Source: Rhodothermus sp. (GTDB taxonomy: Bacteria; Bacteroidota; Rhodothermia; Rhodothermales; Rhodothermaceae). Taken from it: DNA of 42,833 nucleotides. The translations under genes and the position numbers were made by a program. The DNA lies in assembly GCA_015487635.1 (NCBI GenBank), contig WFPM01000215.1, positions 1-42,833 of the forward strand, written 5' to 3'. Every line of letters starts with the position of its first letter. The first letter of the stretch is position 1. Positions 1-42,833 of the stretch are shown piece by piece. The notes under the pieces were generated by a model. It saw nothing but the letters and a program-made list of their open reading frames with translations. It had not been told where the DNA came from and ran no database searches.

Positions 1-1
1 C

Positions 2-1612
2 CTCAGCCTCGAACAACTCAGCCTCCTGGCCCACCACTTCGAGGACGTCCTCAACCGCCTCCGCAAAGGCACGCTCGCCTTTGACCCCGCCATGATGGAC
101 GTCCTCTTCGAAGCCTTCGACCTCATGAAACAACTCCTCCAGCAGGTCGAAACGCGTAAACTGCAACCGCTGCCCATCACTGCCGCCATCGAAAGGCTTC
201 GGGCGATTGCCGAGGGCAAACCTGCCCCGAGCCGCTCTGAAACCCCGACTGCCGAACCTACTTCGTCGGCGCCGTCTTCTTCATCCGCTGCCCCATCTTC
301 GACACCGACGTCCGATTCGTCCGCGTCCGCCGCATCTGCTTCTAAACCGTCGGGCAGCGGCCAAGCCGCCCGTCGCGATCAGAGTACTGAGACGATCCGC
401 GTCGAGGTGCGCCGCCTCGACAACCTCATGGACCTGGTGGGCGAGCTGGTGCTGGGCCGCAACCGATTGCTGCAGCTTCTCAGCGAGCTGGGCACCGACG
501 GCGACAACGCCGAGTTGCTCCGTGAGCTGGCCGACACGACCACTCAGATCGACTTCATTACCACTGAGCTGCAGTCGGCCGTCATGCACACGCGCATGGT
601 GCAGATCGGCCGCGTATTTAACAAATTCCCACGACTGGTACGCGACCTGGCCCGCGAGTTCAACAAACAGATTGAGCTGGTCATCGAAGGCGAGGAGACC
701 GAGCTGGACAAGTCGCTCATCGAAGAGATCAGCGATCCCCTGGTACACCTGGTCCGAAATGCCGCCGACCACGGCATCGAGGATCCCGAAACGCGCCGCG
801 CTCGGGGCAAATCGCCCACCGGCCGCATTCGGCTGGCCGCCTCGCAGGAGGGCAACCACATCGTCATCGAAATCGAAGACGACGGCGCCGGCATAGATCC
901 GCAAAAACTCAAAGCCAAAGCGCTGGAAAAGGGACTCATCACCGAAAAAGAAGCGGCCGAAATGAGCGATCGGGAGGCGCTGGAGCTCATCTTTCGGGCC
1001 GGTTTCAGCACGGCGCAGCGCGTCAGCAAGGTCTCGGGCCGGGGCGTGGGCATGGACGTGGTCAAGACCAACATCACCAAACTGAACGGCACCATCAGCG
1101 TCCACTCAGTGCCCGGCCAGGGTACGCGTTTCACACTCAAGCTGCCGCTGACGCTGGCCATCATCCAGAGCCTGCTGGTCCAGGTAGGCGAAGAATCCTT
1201 CGCCATCCCACTGCATTCGGTCATCGAAGTGGTCGGGCTCGAACCCGGCACGGTGTATACCATTAAAGGCCGCGAAGTCATCCGCCTGCGCGACACCGTC
1301 ATTCCCCTGTTGCGTGTGGGCGAGATGCTGGAAGTCCCCGGTTGGACATATCATCCTGAGCGCTCCTATGCCGTCATTGTCGGCATCGCCCACCATCGGC
1401 TGGGCCTGATCGTAGACGATCTGATCGGCCAGAAGGAAATCGTGATCAAGCCGCTGGGCAACTACCTCAAGAAGGTGCCCGGCGTGGCCGGGTCCACGAT
1501 TCTCGGCGATGGTCGAGTGATCATGATTCTGGATGTTGGCGAGCTGGTGCGCATGGAAACGCAGCATCTTCGCGGCAGCGAAGCCTTCCAGGCCGCGCTG
1601 GTCACAGCCTGA
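2..1612 (+). CDS. cheA: Chemotaxis histidine kinase CheA, 5' truncated by window start (frame open upstream of the ATG at 92)
   Basis: Frame continues upstream as LSLEQLSLLAHHFEDVLNRLRKGTLAFDP (Hpt-like). HATPase motifs LVRNAADHGIE and GRGVGMDVVKTNI, then a C-terminal CheW-like domain. Confidence 0.95.
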   Translation, partial: LSLEQLSLLAHHFEDVLNRLRKGTLAFDPAMMDVLFEAFDLMKQLLQQVETRKLQPLPITAAIERLRAIAEGKPAPSRSETPTAEPTSSAPSSSSAAPSSTPTSDSSASAASASKPSGSGQAARRDQSTETIRVEVRRLDNLMDLVGELVLGRNRLLQLLSELGTDGDNAELLRELADTTTQIDFITTELQSAVMHTRMVQIGRVFNKFPRLVRDLAREFNKQIELVIEGEETELDKSLIEEISDPLVHLVRNAADHGIEDPETRRARGKSPTGRIRLAASQEGNHIVIEIEDDGAGIDPQKLKAKALEKGLITEKEAAEMSDREALELIFRAGFSTAQRVSKVSGRGVGMDVVKTNITKLNGTISVHSVPGQGTRFTLKLPLTLAIIQSLLVQVGEESFAIPLHSVIEVVGLEPGTVYTIKGREVIRLRDTVIPLLRVGEMLEVPGWTYHPERSYAVIVGIAHHRLGLIVDDLIGQKEIVIKPLGNYLKKVPGVAGSTILGDGRVIMILDVGELVRMETQHLRGSEAFQAALVTA

Positions 1613-1635
1613 ACTGCTACCTGCAGAGAAAGCCC

Positions 1636-2697
1636 ATGATCCGCGTACTCATCGTCGACGATTCGGCTTTCATGCGCAAGGCGCTCTCCATCATGCTGGA
1701 GGGCGATCCGGAAATCAAGGTCGTAGGTACGGCCCGTGACGGGCTGGAAGCCATCGAAAAAGTTCACGAGCTCAAGCCCGACATCGTTACGCTCGACGTC
1801 GAGATGCCGCGCATGGACGGGCTGACGGCGCTGCGGCGTATCATGCGCGAGCACCCCGTGCCTGTCATCATGGTCAGTTCGCTGACGCAGGAAGGCGCGC
1901 AGGCGACGATCGAAGCGCTGGAGGCCGGTGCCGTCGACTTCATCCCCAAACAGCACTCCTACGTCTCCATCGAAATCTCGCGCATTCGTGCCGAACTGCT
2001 GGAAAAAATCAAGACGATCGCCCGCACGCGTCCGTTGCTGACGCGTCGCAGGTCCGCCGCCCCAGGCGCCGAGGCGCTGCCAACGCTTCGCTTTCATGAA
2101 GCCCGTGCCATTGCCATCGGCGTTTCCACCGGAGGCCCCCGAGCCCTCCAGCAGGTCATTCCGACGCTTCCGGCCGACCTGCCCGTACCGGTGCTGATCG
2201 TCCAGCACATGCCCCCGCACTTTACCCGCTCGCTCGCCGAGCGGTTGGACAGCCTCAGTCCGATGACGGTGATCGAAGCGGAAGAAGGCATGTTGCTGGA
2301 AGCCGGGCGGGTCTTCCTGGCCCCTGGTGGACGGCATCTGGTACTGGAACGCCGCAACGGCCACGTGCCGGTAATCCGAACGCCCGTTGAGCCGGCCACG
2401 CTACACCGCCCCTCGGTGGATGTCATGTTCCGGAGCGTCTGCCAGCTCTTCGGCGGCAAGGTGCTGGCCGTCGTGATGACCGGTATGGGCCGTGACGGAC
2501 TGGAAGGCGCCCGCCTGATCAAGCAGCACGGCGGCAAAGTGATCACCCAGGACGAAGCTACCTGTGTGGTCTATGGCATGCCCCGCGCCGTAGCCGAGGC
2601 CGGGCTGAGCGACGCCGTACTGCCGCTGGAACAGATCGGTCCGATGCTGGCCCGGAGTCTGGGCTGCACCCCCGTTGCCCAACCTGTCTCCCCTTAA
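1636..2697 (+). CDS. cheB: Chemotaxis response regulator protein-glutamate methylesterase CheB
   Basis: Receiver domain MIRVLIVDDSAFMRKAL...TLDVEMPRMDGL; methylesterase motifs IGVSTGGPRALQ, VQHMPPHFTRSLAERL, VMTGMGRDG. Confidence 0.96.
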   Translation: MIRVLIVDDSAFMRKALSIMLEGDPEIKVVGTARDGLEAIEKVHELKPDIVTLDVEMPRMDGLTALRRIMREHPVPVIMVSSLTQEGAQATIEALEAGAVDFIPKQHSYVSIEISRIRAELLEKIKTIARTRPLLTRRRSAAPGAEALPTLRFHEARAIAIGVSTGGPRALQQVIPTLPADLPVPVLIVQHMPPHFTRSLAERLDSLSPMTVIEAEEGMLLEAGRVFLAPGGRHLVLERRNGHVPVIRTPVEPATLHRPSVDVMFRSVCQLFGGKVLAVVMTGMGRDGLEGARLIKQHGGKVITQDEATCVVYGMPRAVAEAGLSDAVLPLEQIGPMLARSLGCTPVAQPVSP

Positions 2698-2799
2698 GCT
2701 GTATCCTGAACTGCCGATACTTTCCCCGGGCGTCTGCCCTTTCTGAAGCGCGCAGTACGTCCTGATTCCGGCCACCTTGAAGTACGGGACGGTGTCGCC

Positions 2800-3588
2800 A
2801 TGGAAAAATCCACGCCAATCGGCTTAGGACTGGGTTTTGCACTGATCTTTGCCGCCATTTTTCTGGGGGGTAACTGGCTCACTTTTGTTGACATTCCCTC
2901 CATCCTGATCGTTGTCGGCGGCACCATTGCAGCTCTTCTGGTCGCCTATTCCATCGACGAACTCAAAGTCGTCGTCCCCGGTCTGCAGCGGTTGCTGAAA
3001 TTCAACCCGCCCGATCTGAGCCAGTACGTCGAATTGTTTTCCGAACTATCTCGCACGGCCCGCCGCGAAGGCCTGCTGGCGCTGGACCGCCGCCTCGGCG
3101 AACTGGATGATGAATTCATCCGCTTTGGCCTGGAAATGGCCGTCGACGGCATCGAAGAGCAGGAAATCGCCGAGATGCTTCAGGTGCGCATGACCGAGGA
3201 GTTTCGTCCGATTCAGCTTTTCGCCAAAATCATGAACTCGGCGGGCACATTCGCGCCGTCGTTCGGGATGATCGGGACGCTGATCGGGCTGGTGCAGATG
3301 ATGCAGAACCTCACCGACCCGACGCAGATCGGTGCCGGAATGGCCGTGGCCATGCTCACCACGCTTTATGGTGCCGTGCTGGCCAACCTTGTGTTTCTAC
3401 CGCTGGCCAACAAAATCAAAGTGCAGTTGGCTCAGCTTCAGAAGGCCCGCGAAATGACACGGGTCGGTATTCTGTCGATCGTCCGGGGCGACAGTCCCAG
3501 CATGATCGAGAAACGACTGCAGATGCTGGCCGGCAATCAGGAAGCAGGCGCCAAAGAAGAGGCACCACACCTGGCCAAAGCTGCCTGA
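2800..3588 (+). CDS. motA: Flagellar motor stator protein MotA
   Basis: MotA/PomA-like; IGTLIGLVQMMQNLTDPTQIGAGMAVAMLTTLYGAVLANLVFLPLANKIK; next to motB. Confidence 0.95.
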   Translation: MEKSTPIGLGLGFALIFAAIFLGGNWLTFVDIPSILIVVGGTIAALLVAYSIDELKVVVPGLQRLLKFNPPDLSQYVELFSELSRTARREGLLALDRRLGELDDEFIRFGLEMAVDGIEEQEIAEMLQVRMTEEFRPIQLFAKIMNSAGTFAPSFGMIGTLIGLVQMMQNLTDPTQIGAGMAVAMLTTLYGAVLANLVFLPLANKIKVQLAQLQKAREMTRVGILSIVRGDSPSMIEKRLQMLAGNQEAGAKEEAPHLAKAA

Positions 3589-3606
3589 ACCTAACCCGTT
3601 TAAGCC

Positions 3607-4368
3607 ATGCCGGAAGAAGTGCAACAGCCCCAGGAAGAGGAAGACGAGGAGCCCTCCGCTCCTTTCTGGATGACCACCTTCAGCGACATGGCCACGCTGC
3701 TATTGACCTTTTTCGTCATGATCGTGGCCATGTCGGAAGTCGAGGTCAAAAAGTTCAAAGAAGCGCTCAGCTTCTTCCAGGGGCGGACCGGCGTGTTACA
3801 AAGCGAAGCGGTCATTCCTTCGATCAAAAATCAGGTAATTCAGCGTCGACTTACCAAAGAACAACTGGAGAAATATGAGGAACTGATTCAGTACCTGCAG
3901 GAGCACAATCTGGAAGGCAAGGTGCAGGTGAATCTGACAGACAAGGGGCTGCACCTGATCATCACAGACTCCATCATGTTCCGTTCCGGCGAGGCCGAAA
4001 TCATCGAACCGTCCCGTACCATTCTGCGCATTCTGGCCGGCATTATCGACGATCGGATCGAGTCGGTCGTCGTCGAAGGCCACACGGACAACCGTCCCAT
4101 CCACACCGCCCGCTTCCCCTCCAACTGGGAGCTCTCGGCGGCACGGGCCGCTGCGGTGGTTCGCTTTCTACTGGAGCAGACTGACGCGCTACCGCCCTCG
4201 CGCTACGTGGCGGTAGGCTATGGCGAATTCCATCCACGAGATACCAATGCGACCCCGGAAGGACGGGCCCGTAATCGCCGCGTTGAAATCCTATTCAACT
4301 GGGAGCCATGGCAGAACGAGCACAACAACCCGTACCTGAAACGCCTGATACCTCCGGTGAGGAAGTAG
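3607..4368 (+). CDS. motB: Flagellar motor protein MotB (OmpA-like domain)
   Basis: N-terminal PFWMTTFSDMATLLLTFFVMIVAMSEVE and OmpA-like VVEGHTDNRPI...NWELSAARAAAVVRFL...RNRRVEI. Confidence 0.95.
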   Translation: MPEEVQQPQEEEDEEPSAPFWMTTFSDMATLLLTFFVMIVAMSEVEVKKFKEALSFFQGRTGVLQSEAVIPSIKNQVIQRRLTKEQLEKYEELIQYLQEHNLEGKVQVNLTDKGLHLIITDSIMFRSGEAEIIEPSRTILRILAGIIDDRIESVVVEGHTDNRPIHTARFPSNWELSAARAAAVVRFLLEQTDALPPSRYVAVGYGEFHPRDTNATPEGRARNRRVEILFNWEPWQNEHNNPYLKRLIPPVRK

Positions 4369-4856
4369 CCCAGGAGGAAGAAAAGCAGGGTGGTGGTAGC
4401 CTGCTGGCCCGCCTGCTACTGGTTGCCCTGACGCTGGGTCCCACAGCAGCCGGCGCCTGGCTGGCCTACTTCTACTATCCCACGCTGGCCCAGGCGGCCG
4501 AGCAGTTTTCTGGCACGAATGATGATACAGAGGAAGAAGCGAAGCCCGTCGAATACGGCCAGTTTATGGAGCTACAGGGCTTCATTATCAATCCAGCCGG
4601 CACAGACGGGACCCGCTACCTGATGATCAATTTGGGACTGGAAAGCGCGGATGGCGGCGTGCTGGAGGAATTGAAGGAAAAAGAAGTGGTCGTGCGCGAT
4701 ACCGTGCTCAAACTGCTCGGCCAGCGCACCGTCGAGGAACTGGCCGACATCAGCCTGCGCACGCAGCTCAAGCAGGAGCTGCGTGAAGCGGTCAATGGCG
4801 TCCTGCGCAAAGGAAAAATTGACCGCGTCTATTTCACCCAGTATGTGCTGCAGTAA
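4308..4856 (+). CDS. fliL: Flagellar basal body-associated protein FliL-like
   Basis: Single N-terminal TM followed by a FliL-like domain (FIINPAGTDGTRYLMINLGLE...LRDTVLKLLGQRTVEEL...GKIDRVYFTQYVLQ). Start overlaps motB by 61 nt, with GGGAG just upstream of the ATG. Confidence 0.85.
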   Translation: MAERAQQPVPETPDTSGEEVAQEEEKQGGGSLLARLLLVALTLGPTAAGAWLAYFYYPTLAQAAEQFSGTNDDTEEEAKPVEYGQFMELQGFIINPAGTDGTRYLMINLGLESADGGVLEELKEKEVVVRDTVLKLLGQRTVEELADISLRTQLKQELREAVNGVLRKGKIDRVYFTQYVLQ

Positions 4857-4864
4857 AGCGGGCC

Positions 4865-5911
4865 ATGGCGAAGCCGCTCAGCCAGGAGGAAATCGACATA
4901 CTCCTTGAGGTTCGTAGTCAGATCGGCGAACAGGGTGACTACGACCTCGAGGCCCTCGAGTCGATGATGACGGCCGAGGCGGAGAAGAAGATTCTCCCCT
5001 ACAACTTTAAGCGGCCTCGGCTGTTTTCGCAGGACCAGATGCGGGTCCTGCACTACGTGCATGAAGCCTTCGCCCGTGACCTGTCGGTTTATCTTTCGGC
5101 ACAGTTGCGCACGCTGGTCGACATTAGCCTGTCGGCTATCGACCAGGTGCTCTACTCGGAATTCGTGATGTCCAGCGCCCCCCCATCGGCACTCTACGTG
5201 ATCGACGTCCATCCACTTCATCAGAAAATCGTTCTAGAACTTGACCCTCGTCTGGCCATCTTCACGGTAGAAAAGCTTTTCGGGGGACCGGGCATCTTCC
5301 TGCGCAAACCACGGGAGCTTTCGCAGATCGAGCGCCGCATCATGGAGAAGGTCATGATGCGAGCGTTTCGTGAGTTGGAAAAGGCCTGGAAACAGATTCA
5401 CGAAATCCACCTGGAAGAAGCCGGCTTTGAGTCAAACGCCGAATTCGTGCAGATTCTGCCAGGTGTCGAGCCGGCGCTGGTGGCCACGTTCGAGGTTTCG
5501 ATTTACGAACAGCGCTCTTTTATCAACATCTGCTACCCGTACATCCTGCTGGAGCGGATGCTGGGACACAGCGCCATGAAGCAGTGGCGCTCCAGCTCCA
5601 CCACCGAAGTGCCACCCGCCGTTCGCCAGCGTTACGAAGAACAACTGAAGAAAATCGAGGTGGAGCTGCGTGCCGTCATGGGCCGCACCCGAATCAAGAT
5701 CAACGAGCTGATGACGCTGGAAGAAGGCGACGTGATCGTGCTGGAGCGCCGGGTGAATCAACCCGTCCAGGTGTACATCGGCAAGCGCGAGAAATTCAGG
5801 GCGATCCCCGGCCGCTCCGGTAAACATCGCGCGCTGCGCATTCTGGAAATCGTCCCCCCGGAACTACCGCTTGACGAAGATGAGCTCGAATCCAACGCTT
5901 CCGCGGCTTGA
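4865..5911 (+). CDS. fliM: Flagellar motor switch protein FliM
   Basis: N-terminal LSQEEIDILLE; YNFKRPRLFSQDQMRVLHYVHEAFARDLSVYLSAQLR; C-terminal SpoA-like domain. Confidence 0.96.
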   Translation: MAKPLSQEEIDILLEVRSQIGEQGDYDLEALESMMTAEAEKKILPYNFKRPRLFSQDQMRVLHYVHEAFARDLSVYLSAQLRTLVDISLSAIDQVLYSEFVMSSAPPSALYVIDVHPLHQKIVLELDPRLAIFTVEKLFGGPGIFLRKPRELSQIERRIMEKVMMRAFRELEKAWKQIHEIHLEEAGFESNAEFVQILPGVEPALVATFEVSIYEQRSFINICYPYILLERMLGHSAMKQWRSSSTTEVPPAVRQRYEEQLKKIEVELRAVMGRTRIKINELMTLEEGDVIVLERRVNQPVQVYIGKREKFRAIPGRSGKHRALRILEIVPPELPLDEDELESNASAA

Positions 5912-6761
5912 GGCCACCCGTGAGGCCCTGCAGCAGTTTTTGCAGACGCTGCTGAACCAGGAGCTTTCCCTGGAGCTGGGCACGCCTGCTACGATCACGG
6001 GCGATCAGCTGAACGAGCTGACCAGCGACCGGGTGCTGATCTGGGCCAGCAGCGAACCGTTCGCCATCGGGTTGACGCCGGACTGGATCCCGCTGCTGTC
6101 ACAGGCCATGCTCGGCGAAGCGCTCAACCCCGGCGACGAAGGCACCGATGACCTGCTGGGCGAAGTAGCCGCCCAGGGCTACGGCACGCTGCGCAACGCA
6201 CTGGCTGCCGAAGGCGTACGCTTGCCCGAGGTAAGCTTTGTCGTCCAGCAACCCGGCGCCGAGACCGCTCAGCCCCCAGTCGAACTGCCCGACTCGCTGC
6301 TTCAGCTTCCATTCACGCTGCAGATCGGTGACGCGCAGCACGAAGGTTTCATCCTGCTGCCCCCAAACATCGCGCAACAGCGACCCGGTGATGCTCGAAA
6401 GACGGCCTCGGCAGAGGCTGGCGAGCAGCCTCCCATCGAAGTGCGCCCGGCTTCCTTTGGTGAACTGGGGCCTGAACGCATTGGCGATGGAGGCGTCACG
6501 GGCAACCTGGAATTGCTGGCCGATGTCGAGCTGGAGATCGTCGTTGAGCTGGGTCGGCGCCGCCTGCCACTGGCCGATGTGCTGCGGCTGACCACCGGCA
6601 GCATCATCGAGCTGGAAAAACTGGTTGGCGAACCGCTGGAAATTTATGCCAACGGTCGGCTCATCGCCGAAGGCGAAGCCGTCGTGATCGACGAGCAATT
6701 CGGCGTGCGCATTACCAGCCTGGTGACCGGAAACCGACAGCGTGAAAAAGCGCTGTTCTGA
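5880..6761 (+). CDS. fliN: Flagellar motor switch protein FliN/FliY-like (long form, C-terminal SpoA domain)
   Basis: C-terminus LLADVELEIVVELGRRRLPLADVLRLTTGSIIELEKLVGEPLEIYANGRLIAEGEAVVIDEQFGVRITSLV. ATG at 5880 preferred over the TTG at 5871 of the ORF track. Confidence 0.9.
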   Translation: MSSNPTLPRLEATREALQQFLQTLLNQELSLELGTPATITGDQLNELTSDRVLIWASSEPFAIGLTPDWIPLLSQAMLGEALNPGDEGTDDLLGEVAAQGYGTLRNALAAEGVRLPEVSFVVQQPGAETAQPPVELPDSLLQLPFTLQIGDAQHEGFILLPPNIAQQRPGDARKTASAEAGEQPPIEVRPASFGELGPERIGDGGVTGNLELLADVELEIVVELGRRRLPLADVLRLTTGSIIELEKLVGEPLEIYANGRLIAEGEAVVIDEQFGVRITSLVTGNRQREKALF

Positions 6762-6827
6762 GTACTGGCACGGTGTTGGCAGGCCGGTGGCGAGAGCGTG
6801 CCGACGCCACCCCATCCACACCGTGCC

Positions 6828-7358
6828 ATGACGTTCCGTGTACGTTCCGCCAGCGGCTTCCCGCTCCGCCGCCTGCTTCTGCTGGGCGGCGGGCTTGTTC
6901 TACTCTGGCTGGCGCTGCAATGGGCCTCCACGCCTGCTGTGCCGCCCGCCGCTTCTCCGAAAGCTGTCGCGGATTCTACCCTCACGCTGCCCGCTCGTTC
7001 GGAGCCCGCACCACCCTATCTGAGCGTTCGCTACCTGCTGGTGCTGCTCGTGCTGACCGGCGGAGCCGTGCTGGCGCTTTATCTGCACCGCCGCACGCGT
7101 ACGCTGCCCGGTCCCGCCCTGCTGCGTCCGATCGGCCAGCTTCCGCTGGGCCCCGGTCAGCAGATTCGCCTCGTCGCCTGCGGCGACGAACTCCTGATCC
7201 TGGGCGTCACGTCCCAGCAGATCACGCTGCTCAAAAGCATACCCCTTCCGCCGGAGCTTCAGCACAACGACCACCCCGAAACACCTCCGGCCTCCACCTT
7301 CGCCCGGCTGCTCACCACGCTGTCCGCCCAACCCCAACAAACCGGCCATGCGTCGTAA
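6828..7358 (+). CDS. fliO: Flagellar biosynthesis protein FliO-like
   Basis: Membrane segments followed by a basic, compact domain (PIGQLPLGPGQQIRLVACGDELLILGVTSQQITLL); located between fliN and fliP. Confidence 0.75.
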   Translation: MTFRVRSASGFPLRRLLLLGGGLVLLWLALQWASTPAVPPAASPKAVADSTLTLPARSEPAPPYLSVRYLLVLLVLTGGAVLALYLHRRTRTLPGPALLRPIGQLPLGPGQQIRLVACGDELLILGVTSQQITLLKSIPLPPELQHNDHPETPPASTFARLLTTLSAQPQQTGHAS

Positions 7359-8166
7359 GCTGTCGCTTCGTGGACTTCTTCTGTGTGTTGCGCTGCTGGG
7401 CGTTGGCCTGCCCATAGCCCCGGCGCTTGCCCAGCAAACCCAGACGCAACAGACCACACCCCCACCGTCTTCCTCTTCCGGCGGCAGCACCCTACTGAGC
7501 CCCCTTCCTCGTATTCAACTCGGCGAGAACGAAGACTTTGCGCTGCCGCTGCAGCTTTTGCTGCTGCTCACCATCCTGTCGCTGGCCCCGGCCATTATCA
7601 TCCTGACCACCAGTTTTACCCGTCTGGTGGTCATCTTCAGCATCCTGCGGACGGCGCTCGGCCTGCAACAATCCCCGCCCACGCAGGTGCTGATCGGGCT
7701 GGCGCTCTTTCTGACGCTGTTCATCATGTATCCAGTGTTCGATCAGATTCACGACGAGGCGCTGCGGCCCTACCTAGACGGCGAAATCACCCAGCAGGTG
7801 GCGCTCGAACGGGCCGCTGCCCCGCTGCGCGCTTTCATGCTGCGCCAGACCCGTGAAAAAGACCTGATGTTGTTCATGGACCTAGCCCGCGTCGAAGCCT
7901 TCGACCGCCCCGAAGACGTGCCTTTCTACATTCTGGTCCCGGCTTTCGTGATCAGCGAGCTGCGCATCGCCTTCCAGATCGGCTTTATGATCTTTCTGCC
8001 CTTCCTGCTGGTGGACCTGATCGTCGCCAGCGTGCTGATGAGCATGGGCATGATGATGCTGCCGCCGGTCATGATCTCGCTGCCGATCAAGCTGCTGCTG
8101 TTCGTGCTGGCCGACGGTTGGTATCTCGTGGTGGAATCGGTTGTTCGTGGTTATCTCGGCGGTTAA
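7348..8166 (+). CDS. fliP: Flagellar type III export protein FliP
   Basis: Signal peptide; TSFTRLVVIFSILRTALGLQQSPPTQVLIGLALFLTLFIMYPVFDQIHDEALRPYLDGEI; DLIVASVLMSMGMMMLPPVMISLPIKLLLFVLADGW. Confidence 0.97.
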   Translation: MRRKLSLRGLLLCVALLGVGLPIAPALAQQTQTQQTTPPPSSSSGGSTLLSPLPRIQLGENEDFALPLQLLLLLTILSLAPAIIILTTSFTRLVVIFSILRTALGLQQSPPTQVLIGLALFLTLFIMYPVFDQIHDEALRPYLDGEITQQVALERAAAPLRAFMLRQTREKDLMLFMDLARVEAFDRPEDVPFYILVPAFVISELRIAFQIGFMIFLPFLLVDLIVASVLMSMGMMMLPPVMISLPIKLLLFVLADGWYLVVESVVRGYLGG

Positions 8167-8179
8167 ATCCCTGACGGCT

Positions 8180-8449
8180 ATGACCAGTGAAGTCGCCCTG
8201 TACTGGATTCAGGAAGCACTCAAAACCGCTCTGCTGCTGGTAGGACCACTGCTGGGCGTAGCACTGATCGTGGGGCTGATCGTGAGCCTGCTGCAGGCCA
8301 TCACGTCGGTGCAGGAGATGACGCTCAGCTACATTCCCAAGATTCTGGCCGTGGGGCTCGTGCTGCTGTTGCTGGCACCCTGGATGCTGCAGCTCCTGAC
8401 GGACTTTGCCGTGCAGGTGCTGCAGTTCATCCCGAACGTGTCGCACTGA
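8180..8449 (+). CDS. fliQ: Flagellar export protein FliQ
   Basis: ATG at 8180 gives a 89 aa product MTSEVALYWIQEALKTALLLVGPLLGVALIVGLIVSLLQAITSVQEMTLSYIPKI; classic FliQ pattern. Confidence 0.95.
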   Translation: MTSEVALYWIQEALKTALLLVGPLLGVALIVGLIVSLLQAITSVQEMTLSYIPKILAVGLVLLLLAPWMLQLLTDFAVQVLQFIPNVSH

Positions 8450-8453
8450 AGCC

Positions 8454-9230
8454 ATGCCCCTGCTGAACCCGGAATACTTGCTACGCGTGCTGCTGGTGTT
8501 TGTGCGGATCAGCGGGGTGCTGCTGGCAGCCCCGTTCTTCGGCCAGCTCTCAATTCCGGTGCGCGTGCGCGTGCTACTGGCCGTGCTGCTGGCCTACAGC
8601 CTATCGGGACTGGTACCGGGCCCGCTGCCGCCTCATACCGATCAGGCGCTCGGCTTCATCATAGCCGTAGCCCTCGAGGCACTGACCGGCCTGCTGCTGG
8701 GCTTTGCCGCGCACATGATCTTCTGGGCGGTCGAAATGGCCGGCGACCTGATCGGCTTTCAGATCGGGCTTCACATGGCCCAGGTCTTCAATCCGCTGGA
8801 GGGACACGCGGCCAACCCGATGGGGCGACTGCTTTCGCTGGCCGCGCTGATGATTTTCGTGCTGCTGGACGGCCATCACGTGGTGCTGCGTGCCCTGGTC
8901 GAGTCGTTCCGCGTCGTCCCCCTGGCCGGTGCCAACCTCGCGGCCAGCCAGCCGATGCTGGTTCAATGGGTCTGGGACTTTCTGGTACTGGCACTGCGCC
9001 TGACCGCACCGTTTATGGTGACGATCCTGCTGATCGACGTGGCCCTGGGCATCTTTGCGCGCATCGTCCCCCAGGCCGATCTGTTCTCCATTGCGCTGCC
9101 ACTCAAACTGCTCGTCGGGCTGGCACTGGCCCTGTTCTACATGCGGGCTTTCTTCCCGCTGATGGCCACGCTAATCAGCAACATCGACGACGAGCTGCTC
9201 CGGCTGCTGGGTGCCATCCTGCCGCCCTGA
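8454..9230 (+). CDS. fliR: Flagellar export protein FliR
   Basis: Multi-TM; VLLVFVRISGVLLAAPFFGQLSIPVRVRVLLAVLLAYSL; after fliQ. ATG at 8454 preferred over the upstream start in the ORF track. Confidence 0.93.
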   Translation: MPLLNPEYLLRVLLVFVRISGVLLAAPFFGQLSIPVRVRVLLAVLLAYSLSGLVPGPLPPHTDQALGFIIAVALEALTGLLLGFAAHMIFWAVEMAGDLIGFQIGLHMAQVFNPLEGHAANPMGRLLSLAALMIFVLLDGHHVVLRALVESFRVVPLAGANLAASQPMLVQWVWDFLVLALRLTAPFMVTILLIDVALGIFARIVPQADLFSIALPLKLLVGLALALFYMRAFFPLMATLISNIDDELLRLLGAILPP

Positions 9231-9334
9231 CGGAAAGGATTTCCGTCCGAGCCTGTTGGCCTGTCTCCAATGTTTTCGTTTAGCCGTCCGGCACGCTTTT
9301 TCGGCGGACGCATGCAGCCACCCCGAAATGCCGT

Positions 9335-10417
9335 ATGCCGGATCGCGATCAGAAGCAGTTCGATCCTACCCCGCGCCGCATCCAGAAGGCGCGGGAAGAA
9401 GGCAACGTCTTTCGCTCGCAGGAGACGAGCGCGGTGCTACTGCTCCTGGGCGGCCTGCTCACGCTGGCGCTGAGCCTGCCCTACGCCTACGGTCTGATGC
9501 ATCAGTTCACGGCGCGCACGCTGATGAGCGCTCCGTTCTATCCGCTTACCTCCAGCTCCGTCATCGGCGCCCTTCAGGAAGCGCTCATGGTGCTGGGACG
9601 CCTGCTGGTGCCGTTCTTTGCCCTGTTGCTGGTGATCGCCTTCGGTGTCAATGTGTGGCAGACCGGCTGGCATCCCACCCTCAAGCCGCTGCTCCCGAAG
9701 CCCGAACGAATCAGCCCGCTGCGTGGTCTGCAACGCCTGTTCTCGTCACGCGGCCTGTTCAACGTGCTCAAGGCGTTGCTGAAAATCGCCATCGTTGGCC
9801 CGATCGCCTTCCTGGTCATCTATCGGCATCTGCCCGAGATTCTTGAGTTGCACACCCATTCGCTGGAAGCGATTCTGCAGGCCACGGGTCTGTGGATGCT
9901 GCAACTGGCGGCCTACACGCTCGGGGCGCTTCTGCTGCTGTCGGCCGCCGATTTCGCCTATGAGAAATGGAAGTACCGGCAGGATCTGAAAATGACGGCG
10001 CAGGAGGTGAAGGATGAGCACCGGGAGACCGAAGGCGATCCGATGGTCAAGAGTCGGCGCCTGAAAAAAGCCCGCGAGCTGGCCCGTCGGCGCCGGCTCG
10101 ATCATGCTGTGCTGCGCTCCGACGTGGTGGTTACCAACCCGACGCACTATGCCGTCGCGTTGCGCTACGATCCGTCCGAGGCGCCGGCGCCGCGTGTCAT
10201 GGCCAAAGGCATCCGCAAGCGGGCACTGCGCATCCGGGCGCTGGCGCTGGAGCACGGCATTCCCGTCGTCGAAGATCCCCCCCTGGCAAGGGCTTTGTAT
10301 CACAACGTGCCCGAAGAGCAGGAAATCCCGGAGGAGCTGTACCTGGCCGTCGCCACCATCCTGGCCGAGATCTACCGCCAGCGCGGCCAGCGGCCCCCGG
10401 GCGCCGGCAGCCACTAA
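9335..10417 (+). CDS. flhB: Flagellar export apparatus protein FlhB
   Basis: N-terminal QKQFDPTPRRIQKAREEGNVFRSQE and autocleavage motif NPTHYAVALRYDP. Confidence 0.96.
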   Translation: MPDRDQKQFDPTPRRIQKAREEGNVFRSQETSAVLLLLGGLLTLALSLPYAYGLMHQFTARTLMSAPFYPLTSSSVIGALQEALMVLGRLLVPFFALLLVIAFGVNVWQTGWHPTLKPLLPKPERISPLRGLQRLFSSRGLFNVLKALLKIAIVGPIAFLVIYRHLPEILELHTHSLEAILQATGLWMLQLAAYTLGALLLLSAADFAYEKWKYRQDLKMTAQEVKDEHRETEGDPMVKSRRLKKARELARRRRLDHAVLRSDVVVTNPTHYAVALRYDPSEAPAPRVMAKGIRKRALRIRALALEHGIPVVEDPPLARALYHNVPEEQEIPEELYLAVATILAEIYRQRGQRPPGAGSH

Positions 10418-10435
10418 ACCTGTTGACGTACCCCA

Positions 10436-12526
10436 ATGGCCACGTCTGTTCCGGCAACCGCGACGTCCGGTCAACCCGGTAGCCTGTTGCGGCGCTTCAA
10501 CACCGAAGCGTTGCTGGCCAGCAGCATCGTGCTCATTCTGTTCGTGATGCTGGTGCCGCTGCCGCCGTTCCTGCTGGATGTACTGCTGGCTACCAACATC
10601 ACCATCAGCCTGGCCGTTCTGCTGACGGCCTTTTACGCATCGCGTCCGCTCGAATTTGCCATCTTTCCGGGCCTGCTGCTGCTGACCACACTGTTTCGCC
10701 TTTCGCTCAACGTGGCCTCCACACGGCTGATCCTGAGCGAGGGCAAGGCCGGTGCCCTGATCAGCGCCTTCGGCCAGTTCGTCGTGGCCGGCAACTACGT
10801 GGTGGGCGCCATCATCTTCATCGTGCTGGTGGTGATCAACTTCGTGGTGATCACCAAGGGCTCCGGACGCATTGCCGAGGTAGCCGCCCGCTTCACGCTG
10901 GATGCCCTGCCCGGCAAGCAGATGGCCATCGACGCCGATCTGAATGCGGGCCTGATCGACGAAGACGAAGCGCGTAAACGGCGCGAAGAAATCGCCCGCG
11001 AGGCCGACTTCTACGGCGCCATGGACGGCGCCAGCAAGTTTGTGCGGGGCGACGCCATCGCGGGCCTGGTCATCACGGCCGTCAACATCATCGGTGGCTT
11101 TCTGATCGGCGTGTTCCAGCACGGCATGTCGGCCGCCGAAGCCGCGCAGAACTTCGTCCTGCTTTCGATCGGTGATGGGCTGGTCTCCCAGATTCCGGCA
11201 CTGCTCATCTCGACGGCCGCCGGCATCATCGTCTCACGCGCCAGCGGCGAGGCCAACCTGGCCGAAGAATTCAAGGGCCAGCTCTTCGGTCGCTCCTATC
11301 CGCTGTTGATCACCGGGAGCTTTCTGGCGCTGCTGGGCCTGGTGCCCGGCCTGCCGCTCGTGCCCTTCTGGCTGCTGGCCGGCACCACGCTACTGCTGGG
11401 CTACCAGCGTCGCCAGTTCGAACGTCGCGAAAAAGAAAAGCCTGCCCAGCCCGAAACGCAGGAGCCCGAGCCCAAGCCGAGCGACGATCCCGGCCAACTC
11501 CTCATGGTCGATCCGCTGGAGCTGGAGATCGGCTACGGCCTGATCCCACTGGTCGATCCCAACCAGCACGGCGATCTGCTGGATCGTATCAAGGTGCTAC
11601 GCCAGCAGTTGGCGTTGGAGCTGGGCATCGTCATCCCGCCGGTACGCATTCGCGACAACATGGCGCTGGGCGCCAACCGGTATGTGATCAAAATCCGGGG
11701 CAACCCGGTGGCCGAAGGCGAGGTGCTCCCCGGCTACTACCTGGCGCTGCTGCCCGAGGGGCTGGAAGAGACACCCCCGGGTCTGCGCACGACGGACCCC
11801 ACCTTCGGGCTGCCGGCACTCTGGGTGGCCGAGCGCAACCTGCCCGACGCCGAGCGCATGGGGCTGACCGTGGTCGAAGCACCGGCCGTCATCACCACGC
11901 ACCTGCTCGAGGTGCTCCGCAAAAACGCCCACCTGCTGCTGGATCGTCAGGAAGTCAAAAAACTGCTCGATAAGGTCAAAGAAACCCACCCGGCACTGAT
12001 CGAGGAGCTGACCCCCAATCTGCTCAGCATCGGTGCCATTCAGAAGGTGCTCAAGCGCCTGCTGCGCGAACGCATTCCGATCCGTGATCTGGTCTCGATC
12101 CTGGAGGCGCTGGCCGATCACGCCACCAGCACGAAAAACATCGATGTGCTGACCGAATACGTACGCCACGCGCTGGCTCCCACCATCACCCGACAGTTTC
12201 TGTCGCCTGACGGCGCCATTTATGCTTTTGTCTTAGATCCCGTGTTGGAACGCCACTTGCTGCAACAGGCAGAAGCCGGGGAGTTGCACCCCAGCACGCT
12301 GGGGCTGGAGCCGCAGCAGAGCGAGCGCTTCCTGAAGGAGGCGGAGCGGCTGACCAAGCGGCTGCTGAGTGAAGGGAAACCGCCGGTGCTGCTCACCTCG
12401 CCGGTGTTGCGGCCCGTGCTCTACAACTTCCTGGCACCCTCGATCCCGGACCTGAACGTGCTGTCTTACAACGACCTGCTACCGGACACCCGCGTGGAAG
12501 TCGTCGATCAACTGCGGCTTCCGTGA
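10436..12526 (+). CDS. flhA: Flagellar export gate protein FlhA
   Basis: PLPPFLLDVLLATNITISLAVLL...EFAIFPGLLLLTTLFRLSLNVASTRLILSEG...ARFTLDALPGKQMAIDADLNAGLIDEDEARKRR. Confidence 0.97.
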   Translation: MATSVPATATSGQPGSLLRRFNTEALLASSIVLILFVMLVPLPPFLLDVLLATNITISLAVLLTAFYASRPLEFAIFPGLLLLTTLFRLSLNVASTRLILSEGKAGALISAFGQFVVAGNYVVGAIIFIVLVVINFVVITKGSGRIAEVAARFTLDALPGKQMAIDADLNAGLIDEDEARKRREEIAREADFYGAMDGASKFVRGDAIAGLVITAVNIIGGFLIGVFQHGMSAAEAAQNFVLLSIGDGLVSQIPALLISTAAGIIVSRASGEANLAEEFKGQLFGRSYPLLITGSFLALLGLVPGLPLVPFWLLAGTTLLLGYQRRQFERREKEKPAQPETQEPEPKPSDDPGQLLMVDPLELEIGYGLIPLVDPNQHGDLLDRIKVLRQQLALELGIVIPPVRIRDNMALGANRYVIKIRGNPVAEGEVLPGYYLALLPEGLEETPPGLRTTDPTFGLPALWVAERNLPDAERMGLTVVEAPAVITTHLLEVLRKNAHLLLDRQEVKKLLDKVKETHPALIEELTPNLLSIGAIQKVLKRLLRERIPIRDLVSILEALADHATSTKNIDVLTEYVRHALAPTITRQFLSPDGAIYAFVLDPVLERHLLQQAEAGELHPSTLGLEPQQSERFLKEAERLTKRLLSEGKPPVLLTSPVLRPVLYNFLAPSIPDLNVLSYNDLLPDTRVEVVDQLRLP

Positions 12527-12545
12527 GCCATAGTCCCTGCAAGCC

Positions 12546-13787
12546 ATGAAACTGCATACGCTGACCGCTCCGAGCATTCAGGCCGCACTGCTGGAGGCGC
12601 GGCGCCGGTTCGGAGACGACGTGGTGCTACTGGAGTCCGTGCCGGCGCAGGGCGACCAGCCGGCCCGCATTACTGTCATGGTCGATCAGCCGCAACAGGA
12701 GGCGGAGCGGCTGCCCTTCGGCTATGCCGGCGCCAGTCGGCTGGCCCGCAAGGCAGGTGCTTCGGCGACCACGACCGACACGGCTGTCCTCACGGTCGAA
12801 CGTGGCAACGGCGGCCCACCGAGTCCGTCCGGAAACCGTGCCCACCTGGATCGGCGCGGGCAACTCTTTCCGGCAGAAACGTCCGCCGCCTCCGTCTCGA
12901 CGCCGCCCGTTCCGGCCCACCTGGCCGATCAACTCGAACGCCTGCATCGGCGGCTGACTCGGCTCGAAAGGCAACTGGGCGGAGCCCTGGTAGGCGCCTC
13001 GCATCGCTGGCTCGGACACCCACTGGCCGGCGAACTGCTACGCCAGGGCCTGCAGCCTTCGACCGTCATTCGGCTGTTCGATCGCCTGGTAGCGCAGGGC
13101 TTCGATCCCGAACAGCCCGAGGAGCAGTTGCGCTGGGCCCTGGCCCGCGAAATGCGCCGCCAGCTGGCCCCGACCACACCACGTCCACTTCAGGGGCCGC
13201 AGGTCGTCATCGGACCGGCCGGTGCCGGCAAAACCACGCTGCTGCTCAAGCTGGCCCGACATGCCGGCTTTTTCGGACGGCGCATGACGGCCGTGCTCGT
13301 GCTCCTGCCCGAAAACGTAGAAAGCCAGCCCTACCTCAGCCCCGTCGAGCTGTACCGCCGCTTCGGACTCCCGGTGCAGACGGTCGCCACGCCGCAGGAA
13401 ATGACGGCCGCGCTCCGGCGCGTGCAGGGATTCGACCAGATCCTGATCGATACCCCCTCGCTTCCGCTGCAAGAAGCCCCAGCGCGGCGGCTGCTTCTGC
13501 ACCTGCGCCAACTGCTGGCGCCTGTGCTGCCGCTGCAGGTGCTGTTCTGCCTGAACGCCACCTGCAACCTCGAAGACGTACCGCCGGACTGGATCCGACG
13601 GCTGCCGCTGGCGCCTGACGCGCTGGTGCTGACCCACTTGGACGAAGTGCGCCGGGTCGGTCGCCTTTACGACTGGCTGGTGGCCCTGGCCTGCCCGGTC
13701 GCCTGCATCTCGCGCGGTGCCCGCGTGCCCGACAGCCTCGAAGCGTTCTCTCCGGCTGCCTTTATCGAACACCTGCTCCGGCTCTGA
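12546..13787 (+). CDS. flhF: Flagellar SRP-like GTPase FlhF
   Basis: N-terminal LTAPSIQAALLEARRRFGDDVVLLES; P-loop VVIGPAGAGKTTLLLKLARHA; follows flhA. Confidence 0.88.
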   Translation: MKLHTLTAPSIQAALLEARRRFGDDVVLLESVPAQGDQPARITVMVDQPQQEAERLPFGYAGASRLARKAGASATTTDTAVLTVERGNGGPPSPSGNRAHLDRRGQLFPAETSAASVSTPPVPAHLADQLERLHRRLTRLERQLGGALVGASHRWLGHPLAGELLRQGLQPSTVIRLFDRLVAQGFDPEQPEEQLRWALAREMRRQLAPTTPRPLQGPQVVIGPAGAGKTTLLLKLARHAGFFGRRMTAVLVLLPENVESQPYLSPVELYRRFGLPVQTVATPQEMTAALRRVQGFDQILIDTPSLPLQEAPARRLLLHLRQLLAPVLPLQVLFCLNATCNLEDVPPDWIRRLPLAPDALVLTHLDEVRRVGRLYDWLVALACPVACISRGARVPDSLEAFSPAAFIEHLLRL

Positions 13788-13799
13788 CCTGCAAGGCTT

Positions 13800-14573
13800 A
13801 TGAAACGTCGTTCCACGGTTGTCGCTATCGTCAGTGGAAAGGGCGGTGTGGGTAAAAGCGTCACCGCCGTCAACCTGGCCGAAACGCTGGCCGTGCTGGG
13901 CGAGCGCGTGGCGCTGCTCGACGCCGACTTCGGACAGGGCGCCTGTGGCATCCTGCTCAACGAGACGCCCCCGGCCAGTGTGTTGGACCTGGCCATCGGA
14001 CGGGTTGAGCTGGACGACGTGCTGCATTCAACCCGCTCGGGTTTCACGCTGGTGCAGGCCGTGGCCGAACCCGGCCAGGCCGATGGCCACCACGAAGCGC
14101 TGTACCGGACGCTCGACTGGCTTCTGAAAGAACTGCGCCACACCCACACGTTCGTCCTGATTGACGCGCCGGCCGGCACCGAAGGGCCGGTGCGCTGGGC
14201 ACTCGACCGCGCCCACCTGGGCCTGTTGGTCATCGCAGGTGAACCCACGGCCGTTGCCGACGCCTACCGCCTCTGCAAACTGCTCTGGCAGCGTGTCCCC
14301 CACTATCCGCTGGGCTGTGTGGTCAACTTTGCCGACACCGAGGCCGAAGCCCGGAGCGTGGCCGACCGCTTTGCCGAGCTCACCCATCACTTTCTGCACC
14401 ATCGGCCGATGTACCTGGGCTGGGTACCTTTTTCCGCCCAAGTGCGGCAAAGCGTACACCGCCAGCAGCCGGCCGTGCACGCGCCCGGCCCCGTACGCAA
14501 CGCCTTCCAGCGGCTGGCCGAGGCACTTGTGCGCGGCATCGTCAATCAGCCGGCCTCTTGCCCCGCTTCCTGA
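13800..14573 (+). CDS. flhG: MinD/ParA-family ATPase FlhG (FleN-like)
   Basis: Deviant Walker A VSGKGGVGKSVTAVNLAETLAVLGERVALLDADFG; immediately after flhF. Confidence 0.9.
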   Translation: MKRRSTVVAIVSGKGGVGKSVTAVNLAETLAVLGERVALLDADFGQGACGILLNETPPASVLDLAIGRVELDDVLHSTRSGFTLVQAVAEPGQADGHHEALYRTLDWLLKELRHTHTFVLIDAPAGTEGPVRWALDRAHLGLLVIAGEPTAVADAYRLCKLLWQRVPHYPLGCVVNFADTEAEARSVADRFAELTHHFLHHRPMYLGWVPFSAQVRQSVHRQQPAVHAPGPVRNAFQRLAEALVRGIVNQPASCPAS

Positions 14574-14642
14574 GGCCGCGTGGCATGCATCTTGTTCCAA
14601 TGTATTGAAGAGTCCTAAAGCCAAGCCGTAACCGCCGACGCC

Positions 14643-14933
14643 ATGCAGAGTCTGCTCACGTACATCAGTGGCCTGCTGGGTGTGTTTATGCTTTTCCTCC
14701 AGCTCTGGCAGTTTGCACCGGTAGATCGAGCGCTGCTCACCGCTGTCCTGACGGGACTGGGTGCCTTTCTGGTGCTGCACCTTGGCTACGTGGCCATCCG
14801 ATGGATCCTGACGCTGCCCCCCCCGCGCCCCGAAGCTGCTGAAGCCGGCACGCAGGAAGAAAAAAGTACCGGCCAGGCCGAACCAGACTCCCGCGAGCAC
14901 ACACCCCGAATGACTGCACCGGCTGCTGCGTAA
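14643..14933 (+). CDS. Hypothetical small membrane protein (96 aa, about 2 TM) between flhG and fliA
   Basis: ORF in operon phase and spacing; two hydrophobic segments and a polar Glu/Pro-rich tail; no family recognised. Confidence 0.65.
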   Translation: MQSLLTYISGLLGVFMLFLQLWQFAPVDRALLTAVLTGLGAFLVLHLGYVAIRWILTLPPPRPEAAEAGTQEEKSTGQAEPDSREHTPRMTAPAAA

Positions 14934-14957
14934 CGTCTGTCTGAGCGTGGCTGAGCC

Positions 14958-15719
14958 ATGGGCTACGACCTGCAACGCCTCGTTGAGCAGTATGTGGCCG
15001 ATCCTTCCTCGGCCAACCGCGAGGCCGTCGTGCTGGCAGCCGTCCCGCTGGTGCGCTCTATGATCGGACGTCTGAGCGTGCCCGATCACCCGCTCGTCAC
15101 CCGCGAAGACCTGGAAAACGTGGGGCTCATGGGGCTGCTTCAGGCGCTCGACAGTTACGATCCAGAACGTGGCACGCCCTTCGTTTCTTATGCCTACGGC
15201 CGTATCCGCGGCGCCCTGGTCGATTACCTGCGCTCGATCGATGCCCTGCCCCGCGAACGCCGCCGCAAACTTGCCGAACTGCAACAGGCCATCGATACGC
15301 TCCGCCAGACGCTCGGCGGCGAACCCGACGATCAGGATGTGGCCGACTATCTCGGCATCTCCCTTCAGGAATATTATGCCCTGCTGACCGACGCCCAGCG
15401 GCGCTTTGCGCTCTCGCTGCAGGAAACCATCGGCGACGACGGCGACCAGAGCGTGCTGGAGACCATCCCGAACGAAGATGCCGAAAAGCAATTCGAGGAA
15501 ATCGACCGTGCTTCTCTGATTGAGTACGTCACCAAACTCATCCAGCGCCTTCCCGAACGCGAGCAAAACATTCTGGCCCTCTACTACTACGAAAACCTGA
15601 CCCTGCGCGAAATCGCGCAACTCCTTGGTCTGACCGAAGCCCGCATCTCGCAAATCCTCGGGAAAACGTTGCTGACGCTGCGCACCGAGCTGCAGCGCGT
15701 CCGCTCCCGCGTAGCCTGA
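14958..15719 (+). CDS. fliA: RNA polymerase sigma factor for flagellar genes (FliA/WhiG family)
   Basis: Region 2 LVTREDLENVGLMGLLQALDSYDPERGTPFVSYAYGRIRGALVDYLRSIDALPRERRRK; region 4 LPEREQNILALYYYENLTLREIAQLLGLTEARISQI. Confidence 0.93.
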   Translation: MGYDLQRLVEQYVADPSSANREAVVLAAVPLVRSMIGRLSVPDHPLVTREDLENVGLMGLLQALDSYDPERGTPFVSYAYGRIRGALVDYLRSIDALPRERRRKLAELQQAIDTLRQTLGGEPDDQDVADYLGISLQEYYALLTDAQRRFALSLQETIGDDGDQSVLETIPNEDAEKQFEEIDRASLIEYVTKLIQRLPEREQNILALYYYENLTLREIAQLLGLTEARISQILGKTLLTLRTELQRVRSRVA

Positions 15720-15856
15720 GCTGTTGAACAAATCGCCCTGGATGCCGTTTTACCGCGGGCGGCATGGCCTTGCTTTTTCGCTTGGGCTGTGCCCTTCTTT
15801 TTGTTAACTTCCGCTTGTTTTTCCGCGAGGGAGCCAACCAAACCGAGTTTGCGCGC

Positions 15857-17947
15857 ATGGGTGTGATGAACAAACTCCGGGAGAACACCGGAGTCATTCT
15901 GTGGATTCTGGTGATCTCCTTTGGCATCATCTGGGTGCTGCAGGATTCGGGCGCGTTTGACGTGGTCGGGCGCACCGGCGACACCATTGCCGAGGTCAAC
16001 GGCGATCCCATTTCGTACCAGGAATACGTACGGGCCGTCGAGGCCCAGATGCAGGCCTATCAGCAGCAAACGGGCGAGGCGCCGACGCCTCAAATGAGCG
16101 ACCTGATCCGCGACCAAGTCTTCAACGCGCTCGTCGAGGAGCGTCTGCGCCAGCAGGCCATGGAGCGCCTGGGCATTACCGTAACCGACGATGAGGTCGT
16201 CCAGATGGTGCTGGGCGACAACCCCCATCCCATTATCAAAGCCTACTTCGGTGACGAAAACGGCAACATCAACCGGGCGCTGCTGCAGAACTTCATTGAC
16301 AACCCGGCCGCCCGCGAAGACTGGATCCGGCTGGAAGATTTTCTGCGGGCCGAGCGTGCCCGTCAGAAGCTGGAGCAGCTCCTGCTGGCCACCGTACGCG
16401 TCTCCGATGAGGAAGTGGAGGAAGCGTACCGGCGACGCACGCTGCGGGCCGACGCACGCTACGTTGCGCTCCGCTACGCCGAGGTGCCGGACGACTCCGT
16501 TACGGTTACCGAGAGCGACCTGCGCCGCTACTACAACGAGCATCGAGACGACTTCAAGCGCAAGCGCACCTACCGGGTCGCCTACGTCACGTTGCCCAAG
16601 AATCCCACTGCCGAGGATACCGCGCAGGTGCTCGAAGATCTGAGCCAGCTCAAGGAGCGCTTTGCCCAGGCCGAAAACGATTCGCTTTTCCTAGCCCGCT
16701 ACGCTTCGGAGCGGCCCTTTACGGACGCCTTCTTCCGCCGTGATGAGCTGGACCCGGCCCTCGGCGACGTTGTTTTCGACGACCCGCAGCCGGGCAAGGT
16801 GGTAGGGCCGGTTGTAGCCGGCGGGCTGGCCCACCTGGTCAAGATCCGAGCGGTGCGGCCTTCGGAGGAAACCGTCATCCGCGCGCGTCACATCCTGATC
16901 CGAGCGCCGGAGGATGACGCAGAGGCCCGCCGGCAGGCACGCCAGGAAGCGCTGGAACTGAAGCGCCAGCTGGAACAGGGAGCCGACTTCGCCACGCTGG
17001 CCCGTGAACACTCCGACGATCCCGGTAGTGCCCGACGCGGCGGCGACCTGGGCTGGTTCGGCCGCGGCCGGATGGTCGAACCCTTCGAAAAGGCGGCCTT
17101 TGCGGCGCCGATCGGCCGTGTAGTGGGACCGGTCGAGACCCGCTTCGGCTATCACCTGATTGAGGTGACGGGCCGCTCCAGCGTGGAGGTGCAGATCGCC
17201 GACCTGGCCATGCGCCTGGCCCCCTCGCTGGCCACGCTCAACCGCATCCAGGAACGCATGGAAGACCTGGCCTACTACGCCGAAGAGTCCGGCGACTTCG
17301 AGGGCGAGGCGCAGCGCATGGGGTTGCAGGTGCAGGAAATGCGGATCGAAGAAGGGCAGCAGTTCCTGCCGGGCATCGGCCAGAGTCGGGCCATCCTGAA
17401 CTTCCTGGCCGATGCCGATGAAGGCGACATCAGCCAGGTGATCGAGCTGGACGACCGCTTCATCGTGCTGCAGCTCGTCGAGGTGATCCCGGAAGGATAT
17501 CGCTCCTTCGAGGAAGTGCGCGCGGAGATCCGTCCACGTGTGTTGCTGGAGAAGAAGAAAGAGGTGCAGGTGGCCCGCCTGCGTCGGGCTCTGCAGCAGC
17601 ATGGCTTCGACGGACTTGCCGAAGCGCTCGGCACCACAGTACGCACCGTCACCCAGCTCAGCTACAACCAGACGCTGATTCCCGGGCTGGGCCGTGAGCC
17701 GCGGTTTGTCGGCACGGTGTTCGGCCTGCAGGAAGGCGAAACGTCCGGCGTCGTCGAAGGCGAAAACGCGGCCTTTGTGGTGCAGCTCACCAAGCTCTAC
17801 GAGCCACCGCCGCTGGGCGAACAGATGCGGGAGCAGATCCGGCAGCAGTTGCTCAATCAGCGGCGTCAACAGGTGCTCACCCAGTGGCTGGCTGCCTTGC
17901 GCGAGCAGGCCGACATCAAGGATTACCGACGTCGGTTTGAGCTGTAA
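15857..17947 (+). CDS. Periplasmic peptidyl-prolyl cis-trans isomerase, PpiD/SurA-like (start uncertain: 15764, 15857 or 15866)
   Basis: N-terminal TM MNKLRENTGVILWILVISFGIIWVLQD; parvulin domain ARHILIRAPEDD...DDPGSARRGGDLGWFGRGRMVEPFEKAAF. Confidence 0.9.
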   Translation: MGVMNKLRENTGVILWILVISFGIIWVLQDSGAFDVVGRTGDTIAEVNGDPISYQEYVRAVEAQMQAYQQQTGEAPTPQMSDLIRDQVFNALVEERLRQQAMERLGITVTDDEVVQMVLGDNPHPIIKAYFGDENGNINRALLQNFIDNPAAREDWIRLEDFLRAERARQKLEQLLLATVRVSDEEVEEAYRRRTLRADARYVALRYAEVPDDSVTVTESDLRRYYNEHRDDFKRKRTYRVAYVTLPKNPTAEDTAQVLEDLSQLKERFAQAENDSLFLARYASERPFTDAFFRRDELDPALGDVVFDDPQPGKVVGPVVAGGLAHLVKIRAVRPSEETVIRARHILIRAPEDDAEARRQARQEALELKRQLEQGADFATLAREHSDDPGSARRGGDLGWFGRGRMVEPFEKAAFAAPIGRVVGPVETRFGYHLIEVTGRSSVEVQIADLAMRLAPSLATLNRIQERMEDLAYYAEESGDFEGEAQRMGLQVQEMRIEEGQQFLPGIGQSRAILNFLADADEGDISQVIELDDRFIVLQLVEVIPEGYRSFEEVRAEIRPRVLLEKKKEVQVARLRRALQQHGFDGLAEALGTTVRTVTQLSYNQTLIPGLGREPRFVGTVFGLQEGETSGVVEGENAAFVVQLTKLYEPPPLGEQMREQIRQQLLNQRRQQVLTQWLAALREQADIKDYRRRFEL

Positions 17948-17977
17948 GTAACGCCTCCCGCTGAACCACAACCCGAT

Positions 17978-18015
17978 GAAAGGCGCCCTTTATCCGGACG
18001 GGCGCCTTTCATTTT
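17978..18015. terminator. Intrinsic terminator between convergent PPIase and dapF
   Basis: Perfect 11-bp stem GAAAGGCGCCC / GGGCGCCTTTC followed by ATTTT. Confidence 0.85.
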
Positions 18016-18085
18016 CTGCGCGTGCCTACTCCAGACGGCCCTCGCGTTGACTACGCGCGCGTCTGTGGCGCTGCCGGCCGTACGA

Positions 18086-18964
18086 TCATTCCGAAGAAAC
18101 GAGTGGCATCGGGACCTCGACGGTGCCCCGAAACACGACCTCCGCCGGTCCTTCCAGAAACAGCTCCGTCTCGCCGTCATCTCCCGGCCGAAAACCTACG
18201 GTCAGCACACCGCCTGGCATGTGCACCTCAATCGGGAGCCGACGCACCCGCTCCTGTCGCCAGGCGACCAGGGCGGCGGCCACGGCCCCCGTGCCACAGG
18301 CCAGCGTCTCGGCCTCGACACCCTTTTCGTAGGTGCGCACGCGCAGAACACTTCGCTCCCGGGCTTCGCCTACCACTTCGACGAAATCCACGTTCGCACC
18401 CCGGGGCTGCAGGGCCGGATCATGCCGGAGCCTGGGCCCCCACTCGGCTACCGGCGTAGCCTCCACCGAGGGCACAAAGCAGACCAGATGTTCGGTGCCT
18501 GTCCAGATGAAGGCCACCGATTCAACCTGGGTATCCAGGGAAGTTGCCAGACGGGGGTTCGGCTCGTAGGTACCGGCCGGTGGCAAGTAGAGCCGCACCG
18601 GCGCCTGCGGGTCGTCGGGCACCTCGGCCCGGTAGGTGCCGGCGTCCGTCTCGAACCGAAGCGGGTTGTCGCGCAGGCCGGCTAAACGGGCAAAACGGGC
18701 CAGGCAGCGGGCTCCGTTACCGCACATGGTACCCAGGCTGCCATCCGCGTTGAAGTAGCGCATCCGGTAGTGCGTTGCCGGATGCCGGGGTAGTGCCAGC
18801 GCCAGCAATCCATCGGCGCCGATACCGAAACGCCGGCGGCAGTAACGCCGGGCCAGCTCGGCCAGCTCTTCGTCCGAAAAGGTGTAGAAGCGGTTGTCCA
18901 GGACGACAAAGTCGTTCCCGGCGCCGTTCATCTTGGTAAATTCAAGAACCAGTGTCTTCGGCAT
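18086..18964 (-). CDS. dapF: Diaminopimelate epimerase DapF
   Basis: FTKMNGAGNDFVVLDNR; MCGNGARCLARFA; ETLACGTGAVAAALVAW. Confidence 0.96.
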   Translation of the reverse strand: MPKTLVLEFTKMNGAGNDFVVLDNRFYTFSDEELAELARRYCRRRFGIGADGLLALALPRHPATHYRMRYFNADGSLGTMCGNGARCLARFARLAGLRDNPLRFETDAGTYRAEVPDDPQAPVRLYLPPAGTYEPNPRLATSLDTQVESVAFIWTGTEHLVCFVPSVEATPVAEWGPRLRHDPALQPRGANVDFVEVVGEARERSVLRVRTYEKGVEAETLACGTGAVAAALVAWRQERVRRLPIEVHMPGGVLTVGFRPGDDGETELFLEGPAEVVFRGTVEVPMPLVSSE

Positions 18965-19067
18965 GATGATGGCGGGTTGCGGGCACCAAGGGCACGACCT
19001 GCCGTTAAACGGTTTGCGCCGACGAAGGTTAAGCGAATTGTTTCACCAAACCACATAGTAGCCTGCA

Positions 19068-20057
19068 TTGGCCGAAAAGCGACTGACGATCGAACACGCC
19101 AACCCGGTGCTACTCTTCGGGTTGGGTGACGCGCATCTGCGTAAGCTGGAGGCAGCGTTTCCGGAAGCTCAGATCGTTGCACGCGGCAACCAGTTAATCC
19201 TGCGGGGCGAAGCAGAAGCACTGGATCGCATCGAACGGGCCATTCGCGAACTGACCGTCCTGCTTAACCGGCACGGGCAGCTCACCGAGCAAGACGTCGA
19301 TACTGTGCTGGCGCTTTTCACCACGGGCGACGGTGCGGGCGCTGCTCCGAGCCCGGCCGACGAGGTGATCCTGTACACGACCACCGGGATGCCGGTACGC
19401 GCCAAGACGCCCAATCAGCGCCGGCTGGTCGAGATGGCCCGCAAAAACGACATCGTCTTCGCCATCGGTCCCGCCGGAACCGGCAAAACCTACACGGCTG
19501 TGGCGCTGGCCGTGGCGGCGTTGAAGGCCCGCCAGGTCAAGCGCATCGTGCTGTCGCGACCGGCCGTCGAGGCGGGCGAGCGGCTGGGTTTTCTGCCCGG
19601 TGACTTTCGCGAGAAGGTCGATCCCTATCTGCGGCCGCTTTACGACGCCCTGGAAGACATGCTACCGCGTGAGCGTCTGCGCGCGCTCATAGAGCAGAAC
19701 GTGATCGAGATCGTGCCACTGGCCTACATGCGCGGCCGCACGCTCAACTCGGCCTTCGTCATTCTGGACGAAGCCCAGAACGCCACCACCCAGCAGATGA
19801 AAATGTTTCTGACGCGGCTGGGGGCCAATAGCCGGGCCATCGTCACCGGCGACATCACCCAGACCGACCTACCCAGTCCGGAGCGCAGCGGCCTGGTCGA
19901 GGTGCGGCACGTGCTCGAAGGCGTCGAAGGGATCGCCTTTGTCTACTTCGACCGTCAGGACGTCGTCCGCCACCGCCTGGTCAAAGACATCATTGAAGCC
20001 TACGAACGCTTCGCCCAGCGCGAGCAGAACGGCGGCACGTCCGCTAAGACAGATTGA
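19068..20057 (+). CDS. phoH: PhoH family ATPase (TTG start in the ORF track; exact start uncertain)
   Basis: FAIGPAGTGKTYTAVALAV; LSRPAVEAGERLGFLPGDFREKVDPYLRPLYDAL; FVILDEAQNATTQQMKMFLTRLG. Confidence 0.93.
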   Translation: MAEKRLTIEHANPVLLFGLGDAHLRKLEAAFPEAQIVARGNQLILRGEAEALDRIERAIRELTVLLNRHGQLTEQDVDTVLALFTTGDGAGAAPSPADEVILYTTTGMPVRAKTPNQRRLVEMARKNDIVFAIGPAGTGKTYTAVALAVAALKARQVKRIVLSRPAVEAGERLGFLPGDFREKVDPYLRPLYDALEDMLPRERLRALIEQNVIEIVPLAYMRGRTLNSAFVILDEAQNATTQQMKMFLTRLGANSRAIVTGDITQTDLPSPERSGLVEVRHVLEGVEGIAFVYFDRQDVVRHRLVKDIIEAYERFAQREQNGGTSAKTD

Positions 20058-20238
20058 GAAAGTACAGCGTGAGCAAAAGGGCCATCGCGATGATCACGGC
20101 CCAGGCGGCCACGCTGGGTCGTCGATAAAAGGGCACGCTACGCCTTCGATACGAGATTGTCGAGCTTTCCATCGCTTCCGATTCCGGTTGGTGGGGCACG
20201 GTCTCCATTCCAAACAACCGGCGGTCAGTTGGATGCAT
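20044..20238 (-). CDS. Small putative single-pass membrane protein (64 aa; an internal ATG at 20208 is possible)
   Basis: C-terminal hydrophobic segment [21 protein letters not shown]; start overlaps the end of the upstream dehydrogenase gene by 14 nt and its end overlaps the phoH end. Confidence 0.5.
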
Positions 20239-21085
20239 ACTCGTAAAAACCGCGGCCGGTCTTGCGGCCCAGCCGTCCGGCTGCGACCATTTTCCGGAGC
20301 AACGGGCAGGGGCGGTATTTGTCTTCGCCCAGCTCCCGGTGCAGCACTTCCATGATACCCAGGCAAACGTCCAGCCCGATCAGGTCGGCCAGCGCCAGCG
20401 GTCCCATCGGGTGGTTCATACCCAGTTTCATCACCCGGTCCACATCTTCCGGCGTGGCCACCCCTTCCATCACGCAGTAGATCGCCTCGTTGATCATGGG
20501 CATCAGCACCCGGTTCGAAACAAACCCCGGCGCATCGTTGACGGTCACCGGGGTTTTGTCCAGCGCTTCGGCCAGGTGGTAGATCGTCTCATAGGTGGCA
20601 TCGCTCGTTTCCAGGCCCCGGACGATCTCCACCAGTTGCATGACCGGCACCGGGTTGAAAAAGTGCATACCGATCACCTGGGCCGAGCGCTGCGTCCGGG
20701 CCGCCAGCCAGGTAATGGAGATTGACGACGTATTGGAAGCCAGGATGGCCTCCGGCGGGGCTGCACGATCCAGCCGTTCGAACACCTGCGCCTTCAAGTC
20801 CGGATTTTCCGGCACCGCCTCGATCACCAGCTGCACCTCGGCCACAGCGGCCTCCAGATCGGTCAAAGGCACAATGCGGCTGAGCGCTTCCTCCTTTTGC
20901 GTCGCCGTAATGCGCTCTTTTTTAACCTGGCGTTCCAGATTGTGCTCGATCGTCTGGAGCGCCCGCTGCAGCACGTCTTCCGATACATCAACGAGACGTA
21001 CCATTCGTCCATGCAGCGCGGCCACATGGGCAATACCCTGTCCCATGGTGCCGGCCCCGATTACGGCAAGCGTCGAAATTTCCAT
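20225..21085 (-). CDS. hbd: 3-hydroxyacyl-CoA (3-hydroxybutyryl-CoA) dehydrogenase
   Basis: [99 protein letters not shown]. True start at 21085, not the 521 aa fused ORF. Confidence 0.93.
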
Positions 21086-21158
21086 CGAAGCCTTACGGAT
21101 TGATACTACATAGATGGAAGACAGCAAAGGTAAAACGTAAGAAATGTGTGACACAGAC

Positions 21159-21846
21159 TCAAGGGGTCGGGCTCTGCCAGCGCACGCGCCACCCCGGTCG
21201 ATGTACAGTAGTCGACCTTTTTCGACTACCAGCGCCACGCCGTGTTGAAATGCATGGGCCTGCTCATAGCGTGGCGGGATCATCAGATACCCTTCGCGGT
21301 CGATATACCCCCAGCACCCTTCCACTCGTACGGCCGCCAGCCCTTCGCTGAACGCCAACGCCCGGGTGAACTGCGGCGGGATGACCATCTCTCCCCGGAC
21401 GTCAATGAACCCCCAGCGCGTGCGCCGCATCGCGCCGAGCACTTTCTGGATCACCGCCACCGGAGCCAGCCCGTAGGCGAAGTCCTGTACGGCCTCGTAG
21501 GCAGGCGCTACTCCCGGCCTCCCCGATCGATGAAGCCCAGCGGCCGTCTTTGCGTACCCAGGCGTGTAGCCGTTCCGATATGCAAAGACCTGCTCGTACT
21601 GCGAGGGAACGATCCGGCGGCCGGTCGTATCGGTGAAGCCCCACTGACCGTCGAGTCGGGCGGCCGCCCTTCCTTCCGAAAACGCCAGCATGCGCTCGAA
21701 CCGGGGAGCAAACGGCCGTCTCACCCTCCAGCGTGACAAAGCTATAGCCCGCTGGGGTGGCCACCGGAAGAAGCGCCTCGGTCTGGGCACGAGCCGTTCC
21801 GGCTACAAAGAGCAGACTCAGAAAAGCGCTCGCAACGCGCAATCAT
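21159..21846 (-). pseudogene. Frameshifted WG-repeat (KWG) exported protein gene remnant
   Basis: Signal-peptide-like [19 protein letters not shown] in one frame; WG repeats ([86 protein letters not shown]) scattered over three frames. Confidence 0.75.
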
Positions 21847-22250
21847 ACCATGCCGGCTTCGGATGAAACGGCCAGCGCCTCTTCGACAGAAAGCTCCAGC
21901 GTCTGCTTAGGCTCGTTGTGCTCGTCGAACAGCACCACGCGCGCCCGATGTTTGCGAGCCTCTTCGGGGGTCATCTGCGCATAGGCGATCACCAGCACCT
22001 GATCGCCTCGTGCCGCCATGCGGGCGGCCGGTCCGTTCAGACACACGACCCGACTTCCCCGTTCGCCGGGCAGCGTGTAGGTCTCCAGTCGGGCGCCGTT
22101 GTTGACGTTAACCACCTGGACCTTTTCGTAGGGCAGGATACCGGCCAGTTCGAGCAGTTCCTGATCGATTGTGATCGACCCTTCGTAATAGAGATCCGCT
22201 TCCGTGACGCGAAGCCCGTGCAGCTTCGCCCGAAACATGGTGATCGTCAT
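21843..22250 (-). CDS. panD: Aspartate 1-decarboxylase PanD
   Basis: MFRAKLHGLRVTEADLYYEGSITIDQELLELAGILPYEKVQVVNVNNGARLETY; contains the YYEGSIT pyruvoyl cleavage site. Confidence 0.97.
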   Translation of the reverse strand: MTITMFRAKLHGLRVTEADLYYEGSITIDQELLELAGILPYEKVQVVNVNNGARLETYTLPGERGSRVVCLNGPAARMAARGDQVLVIAYAQMTPEEARKHRARVVLFDEHNEPKQTLELSVEEALAVSSEAGMV

Positions 22251-22263
22251 ACGCGCTCAGACT

Positions 22264-23133
22264 TCAAGCTCCAGGAGCTTCCACAAAGACACTGTCGATC
22301 AGGCGGGTGTCTCCAAAAAAGACGGCCACGCCAGCCAGCACGCGCTGTCCCGAACGAATACGCGCGACCGGCTGCAGCGTCTCGGCATCGACGACTTCCG
22401 CATACTGCACCCGCGCCAGCGGCGCCCGGGCCAAAATCTGACGCATCGCTTCAACAATGGCCTCCGGGCGCTGTTCCCCCGCCTCAATGGCCCGCCGGGC
22501 CACCTCTACGGCCTGCGAGAGCACCACGGCCTGCTTCCGCTCTTCCGGACTCAGATACGTGTTGCGCGAAGAAAGCGCCAGTCCGTCGGGCTCCCGCACC
22601 GTCGGCACCCCGATCAACTCGATGTCGTAGTGCAGGTCGCGCACCATGCGCTGGATGATCTGGAACTGCTGCGCGTCCTTCAGCCCGAAGACGGCCACGT
22701 GGGGCCTGCAGATGTTGAAGAGTTTGGCCACGACCGTGGTCACTCCGCGGAAGTGTCCGGTCCGGTAGCGGCCACACAGGTGCGCGTCGAGCTTTTCCAC
22801 ATAGACCCAGGTCAGGTTCGCTTCCGGTCCGTCCGGATACATTTCCTCGACGGTCGGCGCAAAGACCACGTCCACTCCGAGCGCTTCCAGCGCGGCCACG
22901 TCCTGTTCGAGCTGGCGCGGGTAGCGGGCGTAGTCTTCGTTGGGACCAAACTGCGTCGGGTTGACAAAGATCGAGACGGTCACATGGTCGGCGTGCGCGC
23001 GGGCCGTACGCACCAGCGCCAGATGCCCTGCGTGCAAGGCCCCCATGGTGGGCACCAGCGCCAGCCGCCGCCTCTCCCGGCGTCGGGCGTCGGCATGCGC
23101 CTGCATCTCCCGAACTGTTCGGATGACTTCCAT
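22264..23133 (-). CDS. panC: Pantothenate synthetase PanC
   Basis: LVPTMGALHAGHLALVRTAR; VSIFVNPTQFGPNEDYARYPR; GVTTVVAKLFNICRPHVAVFGLKDAQQ; SSRNTYLS. Confidence 0.97.
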   Translation of the reverse strand: MEVIRTVREMQAHADARRRERRRLALVPTMGALHAGHLALVRTARAHADHVTVSIFVNPTQFGPNEDYARYPRQLEQDVAALEALGVDVVFAPTVEEMYPDGPEANLTWVYVEKLDAHLCGRYRTGHFRGVTTVVAKLFNICRPHVAVFGLKDAQQFQIIQRMVRDLHYDIELIGVPTVREPDGLALSSRNTYLSPEERKQAVVLSQAVEVARRAIEAGEQRPEAIVEAMRQILARAPLARVQYAEVVDAETLQPVARIRSGQRVLAGVAVFFGDTRLIDSVFVEAPGA

Positions 23134-23282
23134 GGCTCACTTCCGTTTTGAAGCCCTGCAATCTACTGAAAAACCACGAAAAAATGCCCGAACGTCCTTC
23201 TGCGTCTTTTTTTCTACACCGGGCGTCGTAAGTTAGTAGCGACAAAAAGTTTTCGCGGCATCCCACCAACAGGAAATCTGCC

Positions 23283-24686
23283 ATGGCACAGGCTTATCGT
23301 ATTGAACGCGACTCACTCGGGGAGGTGCGCGTCCCGGCCGACGCGCTCTACGGCGCCCAGACGCAACGCGCCGTCGAAAACTTCCCGATCAGCGGCCTGC
23401 GCTTTCCCCGCCGTTTCATTGAAGCGCTGGGCATCATCAAGCTGGCCGCCGCCCGGGCCAACCGGGAGCTGGGTCTGCTGCCGCCCGAAAAGGCCGAAGT
23501 CATCGAAAAAGCCGCACAGCGGGTGATCAGCGGCGAGCTGGACGATCAGTTTGTCCTCGATATTTTCCAGACTGGTAGCGGCACCTCAACGAACATGAAC
23601 GCCAACGAGGTGATCGCCAACCTGGCCACCGAGATGCTGGGCGGCGAGCGGGGCAGCAAGCTCGTGCATCCGAACGACGACGTGAACATGTCCCAGTCGT
23701 CGAACGACGTGATCCCCACGGCCATGCACATTGCCGCCCGCGTGGCCCTGGAGAACGAGCTGATCCCGGCCCTGCTCCGGTTACGCACTAGCCTGCAGGA
23801 GAAGGCCGAGCAGTTCGACGACGTGATCAAAAGCGGCCGCACGCACCTGATGGACGCCACGCCCGTACGGCTCGGTCAGGAGTTCGGCGGCTATGCTTCC
23901 CAGATCGATCATGCCATCCGGCGGCTGCGTACCGTCTCGCACGAACTGTCGGAGTTGGCACTGGGAGGCACGGCCACCGGCACAGGCATCAACCGCCACC
24001 CGGAGTTTCCCGCACGTGCCATCGAACACATCAGCGACCTGACCGGCCTGCCCTTCCGGGAAGCTGAAAACCACTTCGAAGCGCAGGGCAGCAAAGACGC
24101 CTACGTGTCGGTCTCCGGCGCGCTCAACACGCTGGCCGTCGCGCTGATGAAAATCGCCAACGACATCCGCTGGCTGGCCAGCGGTCCGACCAGCGGCCTG
24201 GCCGAAATCCGCCTGCCCGCCGTGCAACCGGGCTCGTCGATCATGCCGGGCAAGGTCAACCCCGTGCACTGCGAGATGATGATGATGATCTGCGCCCGCG
24301 TAATGGGCAATCACCTGACGATCACTGTCGGCGGCCAGCACGGCAACTTCGAGCTCAACACGATGATGCCCGTCATGGCCTACGCCATGCTCGAAAGCAT
24401 CCAGATCCTGACCAACGGCTGCGAGGCATTCCGCATACGCTGCGTCGACGGGATCGAAGCCGATCGGGAACGCTGCCGCCAGCTCCTGGAGCTGAATCCT
24501 GCCATCGCCACCGCTCTGAACCCCATCATCGGCTACGACAAAGCCGCCGAAGTAGCCAAAAAGGCGGCGGCCGAGCGCAAGTCGGTCCGGGAGGTCGTCA
24601 AAGAAATGGGGCTGCTTTCGGATGAAGAGCTCGACCGGGTGCTGAACGTCCGGGAAATGACCGAACCGGGCATCGCCCGTCACTGA
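23283..24686 (+). CDS. fumC: Fumarate hydratase class II FumC
   Basis: RIERDSLGEVRVPADALYGAQTQRAVENFPISG; GSGTSTNMNANEVIA; PGSSIMPGKVNPVHCE. Confidence 0.97.
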   Translation: MAQAYRIERDSLGEVRVPADALYGAQTQRAVENFPISGLRFPRRFIEALGIIKLAAARANRELGLLPPEKAEVIEKAAQRVISGELDDQFVLDIFQTGSGTSTNMNANEVIANLATEMLGGERGSKLVHPNDDVNMSQSSNDVIPTAMHIAARVALENELIPALLRLRTSLQEKAEQFDDVIKSGRTHLMDATPVRLGQEFGGYASQIDHAIRRLRTVSHELSELALGGTATGTGINRHPEFPARAIEHISDLTGLPFREAENHFEAQGSKDAYVSVSGALNTLAVALMKIANDIRWLASGPTSGLAEIRLPAVQPGSSIMPGKVNPVHCEMMMMICARVMGNHLTITVGGQHGNFELNTMMPVMAYAMLESIQILTNGCEAFRIRCVDGIEADRERCRQLLELNPAIATALNPIIGYDKAAEVAKKAAAERKSVREVVKEMGLLSDEELDRVLNVREMTEPGIARH

Positions 24687-24710
24687 GCCGCACCGGAATT
24701 GCCGCGGCAA

Positions 24711-24743
24711 AGCGCGGAGCCCCACGGCTCCGCGCTTTTTTCT
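24711..24743 (+). terminator. Intrinsic terminator downstream of fumC
   Basis: AGCGCGGAGCC CCAC GGCTCCGCGCT followed by a T-run (TTTTTTCTT). Confidence 0.92.
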
Positions 24744-24900
24744 TGCAGATTGAAATACGAAAAGCTCCTCCCCTTCCGTTTTTCTTTCGGTTTCAGCCAG
24801 AAGGTTCACGCGTTACGATAACGTAGCGCTTCGACCTGATCCTTCAGAGAATCCAGCCGTTAGTACGGTGAAATTGCGTTGCATCAAACCCTAAGGTGCT

Positions 24901-26436
24901 ATGCGACGGACGCGAACGCTTTCGATCATTGCTCTGGTGGCCATTGCCTTCCTGGCCGGGGTGTTCTTTACCACGGCCGGGGCCAACCTTCTCGGCCTGA
25001 GCAACCGGGCCACCTCCCCCACGCTGGCCCGCGAAGAAAGCGGCGGTACCCGGATTGAGGGGGCCGACATCAACTCGCTGGAAGAAGCCTTCGTGGCCGT
25101 GGCCGAGCGTGTCAACCCCACGGTGGTGCAGATTCGCTCGGAGAAGGTCATCCGGACCCGGCCATTCCGCTGGAATCCGTTCGAGGGTACGCCCTTCGAG
25201 GAGTTTTTCAACTTCCGCATCCCGGACATACCCGAAGAGTTTCGTTCTCAGGGGTTGGGATCGGGCGTGATCATCCGCGCCGATGGCTACATCGTAACGA
25301 ACAACCACGTGGTGGAAGGCGCCGATGAACTGCAGGTCGTGCTGCACGACGGTACCACCTACGATGCCGAAGTCGTGGGCACCGACCCGCAGAGCGACCT
25401 GGCCGTGCTGAAGATCGAGGCCGAGAACCTGCCCTACATCTCTATGGGCGATGCCGGTTCGCTGCGGGTCGGCCAGTGGGTGCTGGCCTTCGGCTCGCCG
25501 CTGTCGCCCCAGCTCAGCAACACGGTAACGGCCGGCATCATCAGCGCGCTGAACCGCTACTACAGCGAGGGACCGGCCGTGCAGAACTTCATCCAGACCG
25601 ACGCGGCGATCAATCCCGGCAACTCGGGCGGCCCGCTGGTCAACCTGCGCGGCGAGTTGATCGGCATCAACACGGCCATCTACACCCGGACAGGCGGCTA
25701 TCAGGGCATCGGCTTTGCCATCCCGGTGGACATCGTCCAGTACGTGGTGCCCCAGCTCATTGAAACCGGACACGTCGAACGCGCCCGTCTGGGCGTGCAG
25801 TACACGGCCGCCGCCCCTTCGGTGATCAAAGCGCTGAACCTGCCACGGGGTGCCGCCCAGGTCGTCACCGTCGAAGAAGGCTCGGCGGCGGACAAAGCAG
25901 GCATCGAGCCGGGCGATATTATCGTCGCGGTCGACGGCCATGAACTGACAAACCATCTGGAGCTTTCAAAGATCATCAGCACGCACCGACCGGGCGACGA
26001 AGTCAAGCTGACGATCAACCGTGACGGTGAAACCCGTACGATCACCGTGAAGCTGGGAGCCGCACCCACAGAGGGAACAACGGCCTCGCGCCGACACGAG
26101 CGGAGCGGCCGTGGTGAGGAATCGGACCTGATGGAAGAGCTGGGCTTCTCGATCGCCGACATCACACCGGAGCTGGCCCGTCGCTTCAATCTGGAAGACA
26201 CCGACGTAGAAGGCGTGCTGATTACCGACGTCGACCCCAACAGTGAAGCCTACCGCGAGGCAAACCTGCGGCGCGGCCTGATCATTACAGAAGTGGACCG
26301 CAAGCCCGTGCGCAGCGTGGAGGAATTCGAGGAGGTCTACAACGCCATCAAACCCGGTGCTACATTCCTACTCCGGCTCTACGATCCGCAATCAGATGGT
26401 ACGCTGATCACCGCCCTGCAGAAACCCGGCTCCTGA
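24901..26436 (+). CDS. degP: DegP/HtrA-like periplasmic serine protease with two PDZ domains
   Basis: Catalytic motifs VTNNHVVEGADE, DPQSDLAVLKIE, NPGNSGGPLVNL; PDZ-type AGIEPGDIIVAVDGHEL and LRRGLIITEVDRKPV. Confidence 0.95.
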   Translation: MRRTRTLSIIALVAIAFLAGVFFTTAGANLLGLSNRATSPTLAREESGGTRIEGADINSLEEAFVAVAERVNPTVVQIRSEKVIRTRPFRWNPFEGTPFEEFFNFRIPDIPEEFRSQGLGSGVIIRADGYIVTNNHVVEGADELQVVLHDGTTYDAEVVGTDPQSDLAVLKIEAENLPYISMGDAGSLRVGQWVLAFGSPLSPQLSNTVTAGIISALNRYYSEGPAVQNFIQTDAAINPGNSGGPLVNLRGELIGINTAIYTRTGGYQGIGFAIPVDIVQYVVPQLIETGHVERARLGVQYTAAAPSVIKALNLPRGAAQVVTVEEGSAADKAGIEPGDIIVAVDGHELTNHLELSKIISTHRPGDEVKLTINRDGETRTITVKLGAAPTEGTTASRRHERSGRGEESDLMEELGFSIADITPELARRFNLEDTDVEGVLITDVDPNSEAYREANLRRGLIITEVDRKPVRSVEEFEEVYNAIKPGATFLLRLYDPQSDGTLITALQKPGS

Positions 26437-26454
26437 TCGATACGCCATCTGCAT

Positions 26455-26493
26455 AACAAAGCGGGGCGCCCACAATGGGCGCCCCGCTTTGTT
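26455..26493. terminator. Bidirectional intrinsic terminator between convergent degP and ssb
   Basis: Perfect 18-bp inverted repeat AACAAAGCGGGGCGCCCA-CAA-TGGGCGCCCCGCTTTGTT. Confidence 0.9.
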
Positions 26494-26507
26494 GCTCCAT
26501 GCGCCGC

Positions 26508-26993
26508 TCAGAACGGTAGGTCGTCGTCCGGCGTCAGCGTGTAGGCATCCTCGTCAAACGTTTCCGATCCGGATTCCGGAGCAAACGTCTGGCGCGAGGC
26601 AGCCGCCTGCTGCTGCGTCGAATCCGTAGCGGCCATTTCTGGCTCGGGTGCGGCGCCGCTCCGCGGATCCAGCATCACCATCTCCCGGATCTTGATCTCC
26701 GTGGTATACCGGGTATTGCCCTCTCGATCCTCCCACGAGCGCGTCTGGAGCGAGCCTTCGACATACACCTTGGAGCCTTTCCGAAGGTACTGATTGCAGA
26801 TCTCGGCCAACCGTCCCCAGGCCACCAGGTTGTGCCACTCTGTGCGTTCCACCAGGTTGCCCTCGGCATCCCGATAGACCTCGTTGGTGGCCAGCCGCAT
26901 GTTGCAGACGGCCGTGCCGCCGGGCGTGTAACGAAGTTCCGGATCCTGCCCCAGGTTGCCGACGAGAATCACTTTGTTGATGCTACGGGCCAT
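26508..26993 (-). CDS. ssb: Single-stranded DNA-binding protein Ssb
   Basis: [38 protein letters not shown]...[29 protein letters not shown]; acidic tail ending DDDLPF. Confidence 0.96.
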
Positions 26994-27024
26994 GATGCAC
27001 CTCCTGGTTTTTGGTTGGTGATTT

Positions 27025-27105
27025 ACACGAGTCCTGGCGGCTGGCACACGAGTCCACCGGCCTATGGCCGGCCCTCCCTGCAGTGCGCACACGAGCCCGC
27101 CAGGA
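27025..27105. repeat. Three copies of ACACGAGYCC plus nested inverted repeats in the ssb-mazG divergent intergenic region
   Basis: ACACGAGTCC at 27025 and 27046, ACACGAGCCC at 27089; TCCTGGCGG (27032-27040) / CCGCCAGGA (27097-27105); CCGGCC-TAT-GGCCGG (27057-27071). Confidence 0.7.
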
Positions 27106-27273
27106 GATGCTGTAAGAAAACTAACGACTGGCGGTGACAACTGTATGTCACACCTTTTGATCCAGGACGAAAAAATTTTTTGCTCCCCTGTCAGACGCGC
27201 CGCCAAAACAAATCGGGCCGCACAGGGTTATGGTGCCGTCGGTTGCATGCGCAGCGCTCAACCCGAAAACACC

Positions 27274-28125
27274 ATGGCGGACGCGAAGAAAAAGCCCTAC
27301 GACCCGTCGTTTCGCGAGCCGGAAGACCGGTTGGAAGCCTACGCCGACTTTGTGGCGATCGTACGCCAGCTCCGCCGCGACTGTCCCTGGGATCGGAAGC
27401 AAACGCACGAGTCAGTCAAGCACCTGCTCATCGAGGAAGCCTACGAGGTTGTTTCGGCCATCGAAGGAAAAGACTGGGATGAGCTCAAGCGCGAGCTGGG
27501 CGATCTGCTGTTGCACGTCGTCTTTCACAGCGTCATGGCCGAGCAGGCCGGACGTTTCACGCTGAAGGACGTGATCGAAACCGAAACCGAAAAGCTCATC
27601 CGGCGCCATCCGCACGTCTTCGGCGACGTTCAGGTAGGCAGCGTGCAGGAGGTGCTGAGCAACTGGGAGCAGATCAAGCTCAGAGAAAAGGCTGCCGCCC
27701 GCAAGGAGCAGGTTTCGGCACTCGAAGGCGTGCCGCGTCATCTGCCCGCCCTGCTCCGGGCTTACCGGATTCAGGAAAAAGCGGCCGGCGTGGGCTTCGA
27801 CTTTCCGGAACGGGAACAGGCCTGGCAGAAAGTGGAAGAGGAACTGCAGGAGTTCCACCAACTGGCACAGACCGGAGCCGCCCTGGAAAAACTGGAAGAT
27901 GAACTGGGCGATGTGCTGTTTGCGCTCGTGAACTATGCGCGGCTGCTGGGACTTAATCCGGAAAACGCCCTGCAACGCACCAACAACAAGTTCATTCGCC
28001 GCTTCCGGCACATCGAAGCGCGACTGGCCGAGCAGGGCCGTACCCCGGCCGAAGCCGATCTGGACGAAATGGATCGCTACTGGGAGGAGGCCAAATCGCT
28101 GGACCAACGCGACGCCGAATCCTGA
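27274..28125 (+). CDS. mazG: Nucleoside triphosphate pyrophosphohydrolase MazG
   Basis: LRRDCPWDRKQTHESVKHLLIEEAYEVVSAIEGKDWDELKRELGDLLLHVVFHSVMAEQ; second MazG-type ELGDVLFALVNYARLLGLNPENALQRTNNKFIRRF. ATG at 27274 preferred. Confidence 0.95.
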   Translation: MADAKKKPYDPSFREPEDRLEAYADFVAIVRQLRRDCPWDRKQTHESVKHLLIEEAYEVVSAIEGKDWDELKRELGDLLLHVVFHSVMAEQAGRFTLKDVIETETEKLIRRHPHVFGDVQVGSVQEVLSNWEQIKLREKAAARKEQVSALEGVPRHLPALLRAYRIQEKAAGVGFDFPEREQAWQKVEEELQEFHQLAQTGAALEKLEDELGDVLFALVNYARLLGLNPENALQRTNNKFIRRFRHIEARLAEQGRTPAEADLDEMDRYWEEAKSLDQRDAES

Positions 28126-28167
28126 ATGCGGAGCGGCTCCTGGCTGGATTCTACCGGCAAGGTGTGT

Positions 28168-28175
28168 TATCTTTG
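28168..28175 (+). promoter_or_regulatory. Possible Bacteroidota-type -7 element (TAnnTTTG) upstream of the subtilase
   Basis: TATCTTTG at 28168-28175, 37 nt before the preferred ATG at 28212; no clear -33 element seen. Confidence 0.35.
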
Positions 28176-28211
28176 GACTATGCACATCCTCCGAAGCGCG
28201 GAAGAAAAGCC

Positions 28212-31200
28212 ATGCGTTTTGTGCTACCGTTGAATTATATCTACGTGGCCTTTCTATTCACATGTATGCCGGTCCTGTTGGTCCGGGCCGACCGCACGCC
28301 GAAGGCGTCTGTACAGCCCGGCGTTGTGGTCGTCAAGTTTGAAACCCCGGTAACGATGCAGGCCGGCAAGACCGGACGTCCGCTGCTGGACCGCACGCTG
28401 GCCCGCTTCGAGTCCATTGCGCTGGAGCCGGCTTTTCCGTTTCTGGACCAGGCAGCCCGGAAGCGCCCGCACCCCGCACTGGAACGCCTGCGTACCATCT
28501 ACCTGTTACACTACCGCCGCCCGGTCTCGCCCTGGCGCGTGGCGGCCGCATTGAACCGCCTGCCCGGCGTTGTGTATGCCGAGCCGCTTCTGGTCCGGCA
28601 GATCGTGGACGTTCCCAACGACTCGCTCTACCCGCTGATGACGCATCTGCCCCACATCCAGGCGCCGGAGGCCTGGGACGTGGTCAAGGGCGAACAGGGC
28701 GAGGTGGTCATCGCCATCGTGGACGGCGGCACCGACTGGCGCCACCCTGACCTGATCGATAACGTGTGGACCAATCCGGGCGAAATCCCGGACAACGGCG
28801 TGGACGACGACGGCAACGGTTTTGTCGACGACGTGCACGGCTGGAATTTCGCCAACGATACGCCCGATCCCACCGGTCTGCCCTCCACGCCTACCAACGC
28901 AGCCCACGGCACGCAGGTGGCCGGCGTAGCCGCCGCGGTTACCAACAACAACCGGGGGGTAGCCGGCAGCAGTTGGAATGCCCGCTTCATGCCGATCAAT
29001 GCAAGCTGCCCCGATACGGATCGCAGTATCTGCTACGGCTATCTGGGGATCGTCTACGCAGCGCTGAACGGCGCGCAGGTGATCAATGCCAGCTGGGGCG
29101 GCCCCGGCCTTTCGAATCTGGAGGCCGAAGTCGTTGAATTTGCTACCGACCTGGGCAGCCTTATTGTGGCTGCAGCTGGCAACGACAGTGGTGACAACGA
29201 CCGCGTGCCGTTCGGTCCGGCCAGCCACCCCCGCGTGCTTTCGGTCGGCGCCACCAACAAAGACAACGACGGCAAAGCCAGCTTTTCAAACTACGGACGC
29301 AGCGTGAACGTCTTTGCGCCGGGCGTCACCCTGAACAGCACGCTGCCCGGTGGACGCTACACAGCCTCGGCCAGCGGCACCTCATTTGCCAGCCCGCTGA
29401 CGGCCGGCATTGCCGCGCTGGTGCGCACGCGTTTTCCCGAGTACACGCCCGATCAGGCGCGCGAACAGATCCGTCTGACGGCCGACCCGATCGACGCCGT
29501 CAATCCAGGCTTTGCCGGACGCCTGGGCCGCGGCCGCATCAACGCCTTTCGTGCCGTCACGGAAACGGGCTTTTCGGCCATCCGCCTGGTCGACCTCGAC
29601 GTGACCGACAGCGACGCCGACGGCTACCTCGAAAGCGGCGAGACCGTCCAGCTCACCGCCCGTTTCACGAATCATCTGGCCCCGGCCACCAATGTGCAGA
29701 TTCAGCTGCTGAAAGAGGCGCCGTTCCTCACGCTGACGCAGGACAACGCCTTCTTTGCGCAGATCGGCTCAGGAGATACGGTCGTCGCCACCTTTTCTTT
29801 CACCATTGCCCCGGATGCCCCGCAGAACCGCACGGTCATCTTTGAGACCGACATCCAGGCCGATGCCGGCTATGTCGATCGGGACCTGTTTCGCTTGGTC
29901 ATCAATCCGGAGCAGGTGGCCTTGCTGGCCACCGGACGGATCCAGACGGCCATCACCACCACGGGCAACCTCGGCTGGACGGGCTTTGCCGGTGAGTCGA
30001 GCGGCGTAGGCTTCACGCTGGACGGTCACAACCTGCTTTTCGAGGGAGGCCTGCTGGCCGGCATCTCGCCCCGGTTTGTCTCCGACGCTGTCCGGGGCGA
30101 AGACGGCGCCACCCAGCACCGCGACTTCCAGCCAGCCGAAGGCAGCAGCCTGGAAGTCATCGCACCCGGGCGTTTCACGGCCCAGCAGGGGACCATCGAG
30201 CTGACCGACCGGGCAGCGCCCTTCCCGCTGCACATCAACGTCCTGCAGGAAACCTATGCCGACACGGTCCCAGGGCGCCGGCTCTTTGTGATCGTCCACT
30301 ACACCCTCGAAAACACCCGCACGACTCCGCTGTCGCCGCTGTATGCCGGCATCTTTCTGGACTGGGACCTGAATCCGGACGCCCGGGATTTTGCCCGTTA
30401 TGACGCCGCGCGTCGTCTGGGCATCGTGCAGGATAAAAGCGCCAACCCCGACACGCTGGCGGCCATTCGCCTGCTGACCCCGGCTCCCTTCTCCTACCGG
30501 GCGATCGACAATCCGACGGAACTCTACGACGGCTTCACGCAGAGCGAGAAATGGAATGCGCTCTCGGGGGGGCTCCAGCAGACGCAATTGAATAACACCG
30601 ACGTGTCGCAACTCATGGCGGCAGGTCCCTTCCGACTTGACCCGGGCTGCCGCATCCCGATCGCTTTTGCCATTCTCGCGGCCGACGGCGCTGGCACGCT
30701 TGTGCAGGCCGCCGACGAAGCGCAGCGGTTCTGGGACGAGGTCATCCGACCTTCCATCCCCAACGAGCCGCCTGCCTTCGTATCCGTACCCGACACGCTG
30801 GTCGCCCGTGAAGGCGAAGCGCTCGACGGGCAGTTTACGGCCACCGATCCGGACGCCTGCGCCGCGCTTAGCTTTCAGGTGCTGGAAGGGCCCGACGGTT
30901 TTTCGGTGGACCAGACGACCGGCCAGATTCAGTTTGTCCCCGGTTTTGATCAGGCCGGCACCTATACGGTGCGCCTGCTGGTAACGGACGGTCTGGCCAC
31001 CGACACGGCGCAGACCGTGCTCATCGTGCAGGATACCAACAATCCGCCGACCTTTACGGCCGTGTTCACCGACACGGTGCTCGTGGTGGGCCGAACGTTC
31101 CGCTACCGGTTCCGGGCCGAAGACCCGGAAGGTGATCCGTTGACCTACACGCTGGTCGAAGCGCCACCCGGCGCGTCCATTGATCCACAGAGCGGCCTGT

Positions 31201-31570
31201 TCACCTTCACCCCGCAGGAAGTCGGCCAGTACATGGTAGTCGTGGCCGTCAGCGACGGTACGTTCACGATCGAAACGCCGCGCATTCACCTGGAGGTGAT
31301 TCCAGCCCGGGCCGGCGTGCAGGTCTACATACCTTCCGGCAGTGGCAACGTCATTCAGATCGTATACGACGTTCCCGAGCCCGAACCCGTACGGCTGACG
31401 ATCTACGACCTGCTGGGGCGGCGGGTGCGGCGGCTGGTAGACGGCACCCCCGGCACGGGCCGCCATACCGTCACCTGGGACGGCCGCAGCGACGCAGGCA
31501 TCGAGGTAGCCTCGGGCCTGTACTTCGTCCGCCTGGAGATCGGCGGCAAGGTAGAAACGCGCCCGCTCGT

Positions 31571-31583
<13 letters not shown>
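28212..31583 (+). CDS. Secreted S8 subtilisin-like serine peptidase with Ig-like/cadherin-like repeats and a FlgD-Ig/T9SS-type C-terminal domain
   Basis: VIAIVDGGTDWRHPDL (Asp), NAAHGTQVAGVAAAV (His), SASGTSFASPLTAGIAALV (Ser); C-terminus VRLTIYDLLGRRVRRLVDGTPGTGRHTVTWDGRSDAGIEVASGLYFVRLEIGGKVETRPLVYVR. Confidence 0.92.
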
Positions 31584-33178
<1,595 letters not shown>

Positions 33179-33183
33179 GGTTA

Positions 33184-33753
33184 TCAGGCGTTTGTGGGGA
33201 TCAGGCCGGCCTTACGGGCATACTCGAACAGGTTACCTGCCCGCAGGATCTCGGCCACCTCGCCCAGTGGATGGAGCAGAAATTCTTCGCCGGTGGTCAG
33301 ATTCGTCAGCTTGGCCAGGCGCGTGTCGATCTCCAGTTCGTCGCCCGTGCGGATTCTGTCGATCAGACGCACCGGCGTTTCGAACGGCACGAGAAAGCCG
33401 CCATCGATGGCGTTGCGGTAAAAGATGCGCGCATAGCTTTCGGCGACGACGGCCTCGCAGCCGGCTTCCTGCAACGCGAATGGTGCGTGTTCGCGCGAGG
33501 AGCCGCACCCGAAGTTCTTGCCGGCCACCACGATCTTGAAGCGGCTTTTATAGGCGTCCGGCTCGGTAAACGGAATGTTGCCAAACGGAAGGCCCTGGCC
33601 TTCGGCCGGCACGCCACTGAGCGCATAGCGACCGTAGAGCCGCCGCTCCTCGGGACGCGTCAGGCTGTAGACCAGGTGTTGCGCCGGAATGATCTGGTCG
33701 GTGTCGATCGAATCACCTACGACGTAGGCCAGCCCACGGATAATGTCTTTCAT
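33184..33753 (-). CDS. leuD: 3-isopropylmalate dehydratase small subunit LeuD
   Basis: GLAYVVGDSIDTDQIIPAQHL; VAGKNFGCGSSREHAPFALQEAG. Confidence 0.94.
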   Translation of the reverse strand: MKDIIRGLAYVVGDSIDTDQIIPAQHLVYSLTRPEERRLYGRYALSGVPAEGQGLPFGNIPFTEPDAYKSRFKIVVAGKNFGCGSSREHAPFALQEAGCEAVVAESYARIFYRNAIDGGFLVPFETPVRLIDRIRTGDELEIDTRLAKLTNLTTGEEFLLHPLGEVAEILRAGNLFEYARKAGLIPTNA

Positions 33754-33773
33754 AGCCGTATCGGGTTGTGAGG

Positions 33774-33814
33774 CGGGGTGGAGCAGTCCGGAGACTACTC
33801 CACCCCGTATTTTT
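33774..33814 (+). terminator. Terminator-like hairpin in the leuC-leuD gap; its T-tract is on the strand opposite to the operon
   Basis: CGGGGTGGAG-c-AGTC-CGGA-GACT-a-CTCCACCCCG followed by TATTTTT on the + strand. Confidence 0.6.
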
Positions 33815-33819
33815 CAGGG

Positions 33820-35118
33820 TTACACCAACACTTCGCGCGGGTCGGTGATGACGCCCGTCAGGGCCGAAGCGGCCACCGTTAGCGGCGAAGCCAGGTAGAT
33901 CGCAGCCTGTTTGGAGCCCATGCGGCCCGGGAAGTTGCGGTTGGTGGTCGAGATGACCACCTCGGTGCCGTGCGTGCGGCCGAACGTGTCGGGCGGTCCG
34001 CCCAGGCAGGCCCCGCAGCTGGCATGCCCGATCTTGCAGCCCGCATTTACGAAGATGTCGTAGAGCGAGACGCCGTCGATCTGGTAGTGGTGCAGTTGCT
34101 GTGCCACGTAGGTAGAAGCCGGCACCACATAGGTATCGATCCGCACCTCCTGTCCCTTCAGAATGCGGGCGGCTGCGATGAAGTCTTCCAGTTTGCCGCC
34201 CGTGCAGCTTCCGATGTAGGCGCGGTCGAGCTTCGTGCCGGCCACTTCGGTGACGGTCGCCCGGTTGTCGGGCCGGTGCGGTCGGGCCACGACGGGCTCC
34301 AGCCCGGAGACGTCGTAGACGTACTCCGAGTGGTAGCGCGCATCGGGATCGCTGTGATAGACCTCGAAGGGCGCATCGGTCCGCTCCCGCACGTAGGCAA
34401 TCGTCTTCTCGTCGGGCGCGATGATGCCACTTTTACCGCCCGCTTCGATCGCCATGTTCGTGAGCGTCATGCGCTCTTCGATCGAGAGGTCGTAGACGGC
34501 CTCCCCCTCGAACTCCATGGCGCGATAGGTTGCCCCGTCGATCCCGATGTCGCCGATGATGGTCAGGATGAGGTCCTTGGCCATCAGGTAGGGCGGCAGG
34601 CTACCCTCGAAGATGAAGCGCATGGTTTCGGGCACCTTGACCCAGATTTTGCCGGTGCCCATGATGAAGGCCGCGTCCGTGTTGCCCACCCCCGTCGAGA
34701 AAAGGCCGAAGGCGCCCGACGTGCAGGTGTGGCTGTCGGTGCCGATCAGCACGATGCCGGGGCGGTTGAAGCCCTCTTCGGCCAGGGCCACATGGCAGAC
34801 GCCCTTGTAGCGGGACGTCCCCACGTCGTAGTAATAAGGCAGGTCCTGCTCGCGGGCGAACTCACGCAGAATCTCGATATTGCGCCGCGCGTGTGGATCG
34901 GCCGTAAAGATATAGTGGTCCGGCAGGATCACGACTTTCTCGCGGTCCCACACGCGGGCATTTGGTCCGAACTCGCGCTTGAAGATCTCGATCGTTGGCG
35001 GCCCACACACGTCGTGCGTCATCAGGATGTCCACGTCGATCCAGATGTTCTCGCCGGGAGTGACCCGGTCGCGCCCGGCATGGCGGGCCAGGATCTTTTC
35101 GGTGATGGTCATGCCCAT
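33820..35118 (-). CDS. leuC: 3-isopropylmalate dehydratase large subunit LeuC
   Basis: MTITEKILARHAGRDRVTPGENIWIDVDILMTHDV; GTDSHTCTSGAFGLFSTGVGNTDAA; GSCTGGKLEDFIAAARILKG; CGACLGG. Confidence 0.95.
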   Translation of the reverse strand: MGMTITEKILARHAGRDRVTPGENIWIDVDILMTHDVCGPPTIEIFKREFGPNARVWDREKVVILPDHYIFTADPHARRNIEILREFAREQDLPYYYDVGTSRYKGVCHVALAEEGFNRPGIVLIGTDSHTCTSGAFGLFSTGVGNTDAAFIMGTGKIWVKVPETMRFIFEGSLPPYLMAKDLILTIIGDIGIDGATYRAMEFEGEAVYDLSIEERMTLTNMAIEAGGKSGIIAPDEKTIAYVRERTDAPFEVYHSDPDARYHSEYVYDVSGLEPVVARPHRPDNRATVTEVAGTKLDRAYIGSCTGGKLEDFIAAARILKGQEVRIDTYVVPASTYVAQQLHHYQIDGVSLYDIFVNAGCKIGHASCGACLGGPPDTFGRTHGTEVVISTTNRNFPGRMGSKQAAIYLASPLTVAASALTGVITDPREVLV

Positions 35119-35141
35119 AGGCGTTCCTGGGGGTTTATGGT

Positions 35142-36755
35142 TCAGGCGGCCGCACCACCAAAGGATTGCATGATGCCCGCACGGACGAACGAGACGCTTT
35201 CCCAGTCGGCCCGGAACTGCTCGAGCTGGTTGATGGCCTCCAGGTAAGCATCGGCCGAAGCACGCAGCACATCGGTATGCCGCGCCACGCCCCGAAAACG
35301 CCGGCCGTTAAAATCAATCACAACAGTCACTTCACCCACGGCGTCGGCCCCTTCGGTGACCGAACGCAGTTCGTAGCTGACCAGCTCGTGCGTGGCGCCC
35401 ACGGCCCGGTCGATCGCTTTGTAGACGGCATTCACCGGACCGTCGCCGGTGGCCCGCTCGATGCGGAGCGTGCTGGTCGCCCGGTTGAGAATCTGCACTT
35501 CGGCCTCCGGCGTCCGATGCGTCCCGGTAGCCACATGCATTTCCAGGAGTTGAAAGAGGGCCTCCGGGTTTTCATCCGGCTGCTCCGCGACCAGTCGACG
35601 CAGATCTTCGTCGTAGATCTCTTTTTTCAGGTCGGCCAGCGCCAGGAAACGCCGGTAGATTTCCTCTTTGCGGGCTTCCGGGATTGTGATGCCCAGTCTG
35701 GCCAACCGGTTGAACAGTCCGTGCCGCCCCGAATGGCGTCCGAGCCGGATCTGTTCGGGCTGCTGGCCCACGTCTTCGGCACGCATGATTTCGTAGGTGT
35801 CGCGTCGCCGCAACACGCCGTGCTGGTGAATCCCGGCCTCATGGCTGAAGGCGTTGCGGCCGACGATGGCCTTGTTGGGCGGCACCGGAAAGCCAGTGGC
35901 CATTGAGACCATGCGGCTGGTTTCCGTCAGGTATTGCGTGACGATGTGCACCTGCAGGCGGCCGAACCGCTCGCCGCGCACTTTGAGCGCCATGACGATC
36001 TCTTCGAGCGCGGCGTTGCCGGCCCGCTCGCCGATCCCGTTGATCGTGCACTCGATCTGACGCACGCCGGCCTGCACGGCCGCCAGCGAGTTGGCCACGG
36101 CCATTCCCAGATCATCGTGGCAGTGTGCTGAAAAGATCACGTGCGGGGGAGGCTGCACCCGACGGATCACTTCCCGGAACATGGCCGCGTACTCGTCGGG
36201 CACGCAGTAGCCGGTCGTGTCGGGCAGGTTGATCGTGGTGGCACCGGCTTCGATGGCCACCTGCACGACCTCGGCCAGATAGCCCACATCGGTGCGGCCG
36301 GCATCCTCGGCGCTGAACTCCACATCGTCGGTGAAGGTGCGGGCCAGCCGGACGGCCTCCTCGGCCAGCCGCAGAATCGTCCGCCGCTTTTCCTGCAGCG
36401 TGCGCCCGTAGCGGGCATCGCCGAACTTGGCGTCGATATGAATGTCGCTGGTGGCAATGAACGTGTGGATGCGCGTGCGCCTGCCGGGCTTGAGCGCCTC
36501 GGCGGCCGCTCGGATGTCCTCTTCGCGCGCCCGCGCCAGCGCGCAGATGACGGGACCTTCCACCTCGGAAGCGATGCGCTGAACGGCCTCGAACTGAGCC
36601 GGCGAAGAAACCGGAAAACCGGCCTCGAGCACATCGACGTTGAGCCGGGCCAGTTGATGCGCAATGCGCAGTTTTTCGTCGATCGTCATGGAAGCGCCCG
36701 GCGCCTGCTCGCCGTCGCGCAGCGTGGTGTCGAAAATGATGATGCGGTCGCTCAT
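35142..36755 (-). CDS. leuA: 2-isopropylmalate synthase LeuA
   Basis: [100 protein letters not shown]; LeuA dimer domain. Confidence 0.95.
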
Positions 36756-36811
36756 GGCTCCTGGCAGGGTTTGGGACGGATGGTTCGGTGTTGCCGCTTC
36801 GGTCACACAGC

Positions 36812-36872
36812 GCGCCCGGCCTGTCGGCAACCCGCGGCACCCGGTTGCCCGACCTGTTCGGTGGCCGGGCGC
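36812..36872 (-). other. Strong intergenic RNA hairpin between leuB and leuA
   Basis: 10-bp outer stem GCGCCCGGCC (36812-36821) / GGCCGGGCGC (36863-36872) enclosing a second 10-bp stem GTCGGCAACC / GGTTG(C)CCGAC with one bulge. Confidence 0.6.
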
Positions 36873-36949
36873 CGACTAAGTCGCCGTCCCTCCCTGCCGC
36901 GTCGTACCGCTACAACCCCTTCGTCCATACCTCCTTTCATATTGTTTTT

Positions 36950-39703
<2,754 letters not shown>

Positions 39704-39711
39704 GGCGCACC

Positions 39712-41505
39712 TCAGACGAAAGCGTTAGGGGTGAGACGCTTGGTGATCATTTCGCTGGTCGAAGCGCCGGCCGGCACCATCGGGAAGACCAGCTCTTCCT
39801 TCACCACCTGAAAGTCGATCACGACAGGCCGATCGTTCACCTTCCAGGCCTCGTCCAGCACGGCATCGACCTCTTCGGGCCGGGTAGCCCGCAGGCCCAC
39901 GCAGTGGAACGCTTCGGCCAGTTTGACGAAGTCCGGATTCGTGTCGGACAGGTCCGTGTGGCTGAACCGGTTTTCGTGGAACAGCTCCTGCCACTGCCGG
40001 ACCATGCCCAGGAAGTTGTTGTTGATGATGGCCACCTTGATGGGCAGGCGATGCGCCGCAGCCACGCCCAGCTCCTGGGCGTTCATCACGAACCCACCGT
40101 CGCCGCTGATGCAGACCACCGGCCAGTCGCTTCGTCCACGCAGGCCGAAAGCAGCGCCGATGGCAGCTGGCAACCCGAAGCCCATGGTCCCCAGCCCGCC
40201 CGACGTAATGTGCGTGCGTGGATGCAGGAAACGGAAGTACTGCGCCGTCCACATCTGATGCTGGCCCACATCCGTCACCACGACGGCATGCCCGCCCGTC
40301 CTGGCGCGGATGCGCTCGATGACGTATTGCGCCCGCAGCTTGCCGTCGCCTTTTTCATAGGTGAGCGGACACTCGTTACGCCAGTACTCAATCTTGGCCA
40401 GCCACTCTTTCGTGTCCTTGGGCTCCACCAGCGGAAGCAGCTGCTCCAGCACCTCGCGCACGTCGCCCACGATGGCGCAGTCGACCGGGACGTTCTTCGA
40501 GATGCAGGACGGGTCGATGTCGATGTGGATCACCTTGGCATAAGGTGCCCAGGAATCGACGCGGCCGGTCACCCGGTCGTCAAAGCGGGCTCCTACGGCG
40601 ATGATCAGGTCGGCGTGCTGCACGGCCTGGTTGGCGTACCAGGTGCCGTGCATGCCCAGCATGCCCAGCGACAGCGGATCGTCTTCGGGGAAGGCGCCCA
40701 GCCCGTGCAGCGTCGTGGTGACCGGGATGCGGGCTTTTCGAGCCAGTTGGGTCAGCAGGTCGGCTGCGTTCGCGTTGATCGTGCCGCCTCCCACGTAGAG
40801 CAGCGGCCGCCGCGACGCGGCGATCAGCTCCGCCGCTTCCCGGATGCGCTCCGGATCCGGCGGTCCCGGCAGCCTGTAGCCCCGCAGGTGGACCTCCTCC
40901 GGATAGGCGAAAGGCGCCTTCGCCAGTAACACGTCCTTGGGCAGGTCCACCACCACGGGACCCGGACGCCCCGTGCGCGCAATGTGATAGGCGGCCTTGA
41001 TCGTCCAGGCCAGATCGCGCACGTCGCGCACCAGAAAGCTGTGCTTCGTGATTGAGCGCGTGATCCCGATCGTGTCGGTTTCCTGAAAGGCATCGTTGCC
41101 GATCAGTTTGGTAGGCACCTGACCGGTAAAGACCACGATGGGGATCGAGTCCATGTAGGCGTCGGCAATGCCCGTTATCGTGTTGGTGGCTCCGGGCCCA
41201 CTGGTAACCAGTACCGTACCCACACGCCCCGTGGCCTTGGCATAGCCTTCGGCCATGTGCGTGCCGCCCTGCTCGTGCCGCACAAGGATGTGCTGGAAGC
41301 GCGGCTTAAGGCGGGCGATTTCGTCGTAGATGTGGATGACGGCGCCGCCGGGATGCCCGAAGACTACCTCGACGCCTTCGGCTTCCAGGGCCCGCACGAA
41401 GATTTCGGCGCCGGTCACGGGTTCGGCGGATGCAGCCACCGGCTCGCTTTCGGGGCTCAGGACCGGACGGGCGGATCGGACCAGCGGAATCGTGTCGGTA
41501 CGCAT
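39712..41505 (-). CDS. ilvB: Acetolactate synthase large subunit IlvB
   Basis: GAEIFVRALEAEGVEVVFGHPGGAVIHIYDEI; LVTSGPGATNTITGIADAYMDSIPIVVFTGQV; TPP motif SGDGGFVMNAQELGVAAAHRLPIKVAIINNNFLGMVRQWQELF. ATG at 41505 with GAGGGAG SD. Confidence 0.96.
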   Translation of the reverse strand: MRTDTIPLVRSARPVLSPESEPVAASAEPVTGAEIFVRALEAEGVEVVFGHPGGAVIHIYDEIARLKPRFQHILVRHEQGGTHMAEGYAKATGRVGTVLVTSGPGATNTITGIADAYMDSIPIVVFTGQVPTKLIGNDAFQETDTIGITRSITKHSFLVRDVRDLAWTIKAAYHIARTGRPGPVVVDLPKDVLLAKAPFAYPEEVHLRGYRLPGPPDPERIREAAELIAASRRPLLYVGGGTINANAADLLTQLARKARIPVTTTLHGLGAFPEDDPLSLGMLGMHGTWYANQAVQHADLIIAVGARFDDRVTGRVDSWAPYAKVIHIDIDPSCISKNVPVDCAIVGDVREVLEQLLPLVEPKDTKEWLAKIEYWRNECPLTYEKGDGKLRAQYVIERIRARTGGHAVVVTDVGQHQMWTAQYFRFLHPRTHITSGGLGTMGFGLPAAIGAAFGLRGRSDWPVVCISGDGGFVMNAQELGVAAAHRLPIKVAIINNNFLGMVRQWQELFHENRFSHTDLSDTNPDFVKLAEAFHCVGLRATRPEEVDAVLDEAWKVNDRPVVIDFQVVKEELVFPMVPAGASTSEMITKRLTPNAFV

Positions 41506-41510
41506 GGCTC

Positions 41511-41644
41511 CCTCACAGGCTTGGACGGTGAACAATGGTCTGGGTTTGTCGGATTGTTTTCTCGGGCTTCCGGGGTCAATCCCCCGGCCGCTGAACTTTT
41601 GCTTCTGAAACCGCCCTGCCTGTGAAGTGCCCAGGGGATTGACC
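41511..41644 (-). promoter_or_regulatory. Putative attenuator region upstream of ilvB: competing RNA helices and SD-sequestering helix
   Basis: 14-bp helix 41631-41644:41574-41587; alternative hairpin 41570-41575:41582-41587; 10-bp helix 41618-41627:41511-41520 (one G-U) covering the SD region. Confidence 0.6.
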
Positions 41645-41654
41645 GCCGTGCGTA

Positions 41655-41855
41655 TTAGCCAATAAGGCTAATAATGAGTACGAGCAGGCCAATAAGAAGC
41701 AGCAGCAGCGCCCGAAGTCGGAGGCTGCTCCCGGCCACAACCTGCTGTACCCAAGCGGTCATCCCCTGATCAAAGGGATGGGCCCACGACGCCACCAGCG
41801 CGGTCGGCTGACCGCCTCCGGTAATGACGCTTCGCTGGTGACGTCCGTGTTGCAT
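41655..41855 (-). CDS. Putative Leu/Ile/Val-rich leader peptide for the ilv-leu operon (66 aa; shorter internal start possible)
   Basis: C-terminus ...SLRLRALLLLLIGLLVLIISLIG-stop, 14 of the last 17 residues Leu/Ile/Val; stop lies 149 nt before the ilvB ATG. Confidence 0.6.
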   Translation of the reverse strand: MQHGRHQRSVITGGGQPTALVASWAHPFDQGMTAWVQQVVAGSSLRLRALLLLLIGLLVLIISLIG

Positions 41856-41884
41856 AAAAATCGTTCAGTTTTAAACGCGGGGTG

Positions 41885-41914
41885 TAATTAACATGCAAAT
41901 AGTCCGGATGTCAA
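41885..41914 (-). promoter_or_regulatory. Candidate sigma70-type promoter for the ilv leader/operon
   Basis: On the minus strand TTGACA (41914-41909), 18-nt spacer, TAATTA (41890-41885); about 30 nt before the leader ATG. Confidence 0.5.
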
Positions 41915-42012
41915 CTGTTGCCTTGCCGTCGGACTACTCACGCATCGTCGCTGCATTGGACAGGAACGGTAGCGCTTCCTATCTTAGTTATTAAAGCAAA
42001 TTCCCCTCGTAA

Positions 42013-42026
42013 CAAATAATTATTTG
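42013..42026. repeat. 14-bp perfect AT-rich palindrome, possible operator
   Basis: CAAATAATTATTTG. Confidence 0.45.
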
Positions 42027-42084
42027 AATATGGATGCGCTTTCTTGCTAAAAGAAAGGCGATACCCGGTTATCAGCTTCAAAAG

Positions 42085-42115
42085 AAAGAATCACAAATCT
42101 TCATTCTTTTTTTAC
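42085..42115. terminator. Weak possible terminator for trkH
   Basis: AAAGAAT (42085-42091) / ATTCTTT (42103-42109) inverted repeat flanked by T/A runs on both strands. Confidence 0.35.
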
Positions 42116-42120
42116 AAAAA

Positions 42121-42833
42121 TCAATGCCGCCAGAAGGTGCGCGTCAGCAGAATCAGCACGGTGAAAATCTCCAGTCGGCCGGTCATCATCAGTAGCGCCA
42201 GGATCCACTTGGCCAGCGCCGGTAGATGCGCGTAGTTCTCGGCCGGACCCATTGTCCCGAACGCCGGACCGATATTCCCCAGACAGGAAAGCACGGCTCC
42301 GAAGGCGCTCAGCAGATCCACCTCCATGGCGCTCAGCGCCAGCGTACCCATGCCCAGCAGCCCGAAGTACAGCACGAAAAACGACAGCACGTTGCGCAGC
42401 ACCTCGTCGCTGACCATCCGGCCATTGAGCCGCACAGGCACGATAGCGCGGGGATGGACCAGTTGCTTCAGTTCCCGGAAGGAGTTCTTGAACAGTAAAA
42501 CGTGCCGCACCACCTTGATGCCGCCGCCCGTCGAGCCGGCCATTCCGCCTACAAAAAACAGCAGAAACAGCACGCCTACGGCCAGCGGCGACCATTGCTC
42601 GTAGTCGGCCGTGCCGAAACCCGTCGTCGTGATAATCGAGACGGCCTGAAAGGCGCCGTGCCGCAGTGCGTCGGCCAGTTCCGAATAGGTGCGGTAGTCT
42701 CCTTCAGACTGCAGGGGCGCCCAGATGCCCAGCGTGATCAGCACGGCGGCGACCGCTACGATCGACAGGTAGACGCGCAGTTCGGTGTCCTGCCACACCG
42801 GCCGCCACTGCCCATGCAGCAGCCGATAGTGCA
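42121..42833 (-). CDS. trkH: TrkH-family potassium uptake protein, C-terminal part (gene continues beyond window end)
   Basis: Frame open to the window edge (HYRLLHGQWRPVWQDTELRVYL); GAFQAVSIITTTGFGTADYEQWSPLAVGVLFLLFFVGGMAGSTGGGIKVVRHVLLFK. Confidence 0.92.
   Translation of the reverse strand, partial: HYRLLHGQWRPVWQDTELRVYLSIVAVAAVLITLGIWAPLQSEGDYRTYSELADALRHGAFQAVSIITTTGFGTADYEQWSPLAVGVLFLLFFVGGMAGSTGGGIKVVRHVLLFKNSFRELKQLVHPRAIVPVRLNGRMVSDEVLRNVLSFFVLYFGLLGMGTLALSAMEVDLLSAFGAVLSCLGNIGPAFGTMGPAENYAHLPALAKWILALLMMTGRLEIFTVLILLTRTFWRH

Follow-up and report, generated by a model that had tools for sequence, protein, structure and literature searches.

In Rhodothermus sp. (order Rhodothermales), ilvB heads a branched-chain amino acid operon, and the leader in front of it is probably a ribosome-mediated translational attenuator, reading the supply of leucine, isoleucine, and valine and controlling the operon through access to the ilvB ribosome-binding site. 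The operon lies on the minus strand of the analysed DNA, a stretch of 42,833 nucleotides referred to below as the window. The elements of the proposed switch were defined by comparison of related leaders and by thermodynamic calculation. They comprise a leader ORF ending in a run of Ile/Leu/Val codons, a set of mutually exclusive helices, and a helix covering the translation start of the controlled gene (Table 1).

Leader ORF and the ilvB operon

The ilvB start codon occupies positions 41505-41503 of the minus strand, and the gene is followed on its 3' side by ilvN, ilvC, leuB, and leuA, all named from their translations. The ilvB homologues are 68-97% identical across the order and 92-97% identical in six Rhodothermus congeners. 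In the NCBI taxonomy Rhodothermales are placed in a phylum of their own, Rhodothermota.

The leader ORF terminates at 41657-41655 (minus strand). Its frame and its Ile/Leu/Val-rich end are kept in all seven Rhodothermus species, in which the leader has ca. 65 codons and Ile, Leu, and Val take up 11-13 of the last 16, while a diverged form is found in other families. At least nine such codons among the last 16 were counted in 32 of the 38 loci of the order vs 29 of 1972 background stops, the latter including the leaders themselves. The leader is thus rich in codons for the end products of its own operon, a property of the attenuators of amino-acid biosynthetic operons. The leader tails favour CUU and AUU (pooled frequencies of 0.50 and 0.85, respectively), whereas ilvB favours CUG and AUC; this bias may make the sensing of starvation sharper or leave the tail unstructured. 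In Rhodothermus the leader stop lies 113-149 nt before ilvB, and three segments are nearly invariant in the seven species: GGCGGTCAAT-CCCTTGGCACTTCACAGG after the stop, the block GGCCGGGGGATTGACCCCG, and AAGCCTGTGAGG located just before ilvB.

Table 1. Features of the ilvB leader in the window (arms that pair are named by number, e.g., helix 2:3)
Feature	Position	Strand	Remarks
Promoter-like TTGACA-17-TTAATT before the leader	41886..41914	-	read by eye; consensus scan negative
Leader ORF, 66 aa, MQHGRHQ...LRALLLLLIGLLVLIISLIG-stop	41655..41855	-	open frame; conservation
Arm 1, GGGGAUGACCGC, in the leader ORF	41755..41766	-	can form 11 bp with arm 2, plus a bulge
Ile/Leu/Val codon run ending the leader, presumed stall region	41658..41708	-	13 of the last 16 codons Ile/Leu/Val
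Stop-codon hairpin UUAGCC-UUAUU-GGCUAA	41655..41671	-	missing in L007; non-significant over families
Arm 2, post-stop arm GCGGUCAAUCCCCUGG	41631..41646	-	starts 5-10 nt past the stop; covaries with arm 3
Arm 5, anti-SD/anti-start arm, core CUUCACAGGC at 41627-41618	41610..41631	-	in the loop of helix 2:3
Arm 3, CCGGGGGAUUGACC	41574..41587	-	pairs with arm 2 (ON fold) or arm 4 (OFF fold)
Arm 4, CCCCGG	41570..41575	-	pairs with CCGGGG in arm 3 as the local hairpin
Arm 6, ilvB ribosome-binding region ACCGUCC AA GCCUGUGAGG GA GCC	41506..41529	-	pairs with arm 5
ilvB (acetolactate synthase large subunit), controlled gene in the proposal	39712..41505	-	open frame and homologues

Long-range helix downstream of the leader stop

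The initial annotation of this DNA had proposed that a long-range helix, a local hairpin, and a helix sequestering the Shine–Dalgarno (SD) sequence compete in the RNA between the leader stop and ilvB. The competing helices go beyond chance: the segment 41700-41490 folds at -77.1 kcal/mol vs a mean of -63.5 kcal/mol for shuffled sequences (z -2.87), surpassing 199 of 200 shuffles with one as good, the long-range helix covaries, and the local hairpin and the sequestering helix exceed shuffles.

The long-range helix 2:3 comprises 14 bp with one U-G, formed by GGUCAAUCCCCUGG (41644-41631) and CCGGGGGAUUGACC (41587-41574), exactly at the positions first described. Across families the arms conform to the consensus GGYCRAUCCC (arm 2) and GGGAUUGRCC (arm 3), and arm 2 starts 5-10 nt past the leader stop in all loci. 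A lack of covariation in related genomes had been named in advance as an observation that would refute the proposal, and across the order helix 2:3 does covary. In an alignment of 21 leaders made from sequence only, 95.7% of the cells are paired, two-sided changes occur at 4 of 11 pairs, and none of 500 shuffles reaches any of the five measures applied. For 26 distinct arm pairs, 95.4% of the cells are paired and 6 of 10 pairs show two-sided changes; the pair count was matched by 4 of 500 shuffles, whereas the remaining four measures, the covariation score included, were matched by none. Both sets are to be read with regard to arms picked partly by visible complementarity, several families represented by one or two loci, and shuffles that ignore phylogeny. 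The changes include U-A to C-G, G-C to A-U, G-C to C-G, and A-U to G-C, and shifting the register by one column lowers pairing to 50-62%.

Competing helices

Arm 3 can also take part in the local hairpin CCGGGG-GAUUGA-CCCCGG (41587-41570), already recognised in the initial annotation. This hairpin (helix 3:4) exceeds shuffled 3' flanks across families, with a combined p of 6.6e-4 over 11 family medians from shuffles that ignore phylogeny, and its stem is rebuilt from differing bases in different families. Another competitor, arm 1, had been overlooked. It lies within the leader ORF, ca. 50-140 nt before the leader stop in the families compared, and in Rhodothermus it ends ca. 95 nt before the stop. 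Helix 1:2 exceeds shuffles, with p values of 0.003-0.017 in the six distinct Rhodothermus loci and a combined p of 1.1e-6 over 11 family medians. Arm 1 completes a trp-like chain of helices 1:2, 2:3, and 3:4, to which the sequestering helix 5:6 is added. Helices 2:3 and 3:4 share arm 3, and helices 1:2 and 2:3 share arm 2; the leader therefore contains conserved, mutually exclusive helices between which a ribosome can choose.

A further hairpin, UUAGCC-UUAUU-GGCUAA, which overlaps the leader stop codon and had been listed with the others, exists in the window and is unsupported across families. It is probably not a part of the switch, as its combined p against synonymous-codon shuffles over families is 0.16 and it is missing in the congener L007.

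Proposed sequestration of the translation start

The sequestering helix was first described as 10 bp with one wobble between CUUCACAGGC (41627-41618) and GCCUGUGAGG (41520-41511). These coordinates hold, and the helix is in fact longer, joining ca. 41631-41610 with 41529-41506 by an additional GGC:GCC on one side and GGCGGU:ACCGUC on the other. In Rhodothermus it covers the SD sequence and reaches the bases adjoining the AUG. Across families helix 5:6 exceeds shuffles with a combined p of 1.3e-5, again from shuffles that ignore phylogeny. In the genus the ten core pairs are kept in all congeners, with wobble changes that preserve pairing as the sole variation; the support for this helix thus comes mainly from other families, in which the start codon is covered.

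In family f8 helix 5:6 covers the ilvB AUG, and the variants GCAUAGU:ACUAUGC vs GCAUAGC:GCUAUGU include a two-sided change. The codon covered in f11 is the ilvD AUG (CGCAUGG:CCAUGCG in L187), and in f13 and f14 it is the start codon (AUG) of a second small ORF, whose end lies next to the ilvB start. The helix is weak in L025, L128, L113, L119, L120, L196, and L197 (some f15, f2, f4, and f8 loci). By computation, the SD sequence or the start codon is thus enclosed in a helix to which the leader has an alternative, competing fold.

This second ORF (AUGCC...) begins within the switch in L014, L016, L017, L018, and L022 (f14) and in L136, L137, L144, and L145 (f13). Its product is partly conserved in f14 (MPMHALEETYLNAEASGSYF), and its arrangement suggests translational coupling to ilvB.

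Proposed mechanism

From the sequence elements, their conservation, covariation, and placement we infer a course of events; the points at which the ribosome stalls or covers arm 2, the order in which the helices form, and the sense in which ilvB is regulated belong to the model. When isoleucine, leucine, or valine is short, a ribosome would stall in the codons for these amino acids at the end of the leader and arm 2 would stay free. It would pair with arm 3 as soon as the latter is made, so that the loop of helix 2:3 would hold arm 5, and with arm 5 trapped the SD sequence and start of ilvB would be open for translation (the ON fold). When the three amino acids are plentiful, the ribosome would reach the stop codon and cover arm 2; arm 3 would then pair with arm 4 and arm 5 with the ilvB ribosome-binding site, shutting ilvB (the OFF fold). 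Without any translation of the leader, arm 1 would take arm 2 and the same OFF state would result, as with the 1:2 hairpin of the trp attenuator. In Rhodothermus arm 1 would lie behind a ribosome stalled in the Ile/Leu/Val run, and might thus pair with arm 2 around it.

Calculated energies are in line with a switch of this kind. Over 39 loci the mean ensemble energy is -33.0 kcal/mol with helix 2:3 forced vs -34.3 kcal/mol with arm 2 masked, so that on average the folds hardly differ in energy, and the start region is unpaired at 58% vs 32%, respectively; the direction is the expected one in 38 of the 39 loci, although it is partly built in, because closing helix 2:3 isolates the loop. In most Rhodothermus species the OFF fold is favoured by ca. 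8 kcal/mol. As the free ensemble prefers OFF there, the ON fold needs kinetic trapping, and it would have to be set before arm 6, ca. 45 nt further on, is made. The mutual exclusion of helices 2:3 and 5:6 is topological and due only in part to shared bases; a pseudoknot holding both is therefore conceivable.

Level of control and alternative explanations

The initial annotation had preferred translational attenuation, with a Rho-linked form also allowed, and had pointed to the lack of a U-tract after the local hairpin. Translational attenuation and the lack of a U-tract gained support: no terminator-like site was found in 41300-42300, and the exclusive helices, the Ile/Leu/Val-rich leader end, and the sequestration of the start site are conserved across families. 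The G+C-rich hairpin followed by a U-tract that marks a transcription attenuator with an intrinsic terminator is lacking here, a U-tract (5 T among 8 consecutive bases in the 40 nt that follow arm 3) being absent in 36 of 39 loci, and an intrinsic terminator was accordingly rejected. A positive contrast is offered by the ilvB leader of L038 (Ignavibacteriae), in which the segment ca. 155-50 nt upstream of the ilvB match contains an Ile/Leu/Val-rich uORF together with a hairpin that has 8 T behind it; it looks like a classical transcription attenuator. Because such a T-tract does occur in L038, its absence from most of the loci studied is meaningful and control of translation initiation is favoured.

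A transcriptional variant, in which the leader and its helices govern Rho-dependent or U-tract-free termination and masking of the SD sequence is secondary, is unlikely. In its favour, the leader senses in the manner of classical transcription attenuators, L038 has an Ile/Leu/Val leader plus a hairpin and T-tract, and in the window a stretch of 45 nt from arm 4 to the SD sequence is C-rich and G-poor, like Rho sites. Nevertheless, this C-rich stretch is largely deleted in L007, neither a terminator-like site nor, in nearly all loci, a U-tract is present, and termination would have no need of helix 5:6 to the start codon, which is conserved across families. It is very unlikely that the ribosomes finishing the leader simply feed ilvB by reinitiation or coupling, with the helices only spacing or protecting the RNA. 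Reinitiation after leader peptides has been put forward as a general phenomenon (PMC4833913), and the second small ORF of f13 and f14 does end beside the ilvB start, but the interval of 113-149 nt between the leader stop and ilvB in Rhodothermus speaks against it, and coupling leaves the Ile/Leu/Val run, the covarying exclusive helices, and arm 1 unexplained.

The well-conserved blocks found in the genus, e.g., GGCACUUCACAGG, would suit an RNA binding a ligand or a protein (a riboswitch, a T-box, or a repressor site) instead of a switch read by the ribosome. Such an RNA is an extremely doubtful candidate, since the window has no match in Rfam 15 at the gathering cut-off, the leader yields only irrelevant matches far below the cut-off in a search up to E 10, and between families the loops vary while the Ile/Leu/Val uORF and the placement of the helices are retained. 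That the arms of a G+C-rich leader match by chance, finally, is a practically negligible possibility. Most arms are invariant within the genus, for which reason the genus alone is no test of pairing; across ten families, on the other hand, covariation and the excess over shuffles argue against chance, and for helix 2:3 it is refuted.

Distribution in Rhodothermales

An uORF ending in Ile/Leu/Val codons, with its stop 5-10 nt before the GGYCRAUCCC arm, was found in ten Rhodothermales families before ilvB or ilvD. Beyond the genus Rhodothermus, the module precedes ilvB in f7, f8, f13, f14, and some f15 loci, and it precedes ilvD in f2, f4, f5, and f11, where the operon starts with ilvD. The module moves with the first gene of the operon, which provides strong independent support for a regulator acting at the operon level.

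A covariance model found the element in 36 of the 114 genomes of the order, in one place each (any second match in a genome is that site read on the opposite strand) and nearly always immediately upstream of ilvB or ilvD. In a sample of 396 genomes of the phylum it gave one weak match outside the order, in G291 of an unrelated family (E 0.0014), without an Ile/Leu/Val leader. This match and one in G109 (E 4e-4, no such leader recognised) were taken as chance. The element was not found in most f15 loci or in the f3 and f12 loci examined, some of the upstream genes having been checked; in these it may be absent or diverged.

The leaders of Balneolales

In the sister order Balneolales the ilvB leaders contain an uORF ending in Ile/Leu/Val codons and a stop, followed 4-7 nt later by GCCAGAGGUUAG...CUGACCUCUGGC. 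A pattern search for this layout matched 30 of 245 genomes of the class vs one match of the reversed control pattern. The layout was seen in unrelated sequence in L036, L042, L044, and L207-L226. In this order arm 1 lies within the Ile/Leu/Val codons (median p 0.005). A start-codon helix 5:6 in Balneolaceae was unsupported (median p 0.66) and was discarded. There the direct partner of arm 3 is the stretch immediately preceding the ilvB AUG, in the variants GCGG:CCGC, GCAG:CUGC, and GUAG:CUAC; this helix is 92.3% paired, and its covariation score is reached by none of 500 shuffles.

We lean towards the view that Rhodothermia, i.e., Rhodothermales and Balneolales, have a class-wide leader-peptide attenuator for branched-chain amino acids that reads starvation and acts at the level of translation, in which the sensor (the Ile/Leu/Val run, the stop, the post-stop arm, its partner arm, and the competitor within the ORF) is kept while the output has been rewired. 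Depending on the clade, the output under this class-wide reading would be the ilvB SD sequence, the ilvB or ilvD start codon, a second small ORF beside ilvB, or arm 3 itself masking the ribosome-binding site. The arms of the two orders have no sequence in common, so that the shared plan may be inherited or may have arisen separately.

Relation to known leader-peptide systems

The sensing half of the proposed switch works like a trp-type attenuator, and the output half like a translational attenuator of the ermC type. Amino-acid leader attenuators are a textbook case of transcription control, with the leader-peptide systems of trp, his, and ilvB/ivbL of Enterobacteria as examples. As in such attenuators, codons for the end product in a leader ORF are combined with a chain of exclusive helices (protector, preemptor, and a final hairpin) read by the ribosome; in contrast to them, there is no terminator U-tract here and the final element hides the SD sequence or the start codon. 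Moreover, the Ile/Leu/Val run is situated at the extreme end of a leader of 50-90 aa, and the switch arms lie past its stop. The ermC and cat attenuators respond to antibiotics acting on the ribosome. With these the switch shares the principle that the position of the ribosome on the leader decides whether the ribosome-binding site sits in a helix, but its leader carries codons for the end products of the operon itself. T-boxes, which read uncharged tRNA directly, carry the T-box sequence.

Among the systems described in other bacteria, the ilvBNC operon of Corynebacterium has a leader-peptide transcription attenuator (PMC10272879, PMC11857589). In Actinobacteria the LEU element upstream of leuA has a leucine codon run that pairs with the SD sequence, and a pseudoknot forms; it resembles the present leader in having a branched-chain leader peptide and alternative folds near the SD sequence of a biosynthetic gene without a terminator (PMC1262725). 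Here, unlike in the LEU element, a separate post-stop arm pairs with the SD sequence or start codon, the element precedes ilvB or ilvD, and the SD/start region pairs with the post-stop loop and not with a leucine codon run. In the translational ileS T-boxes of Actinobacteria, amino-acid supply likewise controls an SD sequestor (PMC1262725), whereas the present leader is translated and has no T-box match in Rfam.

According to a survey of 2010, leader-peptide systems had been shown, ermC apart, only in Proteobacteria and Actinobacteria, to which the survey added Firmicutes (PMC2965389). A literature search, with most subscription journals outside its scope, found no report of a leader-peptide system in Rhodothermota. 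The same sensing logic thus appears to be coupled here to translation initiation, in a phylum for which no such system was found described. The mechanism can be tested directly through its many independent versions and their compensatory changes, which also show how the output of a switch can be rewired while the sensor stays, and the switch gives a handle on the control of branched-chain amino acids in Rhodothermus and its relatives.

Region upstream of the leader

A consensus promoter scan gave no match on the minus strand; in the promoter-like site read by eye upstream of the leader, TTGAC..TTAATTA is kept in six of the seven Rhodothermus species. Upstream of this site, at ca. 42040-41960 of the minus strand, there are two boxes, AAGCGCATCCATA and AAGCGCTACC-N2-TCCTGT, kept in all seven species. 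They are possibly elements of an operator or of a second promoter.

Follow-up and report, generated by a model that had tools for sequence, protein, structure and literature searches.

The window, i.e., the whole stretch of 42,833 nucleotides analysed here, comes from a contig of Rhodothermus sp. (WFPM01000215.1). It carries on its minus strand an operon for the synthesis of branched-chain amino acids (BCAA), preceded by a small open reading frame (ORF). The Pfam assignments of the downstream genes agree with the gene names of the original prediction, ilvN matching the small subunit of AHAS and the last gene encoding a second HMGL/LeuA-dimer protein (cimA-like). The small ORF also matches its earlier description in coordinates, length, and composition. 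It runs from an ATG at 41855 to a TAA at 41657-41655, encodes a product of 66 aa, MQHGRHQRSVITGGGQPTALVASWAHPFDQGMTAWVQQVVAGSSLRLRALLLLLIGLLVLIISLIG, and ends 149 nt before the ATG of ilvB. The feature relevant to this analysis is the ORF together with around 150 nt beyond it, up to the ilvB start (41503). The locus is organised as follows.

41885-41914, minus strand: candidate promoter, with TTGACA (41914-41909), 18 nt, and TAATTA (41890-41885), proposed from its conservation in the genus
41655-41855, minus strand: leader ORF of 66 codons, with the frame kept in 7/7 genus genomes and a poorly conserved N-terminal half
41658-41708, minus strand: Leu/Ile/Val codon run (14 of 17 codons), including ATT and CTT, which are rare in the operon
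31571-41505, minus strand: putatively regulated operon ilvB, ilvN, ilvC, leuB, leuA, leuC, leuD, and cimA-like, from Pfam and ORFs

The candidate promoter lies around 30 nt upstream of the leader ATG, and its TTGA and TAATTA are found at constant spacing in all aligned sequences of the genus. Upstream of it, AAGCGCNNCC occurs twice, as AAGCGCATCC and AAGCGCTACC (window 42029-42041 and 41968-41979, minus strand). Both copies are kept in all aligned genomes of the genus and the intervening DNA drifts; the second sits within an AGGAA...TTCCT inverted repeat. The two copies are a possible operator for a DNA-binding regulator. The gene preceding the operon (42121-42831, minus strand) resembles one for a Trk/Ktr-type potassium transporter, and after it comes an A/T-rich hairpin that has a T-rich tail (42080-42113, by eye), so terminators with a U-tract seemingly do occur in this genome.

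The C-terminal tail of the ORF, LLLLLIGLLVLIISLIG, comprises 9 Leu, 4 Ile, and 1 Val in 17 codons. These three residues make up 23% of the operon's own proteins, against which 14 of 17 has a binomial P of 4e-7. Among the 953 stop-to-stop segments of at least 20 aa counted across the window, the leader alone ends with at least 11 of 14 such residues. The codon choice in the run is opposite to that of the operon: the Ile codon ATT accounts for 5/5 in the leader versus 28/199 (14%) in the operon (Fisher 8e-5), and the Leu codon CTT for 33% in the leader and 46% over the genus versus 4% in the operon. Within the genus, the run is conserved and the N-terminal half drifts, with a dS of 0.17 in the last 24 codons and of 0.77 before the GMTA motif. 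In these last 24 codons dN/dS is around 1 with a low dS, which indicates that the nucleotides of the run are constrained and the peptide is not. The original prediction had named homologues of the 66 aa away from ilvB as a sign of an ordinary protein. In our protein searches, all full-length homologues within the genus lie in front of ilvB, and the order yielded one further match, a weak one at 30% identity (G086, E 0.002). The ORF is very likely the leader peptide of the BCAA operon, as originally proposed.

To place this leader in its lineage, we inspected, in most of the 81 genomes of the order that have a close ilvB, the DNA preceding this gene. Equivalent ORFs, with a Leu/Ile/Val run at the end, head the BCAA operon before ilvB or ilvD in ten families. 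In operons headed by ilvB (families f8, f10, f12, and f15), the ORF ending in the BCAA run is upstream of ilvB; in genomes with ilvD before ilvB (f4, f6, f7, f13, and one f3 genome), it precedes ilvD instead. Examples of peptide ends are ...VRVLLLIAILAD, ...IRGIILLILIINLIIIG, ...ASVVLLLPGLIIITV, and ...LLILIIVLLISLLLVG. Counted from an ATG, the leaders are mostly 48-72 codons long, the frame being open for 51-147 codons back, so that a long leader ORF (about 50-70 codons) is normal in this lineage. Most f3 genomes without ilvD before ilvB have no recognisable leader, with remnants in G018 and G020, which looks like a loss of the element after break-up of the operon. At the f3 loci L010, L012, and L014-L024, ilvB has no ilvD in front, and PurD lies upstream where checked.

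The DNA between the leader and ilvB, together with part of the leader itself, contains a set of putative RNA elements, listed here from 5' to 3'.

41755-41768, minus strand: segment 2, CAGGGGATGACCGC, located within the ORF, partner of segment 3
41634-41645, minus strand: segment 3, CGGTCAATCCCC, lying 9-10 nt past the stop, partner of segment 2 or of segment 4
41618-41633, minus strand: element L, TGGGCACTTCACAGGC, located in the 3:4 hairpin loop and complementary to the ribosome-binding site of ilvB
41574-41585, minus strand: segment 4, GGGGGATTGACC, partner of segment 3 or 5, from covariation and RNAalifold
41570-41575, minus strand: segment 5, CCCCGG, sharing its 5' CC with the end of segment 4 and folding into a short hairpin on that segment's 5' G's
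41503-41520, minus strand: element D, the ilvB ribosome-binding site and ATG (GCCTGTGAGGGAGCCATG), predicted to be sequestered by L

Segment 3 (GGTCAAYCCC-like) begins 5-10 nt past the leader stop in 49/49 loci, and segment 4 (GGGRTTGACC-like) mostly lies 20-50 nt downstream of segment 3. RNAalifold, applied to the order-wide alignment, predicts exactly helix 3:4. Over 29 sequences, 95.5% of the cells of this helix are paired and 6/10 pairs show double changes, a covariation that was reached by 0/500 shuffles, with slid controls far lower. The hairpin 4:5 is more stable than shuffled sequences in 10/10 families (Wilcoxon p=0.001) and takes the forms GGGG..CCCC, GAAGG..CCTTC (in f15), and TCGGG..CCCGG (in L216). 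At one locus, L233 of the Salinibacter-like f12 genome G069 (contig 1, ~8117-8290), the run GLVLLLIVAILPG is followed by ~27 extra codons with no stop between, and the displaced stop is again 8 nt before segment 3.

Segment 2 sits within the ORF, close to where the run begins, though further upstream of the run in f1 than elsewhere, and its duplex with segment 3 has an energy of -27.2 kcal/mol in the window. The energy of 2:3 is below that of codon-shuffled controls in 10/10 families (Wilcoxon p 0.001). The difference is clear in f1, f8, f10, f3, and part of f12, but not in f15, where no segment 2 was recognisable, and individually 21/48 loci reach p <= 0.05. The pairing also covaries: CAGGGG/CCCCTG in segments 2/3 of the window is replaced by CAAGGG/CCCTTG in Rhodothermus sister species, with segment 4 unchanged, and in f13 GATTGACGTT/AACGTCAATCC alternates with GGTTGACC/GGTCAACCC. 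The mutually exclusive downstream helices, 2:3 versus 3:4, are thus present in most families, f15 excepted, and likely form a conserved alternating RNA switch. Between families, the leader peptides share no sequence besides the run and a short motif, GI[AD]V / [IV]D, that is dictated by segment 2. Segment 2 also accounts for an ATG within 'GGGGATGACC'. This ATG was rejected as the true start, as it belongs to segment 2 and is found at that place in this genus only. The internal start or dual role once suggested by the great length of the leader is not needed: the ATG is more simply part of segment 2, and the length is usual for the lineage.

The partner of the ilvB start region is element L, which lies outside the leader ORF. 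In the window, the pairing L:D has an energy of -25.0 kcal/mol; in Rhodothermus, L (TGGCACTTCACAGGC) stands opposite the ilvB site (GCCTGTGAGGTAGCCA) with ~15 pairs and -22 to -27 kcal/mol, the sister species reaching up to 15 pairs. The sequences of L and D differ in other families, where the target is ilvB, ilvD, or a small ORF that extends to ilvB. Each L matches its own D better than permuted D (global permutation z = -8.3) and better than other windows taken from the same gene (family-level p 0.002). A permutation within f13 gave 0/20000 pairings as good, and the median P is ~0 when each family is represented by one locus. In f6 the pairing is weak or lacking, and in f3 it is weak; in f1, f12, and f15 both elements vary too little for covariation testing. 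This comparison of sequences shows that L and D change together between families. In f12, f15, and L040, an ORF of 45-70 aa, mostly unconserved in sequence, starts at D, and its end lies from 19 nt inside to 45 nt before the ilvB start; in f15 its last codons are at the ilvB ATG, and in L063 there is a TGATG overlap. The small ORF of L032 is exceptional when read from its first ATG, and a second ATG restores the frame (by inspection). A poorly conserved ORF of 45-67 aa fills the gap between the switch and ilvB at L026, L028-L030, L034, L038, and L057-L066.

The structures allowed us to search for the element by covariance models. The first model (R1), trained on 17 loci, detected a single copy per genome, and in genomes previously scored negative it placed the element in front of ilvD; these matches came from genomes absent from its training set. 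The second model (R2), at E <= 0.01, found exactly one copy in 50/252 genomes of the class, all from this order, and its held-out matches in G085, G099, G100, and G102 lie in front of ilvD. In an evenly drawn sample of 399 genomes of the phylum, the matches were those in the order and two weak others (G257 and G148). The match in G257 adjoins ruvB and another match outside the order, in G470, has no adjoining BCAA gene; both were taken as chance.

The reading that we favour, with a probability of around 0.62, is that of a ribosome-mediated attenuator of the BCAA operon whose output is most likely the translation initiation of the first structural gene. The original prediction had argued from the ilv and leu operons of enterobacteria. 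That part of the analogy which concerns a leader with regulatory codons before the operon has stood, but the analogy is incomplete because there is no intrinsic terminator. A search for terminator-like sites in the region found 0 versus 1.9 in shuffles, and at least 5 T in the 8 nt after segment 4 were found in 2/49 loci, i.e., 47/49 have no U-tract. Helix 3:4 was thereby ruled out as an intrinsic terminator. The conserved RNA parts point instead to control of the next start site, and the output is probably at translation initiation.

One might still suppose that the same leader acts on transcription, the stalled ribosome or helix 3:4 governing a termination that would be intrinsic or, when the leader is untranslated, Rho-dependent. 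Leaders with BCAA runs in other phyla work, or are thought to work, in this way (C. glutamicum ilvBNC, PMC10272879), and the alternation of 2:3 and 3:4 is shaped like an antiterminator/terminator pair. Yet the missing terminator-like sites and the scarcity of T-rich stretches after segment 4 speak against it, and the complementarity of L to the start sites would be left without a role. We consider this output unlikely, although Rho-dependent termination could follow a hidden start site and so act jointly with the translational control that we favour.

It is less probable still, and in our view rather improbable, that the RNA binds a protein or a metabolite with the BCAA run being secondary or amplifying, as has been proposed for the LEU element. 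In the latter, an ORF containing a Leu run occurs together with a pseudoknot at the start site, and regulation was not abolished when the Leu codons were mutated (PMC1262725); in the present element, some loop nucleotides after segment 3 recur (CACTTC/GCATC). However, there is no Rfam match, the helices account for the conserved positions, with no need of an invariant unpaired pocket, and a run of disfavoured codons, superfluous for a ligand switch, is kept in nearly every family. Finally, the hydrophobic C-terminal tail and the open frame of 66 codons might suggest an ordinary small membrane protein encoded beside ilvB, but such a conserved small protein was rejected as very improbable, given that the peptide fits no Pfam or NCBIfam family, that its genus homologues occur before ilvB only, that synonymous sites in the tail are as conserved as nonsynonymous ones (dN/dS ~1, low dS), and that the ORFs of other families share only the residues dictated by segment 2 and the BCAA run.

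How a translational attenuator might operate was explored by folding computations. Unconstrained folding of the window leader gave 12 pairs for 2:3, 6 for 4:5, 12.7 for L:D, and 0 for 3:4. The presence of the first three helices without 3:4 suggests a default state with the start hidden. The ribosome was simulated by masking segment 2 with its footprint, on an RNA ending before D. With segment 2 masked before D is made, 3:4 rises from 2.0 to 9.8 pairs in f12 and from 0.1 to 11.2 in f10, and the gain is smaller over all loci (4.8 to 7.8 pairs). The conversion of 2:3 to 3:4 fades at later ribosome positions. In the window sequence, masking segment 2 abolishes 2:3 but gives no 3:4. Once D is transcribed, its accessibility at equilibrium is independent of the position of the ribosome (unpaired 0.38 versus 0.39, run twice), and an equilibrium model of start-site exposure by the ribosome was discarded, as it was not reproduced in two runs. 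Since D stays hidden at equilibrium, the model needs a kinetic trapping of 3:4 or an unmodelled pseudoknot (3:4 with L:D).

In the mechanism that we propose, the OFF state would be that of a leader with no stalled ribosome, which would fold into 2:3, 4:5, and L:D and keep the start site hidden. Under a shortage of Leu-, Ile-, or Val-tRNA, a ribosome delayed in the early run would cover segment 2, and 3:4 could then form kinetically, during transcription. In this ON state, 3:4 would hold L in its loop, leaving segment 5 and D free, and ilvB (or ilvD) would be translated. In two families and one further genome, the small ORF starting at D may relay the signal to ilvB by translational coupling. 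We infer the direction of control from pathway logic, and regard the exact on/off logic as an even bet. The same odds seem right for the full picture, that of an order-wide, single-copy translation-initiation attenuator with a long BCAA ORF, a 2:3/3:4/4:5 switch, and a retargetable anti-start loop element rewritten per family for ilvB, ilvD, or a relay ORF.

If this is true, BCAA enzymes would be made only when the cell runs short of Leu, Ile, or Val. Little is known of how amino acid supply is sensed in Bacteroidota-like non-model lineages, for which the element would provide a sequence-defined handle, and the covariance model can be used to annotate it in new genomes. As different families have rewritten L and D together, the model makes exact and inexpensive predictions of the bases that should be exchanged and put back. 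Textbooks usually present leader-peptide control of amino acid synthesis as a matter of transcription termination; a conserved leader devoid of terminators that hides start sites would, if confirmed, widen this picture of attenuation. In a 2004 survey, Vitreschak and colleagues reportedly predicted some attenuators in Bacteroidetes/Chlorobi. We found no description of the conserved RNA element in the literature searched. Six loci gave no Rfam family (T-box, riboswitches, or other motifs) at E<=1, and further loci at E<=10 gave only a chance match to a miRNA family.

Upstream ORFs rich in BCAA codons are known before ilvB in several phyla, including those of C. glutamicum ilvBNC, ilvB-II, ilvB-OMG, and Leptospira ilvB (PMC10272879, PMC8632094). 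The ilvB-OMG and Leptospira ilvB motifs are likewise RNA motifs before ilvB that contain such ORFs (PMC10272879). They may differ from the present element, which matches no Rfam family, although ilvB-OMG is perhaps not among the Rfam models. In the LEU element, found before leuA in Actinobacteria, the Leu codons pair with the Shine-Dalgarno box, and dependence on these codons is disputed by experiment (PMC1262725). It resembles the present element in that a leader ORF containing a Leu run is combined with RNA folding, perhaps into a pseudoknot, in which the start site of the structural gene takes part. It differs in sequence, gene, and phylum, and in that the present element has a separate L in the loop of 3:4. 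The enterobacterial ilvL/leuL, C. glutamicum ilvBNC, and ilvB-II also have an ORF with regulatory codons before a BCAA operon and an alternative pairing of successive segments. However, attenuators of the ilvL/leuL type have leaders of ~15-30 codons and an intrinsic terminator with its U-tract, whereas the element of the Rhodothermus order has 50-70 codons and neither of these. It further differs from this type by having the run before segment 3 with the stop abutting segment 3, and by adding a loop sequence complementary to the next start site. In the translational attenuators of erm and cat genes, a ribosome slowed on a leader ORF switches helices and frees a hidden start site. The present element is predicted to resemble them, the start site of the next cistron being hidden by a helix (L:D) that would compete with another (3:4). 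The differences are that the signal is an antibiotic there and amino acid supply here, that the sequences are unrelated, and that the element of this order has a 4:5 hairpin in addition and, in certain families, an ORF for coupling. Judged by this analogy, the element would work most like a translational attenuator.
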